Positions 1-46,666 of a DNA stretch of 46,666 bases are shown piece after piece (position 1 is the stretch's first letter; each line of letters opens with the position of its first letter). The position numbers were made by a program, and so were the translations under genes. This stretch comes from an uncultured Eubacteriales bacterium (GTDB lineage: Bacteria; Bacillota; Clostridia; Oscillospirales; Acutalibacteraceae), in contig ONDU01000007.1 of the NCBI GenBank assembly GCA_900316615.1, positions 1 through 46,666 of the forward strand. The letters run 5' to 3'. Below the pieces are notes generated by a model. It ran no database searches. It was not told the DNA's origin and saw nothing but the letters and a program-made list of their open reading frames with translations.

Positions 1-104
1 CTTTTCTTTTGCATTTTTATTATTGCATAGTTTCATGCTGTTGTAATTCTTTTTTTAATTAGAATTATATTTTTTGATTAAATCAGTGTTTCCTTAATAT
101 CCCT

Positions 105-509
105 ATGGTTATACCCGGCATTAAACTGGGGCTTGCAAACATCGTTATTCTGTTTACGCTGTGTACCTGTTCAAAATCAGATGCTCTTTATGTGCTTATC
201 GGCAGATTGCTGCTTAATGCTTTATTGTTTGGCAATATATCTTCCCTGATGTATAGTGTATGCGGAGGTCTGCTGAGCTTTGCGGTGATGTGTCTTGCTA
301 TGGAATTTATTAAGCTTAAAACAACAGCGGCAAGTATTCTCGGAGGAATATCGCATAACATAGGACAACTGACTGTTGCCTGTCTTATGATGAATACCTC
401 CGCTGTGTGGGTATATCTTCCTTACCTTATTATTGGAGGTACATTAGCCGGTATGCTTAATGGTATGATGGTCAGAAAAATTTCTGCTCTGAAAATTTTT
501 CAAGCTTAG
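105..509 (+). pseudogene. Gx transporter family protein, 5'-truncated remnant
   Basis: The 134-residue frame matches the body of the small membrane Gx transporter family (also annotated as heptaprenyl diphosphate synthase component I-like), with the family signature VIPGIKLGLANIV at its very start and three or four hydrophobic helices. Family members are about 170 residues and begin with an extra helix of some 35 residues before this signature. Here the frame is closed by a TGA at 75-77, the only start is the ATG at 105, and no ribosome binding site precedes it. The upstream 100 bases are T-rich and do not look coding. I read it as a remnant that has lost its 5' end. Expression of a shortened protein cannot be excluded. 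Confidence 0.6.
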
Positions 510-597
510 CAGCTTTAAATTATATAATTTTACCTCATATTATGCTATAATTAAAAACAGATACAGAAGCTGTAAAAATAAGCAAGGAGGGCGTAGT

Positions 598-2190
598 ATG
601 GGAATTTATCTGAATCCGAATAATAAAAATTTTCAGAAAGCACTTAATTCAAAAATATACGTTGATAAAAGCGGATTGATAGAAGTCACCAATAAAAGGC
701 TTAATACAGAGAATTACAGTATGTGTGTCAGCCGTCCGAGAAGATTTGGAAAATCTGTAAATCTTGCTATGTTATCGGCTTATTACAGCAAAGGCTGTGA
801 CAGTAAAGAATTGTTTGACAGTCTTTTTATTGCAAAGAACGAAGATTATCTGAAACACCTGAATAAATATAATGTAATTTATATCAATATGCAGGATTTT
901 TTAAGTAACAGCGAAAATATTAAAGAGATGCTGCTGCTTATAAGAAAAATCATTTTAAAAGACTTTAAAAAAGAGTATCCTGATGTGGATTGGGACATAA
1001 ATACAGGACTATCCTTTCATTTCAGTGAATTTTATGAAATAACAAATATCCCGTTTGTTATCTTAATTGATGGATGGGACTGTGTTATGCGTGAGCATAT
1101 GAATAATAAGGAATCGCAGAAAATTTATCTTGATTTTCTCCGCAGCTGGTTAAAAGACAAAAGTTATGTCGCATTAGCTTATATGACAGGCATTCTGCCT
1201 ATCAAGAAATACGGAACTCATTCGGCACTGAATATGTTTGATGAATATTCTATGCTGGGTTCCCGCGGAATAGAAAATTATACAGGCTTTACAGATAATG
1301 AGGTTTCGGAGCTTTGTCGGGAATATGGAATCAGCTTTGAGCATATGAAAGCATGGTATGACGGTTATCGGCTTAATGGCACAGAATTATACTGTCCTCG
1401 TTCAGTTATAAAAGCGATTGACCTGCAGTCGTTTGGAGGTTACTGGACGGAAACAGAAACCTATGAGGCACTGGCGAAATATATTGCGATGAACTTTGAC
1501 GGTCTGCAGGATACAATAAAGAAATTGTTGGCAGGGCAGCCGCAGCCGGTAGTTACAAGAACCTTTACTAATGATATGGTAACATTTACGGGTAAAAATG
1601 ATATTCTGACATTGCTGATTCATCTCGGCTATCTAGGATATAATTCTGATGATAAAACGGTATATATTCCCAACAAGGAAATTGCAGATGAATTTGTTAT
1701 CAGTATGGAAGCAACGGGCTTGTGGAAAGAAACAATCAAAGCGGTTATGCAGTCGAGAAAGCTCCTTGAGGATACGCTGAAATGTGACAGTGAAAGTGTC
1801 GCTGAAGCGATTGAAGAAATTCACGACAGCAACTCTTCCGTTATTAATTACAATAACGAACAGTCACTGAGATTTATTATTCTGATTGCATACTACTATG
1901 CGAAAGAACATTATGATATAGTTCAGGAGATGCCTGCGGGAAAAGGGTTTGCAGACATTATGTTCATTCCGAAGCCAAGAGCAAATACGGAAAAATATCC
2001 GCCTATGGTAGTAGAACTGAAGTGGGATTATTCTGCTGAAACGGCAATCAGGCAAATCAAAGAAAGAAGCTATTCTGAAAAACTCAAAAGCTTTGAGAAA
2101 GTATTGTTGGTGGGTATCAGCTATAAAAAGGATATAAGAGAAAACAAAAAGCACGAGTGTATCATTGAAGAATATAGAATTCAGGAATAA
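598..2190 (+). CDS. AAA-ATPase-like / PD-(D/E)XK nuclease fusion (DUF1703 type)
   Basis: This 530-residue protein has the two-domain layout of the AAA-ATPase-like family common in gut Firmicutes and Bacteroidetes. The N-terminal half carries a Walker A variant, RPRRFGKS, at residues 46-53, and the family block ALAYMTGILPIKKYGTHSAL follows near residue 195. The C-terminal domain has PD-(D/E)XK nuclease residues: Asp453 in FADIMF and Glu473-x-Lys475 in VVELKW. The start has a clear AAGGAGG site eight bases upstream. The expected Walker B segment IDEWD reads IDGWD (Gly159), so the catalytic glutamate appears lost although the frame is intact. The cellular role of the family is not established; defence or mobile-element functions have been proposed. 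It seems to be transcribed alone. Confidence 0.85.
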   Translation: MGIYLNPNNKNFQKALNSKIYVDKSGLIEVTNKRLNTENYSMCVSRPRRFGKSVNLAMLSAYYSKGCDSKELFDSLFIAKNEDYLKHLNKYNVIYINMQDFLSNSENIKEMLLLIRKIILKDFKKEYPDVDWDINTGLSFHFSEFYEITNIPFVILIDGWDCVMREHMNNKESQKIYLDFLRSWLKDKSYVALAYMTGILPIKKYGTHSALNMFDEYSMLGSRGIENYTGFTDNEVSELCREYGISFEHMKAWYDGYRLNGTELYCPRSVIKAIDLQSFGGYWTETETYEALAKYIAMNFDGLQDTIKKLLAGQPQPVVTRTFTNDMVTFTGKNDILTLLIHLGYLGYNSDDKTVYIPNKEIADEFVISMEATGLWKETIKAVMQSRKLLEDTLKCDSESVAEAIEEIHDSNSSVINYNNEQSLRFIILIAYYYAKEHYDIVQEMPAGKGFADIMFIPKPRANTEKYPPMVVELKWDYSAETAIRQIKERSYSEKLKSFEKVLLVGISYKKDIRENKKHECIIEEYRIQE

Positions 2191-2251
2191 TAATTTTGCA
2201 GTATTAAACTTAATTTTACAATGTCTTTTACATAGAGGGGATTTTAAGTTT

Positions 2252-2857
2252 ATGGAATTTAATGAAAAATTACAGGAGCTAAGGAAACAGAAGGGGCTTA
2301 CTCAGGAGGAGCTTGCAGAGATGCTTTATGTTTCCCGTGCCGCCGTTTCAAAATGGGAATCGGGCAGAGGTTATCCCAATATTGATTCACTGAAAGCAAT
2401 ATCAAAATTTTTTTCGGTATCCTTGGACGACTTGCTTTCAAGTGACGCAGTACTTACAATAGCGGAAGAAGAAAGCAGGGAAAGGGAAAAGCATTTCCGC
2501 AGTCTGGTTTTCGGACTGCTCGACTGTTGTGTATCGGTACTTCTTTTTCTCCCTTTTTTTGGTCAGAAAGCAGGAAATGCTGTTCAGGAGGTTTCGCTTA
2601 TCTCGCTGACAAAAATTGAAATGTATGTAAAAACAGCGTATCTGATTATTGTATTTGCTGTTATCGTATGTGGCATACTGCTGCTTGCGTTGCAGAATGT
2701 CAGAGCAAAATTCTGGATAAACAATAAAGATAAGATTTCGCTGGGACTGAGTGCGGCAGGTGTACTCATATTTACGGTCAGCTTACAGCCTTATGCCGCT
2801 GCATTTATGTTTGTATTTCTGGTTATAAAGGCGTTAATGCTTATAAAATGGGTATGA
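2252..2857 (+). CDS. Xre-family HTH regulator with C-terminal membrane helices
   Basis: The 201-residue protein starts with a Cro/C1-type helix-turn-helix (residues about 4-60: KLQELRKQKGLTQEELAEML, then VSRAAVSKWESGRGYPNIDSL). It continues through a charged linker into about four hydrophobic segments: residues about 86-99, 118-148, 160-178 and 180-200. That layout suggests a membrane-bound DNA-binding protein that may sense an envelope signal, which is inference. The start at 2252 is chosen because AGAGGGG lies ten bases before it. An in-frame ATG at 2165 would overlap the preceding gene and has no such site. The next gene, a PAP2 phosphatase, begins about 100 bases later and may be its target or co-transcribed partner. 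Confidence 0.8.
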   Translation: MEFNEKLQELRKQKGLTQEELAEMLYVSRAAVSKWESGRGYPNIDSLKAISKFFSVSLDDLLSSDAVLTIAEEESREREKHFRSLVFGLLDCCVSVLLFLPFFGQKAGNAVQEVSLISLTKIEMYVKTAYLIIVFAVIVCGILLLALQNVRAKFWINNKDKISLGLSAAGVLIFTVSLQPYAAAFMFVFLVIKALMLIKWV

Positions 2858-2963
2858 TACGAATGGTATCGCACATGTGACGCATAAATTCTTTATTTTA
2901 TTTGTCCGTCCTCTTAGAATGTAGTCAGGCAGAAGCCAATACATTTTAAAGGATTGATTGAAA

Positions 2964-3626
2964 ATGAAGAAAAAATTCAGAAAAAACATTTATGTAACAC
3001 TCGCTTTATTTTTGTTGTTTGTACTGTGGACATTGGCAATAAAGCTTATTGATGTTCAGCCGATAGGGCCGAACGGTTCGGAAGTGGGCTTTGCGGCCTT
3101 GAACGGATTTATTCACGATGTAACAGGCGTTCACATGGAGCTGTATATTATTACAGACTGGCTGGGGCTTGTTCCCGTGTTTGCTGCATTTGGCTTTGCA
3201 GTTCTGGGACTTGTACAGCTTATAAAAAGAAGAAGCTTTTTAAAGGTTGATTACAGCATACTCGTGCTTGGCGGATTTTATATTCTTGTTATTTCGGCAT
3301 ATATCTTATTTGAAATGCTTGCCGTAAATTACAGACCTGTTCTTATTGACGGTTATCTTGAAGCTTCTTATCCGTCATCTACAACCTTGCTTGTAATGTG
3401 CGTAATGCCTGCATCTGTTATGCAGCTTTATACACGTATAAAGAATAAAAATATCAGAAATATAATTTCTGTTGTTATTTATGCTTTTATGGCGTTTATA
3501 GTTATAGGAAGATTTGTTTCGGGAGTTCACTGGCTTACGGATATTGTAGGCGGAATTATATTAAGTGCAGGACTGGTTATGCTTTATTATTCCGTAAGCA
3601 GTTTAGACATAAAAATCAAGGAATAA
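2964..3626 (+). CDS. PAP2-family membrane phosphatase
   Basis: This 220-residue polytopic membrane protein carries the PAP2 phosphatase motifs in order: NYRPVL (motif 1 Arg-Pro) near residue 121, YPSSTT (motif 2) near 135, and GRFVSGVHWLTD (motif 3, with His and Asp) near 178. Motif 2 has Thr where the canonical PSGH has His, a form I associate with a clostridial subgroup. Members dephosphorylate lipid pyrophosphates such as undecaprenyl or phosphatidylglycerol phosphate at the membrane; the substrate here is unknown. Six hydrophobic segments are visible. The ATG at 2964 is preferred, with AAAGGA ten bases upstream, over a TTG six bases earlier. Confidence 0.85.
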   Translation: MKKKFRKNIYVTLALFLLFVLWTLAIKLIDVQPIGPNGSEVGFAALNGFIHDVTGVHMELYIITDWLGLVPVFAAFGFAVLGLVQLIKRRSFLKVDYSILVLGGFYILVISAYILFEMLAVNYRPVLIDGYLEASYPSSTTLLVMCVMPASVMQLYTRIKNKNIRNIISVVIYAFMAFIVIGRFVSGVHWLTDIVGGIILSAGLVMLYYSVSSLDIKIKE

Positions 3627-3674
3627 ACATAAAACGGATAATTTTAGCTTATGCAATTTTCAGGAGGGAAAAGG

Positions 3675-4106
3675 ATGTTTTCTTATGTATGGCCTATAGC
3701 ACTTGTGGTGCTGTCTAATATAGTGTATCAGATTTGTGCAAAATCCGTACCGGGAGGACTTAATCCTTTTGCGGCACTTGCTGTTACATATTCTGTAGGA
3801 GCGGCTGCAAGCGTGATACTTTATTATGCTTTGAATAAAAACGCAGATATATTTAAGGAGTTCGGCAATTTGAACTGGGCACCGTTTGTGCTTGGATTTG
3901 TAATTGTAGGCTTGGAGGTAGGTTTTATTTATGCTTACAAAGCAGGCTGGACTGTCAGTACAGCTTCGCTTGTACAGGGAAGTGTTCTTGCAGCAGCGTT
4001 GATTTTTGTTGGCTGGCTGCTTTTTAAAGAGGAAATTACATGGAATAAGCTTGTTGGTGTTGCTATATGTCTGGTTGGACTGTTTTTTATTAATTATAAG
4101 TTCTGA
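3675..4106 (+). CDS. EamA/DMT-family small transporter
   Basis: A 143-residue protein with four or five hydrophobic helices, resembling half-size members of the drug/metabolite transporter superfamily (EamA). Supporting features are the end pattern GWLLFKEEITWNKLVGVAICLVG, with a charged turn before the last helix, and the middle segment VSTASLVQGSVLAAALIFVGW. Half-size members normally work as dimers; the substrate is unknown. The start at 3675 follows an excellent GGAGG site eight bases upstream. An in-frame ATG at 3651 has none. It follows the PAP2 gene by 48 bases and precedes another small membrane protein by 65, so these probably share a transcript. Confidence 0.75.
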   Translation: MFSYVWPIALVVLSNIVYQICAKSVPGGLNPFAALAVTYSVGAAASVILYYALNKNADIFKEFGNLNWAPFVLGFVIVGLEVGFIYAYKAGWTVSTASLVQGSVLAAALIFVGWLLFKEEITWNKLVGVAICLVGLFFINYKF

Positions 4107-4171
4107 TTTATTGACTTTTTATTATTCGTGTGCTAAACTACGAGGGCAAATGCAAAATCAGGAGGCTTATT

Positions 4172-4498
4172 ATGAAAAAGTACGTAAAGGAAATAATCAT
4201 ATTGTTGGTACAATCAGCGGTGTTTTATTTGGTTCCGCTGTTCGGAATGACTGATAATCCTATGGGAATGGTACTGTTAATAGTACTTCTTACATTAGGT
4301 TTATCGCTGATACTGGGTGCGGTATCAAAAGAAAAGATAAAATACTTATATCCTGTAATTATTTCGGTCTTGTTTATTCCGTCAGTTTTCATATATTACA
4401 ATGAAACGGCATTGGTTCATGCAATCTGGTATCTTGTTGTTTCGTTGGTTGGTGTTGCAATAGGAACAGTAATAAATAAGGCTGTCAGCAAGGAATAA
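4172..4498 (+). CDS. Small conserved membrane protein, function unknown
   Basis: A 108-residue protein with four hydrophobic segments: residues about 6-24, 30-50, 57-72 and 82-102. Short charged turns separate them, such as SKEKIKY. I do not recognise a characterised family; similar hypothetical proteins occur in Clostridia. The start at 4172 has GGAGG six bases upstream, which excludes the in-frame ATG at 4130. It is the last gene of a left-end plus-strand group of membrane genes and is followed directly by an inverted repeat that can act as a terminator. Confidence 0.7.
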   Translation: MKKYVKEIIILLVQSAVFYLVPLFGMTDNPMGMVLLIVLLTLGLSLILGAVSKEKIKYLYPVIISVLFIPSVFIYYNETALVHAIWYLVVSLVGVAIGTVINKAVSKE

Positions 4499-4503
4499 AT
4501 TTT

Positions 4504-4555
4504 CAGAGCGTCCTTAGGCTTGCCGCTTAAAGACGCTCTGCGTTATTTTACTTTT
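4504..4555 (+). terminator. Rho-independent terminator between convergent genes
   Basis: Perfect nine-base arms CAGAGCGTC (4504-4512) and GACGCTCTG (4532-4540), followed on the plus strand by a T-rich tail. It sits six bases after the last plus-strand gene and just before the end of the convergent ispE gene. Confidence 0.7.
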
Positions 4556-4558
4556 ATT

Positions 4559-5464
4559 TTATTCAGTTTTACAGCCTGTACCGCATACTTTTGTTATACA
4601 GACATCTTCGCAGGTTTCTTTCAGAGAAGCTGCGGAAGCTTCTGCCTGTTGAGGATTTGTGAAGAAGCCGTATACTGTAGGGCCGCTTCCGCTCATAACA
4701 GCTTTAATACAGCCGTACTTGTTCATAGTGTTCTTTATATTCTGAACATCTTCGAGATTGAGCAGACTGTCAAAATCGTTATATAAGCTGTCAAAAAAGG
4801 CGGTTTCACTTTCATTCATAAGAGCTTCTATAAGAGACTTGCTGTGTATATTTTCCGAAAACGGTCTGCTGTCGGCTTTTCTGTATGCTTCGGGGGTTGA
4901 TACGTTTATCGGAGGCTTGCAGAGTACAACAAAGTATTTATCAAGCTTAAAGCTGTGTTCTATTTTTTGCAGGTCTGTACCTATACCCGTAGCGAGCATT
5001 GTACCGCCGTAAAGACAGAAAGGAACATCTGCACCAATTTCAGCGGCAATTTCGGAAAGCTCGTCAGTAGAAAGCTTTGTATCATACAGCTTGTTCAAAG
5101 CCACGAGAACTCCTGCACCGTCAGTACTTCCTCCGGCAAGACCAGCCTGAGACGGAATATTTTTCCTGATAGTTATATCCACGCTACAGACTATACCGCA
5201 CTTTTCCGCAAAAAGCTCTGCCGCCTTATAAGCGGTATTTCTTTTATCGCAGGGAATATTTTCTTTATTGCAGTAAATATTTATGACGCTTTTGCTTTTC
5301 CCAAAGGTCTCTTTTTTTTCGACTGTTATTTCATCGTACAGACCTACAGACTGCATAACCATATCAACCGTATGATAGCCGTTCGGAAGCTTTCCTGTTA
5401 TATCAAGAGTAAGGTTTATTTTAGCAGGAGCGAGAACCTTTATTATTGAAGAATTGTTTTCCAC
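4559..5464 (-). CDS. ispE: 4-diphosphocytidyl-2-C-methyl-D-erythritol kinase
   Basis: IspE phosphorylates CDP-methylerythritol in the non-mevalonate (MEP) isoprenoid pathway, in the cytoplasm. The 301-residue length is usual. GHMP kinase motifs are visible: PAKINLTLDI near residue 13, NGYHTVDMVMQS near 28, the ATP-binding loop PSQAGLAGGSTDGAG at 104-118, and the C-terminal MSGSGPTVYGFF. The start is GTG at 5464, directly abutting the TAA stop of the upstream aminotransferase (TAAGTG), with AGAGGG inside that gene's end, so translation is probably coupled. It is the last gene of the minus-strand operon nitroreductase, Lrp, aminotransferase, ispE. Linking ispE to an amino-acid operon has no obvious metabolic logic. 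Confidence 0.93.
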   Translation of the reverse strand: MENNSSIIKVLAPAKINLTLDITGKLPNGYHTVDMVMQSVGLYDEITVEKKETFGKSKSVINIYCNKENIPCDKRNTAYKAAELFAEKCGIVCSVDITIRKNIPSQAGLAGGSTDGAGVLVALNKLYDTKLSTDELSEIAAEIGADVPFCLYGGTMLATGIGTDLQKIEHSFKLDKYFVVLCKPPINVSTPEAYRKADSRPFSENIHSKSLIEALMNESETAFFDSLYNDFDSLLNLEDVQNIKNTMNKYGCIKAVMSGSGPTVYGFFTNPQQAEASAASLKETCEDVCITKVCGTGCKTE

Positions 5465-6646
5465 TTATTTACCCTCTTTAAGTTCGTTGATAAAGCTTTC
5501 CACTCTGTTTAAAGCCTCTTTTATATGCTTTACGGAAAATGAGTATGAAACTCTTACAAAGCCCTCGCCGCTGTCACCGAAAGCGTTGCCGGGAACTACG
5601 GCTACACTTTTGGATTTCAGAAGTCTTGTGCAAAATTCCTCTGAGCTTAGGCCTGTACTTTTTATACAGGGAAAGGCATAGAAAGCACCCTCGGGCTCAA
5701 AGCAGCCTAAGCCCATTTCCCTGAAGCGTCTTACAACGAGCCTTCTTCTCATATCGTACTCATCACGCATTTTTTCAATATCCCTGTCGCCGTGCTTCAA
5801 GGCTTCTATAGCGGCATACTGTGCAGTAGTGGGGGCACTCATAATTGCAAACTGGTGAAGCTTTACCATAGCGTCTGTTACAGGCTTGGGAGCAAGAGAA
5901 TATCCCAGACGCCAGCCTGTCATTGAATATGATTTTGAAAAGCCGCTTACAACTACTGTTCTTTCCTTCATACCCTCTATTGACGCAAAGGAAATATGTT
6001 TTTTATTGTTATATGTAAGCTCTGCATAGATTTCGTCTGAAATTACAAAGAGATTGTGTTTACGGACGATTTCTGCAATTTTTTCAAGCTCAGCTTTTTC
6101 CATTATAGCACCTGTGGGGTTGTTGGGGTAGGGCAGAACGAGAAGTCTTGATTTTGATGTTATAACCTTTTCCAAAAGCTCAGGTACAAGCTTGAAATTG
6201 TCCTCCTCTCTTGTTTCGACAACCACGGGAATGCCGTCAGCCATACGCACGAGGGGATCATAGCAGACAAATGACGGCTGAGGGATAAGAACCTCGTCAC
6301 CCTCATTTATAAGACATCTCATAGCAAGGTCTATTGCCTCAGAGCCGCCAACGGTAACAATACATTCATTGTCACCGTTATAGCTTACATTGTACTTTCT
6401 CAGAAAAAAGCTGCATATTTCGTGTCTGAGCTTGGTAAGCCCCTTGTTTGAGGTGTATTTTGTATTTCCCTGCTGTAAAGAGATTATACCTGCCTCTCGT
6501 ACATGCCATGGAGTATTGAAGTCAGGCTCGCCGATACTCAGGGATATAACGTTATCCATTTCGCTTGCAATATCAAAGAATTTTCTTATTCCGGAGGGTT
6601 TTATCTGTTTGATTTTATCGTTTATTATGCTGTTGTAGTCAATCAC
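5465..6646 (-). CDS. PLP-dependent class I/II aminotransferase
   Basis: A 393-residue fold-type I aminotransferase of the aspartate/aromatic type. The cofactor-binding lysine is Lys238 in SGFSKSYSMTGWRLGY. The PLP pyridine-binding Asp204 is in ISDEIY, and the substrate Arg motif lies in the C-terminal VRVSYS. PNNPTG near residue 174 is typical. The exact substrate cannot be told from sequence. The start is GTG at 6646, overlapping by four bases (GTGA) the stop of the Lrp-type regulator upstream. The pairing of an Lrp/AsnC regulator with an aminotransferase suggests amino-acid-responsive control of this operon. Confidence 0.92.
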   Translation of the reverse strand: MIDYNSIINDKIKQIKPSGIRKFFDIASEMDNVISLSIGEPDFNTPWHVREAGIISLQQGNTKYTSNKGLTKLRHEICSFFLRKYNVSYNGDNECIVTVGGSEAIDLAMRCLINEGDEVLIPQPSFVCYDPLVRMADGIPVVVETREEDNFKLVPELLEKVITSKSRLLVLPYPNNPTGAIMEKAELEKIAEIVRKHNLFVISDEIYAELTYNNKKHISFASIEGMKERTVVVSGFSKSYSMTGWRLGYSLAPKPVTDAMVKLHQFAIMSAPTTAQYAAIEALKHGDRDIEKMRDEYDMRRRLVVRRFREMGLGCFEPEGAFYAFPCIKSTGLSSEEFCTRLLKSKSVAVVPGNAFGDSGEGFVRVSYSFSVKHIKEALNRVESFINELKEGK

Positions 6647-7125
6647 AATATAATGCTCCTTTTATCTTCCTGATCTTCCTCATCAAATATAATAATACCG
6701 CTCTCCTTATATGTTCGCAGCTGAAAATGAGTATTTGTGGCAAGTACGCCGTCAAGCGTTGAAAGTCTTTTGGCAACAAACATAGCTATTTCGGTAACGT
6801 TTTCGCCGTTGACCCTTACCATCAGGTCGAAAGAGCCTGCCATAAGGTATACGTTTTCCACTTCTTCAAAAGCCATAACCTGCTTTGCGATTTCGTCAAA
6901 GCCTGTATCCTTTTTGGGAGTTACTTTTAATTCGATAAATGCGGTTGCACCTGCATCTTTAACCTTATCGTAGTCTATAACAGCTCTGTAGCCTCTTATT
7001 ATGCCGTCCTGCTCATACTGTTTTATCTGCTTTTCGACATAATCCTCGGGTTCGTTAATCATTGCGGCAATTTCTCCGTAAGAAAGATTGCTGTTTTCCT
7101 TTAAAATATTCAAAATCTTATCCAT
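6643..7125 (-). CDS. Lrp/AsnC-family transcriptional regulator
   Basis: This 160-residue protein has an N-terminal winged helix-turn-helix (residues about 3-50: LSYGEIAAMINEPEDYVEKQI) and a C-terminal RAM/AsnC ligand-binding domain (about 65-145: AFIELKVTP, then VENVYLMAGSFDLMVRV). The family senses amino acids and assembles as dimers to hexadecamers. The ATG at 7125 is chosen because AAGGAG lies eleven bases upstream. A GTG at 7137 would overlap that site. Its first codons overlap the end of the nitroreductase frame by eight bases, and its own stop overlaps the aminotransferase start, so it is translationally linked both ways. Confidence 0.9.
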   Translation of the reverse strand: MDKILNILKENSNLSYGEIAAMINEPEDYVEKQIKQYEQDGIIRGYRAVIDYDKVKDAGATAFIELKVTPKKDTGFDEIAKQVMAFEEVENVYLMAGSFDLMVRVNGENVTEIAMFVAKRLSTLDGVLATNTHFQLRTYKESGIIIFDEEDQEDKRSIIL

Positions 7126-7747
7126 ATTCAGTTTCACTCCTTAGTGTATTAGAGTTTAAGGGCTTTGCCCTTAAAAATCCCACCAAAGGCTCTGCCTTTG
7201 GAAACCGCAAGGGCTCTGCCCTTGACCCGCAGGGCTCTGCCCTTGACCCGCAAGCCTTTGAAAAGGCTTGACCTAAACTTGGATAACCTACAACGCAGTG
7301 ACCTATGCCCTCATAGTCGCCGTTTATGCCCAAATCAGCGAGAAGCTTTTTATACTCGTCCGTTTCAAATTCCTGCTTTGCCCTGTGAATCCAACAGCTG
7401 CCAAGTCCCAGAGTATATGCCGCCAGCATCATATTTCCCATAACAAGACTGCCGTCATAAATTCCCGTAGGCCAGTTTTTATCCGCAAGGACTATCAGAA
7501 CAACAGGAGCATTATAGAACGGGTCAAAGCCCTCAGCCCAGCCGCCTATCTTACGGTTTGCCTCCGAAAGCTTATCTCTGAGTTCTTTATTGGTTACGGC
7601 TATTGTTATAACTGCCTGCTGATTTCTTCCGCTTGCCGCATACAAGCCTGCCTTTATGATTTCGTCTATAGCTTCTTTGGGCACCATATCGCTTTTAAAT
7701 TTGCGGATACTTCTTCTTTCAAGCATAGCTTTTATTATATCGTTCAT
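7118..7747 (-). CDS. Nitroreductase-family protein with repeat-encoded C-terminal tail
   Basis: Residues 1 to about 155 are an ordinary FMN-dependent nitroreductase-fold protein: MLERRSIRKF near residue 8, AASGRNQQ near 37, and GNMMLAAYTLGLGSCWIHRA near 105. Family members then end with about 15 more residues after (V)LGY. Here, right after VVGYP, the frame enters a hairpin-rich repeat (7154-7278) and continues open for about 50 residues of low-complexity sequence (GSRAEP, KAEPLV, RAKPLN), stopping only inside the Lrp start region. The original C-terminal tail, which often helps form the FMN site or dimer, is not found downstream. The start at 7747 follows a weak AAAGG site. The protein may still fold; its activity is uncertain. 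Confidence 0.8.
   Translation of the reverse strand: MNDIIKAMLERRSIRKFKSDMVPKEAIDEIIKAGLYAASGRNQQAVITIAVTNKELRDKLSEANRKIGGWAEGFDPFYNAPVVLIVLADKNWPTGIYDGSLVMGNMMLAAYTLGLGSCWIHRAKQEFETDEYKKLLADLGINGDYEGIGHCVVGYPSLGQAFSKACGSRAEPCGSRAEPLRFPKAEPLVGFLRAKPLNSNTLRSETEYG
7154..7278 (-). repeat. Hairpin-rich dispersed repeat, copy A (longest)
   Basis: Read on the minus strand it begins GTTTAGGTCAAGCC and ends AAGCCCTTAAAC, as in copies B (10170) and C (34918). It contains five consecutive short palindromes, most with AGGGCAGAGCCCT-like stems. Two are near-identical tandem units that B and C do not have. It lies inside the 3' end of the nitroreductase frame and is translated. Confidence 0.85.
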
Positions 7748-7825
7748 TTTTATACCAGCCTTTCTTAAAGTATTCAAGAATACACATACATTATATACTA
7801 AAAACTTCAAACTGTCTACAACAGG

Positions 7826-7854
7826 TTGAATAACAATTAAGTTTGTGTTAAAAT
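7826..7854 (+). promoter_or_regulatory. Sigma-A promoter of the pseudouridine synthase gene
   Basis: TTGAAT, 17-base spacer, TAAAAT, ending 39 bases before the start codon at 7894. It lies in the 146-base gap between divergent genes. Confidence 0.65.
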
Positions 7855-7893
7855 CTTATATCATACAAAATAAGATGTTGTAAAAGAGGCTTT

Positions 7894-8862
7894 ATGAGAG
7901 AGATAATTATAAATAAAAATGATGCAGACCAACGGCTTGACAAATTCCTTTCCAAGCGTTTTAAAAATATGCCCAAGTCGCTTATGTACAAATACATAAG
8001 AACAAGGTACATAAAGGTGAACAATAAAAAGTGCGAAATTTCCACTATGCTTAAAGAAGGGGACGTACTGAAGCTTTTTATAAAGGACGAATTTTTTGAT
8101 GATGACAGGGAAAATGAGGAAAGCTATGAATTTCTGAAAGCTCCGCTGAAGCTTGATATTATATATGAAGACGAAAATATTCTTATTATAAACAAGAAAC
8201 CGGGGCTTATAGTACACCCCGACAAAAGCTATCATTTTGATTCGCTTATAGCAAGAGTGCTTCATTATTTATATGAAAAAGGTGAGTACAATCCAAAAGA
8301 TGACAGAAGCTTTGCTCCTGCGACAGTCAACAGGCTTGACAGGAACACGGGCGGTATTGTAATAGCCGCAAAAAATGCCGAAGCTCTGAGAATTTTAAAT
8401 TCAAAAATAAAAAGCCGTGAAATAAAAAAGCTGTATCTCTGTATGGTGCAGGGAAAGCCGAAAGCCGAAAGCGGAACTGTAAGCGGCTATCTGGAAAAGA
8501 ACGAAAGTAAAAATAAAGTGCGTATTTTCAGCGAAAATGCTCCCGGCAGAAAGTATATGGAAACAAAATACAGGGTTATAAAATCGGTGAGGGAAAACAG
8601 TCTTTTAGAGGTTGACCTGATTACGGGAAGAACTCACCAGATAAGAGCAAGTATGGCAAAGCTGGGATATCCGCTTTTGGGAGATACTAAATACGGGTAC
8701 AAAAAAAAATCATCTGCCGAAAAAGAACAGTTCAAATATCAGGCTCTCTATGCCTACAGAATAACCTTTGAATTTCAGAGTGATGCGGGAATACTGCAAT
8801 ACCTTGACGGAAGAAGCTTTGAGGCGGACAGTAAAAGCATATGGTTTATAAATTTTATATGA
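7894..8862 (+). CDS. RluA-family pseudouridine synthase
   Basis: The 322-residue protein has an N-terminal S4 RNA-binding domain (residues about 12-70: QRLDKFLSKRF, then IKVNNKKCEISTMLKEGD). A pseudouridine synthase catalytic domain follows. The catalytic aspartate is in VNRLDRNTGG near residue 148, where the usual His before Arg-Leu-Asp is Asn. LITGRTHQIRASMAKLGYPLLGD near 245 is the second conserved block. Such enzymes isomerise uridines in 23S rRNA or tRNA; the RluC/RluD-like layout suggests 23S rRNA, but the site cannot be named. A good promoter precedes it; it appears monocistronic. Confidence 0.9.
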   Translation: MREIIINKNDADQRLDKFLSKRFKNMPKSLMYKYIRTRYIKVNNKKCEISTMLKEGDVLKLFIKDEFFDDDRENEESYEFLKAPLKLDIIYEDENILIINKKPGLIVHPDKSYHFDSLIARVLHYLYEKGEYNPKDDRSFAPATVNRLDRNTGGIVIAAKNAEALRILNSKIKSREIKKLYLCMVQGKPKAESGTVSGYLEKNESKNKVRIFSENAPGRKYMETKYRVIKSVRENSLLEVDLITGRTHQIRASMAKLGYPLLGDTKYGYKKKSSAEKEQFKYQALYAYRITFEFQSDAGILQYLDGRSFEADSKSIWFINFI

Positions 8863-8880
8863 GCTTAATCGTAGTTGTAT

Positions 8881-8910
8881 TTGACTAACTTGTTATATTG
8901 ATACTATAAT
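8881..8910 (+). promoter_or_regulatory. Promoter and possible operator of the ArsR-type gene
   Basis: TTGACT, 18-base spacer, TATAAT. The ten-base direct repeat TATATTGATA occurs at 8894-8903 and 8911-8920, straddling the -10 element, and could be the regulator's own operator. The promoter call is firm; the operator is inference. Confidence 0.65.
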
Positions 8911-8944
8911 TATATTGATAAAAGTATTTAAGGAGGTAAAAATA

Positions 8945-9286
8945 TTGAGCAGTCCTGCCGATAAACTTAAATGCAATAATCTTTCCTCACCTGTTGTTAC
9001 AAAGCTTGCATCGCTTTTCAAGGTTCTGGGTGATGAAACAAGAGTAAAAATAATATATGCTTTGTCAGACGGAGAAATGTGCGTAAATGAAATTTCGCAG
9101 ATTTTGGATATTTCGCAGTCTGCGGTTTCGCACCAGCTCAAGCAGTTAAGACTTGAGGGACTTGTAAAAACAAGACGTGACGGAAAAAATATTTATTATT
9201 CCTTTGATGATGAACACGTTGTTGATATTTTAAATCAGGCTCTTGCACACATAAAGCACAAAATTGAGGAAAGTCAGTTTTTGTAA
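8945..9286 (+). CDS. ArsR/SmtB-family metal-sensing repressor with alpha-5 zinc site
   Basis: The 113-residue protein has the ArsR winged-helix core, with MCVNEISQILDISQSAVSHQ around residues 45-64. Its last helix carries Asp89, His91, His102 and His105. This D-x-H-x10-H-x2-H spacing is the same as in the zinc/cobalt site of CzrA/SmtB-type repressors, so zinc sensing is a good prediction. The start is the TTG at 8945, eight bases after AAGGAGG; no ATG is suitably placed. The gene 30 bases downstream encodes a TtcA-like PP-loop protein rather than the usual metal efflux pump. The upstream direct repeat suggests autorepression. Confidence 0.88.
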   Translation: MSSPADKLKCNNLSSPVVTKLASLFKVLGDETRVKIIYALSDGEMCVNEISQILDISQSAVSHQLKQLRLEGLVKTRRDGKNIYYSFDDEHVVDILNQALAHIKHKIEESQFL

Positions 9287-9316
9287 ACAAAGAAAATTAT
9301 TACGGGAGGTGATTTT

Positions 9317-10153
9317 ATGGGAAGAGAGCTTGCACTGTATGAAAAGGCAGAAAGAAGCATAATAAAAAAATACCGCAGGGAAATCTGGAATCCTTTCATT
9401 ATTGCCCTTAAAGAATACAGACTTATAAACAAGGGAGATAAAATTGCCGTATGCATATCAGGAGGAAAGGATTCCATGCTTATGGCAAAGCTTATACAGC
9501 AATTACAAAAATACAGTGAGGTTCCGTTTGAGGCTGAATATCTTGTAATGAACCCCGGGTACAGCAGCTCCAATATGAAGAAGATAGAGCATAATGCAGA
9601 TATTCTCAACATACCGATAAGGGTATTTAAAACGAATATTTTTGATGCTGCGGATAAAGCCGAAAAAAATCCCTGTTACCTGTGTGCGAGAATGAGACGT
9701 GGCTGGCTGTATAAGAAAGCAGGCGAGCTTGGCTGCAATAAAATAGCTCTCGGACATCATCTCAACGATGTAATAGAAACTACTCTTATAAGTATGTTTT
9801 ACGGTTCACAGCTTCAGTCTATGCCGCCGATGCTCCACAGTACAAATTTTGAGGGTATGCAGCTTATACGTCCTATGTACCGCATACACGAAAATGCGAT
9901 AATTGCATGGCAGAATTATAATAACCTCGAATTTATACAGTGTGCGTGCAGACTTACCGAAAAAGCCGAATTAAATCCCGGTGGTACAAGCATTTCAAAA
10001 CGCAAGGAGATTAAGGAGCTTATCAGAAGACTTAAAAAAACAAATCCGAATATCGAAAAAAGTCTGTTTAACAGTATACATTCTGTCTGTCTTGATACAT
10101 TCCCGGCTTATAAATCGGACGGCGAGGAGCATTCCTTTCTCGAAAAATTCTGA
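9317..10153 (+). CDS. TtcA-like PP-loop ATP-binding protein
   Basis: This 278-residue protein belongs to the TtcA/TtuA group of adenylating tRNA thiolases. The PP-loop SGGKDS is at residues 48-53. The cysteine pair NPCYLCARM (Cys120 and Cys123), with a later Cys209/Cys211 in IQCACRL, is what an iron-sulfur-dependent member needs. The best-known members make 2-thiocytidine at tRNA position 32 or 5-methyl-2-thiouridine at position 54; which applies here is not clear. GGGAGGTG lies just before the start. It is in an operon with the metal-sensing repressor, so expression may follow metal availability, which fits an Fe-S enzyme but is inference. Confidence 0.82.
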   Translation: MGRELALYEKAERSIIKKYRREIWNPFIIALKEYRLINKGDKIAVCISGGKDSMLMAKLIQQLQKYSEVPFEAEYLVMNPGYSSSNMKKIEHNADILNIPIRVFKTNIFDAADKAEKNPCYLCARMRRGWLYKKAGELGCNKIALGHHLNDVIETTLISMFYGSQLQSMPPMLHSTNFEGMQLIRPMYRIHENAIIAWQNYNNLEFIQCACRLTEKAELNPGGTSISKRKEIKELIRRLKKTNPNIEKSLFNSIHSVCLDTFPAYKSDGEEHSFLEKF

Positions 10154-10169
10154 TAAATAAAACATAAAA

Positions 10170-10249
10170 TTTAGGTCAAGCCTTTTTAAAGGCTTGCGGG
10201 TCGAGGGCAGAGCCCTCGTCAGGATTTTTAAGGGCGGAAGCCCTTAAAC
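10170..10249 (+). repeat. Hairpin-rich dispersed repeat, copy B
   Basis: An 80-base copy differing from copy C (34918-34997) only in the last hairpin: stem GGGC, loop GGAA, stem GCCC here, against GGGT, GAA, ACCC there. It contains three palindromes and begins 17 bases after the stop of the TtcA-like gene, in the same orientation relative to that gene as the other copies are to theirs. Confidence 0.88.
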
Positions 10250-10251
10250 GT

Positions 10252-10299
10252 AAAGCAGATACTTTTATTTTGCAATAAAGGTATCTGCTTTATAATTTT
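10252..10299 (+). terminator. Terminator after the TtcA-like gene
   Basis: Arms AAAGCAGATAC (10252-10262) and GTATCTGCTTT (10281-10291) are followed on the plus strand by ATAATTTTTTATT. It lies between the repeat and the convergent DAK2 gene. Confidence 0.8.
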
Positions 10300-11985
10300 T
10301 TATTCTACCGAAACTATGTAGTAGTAAATGGGCTGACCGCCGTTTACAAGCGTAATATCTATACTCTGATATTTGGCACGAAGCTGTGTGTGAACGGCTT
10401 CTGCTTTTTCAAGGCTTGTATCTTCTCCGTAAATAAGTGTGATAAATGCGGTTTCCTTGCTTACCATACCTTTTACCAGCTTTAACACAGCCCTTTCGGG
10501 AGTTTTTTCTGTGAATAAGAGCTTTCCGTTTTCAAGAGCAATTATATCGTTTTCCTTTATCTTGGTTGAGCCGAACTCTGAATCCCTTGCTGCAAATGTA
10601 ACCTGTCCCGTATCTACGTCTGCAGCAGCGGAGGTCATTATTTCTGTATTTCCCTCAACGGTAAGGTCGGGGTCATAAGAAAGCATAGCACTCATTCCCT
10701 GAGGAATTGTTTTTGTAGGAAGTATTATTACGTTTCTGTCCTCAACCAAGGGTACAACCTGCTGAGCCGACATAACTATATTTTTATTGTTAGGAAGTAC
10801 GAAAACATTTCTTGCACCTGTTGCAAAAACAGCTCTCATTATATTTTCGGTACTCGGATTCATACTCTGACCGCCGCTTACAGTATTGTTGCAGCCCAAA
10901 TCCTTAAAAAGATTGCTTACACCCTCACCGGCGGTAACGGCAACAAAGCCTACCTCATCAACAGGCTCGGCTATTTCAAATTCATCGTCAAGCTCGTTTT
11001 GTTTTTCCTCGTCTTCCTTATCCTTTGCGATACCGGCAGCTTCCTCGGCACGGCGGTGCTGTTCCTTCATATTTTCAACCTTGACGGTAAGAAGCTGTCC
11101 GTACTCAAGACCGTTCTGCAAAGCAACGCCCGGTTTATCCGTATGAACGTGTACCTTGATAATTTCATCGTCCTCAACTACAACAACGCAGTCGCCCAGT
11201 TTTTCAAGGGCAGAACGAAGGTGCTTTATTTTAAGCCTGCATGGTATGTCCTTTCCCACAATAAATTCCGTACAATATGTAAAGTTGATAACATCGTCAA
11301 ATTCTGCTACAGCACTTACGTAATTATTCTCGTCTATCGGATTTAATACAGGCTGTGTATCCTCTGCGTCAAACACCTGACCGTCCTTTATAACAGACAA
11401 CATTCCCTCGTATATTACGCACAGACCCTTTCCGCCAGAATCAACTACACCGGCTCTTTTTAATACAGGAAGCAGGTCGGGAGTGGTTTTCAGAGTAGCC
11501 TCGGCTGCCTTATAAACTTCTTCAAAGGTTTCGGCAACATCTTTTTCAGCGTCTGCACATTCCTTAGCCTTTTGTGCCGAAAGTCTTGCAACTGTAAGAA
11601 TAGTTCCCTCTGTAGGCTTTGCAACAGCTTCATATGCAGCCTCTACTCCGAGCTGCAAAGCGTCCGCAAGGTCAGCAGCCGTTGCTGTTTCCTTATCCTC
11701 AAAGCCTTTTGCAATTCCTTTAAAGAGAAGGGAAATTATAACTCCCGAATTTCCTCTTGCTCCTCTCAGCATTGCAGACGCAACCTGCTTGCTCACCTGA
11801 GCAATATTCTCGTTTTCGGGGCTTTCCCTGAGAACCTTGGCGGCAGCTCCTATTGTCATAGACATATTTGTTCCCGTATCTCCGTCAGGTACAGGGAATA
11901 TATTTAAATCATCAACTGCATGCTTTTCTTTAAGCATATTGTTTGCAGCGGATATAACAGCATTTCTAAAGACAATACCATCCAT
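10300..11985 (-). CDS. DAK2-domain protein, fatty acid kinase FakA-like (YloV)
   Basis: The 561-residue protein has the layout of FakA. An N-terminal DAK2/DhaL ATP-binding domain shows NIFPVPDGDTGTNMS near residue 28 and LRGARGNSGVIIS near 72. The middle domain and C-terminal Y-shaped domain follow (VLPNNKNIVMSAQQ near 398; TKTIPQGMSAM near 425). FakA phosphorylates fatty acids bound to FakB, feeding exogenous fatty acids into phospholipids. No fakB is in the window, and the usual asp23 neighbour is absent. The ATG at 11985 has GGAAG nine bases upstream; a GTG one codon earlier is also possible. The gene is separated from the upstream ymdB-like gene by 100 bases and may be co-transcribed. Confidence 0.88.
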   Translation of the reverse strand: MDGIVFRNAVISAANNMLKEKHAVDDLNIFPVPDGDTGTNMSMTIGAAAKVLRESPENENIAQVSKQVASAMLRGARGNSGVIISLLFKGIAKGFEDKETATAADLADALQLGVEAAYEAVAKPTEGTILTVARLSAQKAKECADAEKDVAETFEEVYKAAEATLKTTPDLLPVLKRAGVVDSGGKGLCVIYEGMLSVIKDGQVFDAEDTQPVLNPIDENNYVSAVAEFDDVINFTYCTEFIVGKDIPCRLKIKHLRSALEKLGDCVVVVEDDEIIKVHVHTDKPGVALQNGLEYGQLLTVKVENMKEQHRRAEEAAGIAKDKEDEEKQNELDDEFEIAEPVDEVGFVAVTAGEGVSNLFKDLGCNNTVSGGQSMNPSTENIMRAVFATGARNVFVLPNNKNIVMSAQQVVPLVEDRNVIILPTKTIPQGMSAMLSYDPDLTVEGNTEIMTSAAADVDTGQVTFAARDSEFGSTKIKENDIIALENGKLLFTEKTPERAVLKLVKGMVSKETAFITLIYGEDTSLEKAEAVHTQLRAKYQSIDITLVNGGQPIYYYIVSVE

Positions 11986-12085
11986 CACATATTACTTCCT
12001 TTCAGAATTTATATATATAATCAATACAAAAATGTATCAAAATCCATAATGAATTATAACATAAGTGCATACGGATTTTCAATAG

Positions 12086-12865
12086 CTACAGTATTTCCAT
12101 AGCCTCTATCTTTAAAGTTTTTCCTGTTTTGTTGTCAATTTCCATAAGCACGCAGTTCATTTTGCAGGCACCGGAGGCAAGCTCGAACCTTTGCGGAAGC
12201 TTTTCCTTCATTTTTTTAATTATTATCTCAGGCTTTACGCCAAGTACGGAATTTATAGTTCCCGTCATACCTGCATCTGTGATATACCCCGTACCTTTAG
12301 GCAAAATACATGCGTCAGATGTCTGTACGTGAGTATGTGTACCGAAAACAGCCGATACCCTGCCGTCAAGATAATAGCCCATGGCTCTTTTTTCGCCTGT
12401 GGACTCTGCATGAAAATCTACTATAATTATTCCTGCGTTTTCCTTTTCAGCCTGAGCTATAAGCTCGTCGGCTGTTCTGAAGGGGCAGTCAACAGCTTCC
12501 ATATAAGCTGTTCCTATTAAATTAATGACGGCAACACTAAGTCTGCCCATATCAAGAATTGTCATTCCACGTCCGGGAGTAGTTCCTTTGGGATAGTTTG
12601 CAGGTCTTACAAGGTATTCACATTCATCGTAAAGCTCATATGACTCCCTGCGTCTGAAAGAGTGGTTTCCCGTGGTTATAACATCTACCCCGCTTTGAAA
12701 AAGATATTCTACGGAAGCCCTTGTAATTCCGTTGCCGTCAGCAGAGTTCTCACCGTTGGCTATAACAATGTCTATGCCCTTTAGCTTTTTTAATTTCGGA
12801 AGCTTTTCCCTTAAAAACGTACAGCCTATTTTTCCGACAACATCTCCTATTGCGAGTATTACCAT
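12086..12865 (-). CDS. YmdB-like metallophosphoesterase (TIGR00282 type)
   Basis: This 259-residue protein matches the TIGR00282 metallophosphoesterase family typified by Bacillus subtilis YmdB, a cyclic-nucleotide phosphodiesterase affecting mRNA levels and biofilm choice. Metal-binding motifs are in order: GDVVGKIG at the N-terminus, ANGENSADGNGIT near residue 37, TGNHSF near 64, VDFHAE near 149, and GTHTHVQTSDACILPKGT near 175. In many relatives GNH is followed by Thr/Val-Trp-Asp; here it is Ser-Phe-Arg. The ATG at 12865 with GAGGA nine bases upstream is preferred to one eight codons earlier. The frequent rny neighbour is not present. Confidence 0.88.
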   Translation of the reverse strand: MVILAIGDVVGKIGCTFLREKLPKLKKLKGIDIVIANGENSADGNGITRASVEYLFQSGVDVITTGNHSFRRRESYELYDECEYLVRPANYPKGTTPGRGMTILDMGRLSVAVINLIGTAYMEAVDCPFRTADELIAQAEKENAGIIIVDFHAESTGEKRAMGYYLDGRVSAVFGTHTHVQTSDACILPKGTGYITDAGMTGTINSVLGVKPEIIIKKMKEKLPQRFELASGACKMNCVLMEIDNKTGKTLKIEAMEIL

Positions 12866-13035
12866 AAAACACGTCCTCACTAAGCTCATACATCATCTTA
12901 AAACATAAATCATTATATATTATATCAGCAAAATGTTTATTTTTCAATTTAATATTTAAATTATTTTAGCGTATTCACAAAAAATTTTTATTATTCAGCG
13001 GAACAAGAAAGCAATATTTGAATTTCCTTAGCTGC

Positions 13036-13260
13036 TTTACTTTTTCAGGGTATTATGCTATGATGAATTTACACTGAGGAGGTTATCCGAAAACAGTTAC
13101 AAAAAATGATATTCTTATATGCCTGTTCAACGAATTTACAGATAATCATACCGAGTTTAAAAAATATCTCCCGATTGAGTCAATATGAAAGTACGCAGAA
13201 AGGATATTATAGAAATTCTTATGAAGCGTTATGCACTCATTCAGAAGCATATTAATGCTT
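13036..13260 (+). pseudogene. Probable decayed small gene with intact promoter and ribosome site
   Basis: TTTACT, 17-base spacer, TATGAT (13036-13064) is followed by GAGGAGG (13076-13082). The frame after that reads VTKNDILICLFNEFTDNHTE and on to LPIESI, then meets TGA. A second frame resumes with KVRRKDIIEILMKRYALIQK. No start codon lies in range of the ribosome site in the first frame. The amino-acid composition looks like real protein, but I do not recognise a family. A 48-codon alternative frame from the ATG at 13106 has a less natural composition. Confidence 0.35.
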
Positions 13261-13277
13261 AAGGTGTTATCAGCTCG

Positions 13278-13306
13278 TTGACAAAACAACTTTCAAGTAA
13301 TAATAT
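13278..13306 (+). promoter_or_regulatory. Sigma-A promoter of the malic enzyme gene
   Basis: TTGACA, 17-base spacer, TAATAT, 52 bases before the start codon. Confidence 0.7.
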
Positions 13307-13357
13307 ATATAGGATAGCCTTTGAAATTTACATTTTTCGGAAAGGAAGTATAGGATT

Positions 13358-14530
13358 ATGGATATAAGAGAAGAGTCCCTTCAAAAGCATTATGAATGGA
13401 AAGGCAAGATTGAGGTAACAGCCGTACCTGAGCTGAAAACATCTCACGATCTGGCGGTTGCATACACTCCCGGAGTAGCAGAGCCTTGTATGGTTATACA
13501 CAACGATTATGAAAAATCGTTTGAGCTTACAAGAAGGCATAATCTCGTAGCGGTAGTTACCGACGGAACGGCGGTGCTTGGACTTGGTGATATAGGACCC
13601 GAAGCAGGTATGCCTGTTATGGAGGGAAAGTGTGCATTGTTCAAGACCTTTGCCGATGTAGACGCTTTTCCCATATGTGTACGTTCAAAGGACGTAGATG
13701 AGATTGTAAGGACTGTTTATCTTATTTCGGGAAGCTTCGGAGGAATAAATCTTGAAGATATAGCTGCTCCACGCTGCTTTGAGATAGAGGAGAAGCTGAA
13801 GAAAATCTGCGATATACCCGTATTTCACGATGACCAGCATGGTACGGCTGTAGTTGTAGCGGCTGCGTCTATAAATGCGATGAAGATAGTAAAGAAAAAG
13901 CTTGATGAAATAAAGGTGGTTATAAGCGGAGCAGGCTCGGCGGGAATTGCTATTGCAAAGCATATGATGAGATTAGGGGTAAAGAATATAATTATGGTTG
14001 ACGCAAAGGGCATAATTGTGGAGGACGACCCGAGATTAAATCCTGCAAAGCTTGAAATGAGCAGAATTACCAACAGAGAGCATATAACGGGAGGTCTTGC
14101 AGAAGCTGTAAGGGGTGCTGACTTGTTCATAGGCGTTTCAGCAGCAGGAATACTTACCGAAGATATGGTAAAGACTATGAACAGTGATGCAGTAGTATTT
14201 GCAATGGCAAATCCTGTGCCTGAGATTATGCCCGATATTGCAAAAAAGGCAGGAGCAAGAATTGTAGGAACAGGCCGTTCTGACTTTGCAAATCAGATTA
14301 ACAATGTTCTTGCATTCCCTGGAATATTCAGAGGAGCTTTGGATTGCAGGGCAAGGGAAATCAACGATGAGATGAACATAGCTGCTTCATATGCCATAGC
14401 AGGACTTGTTTCCGATGATAAGCTTTGTGAGGAATATGTATTGCCTGACGCACTGGATAAGAGAATAGGCTCTGCGGTTGCCGAGGCTGTAATTGAGGCT
14501 GCGAGAAAATCGGGTGCAGCACGTCTTTAA
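13358..14530 (+). CDS. NAD(P)-dependent malic enzyme (oxaloacetate-decarboxylating)
   Basis: Malic enzyme converts malate to pyruvate and CO2 with reduction of NAD(P)+. At 390 residues this is the short bacterial form without the phosphotransacetylase domain of MaeB. Signatures are YTPGVAEP near residue 36, [26 protein letters not shown] near 66 with the metal site, [15 protein letters not shown] near 153, and the Rossmann motif [11 protein letters not shown] near 189. The C-terminal ANPVPEI block is also present. AAAGGAAG lies ten bases upstream. It has its own promoter and terminator, so it is monocistronic. Confidence 0.93.
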
Positions 14531-14533
14531 TTA

Positions 14534-14578
14534 AAAAGCACGGGTATGAGGTGTACTTCATATCCGTGCTTTTATTAT
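14534..14578 (+). terminator. Terminator of the malic enzyme gene
   Basis: Long stem with arms beginning AAAAGCACGG and ending CCGTGCTTTT, in 14534-14574, followed by TTATTATGCTTTT. Confidence 0.8.
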
Positions 14579-14636
14579 GCTTTTGCAATTATTATTCTTA
14601 AAACGAAATGTATTGAGAAAATCCTTGAAAATTCTA

Positions 14637-14665
14637 TTGAAAAAAGCTGTAAATTAAGTTATAAT
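14637..14665 (+). promoter_or_regulatory. Sigma-A promoter of the DHHW-protein gene
   Basis: TTGAAA, 17-base spacer, consensus TATAAT, ending 54 bases before the GTG start at 14720. Confidence 0.75.
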
Positions 14666-14719
14666 CAGCCTGTGTATCATTTAAAGGTCAACAGTAAATT
14701 AAGGACGGAGGGACGCATT

Positions 14720-15958
14720 GTGAGTGATACAAGCTATAATAATGAAGATGAAATAATGAGAAGGCGTCAGGAGCAAAGACGCAGGAAAAAGCAGGAGGAA
14801 CGTATTAAAAAGCAGAAGAGGAACAGGATAATAATTCTTGCTGTGGGAATAGCTGTTCTTGTGTTCATAGTATTCGGAATATCCTCGTGTGTGTCAAGCT
14901 GTTCTTCCAAGAATAAGAAAAATAATGAAAATGAAGCTACGGCGGCAGCTGTTGAACAGCAGACAAATTCAGGAGAGCAGACTGCAGCTACTCAGGAGCA
15001 GCCTACTCAGGCGGCTACGCTGATGGAAGCAGGAGCTGATGTTCCTGACAACGGTCAGGACGGCTATACGACGGATTCGGGAGTATATATATGGAACGGT
15101 CAGGGCTTCGAGCTTTTCTACGGTGACAGCGACCTTGCAAAGACATATGCCGCTACCGTTTCAAATTGCAGACAGAAGATTGACAGCTCCATAAACGTTT
15201 ATAACATTGTAGTTCCAATACACATTGCATTCGGACTTCCTGAAAGACTGGAAAAAACCGTAGACAGCTTAAGCCAGAGTGACTACCTTAACAATGTGTA
15301 TTCCAATTATACGGCAGAGGGCATAAGGGCAGTAAATATTTTCAACAGCCTTAAACAGCACAGAGCTGAGTATACATTCTTCAATACCGACCATCACTGG
15401 ACAAGCTTAGGCTCTTACTATGCATATCAGGAGTTCTGCAATGCGGCAGGTGAAACGCCTGTAGATATAAATACGCTGCATTCAAAGGAGATAGAGGGCT
15501 TTGTAGGTTCTCTTTATAACGCAACCGAGGTTGAAGAACTGAAAAATCATGCGGATACCGTAAAATATTATGAAATGCCCGTAACATATACTATGGACGT
15601 AATGATGGAGGACAGCACGGAGTTTTCAAGGCTGGACAGTATGTATTATGAAGATGCAGGCTCAGGCGGAAATTCATACGGCGTGTTCATATGGGGAGAT
15701 AATCCCGTTACAAAGATAGTAAACGAGCAGCCCAAGAACGGAAGGAAAATTCTTGTTATAAAGGAATCCTACGGAAACGCATTTGTACCTTGGCTGGCAA
15801 ACAACTATGACGAGGTTCACGCGATAGATTTCAGACACTATGAGGGAAATGTACCTTCTTATTGCAGTGAAAACGGAATTACGGATATTATTTTCATAAA
15901 CGGCGTTATGAGCTCTGCAAGTGCGTTCCAGCTTGAGAGTATGGAAGCATTGTTTTGA
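14720..15958 (+). CDS. DHHW-family surface protein
   Basis: This 412-residue protein has a very basic cytoplasmic N-terminus (residues about 14-40), one membrane anchor (about 41-62, IIILAVGIAVLVFIVFGI), a Glu/Gln/Thr-rich linker (about 70-105) and an extracellular domain with the DHHW motif at 224-227 (NTDHHWTSLGSY). The family is related to SGNH/AlgX-type esterases and acyltransferases of surface polysaccharide modification. The block KILVIKESYGNAFVPWL near 345 is typical. The GTG at 14720, eight bases after GGAGGG, decides the start over an ATG at 14546 in the preceding terminator. A membrane acyltransferase follows within 21 bases, so the pair may acylate an exported glycan, which is inference. 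Confidence 0.85.
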   Translation: MSDTSYNNEDEIMRRRQEQRRRKKQEERIKKQKRNRIIILAVGIAVLVFIVFGISSCVSSCSSKNKKNNENEATAAAVEQQTNSGEQTAATQEQPTQAATLMEAGADVPDNGQDGYTTDSGVYIWNGQGFELFYGDSDLAKTYAATVSNCRQKIDSSINVYNIVVPIHIAFGLPERLEKTVDSLSQSDYLNNVYSNYTAEGIRAVNIFNSLKQHRAEYTFFNTDHHWTSLGSYYAYQEFCNAAGETPVDINTLHSKEIEGFVGSLYNATEVEELKNHADTVKYYEMPVTYTMDVMMEDSTEFSRLDSMYYEDAGSGGNSYGVFIWGDNPVTKIVNEQPKNGRKILVIKESYGNAFVPWLANNYDEVHAIDFRHYEGNVPSYCSENGITDIIFINGVMSSASAFQLESMEALF

Positions 15959-15979
15959 TTTATGTAGAGGTTATTATAA

Positions 15980-17002
15980 ATGGCTAAAATTATATCGGAG
16001 AGATATTCCGGACTGGATATACTTAAAGCATTGAGTGCATTTGCTGTTGTATGTATACACGCAGGCAGTCTGCCTGTGTGTGGGGGGTCACAAATAGCTT
16101 TATGCAGATTTGCTGTACCGATATTTTTTATGATTACAGGATTTTTCTATTGCGGTACTGTCAAAAGAAAAAATGAAATAAAACAGATTAAAAAAATATT
16201 ATTTATGCTGTTGGGTTCTATGCTGCTGTATTTTCTTTGGCAGATTGTTATTGCGGTTAAAGGACATTCTACAGAAGACATAACGAAATTATTTACTGTT
16301 AAAAATGCGGTGAAATTTTTAATTTTCAATGACCCGCCTTTTGGAGGACATCTTTGGTATTTATCGGCTGTTTTATACGTTTTGGTTATAGTATTTCTTT
16401 TAAGAAAGTTTTTTCCGAACAAATACAAAAATATTTTGTATGCAGTAACACCATTTCTCCTTTTGGGAGACTTGGCAATAGGAAAATATTCAATTCTCTT
16501 GTTTGAAAGAGAATTTCCGTATATTATAGTAAGAAATTTTCTCTTTGCAGGCATACCGTGTTTTACAATAGGTCTTTTTTTGAGGGAAAAAGAAAATCTT
16601 ATATTAAAAATCAGTAAAAATATCAGGCTTTTATTTGTAATAATATTTGTTATCACAAATATTTTAGAGCATTATATTCTTGTGTTCTTCGTAGTTAATG
16701 CAAAAAGAGATAATTATATAAGCACTACACTGCTTGCGATTGCACTTTTTGCCTTGTTTATGGATCGTTCGTGGAATGATGGAAATTTTGGTCTGATAAA
16801 AACTATTGGTAAAGATTATTCAGCAATTATATATATTATTCATCTGATTTTTGTAAAGATAGCTTTCAATTTGTCAAAAATGCTTCATATATCTGATGTA
16901 TACGGAATTGTTGCACCTGTTGTGATTTTTGTTTTATCGTGTGCAGCGGCATGGTCTGTTGTACAGGTAAAAAAACGGATTGCTTTGAGAAGAAACTATT
17001 AG
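15980..17002 (+). CDS. Acyltransferase-3 family membrane protein (OafA-like)
   Basis: The 340-residue protein has about ten hydrophobic helices and the family start: SGLDILKALSAFAVVCIHAG, with the conserved His near residue 28, then FAVPIFFMITGFF near 46. Members transfer acetyl or other acyl groups from the cytoplasm to sugars on the outer face of the membrane. It lies 21 bases after the DHHW gene and ends with a strong terminator. The acceptor polymer cannot be named. Base composition is lower in G+C than in the preceding gene. Confidence 0.88.
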   Translation: MAKIISERYSGLDILKALSAFAVVCIHAGSLPVCGGSQIALCRFAVPIFFMITGFFYCGTVKRKNEIKQIKKILFMLLGSMLLYFLWQIVIAVKGHSTEDITKLFTVKNAVKFLIFNDPPFGGHLWYLSAVLYVLVIVFLLRKFFPNKYKNILYAVTPFLLLGDLAIGKYSILLFEREFPYIIVRNFLFAGIPCFTIGLFLREKENLILKISKNIRLLFVIIFVITNILEHYILVFFVVNAKRDNYISTTLLAIALFALFMDRSWNDGNFGLIKTIGKDYSAIIYIIHLIFVKIAFNLSKMLHISDVYGIVAPVVIFVLSCAAAWSVVQVKKRIALRRNY

Positions 17003-17025
17003 TTTTTACTGCTGAGTTTTCCGTA

Positions 17026-17076
17026 AACAAGGCGGTGCGGCAAAACATTCGTTTTGCCGCACCGCCTTGTTTTTCA
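17026..17076 (+). terminator. Strong terminator with a 21-base perfect stem
   Basis: Arms 17026-17046 and 17051-17071 (core GGCGGTGCGG) with four-base loop ATTC and a T tail. It lies between convergent genes and can serve both. Confidence 0.9.
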
Positions 17077-17080
17077 TTTG

Positions 17081-17911
17081 TCAGGTATTTATAATTTTTC
17101 TGCTGAGCAATATGCTCAGTTCATTGATGGTAGAGTTCATTCCGTTTGAAATGCAAAGAACGGGCAGTATTGAACCCAGTCGGTACTGCCGTCCCTTGTC
17201 GTAAAGAGCCTGTGCAAAATATTCGTCACTCAGTGAATGAGGCTTTATTTCCTTATAGCTGTTGCTTAACGCTACAATATATTTGCTGTATACTATGCCT
17301 TTCTGACATACAGAGGGTTCCTCCGAGGTAAAAATAAGTGTATCATCATCAACGGGCAGTACCCTGTTAAGCTTTCGTGGAGCTATAATCAGTCCGCAGC
17401 CTTTGAATGCGGAAATATCGCTTTTTATATTCAGTACCGCACCTGTGCTGCTGATTATCTGTTTGTACATACGATAATATTCTTCGGCTGATGATGTTAC
17501 TACCGTAAGCCTGCCGGTATATTTTATAATGCTGCTTACGATTTCGGCTTTCTGTCCGATGTCGTCATAAAGACCTACGGAAAGCTCCTCAACGGGAGCC
17601 CTGCATCTTTTCATAACCTCAAGAGCGGTATTTTCAGCTATTCTTTCTTTAAGAAGATTTGTGGTATATCTTTTAAGACCGCTTTCGGGCGGAAAGCTTA
17701 TATTTTTGTCACAAAGTATGTTTTTGCTTTCACTGCCTGCAAGCTCACGGATTTTTTTCCACTTTATCTCTTTGCCGTATTTGTAATATATTATGTGTAA
17801 AAGATGTATACCGCCGTATTTTATAACCTCAAGCTCGGTTTTGTCTTTTCTGAAAAAACGGCGTTTTTTAAGTCCTCCTGAATAATCCTTTACAGTCAAA
17901 GCCGTGAGCAT
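17081..17911 (-). CDS. Hypothetical protein with Rossmann-like segment
   Basis: I do not recognise this 276-residue soluble protein. The N-terminal 60 residues are basic (KKRRFFRKDK) with a hydrophobic IHLLHIIYYKYG stretch. Residues about 110-175 show alternating strand-helix character suggesting a nucleotide-binding-like fold (VGLYDDIGQKAEIVSSIIKY, then RLTVVTSSAEEYYRMY, then GCGLIIAPRK). The C-terminus ends with a helix-rich NSTINELSILLSRKI. GGAGG lies twelve bases before the ATG. It stands alone between a terminator and the ZIP transporter gene. Composition and ribosome site make it a real gene; function is unknown. Confidence 0.7.
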   Translation of the reverse strand: MLTALTVKDYSGGLKKRRFFRKDKTELEVIKYGGIHLLHIIYYKYGKEIKWKKIRELAGSESKNILCDKNISFPPESGLKRYTTNLLKERIAENTALEVMKRCRAPVEELSVGLYDDIGQKAEIVSSIIKYTGRLTVVTSSAEEYYRMYKQIISSTGAVLNIKSDISAFKGCGLIIAPRKLNRVLPVDDDTLIFTSEEPSVCQKGIVYSKYIVALSNSYKEIKPHSLSDEYFAQALYDKGRQYRLGSILPVLCISNGMNSTINELSILLSRKIINT

Positions 17912-18001
17912 ATATATATAATTCCTCCCTGAGCGATAATAATTCCTGATTATTGTGGTTATATATACATATGCTCTGATACGTGCTTTTATTCGTAAAA
18001 T

Positions 18002-18784
18002 CTATCCCAAAAGTACATCGAGAGCCATCATAACTGAAAATCCTGATGAAAACGATATTATGCCGCTCTTGCCGGAAGGTTTTGCCGAGGCTTCGGGAAT
18101 AAGCTCTCCTACAACCACGAAAAACATAGCACCTGCGGCAAAGCTCAGCATATATGGCATTACATTTATAAATATCTCCGATGCAAATATTGTCAGCAAA
18201 GCTCCCAGAGTTTCCACTACAGCCGAAATAACACCGAAAAGAAACGCTTTAAGCTTACCCTCACCGTCTGCACGAAGCGGCATTGAGATAATTGCACCCT
18301 CCGGAAAGTTCTGTACCGCAATACCCAGTGCAAGTACAAAAGCTCCTGCGGCTGTTATATTTTCATTTCCGCTCAGAAGTCCCGAATAAACTATTCCCAC
18401 TGCCATTCCCTCGGGAATATTATGGATAGTTACTGCAAGAATGAGCATGGAGGTTTCTTTTTTTCGGCTTTTTTTGCAGCATACGGGAATTTTTTTGCCG
18501 CTGCTTATATAAGTAATAAAAATATCCGCAGCAAGCAAAAAGAATATTCCTGTCCAGAAGCCGATTAAAACAGGTATAAAGTTCAGCTTGCTTGCAGGCT
18601 TCTGCTCTAAAGCCGGAATTATAAGACTCCATATTGAGGCGGCAGTCATAACGCCTGCGGCAAACCCCGCAAGTATTTTATTAATCATAGAATTAAGATT
18701 TTTTTTCAGAAAAAATACGCAGGCAGCTCCCGAAACCGTACCTATAAAAGGAACGCTTATTCCTGCGGCAACATCTTCAAGCAC
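18002..18784 (-). CDS. ZIP-family metal transporter
   Basis: A 260-residue, eight-helix divalent metal transporter of the ZIP family (zinc, iron, possibly manganese). The metal-binding helix IV motif HNIPEG lies near residue 124. The helix V motif QNFPEGAIISMPL lies near 160, where Gln replaces the first His of the HNFPEG form. The C-terminal FFVVVGELIPEA is typical of GufA-like members. The start is GTG at 18784, nine bases after GGGAG. Upstream is a hairpin element at 18839-18875. A second, broken ZIP gene of a different subgroup lies at 36670-36800. Confidence 0.9.
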   Translation of the reverse strand: MLEDVAAGISVPFIGTVSGAACVFFLKKNLNSMINKILAGFAAGVMTAASIWSLIIPALEQKPASKLNFIPVLIGFWTGIFFLLAADIFITYISSGKKIPVCCKKSRKKETSMLILAVTIHNIPEGMAVGIVYSGLLSGNENITAAGAFVLALGIAVQNFPEGAIISMPLRADGEGKLKAFLFGVISAVVETLGALLTIFASEIFINVMPYMLSFAAGAMFFVVVGELIPEASAKPSGKSGIISFSSGFSVMMALDVLLG

Positions 18785-18838
18785 ATTAAATCACTCCCAA
18801 AAGCTTTTCAGAACCTTAGCATCGGCTACGCTGAGAGT

Positions 18839-18875
18839 GCGATTATGTTAAAAGCAAAGCTTTTAACATAATCGC
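18839..18875. repeat. 17-base-pair hairpin, short member of the 22.7-kb element family
   Basis: Perfect 17-base arms with an AAA loop. The outer bases GCGATT/AATCGC and the flank AATCGCA..CT.AG.GTAGC (minus strand) match the 22740-22839 element. It lies between the divergent ZIP and SseB-like genes and lacks a T tail, so it is not a simple terminator. Confidence 0.7.
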
Positions 18876-18978
18876 CCCTGATTCTGAGTTCCCGATATTA
18901 TCAGACATATATACTGCTGAAATTATTAAAACCTCATATTATTTTATGCTGAGGTCAGTATATTTGTTAAAAATATAT

Positions 18979-19007
18979 TTGCTATTTTGGTCGTATACTG
19001 ATATAAT
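18979..19007 (+). promoter_or_regulatory. Sigma-A promoter of the SseB-like gene
   Basis: TTGCTA, 17-base spacer, TATAAT, 36 bases before the start codon. Confidence 0.6.
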
Positions 19008-19043
19008 ATATACGTCATATTATTTTAAAGGAGAAATAAGAAT

Positions 19044-20639
19044 ATGAAAATAGATTTTGAAAGAGTATATTTTGACGAGGAGGGCAAATATCTTATATTC
19101 AGGTCTAAGCCTGAAAGATTTTATTTGCTGAGAGTGATGGACTTCAACGGCGGACTGCGTTTCGGCAATACCATAAAGAACCCCGAGGCAATCGAAAGCG
19201 GAAGCGGAGTAATAGGAGAATATCTTCTTACCAAAAAGGAGTTTGACCTCTGGGATACAAACGAGGAGGCATTCAACGCACTTGTTACGAACATAAGCAA
19301 GAATGCACCTGCGGACAGAGTGCTGAAAATATATTATCAGCTTTCACCCGAAGCACCTCAGAAGGATTTGGAAGTAAACCCCGGTCAGCCTACCGAAACC
19401 GATACAAACCTTGTAGAAGAAATGAAGTCTATGTTCCAAAACGAACGTGCTGAGAGTATAAGAAGGTTTATGGATTTTGTTCACGGCAAAGAGGACGATG
19501 ATATATACTTTATATATTCAGGCAATATGAACCCCATGTTCCCTGCAATAGACTTTGAGGGAAAGATGTTCTTTGCACAGGGTGAGAAACAGGCTAAATT
19601 AATAACCGATTCCACAAAGATTTTCAATAATCAGTACCGTAAGATAGGCTCAGGCGAAGCAAGGGATATTATAGAGAACTGCAAAAGATACGGAGTATAC
19701 AAAATTTTGTTCTGCCGTGAGGACGGCGAAGCCTTTATGCTCGACAGGGACGAGGTTCTGGGACAGCCGTGCGAGAATAAGTGGAGTACCTACAATTCCA
19801 ATATATATAACCTTATTATAAGATGTATTGAGTGTGCAAAGGTTGAAAATCCCAACGTAAAGGCTAATCAGATGACGCTTACAAGTGAACTGAGCCATAA
19901 TATTTTCAAAAGCACATTCCTTGTTGCAGCAGGAATATCATCTGAGGGACATGAAAAGAAAATACTTCTTTCAACCAACGCCAGAGCATTGTATAATGAA
20001 GAAAGCTTTGTGTTCAGCGGCGGAGAGGATTATTCGTTTGAGGACGCACCCGATGAAAAGCTTATGATAAGAACCCTTGTAAATACTCAAAACAATACAT
20101 ATGCACTGCCCGTATTTACGGATATGAAGGAATTCAATATGATATTCCCCGAAAATACTGCGGTACCGCTGGCGGTTACGGCGGAAGAGTTTTACTCAAT
20201 GAAAAATGAGCAATGCAATATCATTATAATGAATCCTCCTACACTGGGCTTCCTGTTCAGCGACGAGGCTATGGAGCAGCTCAGGGATTTGAGCAAAAAG
20301 CCGCTTACGATGTTCAGACCGCAGGAATCAGATGTAAGCTCTGAAAATGCGGAAAAACAGACTACAATAAATATTCCTCAGATGCCCGAACCCTCATCAA
20401 CCGAGGATATTCTCAATATTGTAGCAAATCAGCTCAACAGAGCCGATGCTGTCAAAAAGGAAAACATAGTAAAGCCTGCTTCTCAGAAAGCTGCTGAGGA
20501 GGATAACGAAGAAGCTGCTTCCTCTGATGAGGAGGATACCAAGGTAGCGGACGTTAACTCCGAGGAAGCTTATACGGAAAATGATACCTCTCAGAAAAAG
20601 AGCGGATTTTTCAGCAGATTTAAAAAGAAAAATAAATGA
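19044..20639 (+). CDS. SseB-like domain protein, acidic tail
   Basis: This 531-residue soluble protein has no signal peptide. Residues about 145-235 and 285-420 each resemble the SseB fold. The clearest part is LPVFTDMKEFNMIFPENTA, then VPLAVTAEEFYSM, then CNIIIMNPPTLGFLFS, as in SseB-like proteins with an Asn-Pro turn. Residues about 430-515 are an acidic, Glu/Asp/Ser-rich linker, and the end is strongly basic (GFFSRFKKKNK). SseB domains have been described as secretion or enhanced-serine-sensitivity factors, but their role in Clostridia is unknown. AAAGGAG lies eleven bases upstream. The domain assignment is moderate; the gene itself is certain. Confidence 0.7.
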   Translation: MKIDFERVYFDEEGKYLIFRSKPERFYLLRVMDFNGGLRFGNTIKNPEAIESGSGVIGEYLLTKKEFDLWDTNEEAFNALVTNISKNAPADRVLKIYYQLSPEAPQKDLEVNPGQPTETDTNLVEEMKSMFQNERAESIRRFMDFVHGKEDDDIYFIYSGNMNPMFPAIDFEGKMFFAQGEKQAKLITDSTKIFNNQYRKIGSGEARDIIENCKRYGVYKILFCREDGEAFMLDRDEVLGQPCENKWSTYNSNIYNLIIRCIECAKVENPNVKANQMTLTSELSHNIFKSTFLVAAGISSEGHEKKILLSTNARALYNEESFVFSGGEDYSFEDAPDEKLMIRTLVNTQNNTYALPVFTDMKEFNMIFPENTAVPLAVTAEEFYSMKNEQCNIIIMNPPTLGFLFSDEAMEQLRDLSKKPLTMFRPQESDVSSENAEKQTTINIPQMPEPSSTEDILNIVANQLNRADAVKKENIVKPASQKAAEEDNEEAASSDEEDTKVADVNSEEAYTENDTSQKKSGFFSRFKKKNK

Positions 20640-20664
20640 CAGCTCAAAGAAATAAAAAATACTC

Positions 20665-20694
20665 TTGATTATGAATGCGGTAAGCTGTTATAAT
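20665..20694 (+). promoter_or_regulatory. Promoter of the Na/Pi cotransporter gene, with leader inverted repeat
   Basis: TTGATT, 18-base spacer, TATAAT. In the leader, arms ATACGGAAAT (20764-20773) and ATTTCCGTAT (20803-20812) form a stem ending four bases before the purine-rich ribosome site. It might affect translation. Confidence 0.6.
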
Positions 20695-20832
20695 CATAGT
20701 TGTGAGTATCAGAAAATTCGACAGATAATTTGTCTGAGCTTATGTTGGAAATAATACAAAAAGATACGGAAATATAAATGTTTATGTATGTAAGCAAGTT
20801 TAATTTCCGTATAAATGAGAGGTAGAGAGATT

Positions 20833-22593
20833 ATGGATGTATTCGCCGTGCTTAACCTAATCGGCGGACTTGCCCTGTTCCTGTTTGGCATGAACACAAT
20901 GGGCGATGGTCTGGAGAAGCTTTCGGGAGGAAAGCTTGAGAAGCTTCTTGAAAAAATAACGAGCAATAAATTTAAGGGTTTTTTGGTAGGAGCACTTGTG
21001 ACTGGAATTATACAGTCATCGTCTGCAACGACTGTAATGGTAGTAGGCTTTGTAAATTCAGGTATAATGAAGCTGTCAAAGGCTGTCGGAGTAATTATGG
21101 GTGCAAATCTGGGTACTACGGTTACTGCGTGGCTGCTCAGCCTTACAGGAGTACAGGGCGACAGTATACTTATAAGTCTGCTGAAGCCCAGCAGTTTTTC
21201 TCCGATACTTGCAATAATAGGCATAGGATTGGTTATGTTCGGCAAAAAGGATCCTAAGAAAAAGGATATAGGCACGATACTTATAGGCTTTGCCGTTCTT
21301 ATGATAGGTATGACAACAATGAGCGATGCGGTAAAGCCGCTGGCAGATATACCGGAGTTCAAGAACGTACTTCTGATGTTCTCAAACCCCGTATTCGGTG
21401 TGCTTATAGGAATAGTTTTTACGGCTATAATACAAAGCTCATCTGCGACTGTCGGAATTTTACAGGCTTTTTCCGCTACGGGAAGCGTTACATATTCAAG
21501 TGCAATACCTATACTTTTAGGAGTTAATATAGGTGCCTGTGTGCCTACGCTTCTTTCCTGCATAGGAGCGAAGAAGAACGCAAAGCGTGCCGCTCTTATC
21601 CATCTTTACTTTAATCTGATAGGTAAGGGTTCTATGCTTGTCATTTTTTATATACTCAATGCATTCCTGCATTTTGCATTCCTCGGAGATGCGGTAGACC
21701 CTGTAAAAATAGCTATTGTACACACAGTATACAGCGTTACGGCAACTGCGGTATTCCTGCCCCTGAGCAAGTGGCTTGAAAAGCTTACTTACCTTACAAT
21801 CAAGGATAAGGATAACGAGGACGATACACCCTTTATTGACGAGCGTTTTCTCAATACACCTGCGGTTGCAACGTCACAGTGCAACGCTATGTCAAACAAA
21901 ATGGCACTGCTCTCCGAAACAACTATAAATGATGCGTTTATGGTTCTTGCAAATTACCGTGAGGATTTAGCTGATAAGATAAGGGACAACGAGAAAAAAA
22001 TAGATGTCTATGAAGATGTTCTGGGTACGTATCTTGTAAAGCTGTGCAGTAAAAATCTTACGCCGAAGGACAGTGCAATGGCATCTAAAATGCTTCACTC
22101 CATAGGCGACTTTGAGCGTATAAGCGACCATGCGGTCAACATTATAAACGTTGCCGAGGAAATGCATGAAAAGGATATATTCTTCTCGGAAAGTGCCGTA
22201 AATGAGCTTGATGTCGTAATATGTGCGTTGATAGAGGTCGTTGACAATGCAATTAAGGCATATATAAATAATGATATAGAGCTTGCAAAAAAAATAGAGC
22301 CTCTCGAACAGGTTATAGACAAAAGAGTAAACGAGCTCAGACAAAGGCATATAAAAAGACTTCGTGAAGGAAAATGTACCATAGAGCTTGGCTTTATATT
22401 CTCAGACCTGCTCAATTCCATTGAAAGAGTTTCCGACCACTGCTCCAATATAGCCGTATGTATGATACAGCTTAAAGAGGAGAGTTTTGAAACGCATGAA
22501 TATCTGTATGAATTCAAGCACGATGATGACGGAACCTTCAAGAACGACTATAAGGATTATAAGAAGAAATATGTTCTTCCTCAGAATGTCTGA
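20833..22593 (+). CDS. Na/Pi cotransporter family protein with PhoU-like domain
   Basis: The 586-residue protein has an N-terminal NptA/NPT2-type transporter domain with the two QSSSAT repeats, GIIQSSSATTVMVVGF near residue 64 and AIIQSSSATVGIL near 206. A C-terminal PhoU-like helical domain (about 350-560) contains the repeats IGDFERISDHAVNI and LNSIERVSDHCSNI, which bind metal clusters in PhoU proteins. It probably imports phosphate, or regulates phosphate entry, with sodium. No other phosphate genes are adjacent. The ATG at 20833 is chosen over one six codons earlier because the purine-rich AGAGG site lies between them. Confidence 0.9.
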   Translation: MDVFAVLNLIGGLALFLFGMNTMGDGLEKLSGGKLEKLLEKITSNKFKGFLVGALVTGIIQSSSATTVMVVGFVNSGIMKLSKAVGVIMGANLGTTVTAWLLSLTGVQGDSILISLLKPSSFSPILAIIGIGLVMFGKKDPKKKDIGTILIGFAVLMIGMTTMSDAVKPLADIPEFKNVLLMFSNPVFGVLIGIVFTAIIQSSSATVGILQAFSATGSVTYSSAIPILLGVNIGACVPTLLSCIGAKKNAKRAALIHLYFNLIGKGSMLVIFYILNAFLHFAFLGDAVDPVKIAIVHTVYSVTATAVFLPLSKWLEKLTYLTIKDKDNEDDTPFIDERFLNTPAVATSQCNAMSNKMALLSETTINDAFMVLANYREDLADKIRDNEKKIDVYEDVLGTYLVKLCSKNLTPKDSAMASKMLHSIGDFERISDHAVNIINVAEEMHEKDIFFSESAVNELDVVICALIEVVDNAIKAYINNDIELAKKIEPLEQVIDKRVNELRQRHIKRLREGKCTIELGFIFSDLLNSIERVSDHCSNIAVCMIQLKEESFETHEYLYEFKHDDDGTFKNDYKDYKKKYVLPQNV

Positions 22594-22630
22594 TTTTATT
22601 TTTGATTTATATAATCTTTTATATTGTATA

Positions 22631-22674
22631 AAAATACGGGCAATGCAGCAAAATCTGCGTTGCCCGTATTTTCA
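22631..22674 (+). terminator. Terminator of the Na/Pi cotransporter gene
   Basis: Nested stem: outer arms AAAATACGGGCAA and TTGCCCGTATTTT, inner arms GCAG and CTGC. Confidence 0.8.
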
Positions 22675-22739
22675 GTAGAATTACAAATGAATTGAAAATA
22701 AATTATTCATCAAAAAATTTACAGTCTGTGCGTCCATGG

Positions 22740-22839
22740 GCGATTGCAGACCACGGCAGCTTTACTGCCGTGAAAATTAAAGCGTATACGCTTTAATTTG
22801 AAAAAAAGCAATACCTTGCTTTTTTTCGTCTGCAATCGC
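22740..22839. repeat. 100-base four-way-junction (cloverleaf-like) element
   Basis: An outer 12-base stem (GCGATTGCAGAC at 22740-22751 with GTCTGCAATCGC at 22828-22839) encloses three hairpins placed end to end. These are 22752-22772 (8 base pairs), the 26-base perfect palindrome 22774-22799, and 22800-22827 (12 base pairs, loop TACC). Apart from the loops, only base 22773 is unpaired. It lies in the 382-base gap between the cotransporter and esterase genes. It has no tRNA consensus loops. A shorter relative is at 18839-18875. Confidence 0.85.
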
Positions 22840-22911
22840 AGCCTGAGTGTAGCAGAGAAAGCTTTGTATGTTAATCATATTAAAAATATTATATAAAAGT
22901 TAATAGTGATA

Positions 22912-22941
22912 TTGACAATATATGTTTGTATATATTACAAT
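22912..22941 (+). promoter_or_regulatory. Sigma-A promoter of the esterase gene
   Basis: TTGACA, 18-base spacer, TACAAT, 34 bases before the start codon. Confidence 0.65.
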
Positions 22942-22975
22942 TTTTATATAAATCACATTTAAGGAGAGTTAATTT

Positions 22976-23782
22976 ATGAAAAAAGAAGAAATTGTTACCA
23001 TGTCGCTGCCCTATCCCATAGGCGGAAGCAAAAAAGTACGTGTATACATTCCTGAACACGAAGAGGGAGAAAAATTCCCTGTTATATATATGACAGACGG
23101 ACAAAATCTGTTTGAAGATGATACTGTACAATTCGGCTGCTGGTACACCCGTGAAGCTGTAAGAAGCGAACGTCAGAAAAGCGGCAGAGCAGCTGTCATA
23201 GTAGGAATTCACAACGATGAAAGCGACTTGCAGCGTACCTGTGAGCTTACACCTGCGAGTATCGGCGAAATTCCTGTTCCCGATGATGCTCCTGAGGAGG
23301 TAAAAAAAATGCTCAGACCCGCAGGTGAAATTTTTGACGATTTTGTTGTCAATACGCTGAAGCCTGTCATTGAAGAAAGATTTCCCGTAAAGACAGGCAG
23401 AAACAATACTGCATTCTGCGGAAGCTCGTGCGGAGGACTTGCAGCATTTTTCATAGCTGTAAGCAACCCTGAAATATTCTGTGCTTCAGGAGTGTTTTCG
23501 CCTGTATTTTTCATATATTCAAAGGAGGATATGAAAAACTGGATTGTTTCAAAGGTCAGCAAAAATATGCCATGCCTCTATATATACACAGGTGCTGCCG
23601 ATGAACTCGAAAAGCAAATCTGTGAGAGCGTTGAACAGACATACGGCATTCTGGAGGAAAATTATCCTTCAGATATGCTCAAAAAGGTAGTCATTCCCGA
23701 ATATAAACACCACGAAACCGCATGGATGCCCGTTTTCAGAGATTTTCTTGAAATGTTCCTTTCGCTCGGTGAAGGAAAATAA
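22976..23782 (+). CDS. Putative esterase (alpha/beta hydrolase, esterase D/Fes-like)
   Basis: This 268-residue cytoplasmic protein belongs to the putative esterase family (PF00756 type). The N-terminal strand block KKVRVYIPEHEEGEKFPVIYMTDGQ is followed by the nucleophile elbow GSSCGGL near residue 143 (catalytic Ser) and a C-terminal HHETAW near 249 carrying the likely catalytic His. The acid residue is probably Asp in TGAADE near 208. Relatives hydrolyse short acyl or feruloyl esters or enterobactin. With no signal peptide and a sugar importer immediately downstream, deacylation of an imported sugar ester is plausible but inferred. AAGGAGAG precedes the ATG by seven bases. Confidence 0.85.
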   Translation: MKKEEIVTMSLPYPIGGSKKVRVYIPEHEEGEKFPVIYMTDGQNLFEDDTVQFGCWYTREAVRSERQKSGRAAVIVGIHNDESDLQRTCELTPASIGEIPVPDDAPEEVKKMLRPAGEIFDDFVVNTLKPVIEERFPVKTGRNNTAFCGSSCGGLAAFFIAVSNPEIFCASGVFSPVFFIYSKEDMKNWIVSKVSKNMPCLYIYTGAADELEKQICESVEQTYGILEENYPSDMLKKVVIPEYKHHETAWMPVFRDFLEMFLSLGEGK

Positions 23783-24072
23783 CAGATACATACTTTTTGT
23801 GAATTTTATTCTGTTTCCGTCCGCAAGATTAACAAAATAAGAACACATCATAAAAAAACTGTCTTTTTGACTATAAAAATCCGTCTAATTTGTTAAAAAC
23901 ATAAATTGTTTTTATGCTGATAAAAGTTTTTTGTTTTTTATTGAAATAAACCTGAGTATGTGTTAAAATAACCCATAAGAGGTTGGAATATACGATAAAT
24001 AATATATATAGTATACAAATATTCCGATATACCTTTAGATTAAAAATTTTTGCAAAGGAGCGAAAAAATTTT
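23783..24072 (+). promoter_or_regulatory. Upstream region of the sugar ABC operon: promoter plus inverted repeat
   Basis: TTGAAA, 17-base spacer, TAAAAT lies at 23941-23969. Just downstream, GGAATAT (23985-23991) and ATATTCC (24019-24025) flank an AT-rich centre and could be a regulator site, which is inference. The rest of the 290-base gap is AT-rich with no other feature seen. Confidence 0.55.
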
Positions 24073-25485
24073 ATGAGAAAATTTACAAGACTGGCTGCTG
24101 TTTTTATGGCATTGTGTCTAAGCGTTTCAGCGGTTGCACTCTCAGGCTGTGACAACGGCGGCGGCGGAAATGCCGGCGGCACAAGCAAGCTCGGCGGAGA
24201 CTCAAAGGTTGACACAAGCAGCGTAAAGGAGATTTATTATCTCAACTTCAAGCCCGAAATCTCCGAAAAATACGATGCTATTGCCAAGGAATACGAAAAG
24301 CAGACAGGTATCAAGGTTAAGGTTACTACAGCTGCATCAGGTGAATATGAAAAGACACTCACAACTCAGATGGCAAATGCTGATTCAGCACCTACAATAT
24401 TCCAGATAAACGGCCCCGTTGGTTACGAGAACTGGAAAGAGTACTGTGCAGACCTTAGCGGAACAAAGCTTTATGATTCACTTTCCGACAAATCACTTGC
24501 AATCAAGAGCGGCGACGGCATTTACGGAGTTCCCTATGCAGTTGAGGGCTACGGCATTATCTATAATGATGCTATAATGAAGAAGTATTTCAGTTCTGAC
24601 AAGAAGTCAACAGAGTTCAAGGGAATGGACGAAATAACAAGCTTCGACAAGCTCAAGGCTGTTGTTGAGGATATGACAAAGATTAAGGACGATCTTGGCA
24701 TAAAGGGTGTATTCGGCTCAACATCACTTAAAACAGGCGACGACTGGAGATGGCAGACACACCTTGCAGACCTTCCTCTTTACTATGAGTTCAATAAGGA
24801 AGGCGAAAGTGCTATAACAAATTGTCTGAATGCAAAAGAGCTTGCGTTCACATATGCTGACAACTATAAGAACATATTTGACCTTTATACCAACAATTCA
24901 GGTACAGACAAGAAGCAGCTGGGTTCAAAGACAGTTGACGAGTCCATGAGTGAGTTCGCAGTAGGCGATGTAGCAATGGTTCAGAACGGAAACTGGGCTT
25001 GGGGACAGATTTCTGCAACAAAGGGCAATACTGTAAAGGAAAGCGATGTTAAGTATCTTCCTATATACACAGGCGTTGAGGGCGAAGAGAAGCAGGGTCT
25101 TTGCATAGGCACAGAGAACTACTTTGCTATCAACAGCGAGTCCGACCCCGCTAAGCAGCAGGCATCTATCGACTTCCTTGAGTGGCTGTTCTCATCTGAC
25201 TACGGTAAGAAGGCTGTTGTAGAAGAGCTTGGATTTATAGCTCCTTTCACAACATTCTCAGATAAAGAGAAGCCCAGCGATCCTCTTGCAAAGGAAGTAC
25301 TCGCATGGATGGAAAAAGACGGCATTACTTCAGTTCCTTGGGTATTCGCAGGTATCCCCAGTGAGAAGTGGAAGAATGACTTCGGTGCAGATTTGCTTAA
25401 ATATGTTCAGGGACAGGCTGAGTGGTCAGCAGTTGTTGACAATGCAAAAGCATCATGGAAAAAAGAAGTTCAGCTGAAGGGCTAA
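24073..25485 (+). CDS. Carbohydrate ABC transporter substrate-binding lipoprotein
   Basis: The 470-residue protein has a lipoprotein signal peptide (RKFTRLAAVFMALCLSVSAV) with lipobox ALSGC and Cys26 as the lipidated residue, then a Gly-rich linker. The rest fits family-1 sugar-binding proteins, with YEKQTGIKVKVTTAASGEYEKTL near 75 and GVPYAVEGYGIIYN near 155. It should sit on the outer membrane face and deliver an oligosaccharide to the two permeases encoded downstream. Several Trp and Tyr residues fit sugar stacking, but the ligand is unknown. AAGGAG lies thirteen bases before the ATG. Confidence 0.92.
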   Translation: MRKFTRLAAVFMALCLSVSAVALSGCDNGGGGNAGGTSKLGGDSKVDTSSVKEIYYLNFKPEISEKYDAIAKEYEKQTGIKVKVTTAASGEYEKTLTTQMANADSAPTIFQINGPVGYENWKEYCADLSGTKLYDSLSDKSLAIKSGDGIYGVPYAVEGYGIIYNDAIMKKYFSSDKKSTEFKGMDEITSFDKLKAVVEDMTKIKDDLGIKGVFGSTSLKTGDDWRWQTHLADLPLYYEFNKEGESAITNCLNAKELAFTYADNYKNIFDLYTNNSGTDKKQLGSKTVDESMSEFAVGDVAMVQNGNWAWGQISATKGNTVKESDVKYLPIYTGVEGEEKQGLCIGTENYFAINSESDPAKQQASIDFLEWLFSSDYGKKAVVEELGFIAPFTTFSDKEKPSDPLAKEVLAWMEKDGITSVPWVFAGIPSEKWKNDFGADLLKYVQGQAEWSAVVDNAKASWKKEVQLKG

Positions 25486-25530
25486 AATAAAAAATTATAA
25501 AATTGGTTTGTATTGTGTAAAAAGGTATAG

Positions 25531-25565
25531 TCACCCGCATTCCTTGTATCCGGGAGTGCGGGTGA
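25531..25565 (+). other. Intercistronic stem-loop between binding protein and permease genes
   Basis: A 13-base-pair stem: arms TCACCCGCA (25531-25539) and TGCGGGTGA (25557-25565) extended by TCC/GGA across a T-G wobble. There is no T run, so it is more like an mRNA-stabilising or processing hairpin than a terminator. Confidence 0.65.
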
Positions 25566-25674
25566 TATTCTTAAAAGGGAAATGCAGGAGTCCGAAATAT
25601 ATAAATAAGCCTTATATTTTCCTTAATATGAAAATCAGTAACAAAATAATATAAAAAAGGGAGGTTTATATTTA

Positions 25675-26517
25675 ATGCAAAAAGCGATAAAAAGATGGTT
25701 TCCGCTGTTTGTAGTGCCTACTGTTCTTGCTTTCATAATATCGTTTATAGCACCGTTTATAATGGGAATTTACCTGTCGTTTACAAAGTTCAAGACGGTA
25801 ACAAAAGCTCAGTGGGTAGGCTTCAGCAACTATACAAAAGCGTTTGAGGACAGTGCCTTTATTGACGCATTGTGGTTTACGGTTAAATTTACCATAGTTT
25901 CGGTTATTACAATAAACGTTATTGCGTTTTTGCTCGCACTGATCCTTACAAAGAGCCTTAAAGGAACAAACATATTCAGAACCGTATTCTTTATGCCTAA
26001 TCTCATAGGCGGTATCGTACTCGGTTACATATGGCTGATGATTATTAACGGCGTACTTTCCTATTTCGATTTATCGATCACATATGACGCTTCATACGGC
26101 TTCTGGGGACTTGTAATTCTGATGAACTGGCAGTTAATCGGATATATGATGATTATTTACATAGCCGGTATACAGAATGTTTCTCCGGATTTGCTGGAGG
26201 CTGCGGATATTGACGGAGCTACAAATTTGCAGAAGCTCACAAGAATTACCATTCCTCAGGTTATGCCTTCTGTAACTATCTGTACTTTCCTCACCCTCAC
26301 AAACTCATTTAAGCTTTTCGACCAGAACCTCGCTCTTACGGCAGGTGCTCCCGGTCAGGAAACACAGATGCTCGCACTCGATATTTACAACACCTTCTAC
26401 GGAAGAGTAGGCTATCAGGGTGTAGGACAGGCTAAGGCTGTTGTATTCTTCGTTATAGTTGCTGTTATAGCACTTACTCAGCTTTATCTTACAAGAAGTA
26501 AGGAGGTTGAAAGCTAA
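25675..26517 (+). CDS. Sugar ABC transporter permease (MalF type)
   Basis: This 280-residue inner-membrane permease has six hydrophobic helices and the EAA loop that contacts the ATPase, EAADIDGATNLQKLTRITIPQ near residue 178. It should pair with the next gene's product. GGGAGG lies eleven bases before the ATG. The gene's TAA stop overlaps the next start by one base (TAATG). No ATP-binding subunit is encoded in the operon, as is common in Firmicutes, where a shared MsmX-type ATPase serves several importers; that is inference from absence. Confidence 0.92.
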   Translation: MQKAIKRWFPLFVVPTVLAFIISFIAPFIMGIYLSFTKFKTVTKAQWVGFSNYTKAFEDSAFIDALWFTVKFTIVSVITINVIAFLLALILTKSLKGTNIFRTVFFMPNLIGGIVLGYIWLMIINGVLSYFDLSITYDASYGFWGLVILMNWQLIGYMMIIYIAGIQNVSPDLLEAADIDGATNLQKLTRITIPQVMPSVTICTFLTLTNSFKLFDQNLALTAGAPGQETQMLALDIYNTFYGRVGYQGVGQAKAVVFFVIVAVIALTQLYLTRSKEVES

Positions 26518-27479
26518 TGGCAGAACAGCTTAAAGTTAAGGTTCAGGTTCCCGTTGTGGACGAAAACGGCGTTATGGGTGCATATGTACCCAAACAGGAC
26601 GTTAAAAAGGTTATTATCGACAGTGAAAGCGATACAAAGGTTAAGAATAAGCTGGAAAAAAAGGATATTCCGTTTTTCATTCTGCTTATAGTTCTTGCCT
26701 GTCTTTTCATAGCTCCTATACTTCTCGTTCTGATGAATTCCTTTAAAGGAAAGCTCTTCCTCAGTAACGAACCTTTCGCATTTCCTAATGCCAAGTCATT
26801 TGTAGGCTTTGACAACTACATTGAGGGTGCAGGTAAAATCGGATTTTTCAGTGCTTTCTTTACCTCACTGTTTATCACGGTGTTTTCGGTAGCACTTATA
26901 ATTGTCTGTACATCAATGTGTGCATGGTTTATTGTACGTGTAAAGAAATGGTACTCTCAGCTTCTTTACCTTTTGTGTGCATTTTCAATGATAGTTCCTT
27001 TCCAGATGGTAATGTATCCTATGACTCAGGTTACAGCTATGGTAAATCTCAACAATGTTGTAGGTATTATATTTGTATACCTCGGCTTTGGTGCAGGACT
27101 TGCGGTGTTTATGTTTGTCGGATTTATAAAGAGCGTGCCTCTCGAAATCGAAGAAGCCGCTATGATTGACGGCTGCGGCCCTGTAAAGACGTTCTTCCTT
27201 GTTGTATTCCCCATACTCAAGCCCACGGCAATTACTGTTGCTATTCTTAATGCTATGTGGATATGGAACGACTATCTGCTGCCTTATCTGCTCCTTAACA
27301 CATCAGATGCAAGAACACTGCCTATGGCTATTCAGTATCTGAGAGGCGGCTACGGCTCTATTGATATGGCTAATATGATGGCAATGATTGTGCTTTCAAT
27401 TATACCTATTGTTATTTTCTATCTGATTTGTCAGAAATATATCATAAAGGGTATTGTTGCAGGTGCTGTAAAGGGATAA
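26517..27479 (+). CDS. Sugar ABC transporter permease (MalG type)
   Basis: The 320-residue permease has a hydrophilic N-terminal extension of about 50 residues, rich in Lys, Asp and Val, before the first helix; this is longer than in most MalG-like proteins. Six helices follow, with the EAA loop EEAAMIDGCGPVKTFFLVVFP near residue 206. It ends with the family-typical QKYIIKGIVAGAVKG. The start overlaps the preceding stop and has AAGGAGG ten bases upstream. The operon ends with a terminator just before the Trp T-box promoter. Confidence 0.93.
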   Translation: MAEQLKVKVQVPVVDENGVMGAYVPKQDVKKVIIDSESDTKVKNKLEKKDIPFFILLIVLACLFIAPILLVLMNSFKGKLFLSNEPFAFPNAKSFVGFDNYIEGAGKIGFFSAFFTSLFITVFSVALIIVCTSMCAWFIVRVKKWYSQLLYLLCAFSMIVPFQMVMYPMTQVTAMVNLNNVVGIIFVYLGFGAGLAVFMFVGFIKSVPLEIEEAAMIDGCGPVKTFFLVVFPILKPTAITVAILNAMWIWNDYLLPYLLLNTSDARTLPMAIQYLRGGYGSIDMANMMAMIVLSIIPIVIFYLICQKYIIKGIVAGAVKG

Positions 27480-27492
27480 TTTAAGTATTTAT

Positions 27493-27533
27493 AAAAATTT
27501 CCTGTTTCTCTTGCGGAAGCAGGAAATTTTTTA
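27493..27533 (+). terminator. Terminator of the sugar ABC operon
   Basis: Arms AAATTTCCTG and CAGGAAATTT with a T run at the 3' side. Confidence 0.85.
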
Positions 27534-27554
27534 TGTAAAATATTAAAAATCTTC

Positions 27555-27583
27555 TTGACTTTTAATATATGTTGTGATAAAAT
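27555..27583 (+). promoter_or_regulatory. Promoter of the T-box leader
   Basis: TTGACT, 17-base spacer, TAAAAT, just upstream of the T-box stem I. Confidence 0.8.
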
Positions 27584-27589
27584 ACAAGT

Positions 27590-27862
27590 ACACTGATGAC
27601 GAAGAGTAAGTACGCTTTGACTGATACCTCAAAGAGAGCCGCAGGCGGTGAAATTGCGGCAGGTTAGGCTTGGCAGAATGGACTTCTGAGGGCGAGCGGA
27701 AACGTTTTTTTACGGAGTATGCAAGACGGAATAATGACTTTCCGTAAACAAAGGTCGGCGTATGTAAGTACGTACTGAGAGGACGCATTAAGCGTCAAGC
27801 AGGGTGGCACCGCAGGATAATCCTGTCCCGGCATTTTATGCTTGGGACGGGTTTTTTATTTT
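27590..27862 (+). ncRNA. T-box leader with tryptophan specifier
   Basis: The leader has the T-box landmarks in order: an AGAGAG/GCGGC stem I distal part (27633-27657), the specifier loop GAATGGACTTCTGAG where GAA-codon-AC places UGG (Trp) as specifier near 27679, and the T-box core AGGGTGGCACCGC at 27801-27813. The intrinsic terminator, CCTGTCCC paired with GGGACGGG, then T6 (27822-27858), follows. Uncharged tRNA-Trp pairing should stabilise the antiterminator and allow read-through. The specifier agrees with the tryptophan synthase beta gene downstream. Confidence 0.93.
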
Positions 27863-27875
27863 TGGAGGAATTAAT

Positions 27876-27917
27876 ATGAAATTGTTAAAAAAACGATGGC
27901 ATAATTATTTAAAGTAA
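27876..27917 (+). CDS. 13-codon mini-ORF with one Trp codon, after the T-box terminator
   Basis: The ATG is preceded by GGAGG with seven-base spacing, and the frame encodes MKLLKKRWHNYLK before TAA. It lies between the T-box terminator and trpB. Small hairpins follow: AAAGC/GCTTT right at its end, and GTTATG/CATAAC at 27953-27974. It might be a second-level Trp-sensing leader peptide or a remnant of a longer gene. I know of no characterised homologue. Confidence 0.4.
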   Translation: MKLLKKRWHNYLK

Positions 27918-28011
27918 AGCAACAGCTTTAATAAATTTTACAAAAAGAAAATGTTATGTGTTTAAAAGCATAACTTAAATATAATCTTGCTAAAAAAGGA
28001 GATAATAAGAA

Positions 28012-29391
28012 ATGTCTGAAAACAAAATACCCTATAAAATTTACTTGAGTGAATCCGAAATTCCCGAAAAATGGTATAATCTGAGAGCGGATATGAAAAA
28101 CAAGCCCGCTCCGCTGTTAGACCCTTCAACCTGCAAGCCTCTTACCGCAGAGCAGATGAGTGCTATTTTCTGCGAAGAGCTTGTAAAGCAGGAGCTTGAC
28201 AACGATACTCCCTATATTGAAATTCCGCAGGAAATACGTGATTTTTATAAAATGTACAGACCCTCTCCCGTTGTACGTGCATACTGCCTTGAAAAAGCAC
28301 TCGGCACGCCTGCAAAAATCTATTATAAATTTGAGGGCAACAATACAAGCGGAAGCCATAAGCTTAATTCTGCAATAGCTCAGGCTTACTATGCAAAGAA
28401 GCAGGGACTTAAAGGCGTAACTACAGAAACGGGTGCAGGTCAGTGGGGTACAGCTCTTTCAATGGCATGTGCATATCTTGGTCTTGACTGCAAGGTTTAT
28501 ATGGTTAAGGTAAGCTATGAGCAGAAGCCTTTCAGACGTGAGGTTATGCGTACCTATGGTGCAACAGTTACACCTTCACCCTCTACAACAACCAACGTCG
28601 GAAGAAAAATACTGGAAGCACACCCCGGTACCACAGGAAGCCTTGGCTGTGCTATATCGGAAGCTGTTGAGGTTGCAGTATCTAACCCCGGTTACCGCTA
28701 TGTTCTTGGTTCGGTACTTAATCAGGTACTTCTCCATCAGTCGGTTATAGGTCTTGAAGCAAAGGCGGCTCTCGACAAGTACGGCGTTAAACCTGATATT
28801 ATAATAGGCTGTGCAGGCGGTGGCTCTAACCTTGGCGGTCTTATATCTCCGTTTATGGGTGAGAAGCTCCGCGGAGAAAAGGATTACCGCATTATTGCTG
28901 TAGAGCCGGCATCATGTCCCAGCTTTACAAGAGGTACTTTCGCTTACGACTTCTGCGATACAGGTATGATATGTCCTCTTGCCAAGATGTACACCCTCGG
29001 CTCAAGCTTTATTCCGTCGGCAAATCACGCAGGCGGTCTGAGATTCCACGGTATGTCGTCAACTCTCAGCCAGCTTTACCATGACGGATATATGGAGGCT
29101 GTTTCGGTAGAGCAGACTTCCGTATTTGAAGCAGCAGAGCAGTTCGCACGTATTGAGGGTATACTCCCTGCTCCCGAAAGCTCACACGCTATACGTGTTG
29201 CAATAGACGAGGCTCTCAAGTGTAAGGAAACAGGCGAGGAAAAAACCATACTCTTCGGTCTTACGGGTACGGGATATTTCGACCTTGTTGCTTATCAGAA
29301 GTACAACGATGGCGAAATGTCAGACTATATTCCTACAGACGAGGAAATTGCAAAGGGTATAGCTGCTCTTCCCGTTGTACCCGAAGCTTAA
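28012..29391 (+). CDS. Tryptophan synthase beta chain, TrpB2 type
   Basis: At 459 residues this is the longer TrpB2 form of the PLP enzyme that joins indole and serine to give tryptophan. The PLP lysine is Lys117 (SGSHKLN), the catalytic glutamate is Glu139 (TETGAGQWG), and the phosphate loop GCAGGGSNLGG lies near 265. TrpB2 enzymes usually work without TrpA, and no trpA or other trp gene is adjacent, so a role in salvaging free indole is likely, which is inference. AAAGGAG lies twelve bases before the ATG. Expression is controlled by the Trp T-box, which supports a tryptophan-supplying role. Confidence 0.93.
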   Translation: MSENKIPYKIYLSESEIPEKWYNLRADMKNKPAPLLDPSTCKPLTAEQMSAIFCEELVKQELDNDTPYIEIPQEIRDFYKMYRPSPVVRAYCLEKALGTPAKIYYKFEGNNTSGSHKLNSAIAQAYYAKKQGLKGVTTETGAGQWGTALSMACAYLGLDCKVYMVKVSYEQKPFRREVMRTYGATVTPSPSTTTNVGRKILEAHPGTTGSLGCAISEAVEVAVSNPGYRYVLGSVLNQVLLHQSVIGLEAKAALDKYGVKPDIIIGCAGGGSNLGGLISPFMGEKLRGEKDYRIIAVEPASCPSFTRGTFAYDFCDTGMICPLAKMYTLGSSFIPSANHAGGLRFHGMSSTLSQLYHDGYMEAVSVEQTSVFEAAEQFARIEGILPAPESSHAIRVAIDEALKCKETGEEKTILFGLTGTGYFDLVAYQKYNDGEMSDYIPTDEEIAKGIAALPVVPEA

Positions 29392-29417
29392 AATATTTTA
29401 AATTAACCGTTCAATAT

Positions 29418-29462
29418 TGGTGCGGAAATTTCTAAAAGAAATTTTCGCACCATATGTTTTTT
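29418..29462 (+). terminator. Terminator of trpB
   Basis: 16-base arms (29418-29433 and 29437-29452, core GGTGCGG) followed by TATGTTTTTTT. Confidence 0.88.
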
Positions 29463-29559
29463 TGTCAGAACTGCTGTTGTTTTGCTTGCGTTTGTTTACA
29501 ACAATATAGGATTAAATTTATATAGTTTTTATAAAAATTTATAAATTGGTAAAAAAAAC

Positions 29560-29588
29560 TTTATTCCGGACGAAAATAGTGATATAAT
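29560..29588 (+). promoter_or_regulatory. Promoter of the wall-polymer operon
   Basis: TTTATT, 17-base spacer, TATAAT, 71 bases before the glycosyltransferase start. The -35 element is weak. Confidence 0.5.
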
Positions 29589-29659
29589 ATAATCCTATAT
29601 TGGGTATTAGAGGGATTGTGCAGAGACAAGATTGTATTTTTTATAAGGTGGACGTTGAT

Positions 29660-30706
29660 ATGTTAGTTACGTTGTGTGTGATAGCGTACAATGAAGAAAG
29701 ATTTTTGCCAAGACTGTTCAGTGACATAGAACAGCAGACATATGAACATAAAAAAATTGAGCTTGTACTTGTAAACAACGGCTCCGATGACAGAACAAGG
29801 GCTATTATGGAGCAGTTTGCCGCAGAAAGCGATTTTTTTGCGGTAAAAATAATAGACCACGAGAAAAGCAATCAGGCGGCAGGCTGGAATACGGCTTTAC
29901 TCCACACAAAGGGAAATATAATAATAAAAGTTGATGCACATGCCAAGATACCTGAGAATTTTGTAGCCTCAAACGTAGAAGTTGTTCTCAGCGGAGAATA
30001 TGTCTGCGGAGGAGGAAGACCGAATATTCCCGTGAGCAAGACAAGCTGGGACAGAACGCTTCTTGCTGCGGAGGAGTGTATGTTCGGAGGTAATATAGCA
30101 AAATACAGGCGTAAGCAGAAAAGAAAGCAGTATATAAACAGTATATTCAACGGAGCATACCGCAGAGAGGTATTCGCAAGGGTAGGCGGATTTAATGAAG
30201 CACTCGGACGTACCGAGGATAACGAGTTCCATTACCGCATAACAAAGGCAGGCTACAAAATATGCTGCAGCCCCGATATTATATCTTATCAGTATATAAG
30301 GAGCAATCTTAGAAAAATGATTGTTCAGAAATTCAGCAATGGTTTCTGGATAGGTCTTACGGTAAAGACTTTCCCTAAGTGTCTGTCAAAATTTTACTTT
30401 GTACCGCTTGCATTCGTGTTGTCGCTCATAGTCTGCACGCTGCTTTGCTTCTGCGGATTTCCGCTGTTGTTAACGCTGCTGCTGACCTGCTATGCTTCTT
30501 TTGACCTTTATCTTACCTTCAATGCCTTCAAACGTAAGGAAAGGCGTAAGCACTTTATACTTTTGCCTTTTATTTTTCCGCTTCTGCATATTTCATACGG
30601 TGCAGGAACTCTTGCGGGACTTCTTCACCTGCCTATACGCAAGGACAAGCTCAATAAGGCTAAACGGAAAATAAAACAGGTTAAAATGTATTATCTTGGA
30701 AATTAA
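29660..30706 (+). CDS. Family-2 glycosyltransferase, membrane-anchored (ExoA-like)
   Basis: This 348-residue protein has the GT-A fold of family 2: VTLCVIAYNEERFLPRLF at the start, VNNGSDDRTR near residue 37, a metal-site variant KVDAHAKIP near 93, and TEDNEFHYRI near 192. Two long hydrophobic segments (about 250-285) and another near 315 hold it to the membrane, as in ExoA-like enzymes. It should add a sugar to a lipid-linked or membrane-proximal acceptor. The ATG at 29660, eight bases after AAGGTGG, is preferred to one twenty codons upstream. It opens an operon with licD, tarI and tarJ-like genes. Confidence 0.88.
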   Translation: MLVTLCVIAYNEERFLPRLFSDIEQQTYEHKKIELVLVNNGSDDRTRAIMEQFAAESDFFAVKIIDHEKSNQAAGWNTALLHTKGNIIIKVDAHAKIPENFVASNVEVVLSGEYVCGGGRPNIPVSKTSWDRTLLAAEECMFGGNIAKYRRKQKRKQYINSIFNGAYRREVFARVGGFNEALGRTEDNEFHYRITKAGYKICCSPDIISYQYIRSNLRKMIVQKFSNGFWIGLTVKTFPKCLSKFYFVPLAFVLSLIVCTLLCFCGFPLLLTLLLTCYASFDLYLTFNAFKRKERRKHFILLPFIFPLLHISYGAGTLAGLLHLPIRKDKLNKAKRKIKQVKMYYLGN

Positions 30707-30734
30707 AATTTTTATATGCGAGAGGTGCATCGGG

Positions 30735-31610
30735 TTGCATTGTGAAAATATGGAAAAAGTGGAATTTACGCCTCAGCAGCTTAGAAAACTCCAGCTCAGA
30801 GAGCTGGAAGCCCTTGTCTATTTCAAGGAATTTTGTGACAAGCATAATCTGCTTTTTTATTTTTGCGGCGGCTGCTGCATAGGTTCACTGAGGAACAAGG
30901 GCTTTATTCCGTGGGACGATGACATAGACGTATTTATGCCCAGAAAGGATTATGAAAAATTACCGCTCTTGTGGGAAAAATATTCAGAGGATAAAAGATA
31001 CCTCTGTCTTAAAACAAACGATGATATTTTCACCGGAAATATATTTACAACTATAGTTGATACCAGCGGAACGTGCGTAAAGGCAAATCAGGCACATCTG
31101 GATATTCCGCACGGGCTTGTTATGGACGTTTTCCCTTTGGACGGCTGTCCCGACGGCTTTAAAAGAAAGCTTCAGAAAATGTGGGCTATGGTATATTCTC
31201 TTTTTCTTGCACAGGTAGTACCTGAAAATCACGGAGGAATAATCGCATTCGGAAGCAAAATGCTTCTCGGAATTTTCAGGGGAAAATCCGTAAGAAATAA
31301 AATATGGCGTATGGCAGAAAAAAAGATGAGCAAATACCCTGTCAGCGAGTGCAGTAAAATAACCGAGCTTTGTGCAGGACCTCACTATATGCAGTGCGAA
31401 TACCCGAAGGAAGCATTTGAAAGTGCCGTTTATAAGGAGTTCGAGGGCTTGTCAATGCCTATACCAAAGGGATATGACGTTTATTTAAGAACAGCTTTCG
31501 GAGATTATATGAACCTGCCTCCGAAAGAGAAGCAGATACCGCATCATGACGTAGTGTACTGCAATCCTGATGAAAGCTGTTATGATTTTAAAAATCCTTT
31601 TTTGAAGTAA
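30735..31610 (+). CDS. LicD-family phosphotransferase
   Basis: The 291-residue protein shows the LicD nucleotidyltransferase-fold signature FYFCGGCCIGSLRNKGFIPW followed by DDDIDVFMPRKDYEKL near residue 60. The acidic residues bind metal. LicD proteins move phosphocholine, phosphoribitol or similar groups from CDP-donors to surface glycans. Since the next two genes make CDP-ribitol, phosphoribitol transfer is the likely job here. The TTG at 30735 is chosen because AGAGGTG lies eight bases upstream; the in-frame ATG at 30750 lacks a ribosome site at the right distance. It begins 28 bases after the glycosyltransferase. Confidence 0.87.
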   Translation: MHCENMEKVEFTPQQLRKLQLRELEALVYFKEFCDKHNLLFYFCGGCCIGSLRNKGFIPWDDDIDVFMPRKDYEKLPLLWEKYSEDKRYLCLKTNDDIFTGNIFTTIVDTSGTCVKANQAHLDIPHGLVMDVFPLDGCPDGFKRKLQKMWAMVYSLFLAQVVPENHGGIIAFGSKMLLGIFRGKSVRNKIWRMAEKKMSKYPVSECSKITELCAGPHYMQCEYPKEAFESAVYKEFEGLSMPIPKGYDVYLRTAFGDYMNLPPKEKQIPHHDVVYCNPDESCYDFKNPFLK

Positions 31611-31652
31611 AGCAGATTTATATTTGAAAAATGAAAATTAGGAGGTAACAAT

Positions 31653-32366
31653 ATGATTTACGGAGCAATTCTTGCAGGAGGAAGCGGAACCAGAATGCAC
31701 GTTTCATCTATGCCCAAGCAGTTTCTTCTGCTTAAAGGAAAGCCTATAATCATTCATACTCTTGAAAAAATGCTTGCATGTACGAGGTTTCATGCCGTAT
31801 ATCTCGGAATACATCCCGACTGGATGTCATATATGTATGACCTTCTGGACAAATATGATGTGGATACATCAAAGGTAAGACTTTCTCCCGGAGGAGAAAC
31901 ACGGAACGATACTATTTTCAGGGTAATAGAAGAGATAAACCGTGACTATGGTGCAAATGAAGATGACATCATAGTAACCCACGATGCTGTAAGACCGTTT
32001 GTCACGCTTAGAATAATAGATGAAAACATAGATGCGGCAATAGAACACGGAGCCTGCGATACAGTCGTAAGAGCTACCGATACCATAGTATGTTCGGAGG
32101 ATGGAACGGTTATTTCCGAAATACCCAACCGTGAATTTATGTATCAGGGTCAGACACCGCAGTCCTTTAAGATAAGTCTTTTGAAGGAAGCATATGCACA
32201 GCTTACAAAAGAAGAAAAAGAAATACTTACAGATGCCTGCAAAATATGTGTAATAAAGCATATTCCCGTAAAGCTTGTAAGGGGAGAGACCTTGAATATG
32301 AAAATTACCACAGTAAACGATTATGAAATAGCTGAGGTTATAGCCGGAGGTATAAAACTTGATTAA
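31653..32366 (+). CDS. tarI: Ribitol-5-phosphate cytidylyltransferase (TarI; IspD superfamily)
   Basis: The 237-residue cytidylyltransferase has the IspD/TarI signature LAGGSGTRM with MPKQFL at residues 7-27, THDAVRPFV near 109, and YQGQTPQSFK near 165. TarI makes CDP-ribitol from CTP and ribitol-5-phosphate; IspD makes CDP-methylerythritol. TarI is preferred because the next gene is a TarJ-like reductase, overlapping by eight bases, and a LicD gene precedes. The ispE gene elsewhere in the window keeps IspD as an alternative. AGGAGG lies nine bases upstream of the ATG. Confidence 0.85.
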   Translation: MIYGAILAGGSGTRMHVSSMPKQFLLLKGKPIIIHTLEKMLACTRFHAVYLGIHPDWMSYMYDLLDKYDVDTSKVRLSPGGETRNDTIFRVIEEINRDYGANEDDIIVTHDAVRPFVTLRIIDENIDAAIEHGACDTVVRATDTIVCSEDGTVISEIPNREFMYQGQTPQSFKISLLKEAYAQLTKEEKEILTDACKICVIKHIPVKLVRGETLNMKITTVNDYEIAEVIAGGIKLD

Positions 32367-33372
32367 TTACGTTTATCAGCTTATTAACCCTCAGTTTATT
32401 TCCGTTAAGCTTTGTGATGTCAATACAGACGGCAAGGTGCTTGTAAGACCGAAGTATATGGCAATATGTCACGCCGACCAGAGATATTACAGGGGACAGC
32501 GTGATATGAAGATACTCAGCCAGAAGCTCCCTATGGCACTTATTCACGAATGCTGCGGAGAGGTTATGATGGATAAAACAGGAACATTTTCTCCCGGACA
32601 GCAGGTTGTAATGATACCCAATATGCCTTCAAGAAGGCTCAATTATGTATATGAAAACTATGACGAAGCCTCGAAGTTTCTTTCAAGCTCCGATGACGGC
32701 TTTATGCGTGAATTTGTGGACTTGCTGCCCGACAGGGTAGTTCCTTGTGACGGTATACCGCCGCATATTGCGTGTATTACGGAATTTTTCAGCGTAGCTG
32801 TACACGCCGTAGACCGTATGCTCAATTTTGCCCACAGCCACAGGGATGAAATAGCAATAGTGGGTGACGGCCCTTTATCGTATGTTGTTGCAAGTACGCT
32901 CAAGGAACGTCTCCCTCAAAGCAAAATAACTGTTATCGGCAGACGTACAAGAAAGCTTGCAAGATTTTCATTTGTGGACAAGACCTGCCTCGCATATGAT
33001 ATTCCCGCTGATTACAGATGTGACCACGCTTTTGAATGTGCGGGCGGAGAGGGAAGCTATGATGCAATAAATAACATTATAAAGCATATACGTCCTCAGG
33101 GAACGATAGTTCTTATGGGAGTAAGCGAAAATCAGATTCCCATTGATACGAGAACAATACTCGAAAAGGGACTGACGATTGTAGGCAGCAGCCGCTCGGG
33201 CAAGAAGAATTTTGAAGATGCGGTGGCACTTATGCAGACCCAGCGTATAAGAAGAAGACTTGGAAGCATTATATATGAAGACGCAGAAGTCAACAGTATA
33301 GATGATATTCACAGGGTTTTTGCCACCGACCAGGATACTCCGTTTAAAACAGTGTTTAAATGGAATCTGTAG
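32359..33372 (+). CDS. tarJ: Ribulose-5-phosphate reductase / ribitol-5-phosphate dehydrogenase (TarJ-like)
   Basis: This 337-residue protein is a zinc alcohol dehydrogenase relative specialised as TarJ, which reduces ribulose-5-phosphate to ribitol-5-phosphate with NADPH. It shows ICHADQRYYRGQR near residue 35 (metal-site Cys and Asp), HECCGEV near 62, and a Rossmann-like segment IAIVGDGPLSYVVASTL near 166. The start is TTG at 32359, eight bases after GGAGG and inside the tarI end, so translation is coupled. It is the last gene of the CDP-ribitol pair and is followed by a hairpin. Confidence 0.87.
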   Translation: MINYVYQLINPQFISVKLCDVNTDGKVLVRPKYMAICHADQRYYRGQRDMKILSQKLPMALIHECCGEVMMDKTGTFSPGQQVVMIPNMPSRRLNYVYENYDEASKFLSSSDDGFMREFVDLLPDRVVPCDGIPPHIACITEFFSVAVHAVDRMLNFAHSHRDEIAIVGDGPLSYVVASTLKERLPQSKITVIGRRTRKLARFSFVDKTCLAYDIPADYRCDHAFECAGGEGSYDAINNIIKHIRPQGTIVLMGVSENQIPIDTRTILEKGLTIVGSSRSGKKNFEDAVALMQTQRIRRRLGSIIYEDAEVNSIDDIHRVFATDQDTPFKTVFKWNL

Positions 33373-33426
33373 AATACAGGCTTCCTTGGATAAAAAGCAA
33401 AATAATTACATTTTTTAACTCTCGAA

Positions 33427-33465
33427 AAAATATTCTGTTTAATCTTACAGAATATTTTAATATGA
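33427..33465 (+). terminator. Likely terminator of the tar operon
   Basis: Arms AATATTCTGT (33429-33438) and ACAGAATATT (33447-33456) followed by TTAATATG. The T run is short, so read-through into the LCP gene is possible. Confidence 0.55.
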
Positions 33466-33579
33466 AATTAAATTCAATAAAAATTATTTATTTTTTTGCC
33501 TTTTGTGGTATACTTCTAAAAGTATTATCATTAAATCTAAAAGGGATTATGTTGTCAGACCGGAGGAGGAGTGTCTGTT

Positions 33580-34881
33580 TTGCCGGAAAAAAATAATGAA
33601 ATATTTTCTTACACCGAAAAAGGTAAACGTAAGGAGAAAAAAGAAATGAAAAAAGAAATGAGAAAAGCAAGCGGAAAAAGACCTGTATGGAAAAATATTC
33701 TGCTTTGTTTTCTTGTTGTACTTTTTCTTGCGGCTGGAATAGGAATGATTTATTATTATCAGATTCTTGGCAACATAGGCTTCAGAGCCATAAACGAAAA
33801 GAACGATTATTCAAATTCAAAGTTACGCATTTCATCTGACATAAAAAAAGACGGAGAGCAGACGCTTGATTTGTTTGACGGCACGCTTCTGAATGACCCT
33901 AAGATACTTAACATACTTATATTCGGAGAGGATTCGGGTGCCGGAAGTGATACGCAGTACGGCAGAAGTGACACTATGATTATGGTTTCCATAGATAACA
34001 GGCATAAGCAGGTAAAAATGACATCGTTTATGCGTGATATGCTTGTCAACATACCTTACTATTATGATGCAGGAAATGAGTACGGTATGGATAAGCTGAA
34101 TGCTGCATACAGGCTTGGCGGTGCAGAGCTTGCCGTTCAGACACTTGAGGCGAATTTCGGTGTTGATATAGACCGCTATGCCATAGTTAACTTTAAAAGC
34201 TTTAAAAGTATTATAGATGCTCTTAACGGTATAGACATAAAGCTTACTCAGGACGAAATTGACTATATAAACTGGCAGACTTATATAAATAATCAGTCTT
34301 CGGAAAGGTATGAAATAAAGGATAAACCGGGGCTTGTACATCTTAACGGCAGGCAGGCTCTTTGGTACGCACGAGACAGAGGCTATCAGGAGGACGAACA
34401 TCCCGAGTTTGTAATATCCGGAAATGACTTTGACAGAACATCAAGACAGCGTAATCTTATGAGAACCCTTATGAGCAGGTTTAAAAATGCCAGCTTTACC
34501 GAGATAGTAAAGGTCGTTGCAGAAATAGGTCCTATGCTTACTACAAACCTCAAAAAAGATGAGATTACAACGCTTGTTGCAAATGCTCCGACATACCTTT
34601 CTTACGGTATAAGCGAATTCAGACTTCCTACGGGAGATTGCTACAAATACAGCTGGTTTAAAAAGACTCCCGATGCACTTGCTCAGTCTGTTCTTGAGAT
34701 TACGGATATACAGACATTAAGAACGCAGTTAGCTAAATTTGTTTTCGGGGAAGATGCGGTTGTCAGTAATAATTCTGAAATAGAAACAGATCCTTCGACA
34801 GAACCGCCCACTTATACGGGATTTTCGGATACATCGGGAGTTTCGGAGGCAATGAACGCAACGGAGGAAGAGACAGACTGA
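33580..34881 (+). CDS. LytR-CpsA-Psr (LCP) family wall-polymer ligase
   Basis: LCP enzymes move lipid-linked teichoic acid or polysaccharide onto peptidoglycan outside the cell. The protein has a basic cytoplasmic N-terminus, one membrane anchor (ILLCFLVVLFLAAGIGMIYY) and the LCP domain. Motifs are ILIFGEDSGAGSDTQYGRSD, the arginine-rich KMTSFMRDMLVNIP, and WYARDR with FDRTSRQR. The C-terminus is a Thr/Glu/Ser-rich tail. Two starts have good ribosome sites: TTG at 33580 (after GGAGGAGG; 433 residues) and ATG at 33646 (after AAGGAG; 411 residues). It follows the CDP-ribitol genes and may attach their product. Confidence 0.9.
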   Translation: MPEKNNEIFSYTEKGKRKEKKEMKKEMRKASGKRPVWKNILLCFLVVLFLAAGIGMIYYYQILGNIGFRAINEKNDYSNSKLRISSDIKKDGEQTLDLFDGTLLNDPKILNILIFGEDSGAGSDTQYGRSDTMIMVSIDNRHKQVKMTSFMRDMLVNIPYYYDAGNEYGMDKLNAAYRLGGAELAVQTLEANFGVDIDRYAIVNFKSFKSIIDALNGIDIKLTQDEIDYINWQTYINNQSSERYEIKDKPGLVHLNGRQALWYARDRGYQEDEHPEFVISGNDFDRTSRQRNLMRTLMSRFKNASFTEIVKVVAEIGPMLTTNLKKDEITTLVANAPTYLSYGISEFRLPTGDCYKYSWFKKTPDALAQSVLEITDIQTLRTQLAKFVFGEDAVVSNNSEIETDPSTEPPTYTGFSDTSGVSEAMNATEEETD

Positions 34882-34917
34882 TTAAACGCTCAAGCTTCAA
34901 AAGAGAAAAACCATAAA

Positions 34918-34997
34918 GTTTAGGTCAAGCCTTTTTAAAGGCTTGCGGGTCGAGGGCAGAGCCCTCGTCAGGATTTTTAAGGGTGAAACCCTTAAAC
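34918..34997 (+). repeat. Hairpin-rich dispersed repeat, copy C
   Basis: 80 bases, nearly identical to copy B at 10170-10249 and beginning 36 bases after the LCP stop codon, in the same orientation. The last hairpin has T-A in place of the C-G pair of copy B, with a one-base shorter loop, so the stem is kept. Confidence 0.88.
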
Positions 34998-35004
34998 GGA
35001 AATT

Positions 35005-35078
35005 AAAAAAATCCCGATGCCGAAAAAAGGCATCGGGATAAATTATTTACCAAAATGCCGTGAAAACGGCATTTTGGT
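35005..35078 (-). terminator. Terminator of the metal-island transcript plus a second GAAA-loop hairpin
   Basis: ATCCCGATGCC (35011-35021) pairs with GGCATCGGGAT (35029-35039). On the minus strand it is followed by TTTTTT, so it best serves the P-type ATPase side. A separate 13-base-pair stem with GAAA loop lies at 35049-35078. The 291-base gap 34882-35172 holds only these and repeat copy C. Confidence 0.75.
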
Positions 35079-35172
35079 GCTTTGAGATAAAAACTCATTT
35101 ATTTAAAATTACCCGAACAGCCAGCCGATATCGACAAAGAAGCGAGTGAAATATTTGACCGCAGGCATTTTT

Positions 35173-36478
35173 CTATATCAATTTTTTTGTACTTAACAAC
35201 CCAATTCCAAGTGTTGAGGCGTTGTGCAGCATAGCTGTCGTGGTCGGCTGTGCCAAGCCGCCGACTCCCAGAGCAATCAGTCCGCCGTTGACGGAGAGGA
35301 TAGAGCGGTAATTTCTGCCGATACGCTTCATCATCGCTGTGCTGAGCTTTCTCAGCGTGACGATGCTGCCCAAATTGTTCTCAGAAATCGTAATGTCTGC
35401 AATCTCTCTTGCAATCGGTGCACCGTTGGAAATGGCGATACCTACGTCTGCCGATGAAAGTGCAGGCGAATCGTTAACGCCGTCGCCGATCATCACCACC
35501 GTATTGCCCTTCGCTTTTTCGTTTAATACAAAACGTGCTTTTTCCTCGGGCAGAACCTCGGCGTAAAAACGGTCAACGCAGACTCTCTCGGCAATCGCCT
35601 TTGCGGTGTGCTTGCTGTCGCCCGTCATCATCACGATATTTTCAAAGCCAAGCTCTTTTAGCTGCCTGACGACTGTCGGTGCTTCCTCACGGAGAGGGTC
35701 TTCGATGCAAATGACCGCCGCAAGCCAGCCGTCAATCGACAGATACAGCCTTGAAAACTCGCTTGAGATAGCAAGCAGCTTTTTCTCTGTTCCGAGCGGA
35801 ACCGCCGAGCCCATATCCTCGAAGATAAAGTGATAACTGCCTATCAGCACCTCTGCTCCGTCAATAGTGGATTTGATGCCGTGTGCCACCACATACTCAA
35901 CCTTCGTGTGCATTTCATCGTGGATCAGTTTTTTCTCTTTCGCCGCACGGACGACCGCATTTGCGATAGAATGAGGAAAATGCTCCTCTAAACACGCCGC
36001 TATCCTGAGTAGCTCATCGGGTGTTTTATCGCAGAAGGACACAATGCTGTGTACGGTGGGATTTGCTTCTGTGAGCGTTCCCGTTTTGTCAAAAACGATA
36101 GTATTCGCCGCAGCGGTCTTTTCAAGGAATTTGCCTCCCTTGACCGTAATGCCGTAGGCGTTAGCCTCTCTGATTGAGGACAGCACCGTTACAGGCATGG
36201 CGAGCTTCAGTGCACAGGAAAAATCGACCATCAGCACCGACAGTGCTTTGGTCACGTTGTGCGTCAACAGCCATACCAGTGCCGTTCCGAGGAAGGTAAA
36301 CGGCACAAGTTTGTCGACGAGGTGTTCCGCCTTGCTTTCTACATTAGATTTCAGCTTCTCCGTTTCCTCGATCATTGAAACGATTTTGTCATATCGCGTT
36401 GAGCCTGCGTTTTGCGTTACACGGATCGTCAGCTCGCCTTCCAACGGCTGCAAACGCCCAGAATTTGTGATGCTTCAT
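35173..36478 (-). pseudogene. P1B-type metal ATPase, broken by a large internal deletion
   Basis: The long frame (from 36453) covers the end of the actuator domain (LEGELTIRV, TRYDKIV), the transmembrane metal site, the phosphorylation loop DKTGTLT, the nucleotide domain (HFPHSIANAVVRAA) and the GDGVNDSPAL hinge. The membrane motif is SCALKLAMP rather than CPC. About 270 residues expected before it (metal-binding region, first helices and actuator core) are missing. A good ribosome site and ATG at 36478 open a different frame reading MKHHKFWAFAAV, like the normal first helix of such pumps. The 5' end was therefore kept, joined out of frame to the rest. A functional pump is not expected. Confidence 0.85.
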
Positions 36479-36504
36479 TAAATCTATCCTTTCCTCTTCT
36501 GTAG

Positions 36505-36594
36505 GTTAGCTGTTACTAACATATGCTGCAAAAAATAAAAAATCAAATATGATTTTCCGCTGTTATTATATAATAATCAGCGGGCTTTTGTCAA
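36505..36594 (-). promoter_or_regulatory. Promoter and operator-like palindromes upstream of the ATPase remnant
   Basis: On the minus strand TTGACA (36589-36594), 18-base spacer, TATAAT (36565-36570). A palindrome with arms CCGCTG and CAGCGG (36557-36583) overlaps the -10. Downstream, GTTAG-CTGTTA-CTAAC (36505-36520) matches a site at 40789-40804. Control by a metal-dependent repressor is inference. Confidence 0.65.
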
Positions 36595-36615
36595 TGGAAT
36601 TGCAGATAAAAAACA

Positions 36616-36642
36616 AAAACGCTCGAATTAACAGAGCGTTTT
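36616..36642 (-). terminator. Terminator between the ZIP remnant and the ATPase promoter
   Basis: AAAACGCTC and GAGCGTTTT arms; on the minus strand followed by TTGTTTTTTA. Confidence 0.75.
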
Positions 36643-36669
36643 GCTTTTTGCAATTATGTGTTGAGTGTA

Positions 36670-36966
36670 TTACCCTAAAGCTATATTCAAAATCATCATC
36701 AAAGTAAAGTCAAGAGCAAACGTCAATACGCCTATGCCGAAGTGTTCGCCCTCGGACATTTCGGGACAAGTTCTTCCACGACGGCATATATCATTGTACC
36801 TCACGGTCTCAAAATGGGCAGAACTATAAACAATACGGTTTTCAGTGTACCGCTAACGATACCTGTACAGCCGAGAACGATGAACAGCATCAAAAATAAT
36901 ATCGTAATTATAGCTCCGCCGTAAATCATATCTTTCGGAAGCCGGTTTTTTATAATCAGGTTTCAT
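36670..36966 (-). pseudogene. Fused remnants: membrane methyltransferase 5' end and ZIP transporter 3' end
   Basis: The ATG at 36966, ten bases after the ABC gene stop, opens a frame that after a one-base homopolymer shift reads NRLPKDMIYGGAIITILFLM and on to KTVLFIVLPIL. This resembles the two-helix N-terminus of a membrane-linked SAM methyltransferase (moderate confidence). At 36801 an in-frame TGA is followed by GTMIYAVVEELVP and, after a one-base deletion near 36762, EMSEGEHFGIGVLTFAL to the end. That is the clear C-terminus of a ZIP metal transporter. A deletion has joined the two genes, and at least three lesions prevent translation. Confidence 0.65.
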
Positions 36967-36976
36967 ATCTTTTCCG

Positions 36977-38719
36977 TCACGCTACCGTCCAATCGGCACT
37001 TTGCTGTTGGAGGTGTACCATCTTGGCGAACTCTCCGTTTTGTGTCAGCAAATCTTCGGGCTTTCCTGCTTCGGCAACCTTGCCGTCCTTCAAAACGATG
37101 ATCTGATTTGCCGCTTGCACGGTTCTCATGCGGTGAGCGATAACAAGGACGGTTTTATTTTGCAGGAGAGTCGAGAGTGCCCCCTGCACCTTTGTTTCAT
37201 TCTCAACGTCAAGTGAAGCGGTCGCTTCGTCGAGCAGTACGATAGGTGCGTTTTTCAGCAAAGCTCTGGCGATGGAGATTCTCTGACGTTCTCCGCCCGA
37301 AAGCTTTGCACCGTTTTCGCCAATGGGCGTGTCATAGCCCTGCGGGAGCTTGTTGACAAATTCGTCGCAGTTTGCGGCTTTGGCGGCTGCTCTTACTTCC
37401 TCATCGGTCGCTCCGTGCTTGCCCAGACGGATATTCTCCGTCACCGTATCGTCAAACAGCACCACATTCTGAAATACCATCGAATAATCTGTCAGCAGGG
37501 TTTCGGGTTCGACCGTATTTATATCCACGCCGCCTACTTTGATATTGCCTTCGGTGATATCCCAAAGCCTTGCCGAAAGACGGGCACAGGTGCTTTTGCC
37601 GGAGCCGGAAGGACCGACAAGTGCCGTGACCTCGCCTTCTTTGGCGGTGAAGCTTACGCCCTTCAAGACCTGTTCGTTATCGTAGGCAAAGCCGACGTTT
37701 TCAAAGACGATATCGTGACCGTCGGGCGTGAATTTATCCGCCCCCTCTGCGGTCGGCGTGTCATAAATTTCCATCAGGCGGTTTGCGGATACCTGAGACA
37801 TAAACATCTCGGCGATTAGTGCAAGGCTCTGGTCGAACGGAGCGTACACGCGTGTGATTACCAGCAGGAACAGGAAGAACACCATAAAGTTGATATGCCC
37901 CGACAATATCAGGTCAGTTCCTGTGAGAATCGTAGTCGCTATGCCGAGGCGCATAATCACGCTTGCTGCGTTTACAAAGATACCTGTTGACAACTCACCC
38001 TTTAGCAGCGTTTTTTCGTGGGCATCTATTTTTTGATTGAGTCCGGCTAAGTATCTTTCCTCCTGATTGGCGGCACGTATCTCACGGATATTTTCAAGCG
38101 TTTCCTGTATGCCGTCCGAGACGGTGACAGCCGCTTTCTTGGATATTTCAGACTGCTTCTTCGCCAGCTTGCGGCTGCCGAACAGCAACGCAAAGGCAAC
38201 GGGAACGCCCCAAAGGCAGGCGAGCATCAGCCGCCAGTCATAGAACGCCAGCATAACGGCGATTGCTGCGGTTGAAATATAAGAGCCGTAGAGATAGCCC
38301 AAGCAGTGCGACCATACGTGCTCCAAACGGTTGACGTCGCCCATGAGCGTTTCGGTCAAATCGGCGAGGTCGCGCTTGCCGAAGTAACCGAGCGGAAGCT
38401 TTCTCAGACGTTCCGCCAAGCCGATACGCGTGTCTTTTATCTCTCTGTAAACCAAGCCGTAGGTGGCACGGTATTGTCCGATATGGACGAACAGAGAGAG
38501 TATTACAAAGAGCACGGTCAAGCCGATATACAGCCACGGGTTCGGTAAGGGCTCGTTTTGCGTGAGTGTTCCGATGAAGCTCTGCATCATAAAGTACAAC
38601 AGTCCCATTCCTACCATCATCAGCAGGTTGACGATGACTGTCCACAGCATACCCATCTTTGTATTATGTACGCCGCGGTCGGTCAGGGCGTATTTGCGTT
38701 TGAATTTTACTCCGAACAT
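36977..38719 (-). CDS. ABC exporter half-transporter (membrane plus ATPase), second of pair
   Basis: The 580-residue protein has six N-terminal helices (to about residue 310) and a C-terminal ATPase domain: Walker A GPSGSGKST near residue 377, signature LSGGERQR near 480, Walker B IVLLDEATASLD near 500, and switch His in IAHRMRT. It should form a heterodimer with the product of the gene just upstream. The TAA of that gene directly abuts this ATG, with GAGGTGA as ribosome site. The context of metal-gene remnants and flavodoxin suggests an iron- or metallophore-linked role like IrtAB, which is inference. All ATPase motifs are intact, unlike the neighbours. Confidence 0.9.
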   Translation of the reverse strand: MFGVKFKRKYALTDRGVHNTKMGMLWTVIVNLLMMVGMGLLYFMMQSFIGTLTQNEPLPNPWLYIGLTVLFVILSLFVHIGQYRATYGLVYREIKDTRIGLAERLRKLPLGYFGKRDLADLTETLMGDVNRLEHVWSHCLGYLYGSYISTAAIAVMLAFYDWRLMLACLWGVPVAFALLFGSRKLAKKQSEISKKAAVTVSDGIQETLENIREIRAANQEERYLAGLNQKIDAHEKTLLKGELSTGIFVNAASVIMRLGIATTILTGTDLILSGHINFMVFFLFLLVITRVYAPFDQSLALIAEMFMSQVSANRLMEIYDTPTAEGADKFTPDGHDIVFENVGFAYDNEQVLKGVSFTAKEGEVTALVGPSGSGKSTCARLSARLWDITEGNIKVGGVDINTVEPETLLTDYSMVFQNVVLFDDTVTENIRLGKHGATDEEVRAAAKAANCDEFVNKLPQGYDTPIGENGAKLSGGERQRISIARALLKNAPIVLLDEATASLDVENETKVQGALSTLLQNKTVLVIAHRMRTVQAANQIIVLKDGKVAEAGKPEDLLTQNGEFAKMVHLQQQSADWTVA

Positions 38720-40519
38720 TTATCTCACCTCGCTCTGTATTTTCCATTTTGCGGCTTGGTTATACTCGCTCCACATATGGGCGTATAAGCCGCCGTTGTT
38801 CTTTAATTCCTCGTGTGTGCCTTCCTCAACGAGCCTGCCGCCGTCCAGCACGATTATCTTATCAGCACCGACAACTGTTGAGAGCCGGTGAGCAATCATA
38901 ATGACAGTCTTGCCCTTTGTCAGCTTTGCAAAGGCTTTTTGTATCAGCACCTCATTTTCGGGATCGGCAAAGGCGGTTGCCTCGTCCAAAACGACGATAG
39001 GTGCGTCCTTTAATATCGCCCTTGCCAAAGCGATACGCTGCTGCTCGCCGCCGCTGAGATGGGTTCCTTTACTGCCTATAACTGTGTCCGTTCCGTCGGG
39101 CAGCTTTTCAACGATGTCCATACACTGTGCCGCCTCCAAAGCCAGCAAAACCTCCTTGCGTGTCGCTTCGGGCTTTGCCGCACGGACATTCTCAAATATA
39201 GAAGTCTTGAAAAGGCGGTTGTTCTGGAATACAAAAGCGATATTGTCCATCAAAACGTGCGGATCAATCTGCTTAACGTCAATGCCGCCGACCTTGACAA
39301 TACCCTCCGTTGTGTCCCAAAAACGAGGGATAAGGCTTGCGGCTGTCGTTTTGCCGCCTCCCGACGGGCCGACAAGTGCAATGGTCTTACCGCTCTCTGC
39401 AATAAAGGATACTCTGTCAAGTGCAGGGACTTGTGCACCTTCATAGGTAAAGCTGACATTTTTGAATTCCACACTGTTGCCGTTCGGTTTCTGCGGATTC
39501 TTTGCGATTTCCAAAACAGGTGCTTTCATCACCGTGTCTATGCGGTTGAGTGCGGTGTTGGCGAGCATTGTGCCGCTGGCTGCAAACATTATTCTAGCCA
39601 GTGCGGTCGAGATTATCGCTGAGAAAACGGCGTAAAAGGCAAAGTTTGTGATGAATCCGGCAAAGTCGCCTGAGCTTAATGCAGACGGAGCTAAAAAGAG
39701 AGCTACAGGAATCAGGAACACAAATGCACCCTCTGTGAATGTGAGGTTGACTGACTGCGGCACACGGCACACGCCGTCGGTATAGCGTTCGGCTTTGGCA
39801 CTGTAGTCCTCGATAGCCTGCCTGAAAGCCTTAAAGGAATAGACCGTCTGCTGAAACACCTTGACGACAGGTATACCGCGTACATACTCGGTTCCGGCTT
39901 TACTCATAACGTCCTGAGCCTTCTGATACTCCTGCATCAGCTTGGCATTCTTGCCGCCCATCATCGAAAACATCGCGACAACGGAAATAATTGCTGCCAG
40001 AACACATGCCGCACCCATTCTCCAGTCAAATACGAACATCAGCACCAGCATTGCGATAAACATAGCGACCGTGCCGACGATATCGGCGAGGTTATGTGCA
40101 AGCAGCGTTTCGGTTTCGGAAGCCGCACCGTCAAGACGGTTTCTCAATAGTCCCGAAGCGTTATTGTCAAAGAAGCCGAGCGGCGTTTTCATCAAATGTG
40201 CGACACCCTGCTTGCGGATATTTGAAGCTGTACGGAATGCCGCCAAATGAGTACACATCAGTGCAGCAAAGTAAACTAAGATACCGCCCACGGCAAAGGC
40301 AAACGCCAGCCAGCCGTATTTGCCGATTTCCGTTGCTTTCGTCCAATCGGGAGCTACGGAAATCAGTTCTTTAATGACCAGCCATATGCAGACATACGGA
40401 GCCATTCCGAGTATCATTGCCACAGCAGATAAAAACAAGCCGGAAAACAGCAAGCCTTTATACTTTCCCGCATAAACTATCAGCCGTGAGAGCGGTGATG
40501 GTTGTTTTTGTTTTTTCAA
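38720..40519 (-). CDS. ABC exporter half-transporter (membrane plus ATPase), first of pair
   Basis: A 599-residue fusion of six helices and an ATPase domain with Walker A GPSGGGKTT near residue 390, signature LSGGEQQR near 493, and Walker B IVVLDEATAFAD near 513. After Walker B the usual Ser-Ala-Leu/Ser-Leu-Asp D-loop reads Phe-Ala-Asp, which may be the non-equivalent side of a heterodimer. The start is TTG at 40519, with AAAGGA eleven bases upstream; nearby ATGs run into stops. These two genes are clearly richer in G+C than flanking genes, suggesting the island was acquired. Confidence 0.9.
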   Translation of the reverse strand: MKKQKQPSPLSRLIVYAGKYKGLLFSGLFLSAVAMILGMAPYVCIWLVIKELISVAPDWTKATEIGKYGWLAFAFAVGGILVYFAALMCTHLAAFRTASNIRKQGVAHLMKTPLGFFDNNASGLLRNRLDGAASETETLLAHNLADIVGTVAMFIAMLVLMFVFDWRMGAACVLAAIISVVAMFSMMGGKNAKLMQEYQKAQDVMSKAGTEYVRGIPVVKVFQQTVYSFKAFRQAIEDYSAKAERYTDGVCRVPQSVNLTFTEGAFVFLIPVALFLAPSALSSGDFAGFITNFAFYAVFSAIISTALARIMFAASGTMLANTALNRIDTVMKAPVLEIAKNPQKPNGNSVEFKNVSFTYEGAQVPALDRVSFIAESGKTIALVGPSGGGKTTAASLIPRFWDTTEGIVKVGGIDVKQIDPHVLMDNIAFVFQNNRLFKTSIFENVRAAKPEATRKEVLLALEAAQCMDIVEKLPDGTDTVIGSKGTHLSGGEQQRIALARAILKDAPIVVLDEATAFADPENEVLIQKAFAKLTKGKTVIMIAHRLSTVVGADKIIVLDGGRLVEEGTHEELKNNGGLYAHMWSEYNQAAKWKIQSEVR

Positions 40520-40553
40520 ATCATATCATCCTTTCAATTAAGTAATTTTCTAA

Positions 40554-40588
40554 AAATGCGGTCATCGGATAACGACGACCGCGTTTTT
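40554..40588. terminator. Hairpin between flavodoxin remnant and ABC genes
   Basis: GCGGTC (40558-40563) and GACCGC (40577-40582) with inner TCG/CGA pairs. T runs lie on both sides, so it can act in either direction. Confidence 0.6.
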
Positions 40589-40597
40589 TATGGAATA

Positions 40598-40714
40598 TCA
40601 ATGGTGAAAAATGAAAACTAACTCTGCTCCTGCGGCTTTGTCACCCTCCGCTACAGCCTGAGCCATAGACTCGGTGTTTTCTGTGCCGCTCCAAAATACA
40701 ATTGCTTTTTTCAT
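40598..40714 (-). pseudogene. Flavodoxin, 5' fragment only
   Basis: The 38-residue frame reads MKKAIVFWSGTENTE, then SMAQAVAEG and AGAELVF, which is the first strand, phosphate loop and first helix of a short-chain flavodoxin (about 140 residues when whole). It stops at TGA, with no more of the gene beyond. The FMN phosphate loop normally reads SGTGNTE; the Glu here is a further lesion. AAAGGAAG lies ten bases upstream, and the promoter is intact. Flavodoxins replace ferredoxins under iron shortage, which fits the iron-type operators upstream. Confidence 0.75.
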
Positions 40715-40788
40715 ATAAACATCTTCCTTTCAATCCGGTTTTAATCAGTCAAAGCTGTGATTAACTTGCTGCCAATATCCTTTAATTG

Positions 40789-40874
40789 GTTAGCTTATAC
40801 TAACTTTACGGCAAAATAATTAGCGGTTAGTTACCGCTAATTGGAATTATATATTGTTTTTTGTGATTTGTCAA
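40789..40874 (-). promoter_or_regulatory. Promoter with two operator-like sites for the flavodoxin-ABC transcript
   Basis: On the minus strand TTGACA (40869-40874), 17-base spacer, TATAAT (40846-40851). Just downstream is a perfect palindrome with ten-base arms AATTAGCGGT (40818-40827) and ACCGCTAATT (40833-40842), then GTTAG-CTTATA-CTAAC (40789-40804). These TTAG/CTAA sites look like DtxR/IdeR-type boxes; the regulator assignment is inference. Confidence 0.7.
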
Positions 40875-40931
40875 GGAGTATTTCAAAATACACAAATAAA
40901 ATCTGTTGGTTTGTCAATGATTAGTTACACA

Positions 40932-41365
40932 TTAAGAAAAAATAACTTCGCCAGTCAGTAAGAAGTGATTTAGGAACTCACCAGGGGACTTCCAACCGAG
41001 AGGACTCATAGGAAAGTTGTTGTATTTTCTGCTGTGAACAGCTAATTGATTCTTAAAGTCATTTGATAATTCCGGTACAGCCTTTTTTTCTGAGCTTTAC
41101 CAGGAAGACGAACAGACAGGCGTGTAGATTACTGCGGCACATATCCCTTAATTAACTTGATTTCATCATCGCTATGTTGCTTGAGATGTGAATGGGACAA
41201 TGTGATTTGTCTGATAATGATTGCATTGTTCCGTCATAGCTGTTCTTCCACAGGTAGACGTATTGGCGGCTGACATTGTACTTGATTACAGCCTTTGTTA
41301 CACCTTTTTTCTGCAAACCGAATTAAGGATTGACGAAACAACATCTTTTGTGCTACAGTGTTCAT
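40932..41365 (-). mobile_element. Degenerate IS transposase remnant (DDE, IS3/IS481-like)
   Basis: From the ATG at 41365 the sequence reads MNTVAQKMLFRQSLIRFAEK. After a one-base shift it continues KGVTKAVIKYNVSRQYVYLW and SYDGTMQSLSDKS (transposase helix-turn-helix). After another shift comes DDEIKLIKGYVPQ. Most of the catalytic core is missing. The end reads LAVHSRKYNNFPMSPLGWKS and PGEFL, the typical C-terminus of an integrase-core transposase. Multiple frameshifts and a deletion make it inactive. I could not find convincing terminal inverted repeats. It closes one side of the G+C-rich island. Confidence 0.7.
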
Positions 41366-41490
41366 GGCAAACAGGATACTCCTTGTAAAGTTTTGTTGCA
41401 GCAAACTAACTGTAACAAAGGTTTTTTCTGTTTGCTATTCTTTTTTCTTGTTACTGTAACGACTCTATTGTAAACCTGCAAGATAAATTC

Positions 41491-41519
41491 TTGAAAAATT
41501 TGTAATAATGTAGTATTAT
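41491..41519 (+). promoter_or_regulatory. Sigma-A promoter of the MORN-MscS operon
   Basis: TTGAAA, 17-base spacer, TATTAT, 36 bases before the start codon. Confidence 0.65.
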
Positions 41520-41555
41520 TATAATTGGCTTGTTGTAGGTTTGGGGAGGAAAAAA

Positions 41556-44144
41556 ATGAAAAATAATTCTAATCGGGACTTGGATAAAACCTGTATATAT
41601 CTCAATGTTTTTTACAATGAAAAAGAACTTGATACCGTTCCTGCAGATATACTGACAGATGCAAGGAACAGATATTTTACGGGCAATGGAAAAACAGTAA
41701 AGGATAAGATTTCATTTTCGGTTAACGGCAGAAGGTATTCGTATGTGTACCGCATTGACGCAAAAGGAAAGCTTAAATGGAGAGCATTGGAAAATGGAGT
41801 TTTATCTGAGGAGGCAGTAGCAGAACCGGCAGGGTATATAGTAATTTACAGAGAGCAGTCGGGTTTTATAAGGAAAAAGATGTACTTTAATCATTCCCAT
41901 GTGTGGCAAAAGACTGAATACTTTGAGATGAATCGTAATGAGCCGGTAATATCGCTTATGCCGTGGCTTAATGATGACAGGGCTGCTATAGCAGTTTATG
42001 ACGGAGAAACATCATTTCCTCAGATACTTTATGCGTTTCCTATGTCAGATAACGAGTATGATGTTGAACAGGCGGTTATGCTTTGTCAGCCTCCCGTATC
42101 GGCTACAGTTAACAATATAAAGTATTACTTTGGTGATGACGAGCTTGAGCAGCAGTGGAAAAGCGTTCTTTCCGGAGAAGAAGATATATCCGTAACGCAG
42201 CCTGTTGAAGAAGTAAAGCAATATTTTGATATTTCAGCATTGGAAAAAAACAGCGGATACAGGAATTTAGCGGAAACAGACGATATATTTACAGCATACA
42301 TTTCATCGGAGACTGCCTCTGTTGCAGAAAATAAAGATGAGGATAACAAAAGCTCAGATGAATTTGAAGATGAGGAAGAAGAAAAATCTGACACAGAAGA
42401 GCCTGCTCAGAAAAGAAGCGTAAGCGGAAATACTGAGTATACCGTTTTTGCCGATAAGCTCGTAAGTATATCCGCTAAAGAAAAGGGCTTGTATTTTGGA
42501 GAACTGGATTCGGTCGGAAAGCGTGCAGGAAGCGGACGAACTCAAGCAATGTCGGGAAAGACGCTTTACGAGGGAGAATATCTTGACGATAAAAAGGACG
42601 GTTTCGGCGTAACGTTTTTCAAAAGCGGAAAAATATCCTATGCAGGAAGCTACCGTGACGGCAAAAAGAACGGCTTTGGCATAGAGTTCAGAGCAGTTGA
42701 CGGAGGTATAACCATTGCTGATTTTTGTGAAGGGGAAAGGGATTTTGTTTTTGCAAAATTTGATAAAAACAGAAGCCTTGTCTATGCAGGAAGCAGGTAC
42801 GGCGACAAAACAGGAGGCATAAGCATTAATCCGGACAATGGAGAAATTTTCATAGCAAAAAGCAGAAACGGCGAACAGCTGCAAAGAGGAACGTTAATAT
42901 CAGCAGACGGAGTACTTCTTTACAGCGGTGACTATAAAAACGGAAGCAAGGACGGAGAGGGAACCCTTTTTAATGCTGACGGAAGCATAAAGTATAAGGG
43001 AGAGTTCAGACGCAGCCTTTACAGCGGAAGCGGTATGCTGAAATATGAGAACGGCAACGTATATACAGGAGAATTTCTTTCAGGTATGCCGTCAGGCAGG
43101 GGAGAGCTGAAAAACTCATCAGGAGAAACAATATATACAGGCGGCTGGAAAAAAGGACTTTATAACGGTGACGGAAGACTCTACAACGATGACGGAAGCT
43201 ACAGCGACGGTAAATTTACAAACGGTCAGGCAAGGGGAAAAGTAACCGTATATGATGAAAACGGTATGATTAATTACAGCGGAACGGTTCTGAACAATAA
43301 GCCTGACGGCAGCGGAATATGCTATCAGAACGGAGTTAAGGTATATGACGGACAGCTTTCGGAGGGTGTGAGGTCAGGAACAGGCAGACTTTACCAAAAC
43401 GGCGAATGTGTATATATGGGTACGTTTGAAAACGACAGCTTTTCAGGCTTCGGAATAAGCTATGAAAACGGAAGGGAAATCTATTTTGGAATGTGGAGCA
43501 ACGGAAAATACAGCGGAGCAGGTCTGCTCAAGCTTGAAAACGGTATTTCTATGGCAGGTTCTTTTTCCGAGGGTTCTCCGGAGGGGCGTATAAACATTAT
43601 ACAGAACGGTATTTTAATAAAGGAATGTATCTATAAAAACGGTGAATGTGAATATATGAGGGAGTACTCAAAGGACGGTATGAGCGTAATATATGACGGA
43701 AACGTAAAGGGAGGTTTAAGGTCAGGTATGGGCTGTACCTTTACTGAATACGGTGAAAAGCTGTTTGAGGGTATTTTCAAAAACGGAGAGCCGCTTAAAA
43801 GTATGAAAGTTTCTCTCAGGCAAATGCCTGAGCTTGAATATGTTTCAAAGCTTAAAGATACAGAATACGAAAAATTCCGTCAGTCAAGAGAATTTGTTGT
43901 TGAGCAGCCTATGCTTTCGGGGGTATATTCGGGACAGTTAAAGGACGGTATTCCTTACGGAAAGGGAACTATACTTTATTCGGATCACAGATACACAGGG
44001 TCTTTTGTAAATGGTATTGCGTCAGGCAGCGGTATTATATACTGCGGCGACGGTACTGTTATAAACGGCGTATTTTCGGATAAGCCTGTTGTAGGTACTG
44101 AAGCTGTAAAATTTTTAAATATTACTTATAATGTGGTGAAATAA
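41556..44144 (+). CDS. Large MORN-repeat protein
   Basis: The 862-residue protein has no signal peptide or membrane helix. Residues 1 to about 240 form a domain I do not recognise (SVNGRRYSYVYRIDAKGKLK near 55). An acidic linker, rich in Asp, Glu and Ser, covers about 258-288. From about 305 to 855 there are roughly 18 MORN-type repeats of about 21-23 residues (YEGEYLDDKKDGFGVTF, YSGDYKNGSKDGEGTLF and similar), interrupted near 690-710 and 760-800. MORN repeats form extended beta sheets that bind lipids or other proteins. GGGGAGG lies six bases before the ATG. It is separated by one base from the MscS gene, so a membrane-linked joint role is plausible. Confidence 0.88.
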   Translation: MKNNSNRDLDKTCIYLNVFYNEKELDTVPADILTDARNRYFTGNGKTVKDKISFSVNGRRYSYVYRIDAKGKLKWRALENGVLSEEAVAEPAGYIVIYREQSGFIRKKMYFNHSHVWQKTEYFEMNRNEPVISLMPWLNDDRAAIAVYDGETSFPQILYAFPMSDNEYDVEQAVMLCQPPVSATVNNIKYYFGDDELEQQWKSVLSGEEDISVTQPVEEVKQYFDISALEKNSGYRNLAETDDIFTAYISSETASVAENKDEDNKSSDEFEDEEEEKSDTEEPAQKRSVSGNTEYTVFADKLVSISAKEKGLYFGELDSVGKRAGSGRTQAMSGKTLYEGEYLDDKKDGFGVTFFKSGKISYAGSYRDGKKNGFGIEFRAVDGGITIADFCEGERDFVFAKFDKNRSLVYAGSRYGDKTGGISINPDNGEIFIAKSRNGEQLQRGTLISADGVLLYSGDYKNGSKDGEGTLFNADGSIKYKGEFRRSLYSGSGMLKYENGNVYTGEFLSGMPSGRGELKNSSGETIYTGGWKKGLYNGDGRLYNDDGSYSDGKFTNGQARGKVTVYDENGMINYSGTVLNNKPDGSGICYQNGVKVYDGQLSEGVRSGTGRLYQNGECVYMGTFENDSFSGFGISYENGREIYFGMWSNGKYSGAGLLKLENGISMAGSFSEGSPEGRINIIQNGILIKECIYKNGECEYMREYSKDGMSVIYDGNVKGGLRSGMGCTFTEYGEKLFEGIFKNGEPLKSMKVSLRQMPELEYVSKLKDTEYEKFRQSREFVVEQPMLSGVYSGQLKDGIPYGKGTILYSDHRYTGSFVNGIASGSGIIYCGDGTVINGVFSDKPVVGTEAVKFLNITYNVVK

Positions 44145-44145
44145 T

Positions 44146-45006
44146 ATGGGAAACGGATTAAGCTTTAATATTTTTGAATCAATGTGGCAGTATGTTGTAA
44201 AAAGACTTCCTGATTTGGCTTTTGCCCTGCTGATATTTATAGCAGGGTGGGTATTGGCAAAATACCTCACAAAGCTTATTATGAGGTTTATAGAAAGAAG
44301 CAGGATAGATACCGCCGCAGAATATTTCTTTCGTTCTTTTATACTTGTTGTTTTCAGGATGCTTGTAATCCTTATAACGCTCAGCCAGCTTGGTGTAGAC
44401 GTAACAACTATTATTACAGCGGTCGGAGCCGCAACTATAACTGTCGGACTTGCACTTCAGGATACGCTCGGCAATATAGCAAGCGGTATACTGCTTATTT
44501 TTACTCACCCGTTCAAGGAGGGTGACTATCTGAAAATAGGCGATGATGAGGGAACAGTAACAAAGATTGCGTTGTTTTCAACTCATATAAATACCTTGGA
44601 CAATAAAAATATAATTATTCCGAACAGAAATATAACATCAAAAAGCGTTATTAACTTTTCCTCAAATGAGGACAGACGTGTTGATTTGGCGTACAGGCTT
44701 TCATACGACAATGATTTGCCGAAGGCTAAGTCTATAGCAAGGAATATAATAAGAAGAGAGCCGCTCACGATAAGAGAAAACGATATGATTATAGGAATAT
44801 TCAGTCAATCAGACATATACGTTACTCTTGATGTCAAATTCTGGTGCAAAAATCAGGATTACTGGGATTTGTACTATAAAATACAGGAGCAAATAAATAT
44901 AGCCTTTGAAGAAAACGGAATAAAAGCACCGTATTATACTGTTGTAAACAAGGACGGAACTATATCAGAGAAAGAAGGTACATATATTGGTGAAGAAAAT
45001 TTTTAA
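44146..45006 (+). CDS. MscS-family mechanosensitive channel
   Basis: This 286-residue small-conductance mechanosensitive channel has three helices (residues about 20-45, 60-83 and 88-120). The pore helix reads GAATITVGLALQDTLGNIAS. The beta domain follows (FKEGDYLKIGDDEGTV, then NIIIPNRNITSKSVINFS), and then the C-terminal alpha-beta domain. It should open under membrane tension to release solutes. The start is one base after the stop of the MORN gene (TAATATG) with only a weak ribosome site, so it is probably translated by coupling. Its end overlaps the next gene by 20 bases. Confidence 0.93.
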   Translation: MGNGLSFNIFESMWQYVVKRLPDLAFALLIFIAGWVLAKYLTKLIMRFIERSRIDTAAEYFFRSFILVVFRMLVILITLSQLGVDVTTIITAVGAATITVGLALQDTLGNIASGILLIFTHPFKEGDYLKIGDDEGTVTKIALFSTHINTLDNKNIIIPNRNITSKSVINFSSNEDRRVDLAYRLSYDNDLPKAKSIARNIIRREPLTIRENDMIIGIFSQSDIYVTLDVKFWCKNQDYWDLYYKIQEQINIAFEENGIKAPYYTVVNKDGTISEKEGTYIGEENF

Positions 45007-46597
45007 ACATTTTCAAGGTATAAACGGACTGATTTTTGCTCTTTACGTCACGGTTATATTTACGTTAAGGGTGCTGACCGTGGATAACTGTAATATATGG
45101 ATGATTTTGCTGAGTATTGCTGCAATATTTTTTGTATCTATTTTGATATGTCCGAAGCTTTTTGATTGGATAAGAGCTTTGAAAATACCTGTCAATACAC
45201 ATGATTATACTAAAAAAGAGCGAAGAATCTGGCTTTTGATATTTTTTGCTGTAAATTTCTTAGTTTTTTTCCTTAGATATGTTTCAGTGTACCCCGGAGG
45301 CTTTGTAGCTGACAATATAAATCAGTACACCCAGATGATTGAAAACAATTACAACGACTGGCACCCGGCACTGCATACATTTATAATATTTACTCTTCCT
45401 TATAAGCTTACGGGAAATATCGGAAGCATTGTATTTATGCAGGTTTTATATCTTTCGCTTTCCTGTGCTTATATGGAGTATGTACTTATGCTTTATGCAG
45501 GCAAAAAGTATGCCGCAGCAACTATGCTTTTTATTGTTTTGAATCCTGCGGTTATCCCTACAAAGGATATAGCGTTTTCTATTGCGTCTATGGTCTTGAT
45601 TACGTATACACTCCATATATTTTTTACAAAGGGACAATGGATGAACAAAAAGCTTAATGTTGTTTTATTTTCTCTTTTTGCAGTGCTTGCCGTTATATTC
45701 AGACACAATGCAATATTGCTTATACTTCCGCTTTTTATAGCAGTAATGTTTTACATAGATAAAAAGCAAAGAATATGGATTACTGCCTTGTTTATTCTTC
45801 TTTTTCTCATTATAAAAATACCTCTTTATAATGTTATGCAGGTTAAAGATGCTGAAAAAAGATGTGTTGAAATGGCAGGAATGCCTATGACGATAATAGC
45901 AAATGTTGTAAAGGAAAAGCCCGAGGTTCTTGATGATGAACTTAAAACATTTGCGTATTCAATAGCACCGCAGGATGCATGGGACGAATATCAGTGCGGC
46001 AATTTCAACAGCATAAAATGGAGCAAAAACGGAAAAAATTTTAATCTGAATGTTCTTGATGATGTAGGCATATTCAATGTTTGCAGACTTGCCGTCAAGT
46101 GTATTGTCATAGAGCCTACATCATCACTAAAAGCTGCTGCCGTCCTTTTTAACAGGGTAGTTGCCGTAGACGGTGATGTGGACTGGCATCAATATACAGA
46201 AACGGCTGACAATAGTGTAGGAATTGAACAAACAAGTGGTACACTTGATGATTTGTTTATATCGTATGCGGACATAATTATGGGTACAGTTTTTAAGTAT
46301 TTATTCTATTTTACAGGTATTATAAATCTTGTTATACTTGCAGCAGTAATGGCGAAAATGAAATTTTCAAAGCACTGGAAAAAAATACTTCTTTGCATAC
46401 CGCTGCTCATACATAACTGGGGTACGATGCTGCTTCTTTCAGGCATAGATTTCAGATTTTTTATAGTAAGCTTTTTTATTTTCGCTTCAATTATGTTAAT
46501 AATTTTGGGAGATAATAATAAAGGCAATTCTGAAGAGGAATCCGAAAAAACGCTCTTATTGAAAAAGTATAGTTATTTAACTTTAAAAAAGGAATAG
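44987..46597 (+). CDS. DUF6020-like polytopic membrane protein (GT-C-like)
   Basis: The 536-residue protein has about twelve hydrophobic helices and a loop after the third helix with YPGGFVADNINQYTQM and NNYNDWHPALHTF near residues 102-126. I associate this pattern with DUF6020, a family resembling GT-C lipid-linked sugar transferases. A long extracytoplasmic segment covers about 285-430. The C-terminus is charged and cytoplasmic. The start is TTG at 44987 or the adjacent GTG at 44990, both after GAAGG inside the MscS gene. It completes the MORN-MscS operon; the function is unknown. Confidence 0.75.
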   Translation: MVKKIFKHFQGINGLIFALYVTVIFTLRVLTVDNCNIWMILLSIAAIFFVSILICPKLFDWIRALKIPVNTHDYTKKERRIWLLIFFAVNFLVFFLRYVSVYPGGFVADNINQYTQMIENNYNDWHPALHTFIIFTLPYKLTGNIGSIVFMQVLYLSLSCAYMEYVLMLYAGKKYAAATMLFIVLNPAVIPTKDIAFSIASMVLITYTLHIFFTKGQWMNKKLNVVLFSLFAVLAVIFRHNAILLILPLFIAVMFYIDKKQRIWITALFILLFLIIKIPLYNVMQVKDAEKRCVEMAGMPMTIIANVVKEKPEVLDDELKTFAYSIAPQDAWDEYQCGNFNSIKWSKNGKNFNLNVLDDVGIFNVCRLAVKCIVIEPTSSLKAAAVLFNRVVAVDGDVDWHQYTETADNSVGIEQTSGTLDDLFISYADIIMGTVFKYLFYFTGIINLVILAAVMAKMKFSKHWKKILLCIPLLIHNWGTMLLLSGIDFRFFIVSFFIFASIMLIILGDNNKGNSEEESEKTLLLKKYSYLTLKKE

Positions 46598-46666
46598 ATA
46601 GCATCATTCAAGGAACTAAAAGAAGAAAGATTAAATTTCAAGTATTTTTTCAAACAAGCCCACAAT

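Follow-up and report, generated by a model that had tools for sequence, protein, structure and literature searches.

The 100 bases at 22,740-22,839 of the window, by which we mean the whole stretch of 46,666 nucleotides that was analysed, are one copy of a repeat that occurs many times in its genome. The best reading, to which we give about an even chance, is a dispersed, non-coding, intergenic repeat, probably once mobile, that is conserved as a DNA four-way junction. The way in which the copies evolve suggests that the thing kept is a folded DNA shape and not an RNA.

Architecture of the element and its surroundings

The outer stem is formed by GCGATTGCAGAC (22,740-22,751, plus strand, like all features given here), which pairs over 12 bp with GTCTGCAATCGC (22,828-22,839). 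Three hairpins lie within it. Hairpin 1 (22,752-22,772; arms 22,752-22,759 and 22,765-22,772) is G+C-rich, of the CACGGC type, with 8 bp and a 5-nt loop. After a single unpaired base, A22773, comes hairpin 2 (22,774-22,799; arms 22,774-22,784 and 22,789-22,799), which has an A+T-rich base. Hairpin 3 (22,800-22,827; arms 22,800-22,811 and 22,816-22,827) is an A-tract hairpin of 12 bp with a 4-nt loop. Folding confirms this arrangement of a 12-bp stem, three hairpins and one unpaired base, which an earlier, sequence-only reading had proposed. That reading gave hairpin 2 up to 13 bp, because its 26 bases form a perfect palindrome; it is folded as 11 bp closed by a 4-nt loop. The RNA minimum free energy (MFE) of 22,730-22,850 is -60.3 kcal/mol on the plus strand and -62.8 kcal/mol on the minus strand (z = -9.76 and -10.70 against dinucleotide shuffles), and none of 200 shuffles folded as well on either strand. 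The remark that such a structure is far beyond a terminator was right. Directly after the window copy there is no T-run of the kind that, behind a G+C-rich hairpin, marks an intrinsic terminator.

The first 10 stem bases, GCGATTGCAG, hardly vary across the 30 copies of alignment A1 or in alignment A3. Arms of this sequence occur elsewhere in the window as well, singly and with one mismatch, at 1807, 16736, 28370, 31345, 35397, 35589, 36448 and 38259. These eight and the element's own two exact arms make 10, versus 3.0 expected and a maximum of 7 in 100 shuffles. Beside many copies of the repeat there is a tail motif, which belongs to an imperfect outer extension. In the window the motif reads AGCCTGAGTGTAGCAG (22,840-22,855), the common form being AGCCTGAGCGAAGCCG. 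At least 9 positions of its 13-base core were matched in 94 of 139 copies within 30 bases, counting the better side, and in 8 of 695 random stretches of 30 bases, taken singly, that served as control.

The gene upstream (20,815-22,593) encodes a Na+/Pi cotransporter with a PhoU domain and the gene downstream (22,976-23,782) a putative esterase, both on the plus strand. As had been stated earlier, the upstream gene has a terminator-like hairpin of its own, at 22,631-22,672, read by eye and separate from the element. The window copy has an ortholog at the same site (L067) in RUG158 (G001), a genome of the same genus. Over the copy and 40 bases on each side the two are 83.5% identical, and the differences lie mainly in the loops and flanks. 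The window's gene pair is not found side by side in the congeners G002-G005, so these genomes provide no empty site.

Copy number and distribution

The genome of the window (G000; 1.83 Mb in 98 contigs, about 91% complete) and RUG158 both carry many copies. The copy finder accepted a place if it had three hairpins, if its stem was complementary at 8 or more of 10 positions and if its MFE did not exceed -36. It placed 86 distinct copies in G000 and 108 in RUG158; both counts are lower bounds from the examined stretches. Because of these thresholds, and since both orthologs of a pair had to pass them, decayed copies are missed and the pairing described below looks cleaner than it may be. With an earlier, stricter finder the numbers were 62 copies in G000, 81 in RUG158 and 29 ortholog pairs, and its loop and double-change results ran in the same direction. 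The hairpin stems are mostly 9-10, 10-11 and 9-10 bp long and the loops mostly 3-4 nt (171 placements, some overlapping).

Other searches agree. In G000, blastn with the element returned at least 41 matches (best 40 of 120 candidates scored). R1, a covariance model built from 10 copies, had 148 matches in G000 and 147 in RUG158, with both strands counted and the best 150 candidates per genome scored, so that neither figure is a count of copies. In four further congeners R1 matched once, in G004 (E 3.6e-9; a genome listed with 7% contamination), and not at all in the remaining three. Across 250 genomes of the taxonomic family (best 17 candidates per genome), R1 matched G000, RUG158 and two others, the latter with one weak match each. 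Across the order, a mixed model of this and a second family (R2; see below) matched G000 alone of 394 genomes, a result of little weight as the best 10 candidates per genome were scored. In a stem-pattern scan 62 of 64 stretches among the matches listed came from RUG158, and there may be carriers beyond it. The pattern matches in a Gemmatimonadaceae record (L108) and in Caulobacter (L141) were rejected as copies, being other structures, and so was the weak match in G072, a single hairpin. One copy (L147:11215-11307), adjoining the family tail motif, lies near the end of an 11.9-kb IMG/VR contig and may be host DNA next to a provirus.

A finder blind to sequence, which looks for a perfect stem plus three hairpins, located 63 distinct places in 384 kb of G000 and 97 in 585 kb of RUG158, in records that overlap and were mostly picked for holding copies. 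It found no such structure in 183 kb of base-shuffled records of the same kind. The sequence-only reading had conceded that the fold would be a chance local structure if it had neither a second copy in related genomes nor conserved pairing; the copies are many and their pairing covaries.

Pairing and covariation

The hairpin sequences vary widely among copies, and 98.5% of the cells of the model alignment pair. In alignment A3, 34 of 41 model pairs have changed on both sides, among them 9 of 9 in helix 2, 11 of 11 in helix 3 (hairpin 2) and 9 of 9 in helix 4. Since A3 includes both strands of copies, hairpins 1 and 3 are each spread over helices 2 and 4, and the 126 distinct rows of A3 overstate independence. 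The covariation score is 0.624, versus 0.165 for shuffled alignments; slid controls do not exceed 0.09.

There are hardly any wobble pairs. They make up 27 of 8016 predicted pairs (0.34%) in 194 folded copies, whereas a control set of 56 hairpins resembling terminators, taken from the same DNA, has 60 of 637 (9.4%); the finder favours well-paired copies, and the control hairpins were likewise picked by energy. In the set of 171 placements the wobbles are equally divided between copy orientations (13 and 12). Summed over the table, wobbles fill about 30 of the 5135 cells of the model alignment, which is below the roughly 1.5% of cells that do not pair.

No Rfam family matched the window at gathering score, and the 10 sub-threshold matches listed at the element all have E-values of 1 or more. 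A known Rfam family was accordingly rejected as the identity of the element.

Change between orthologous copies

Comparison of 53 ortholog pairs from G000 and RUG158 bears out the expectation of compensatory changes among copies. In these pairs 84 base pairs have changed on both sides and are still Watson-Crick, versus 26 one-sided changes; there are 11 other double changes, 2037 unchanged pairs and 15 more in gaps. The copies are related, and the change counts are not independent. Transversions account for 50 of the 84 both-sided changes, and for these no wobble step is possible. Transitions make up 40% of the both-sided changes, compared with 48% in the flanks within 40 bases (P 0.19) and 57% further out (P 0.003). 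Thus, the transition share does not exceed that of the flanks and the difference runs opposite to a wobble route.

The pairs change together, and they change less than their neighbours. Indeed, 121 of 2158 scored pairs (84 + 26 + 11) have changed, while the flanks diverge by 19% per site within 40 bases and by 12% beyond (first 35 ortholog pairs; 8 flank stretches that were too different were set aside, and the outer part includes genes).

The loops turn over in their own manner. The 53 pairs contain 159 hairpins with 117 changed loops, 92 of equal length. In 13 of the 92 the loop is the exact reverse complement of that in the other species, whereas permutation predicts 5.0 (P 0.0009); if one mismatch is allowed, the numbers are 34 and 18.9 (P 0.0001). 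In 12 of the 13 exact inversions the 8 nt of the 5' arm next to the loop are unchanged. Earlier, smaller sets of 36 and 35 pairs gave results in the same direction (exact loop inversion 8 vs 3.9, P 0.03). The element as a whole keeps its orientation in all 53 ortholog pairs, none of which shows inversion of the complete junction. Template switching, in which the polymerase passes from one arm of an inverted repeat to the other, has been put forward to explain why arms become homogenised, why both of them change and why loops or spacers turn up inverted (PMC8794818, PMC8604942). Loop inversion together with both-arm change is the kind of trace that it is proposed to leave (PMC8794818).

Copies also appear to exchange sequence between loci. 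Two copies of G000, C28:16950 and C28:22784, are 97.9% identical; the homology ends at the stem ends, each site's flanks match those of RUG158, and the resident orthologs in RUG158 are 86% and 82% identical to them. A paralog is closer than the ortholog for 20 of 53 copies, by at least 5% in 7, although this comparison takes the best of many and leans towards paralogs. Because such exchange can replace both arms at once, the counts were repeated for the 25 pairs in which the ortholog leads every paralog by at least 2%. These have 19 double, 6 single and 3 other changes, and 6 exact loop inversions versus 2.5 expected (P 0.02). The double-change and loop-inversion signal therefore persists in them, in weaker form.

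Placement relative to genes

The 194 copies lie between co-directional genes in 133 cases, between convergent genes in 25 and between divergent genes in 10; a further 19 overlap simple ORF calls and 7 have no gene on one side. Divergent gaps are 10 of 159 among those that bear copies, versus 40 of 158 among copy-less gaps (at least 120 bases; P 2.5e-6). Co-directional copies lie a median of 43 bases from the upstream stop and 79 from the next start. By a heuristic that uses hairpin composition, 65 of the 133 are in the same orientation as the genes and 68 in the opposite one. The strand preference relative to genes that belongs to a structured cis-RNA is not seen. T-runs, counted anywhere within 45 bases, occur downstream of 43 of the 133 copies versus upstream of 20. 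This excess keeps a role in transcripts alive. A-runs occur downstream of 44 copies versus upstream of 27.

Mobility

The outer stem of 10-12 bp supplies the terminal inverted repeats expected of a MITE, and like REP/BIME sequences the copies are high-copy intergenic palindromes. The Y1 transposase domain of RAYT, PF01797, is absent in the three carriers G000 (about 91% complete), RUG158 and G111 (see below), and an IS200/IS605 or RAYT origin was rejected for that reason. The domain is present in G002, which has no repeat match, and the control search was positive in 5 of 14 genomes. Nine candidate empty sites in RUG158 resolved into three copies that are shared after all, one that is partly deleted and five absences. 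At these five, where the sites carry larger intergenic indels or rearrangements, inspection by eye revealed no target-site duplication, clean excision or pre-insertion site. The window copy with its flanks had no match among 50,697 phage and 72,556 plasmid records, and it was therefore rejected as phage or plasmid cargo. A spreading mechanism is thus inferred rather than read from a Y1 gene, a target duplication, a clean excision or a phage or plasmid match.

Exact stem arms seldom occur without a partner (6 of 317, none tied to a transposase, in stretches chosen around copies), and the idea that the arm is an uptake sequence was rejected on this ground. Against that rejection stands the excess of GCGATTGCAG arms in the window, most of them single, which is given above.

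A second family and other hairpin structures

The same architecture is found with unrelated sequence in another genus of the taxonomic family. A weak match in G111 proved to be one of about 40 matched places there (56 matches, best 40 of 203 candidates) with a stem plus three hairpins, as judged from 20 that were viewed, and with the stems GGCGAAAGCCC, GGCGAGCCC or GGCGGTTTT (L181-L223). A CAAAAGC...GCTTTTG hairpin is central in most of the 20 copies viewed. Wobbles amount to 27 of 1289 pairs (2.1%) in 31 copies chosen by this hairpin, with some flank pairs included. R2 had 117 matches in G111, with both strands counted, and none in 7 congeners of G111 or in 40 other genomes of the taxonomic family.

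Other hairpin structures were observed in passing. In RUG158, L068:1464-1605 and L109:5045-5150 are junctions whose outer stems differ from that of the family: one has 35 perfect bp, the other, GGCAGGCGGCTGCATAC, 17 bp. Hairpin-rich intergenic sequence occurs in more than one place of that genome (L110 near 1489-1660, and the RUG158 side of L100 near 6577-6758), consisting of a AAGGGCTTTGCCCTT-like part followed by CAAAGGC...GCCTTTGG and AAGCCTTTG motifs. In G000 (C52), a nearly perfect single hairpin of about 25 bp with a 4-nt loop lies just upstream of a family copy (L159:17327-17378).

Interpretation and alternatives

The sequence-only reading had left three options. The cruciform-forming DNA repeat fits best, the element being multi-copy, strand-symmetric and almost purely Watson-Crick with inverting loops. 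The near-absence of wobbles, the random orientation and the flipping loops point to a strand-symmetric constraint at the level of DNA. A small structured RNA is weakened, as neither wobbles nor orientation have a strand bias and Rfam has no match. A non-autonomous mobile element is plausible in view of the dispersed copies, the exchange between loci and the one clear pair of copies whose homology goes no further than the stem; a transposase, a target duplication and a clean empty site were not found in the searches above.

On the preferred reading, the conserved unit would be a DNA four-way junction made of the GCGATTGCAG stem and three nearly perfect hairpins. The hairpins would form in DNA, either as a cruciform or in the single strands of a replication fork; formation of the junction in cells is a prediction from the fold. 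Polymerase template switching between arms would then repair, copy and invert hairpins, and exchange between copies would spread the variants. Earlier, the element may have spread as a non-autonomous repeat, selfish or domesticated, through an enzyme recognising the stem or the junction, and its tolerated niche would be behind genes and away from divergent promoters. Several points count against this reading. The searches described above brought up neither a Y1 transposase nor a target-site duplication or clean pre-insertion site, and no ortholog pair shows the complete junction inverted. Exchange between copies makes both-arm changes possible without template switching, copies that lie behind genes with T-runs downstream fit a transcript role too, and the wobble frequency of the G111 family is less extreme.

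The main rival is a strand-symmetric RNA role, in which the element would act at mRNA 3' ends on either strand, as a bidirectional terminator or an end-protecting structure, and would be perfect because both strands are used. The shorter distance to the upstream stop than to the next start, the rarity between divergent genes and the T-runs downstream all agree with it. However, co-directional genes flank 133 of the 168 placed copies, a setting in which a single strand would suffice, and yet orientation is even and wobbles are nearly absent. Furthermore, 90 of the 133 have no T-run in the 45 bases that follow, A-runs also become commoner there, the upstream gene in the window already has its terminator-like hairpin before the element, and no Rfam family is matched at gathering score. 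We regard this role as unlikely. It is improbable, in our estimate, that the element is an old repeat with neither function nor mobility of its own, whose arms are kept identical by mutation alone through template switching and gene conversion. The both-arm changes, the loop inversions and the closer paralogs, the latter from a best-of-many comparison, are what such a process would yield, but the pairs change less than the adjoining 40 bases, stem and loop lengths keep to a narrow range, the GCGATTGCAG stem is conserved and a second family has the same architecture. The constant number of hairpins is no evidence here, since the finder requires three.

If the element were a classical MITE, or a REP-like repeat that a known transposase mobilises, it would likewise be dispersed, intergenic, palindromic and limited to a lineage, with homology stopping at the stem as in the one clear copy pair. 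We consider this origin very improbable: PF01797, which is tied to the published REP-RAYT link, is absent from the three carriers and present in the match-less G002, and no target duplication was seen by eye. Going beyond the preferred reading, we tentatively entertain, as a possibility short of likely, a class of elements defined by architecture, a stem and three perfect hairpins of lineage-specific sequence, in which dedicated machinery would read the DNA four-way junction to propagate and edit the element. The GCGATTGCAG family and that of G111 would be two members.

Relation to known repeats and significance

Among known repeats, those of REP type in bacteria and the hairpin elements of organelles come nearest. 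REPs are described as 20-40 bp palindromes tied to RAYT; like the present element, REP/BIME sequences with RAYT are high-copy, intergenic, palindromic and lineage-specific, and they are proposed to be non-autonomous mobile DNA (PMC2817692, PMC3733652). Unlike a REP, the element is about 95 bp long, carries three hairpins on a stem and has no Y1 transposase. The short palindromic repeats or repetitive hairpin elements of mitochondria and plastids are also dispersed, mostly in non-coding DNA, with 3-5-nt loops and sometimes double or multiple, and in sponges complementary substitutions between copies have been reported; those described in the accessible parts of these papers are mainly single or double hairpins, with no fixed stem-plus-three-hairpin unit (PMC2670323, PMC2800124). 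A survey of bacterial intergenic stem-loops, which sought single stem-loops and described three new families in Yersiniae, Bordetellae and Enterococci, found them concentrated 3' of genes and in part repeated, as is the case here (PMC1590033). In the rRNA and microRNA genes treated in one study of template switching, loop inversions are presented as rare and the evidence for the upkeep of short stems is called circumstantial by the authors (PMC8794818). In contrast, inversions are common here, in a dispersed DNA repeat nearly without wobbles. We found no prior description of such a stem-plus-three-hairpin repeat in the open-access literature, most subscription papers being outside the search.

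Integron attC sites work as folded single-stranded DNA, with structure conserved above sequence, and each is one imperfect hairpin whose extrahelical bases set the strand. The element resembles them in that structure is kept more than sequence, and differs in that it is no single imperfect hairpin with extrahelical bases.

Perfect multi-hairpin repeats are commonly taken as RNA or junk. Two species share dozens of orthologous copies in which paired arms change in concert and loops flip, and this makes one natural system available for measuring template switching, the extrusion of cruciforms and the exchange between copies. Since the shape recurs in another genus with unrelated sequence, it becomes testable whether DNA junctions as such are recognised by some enzyme. 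A caution follows for structured RNAs, which are usually proved by covariation: covariation alone may stem from DNA.
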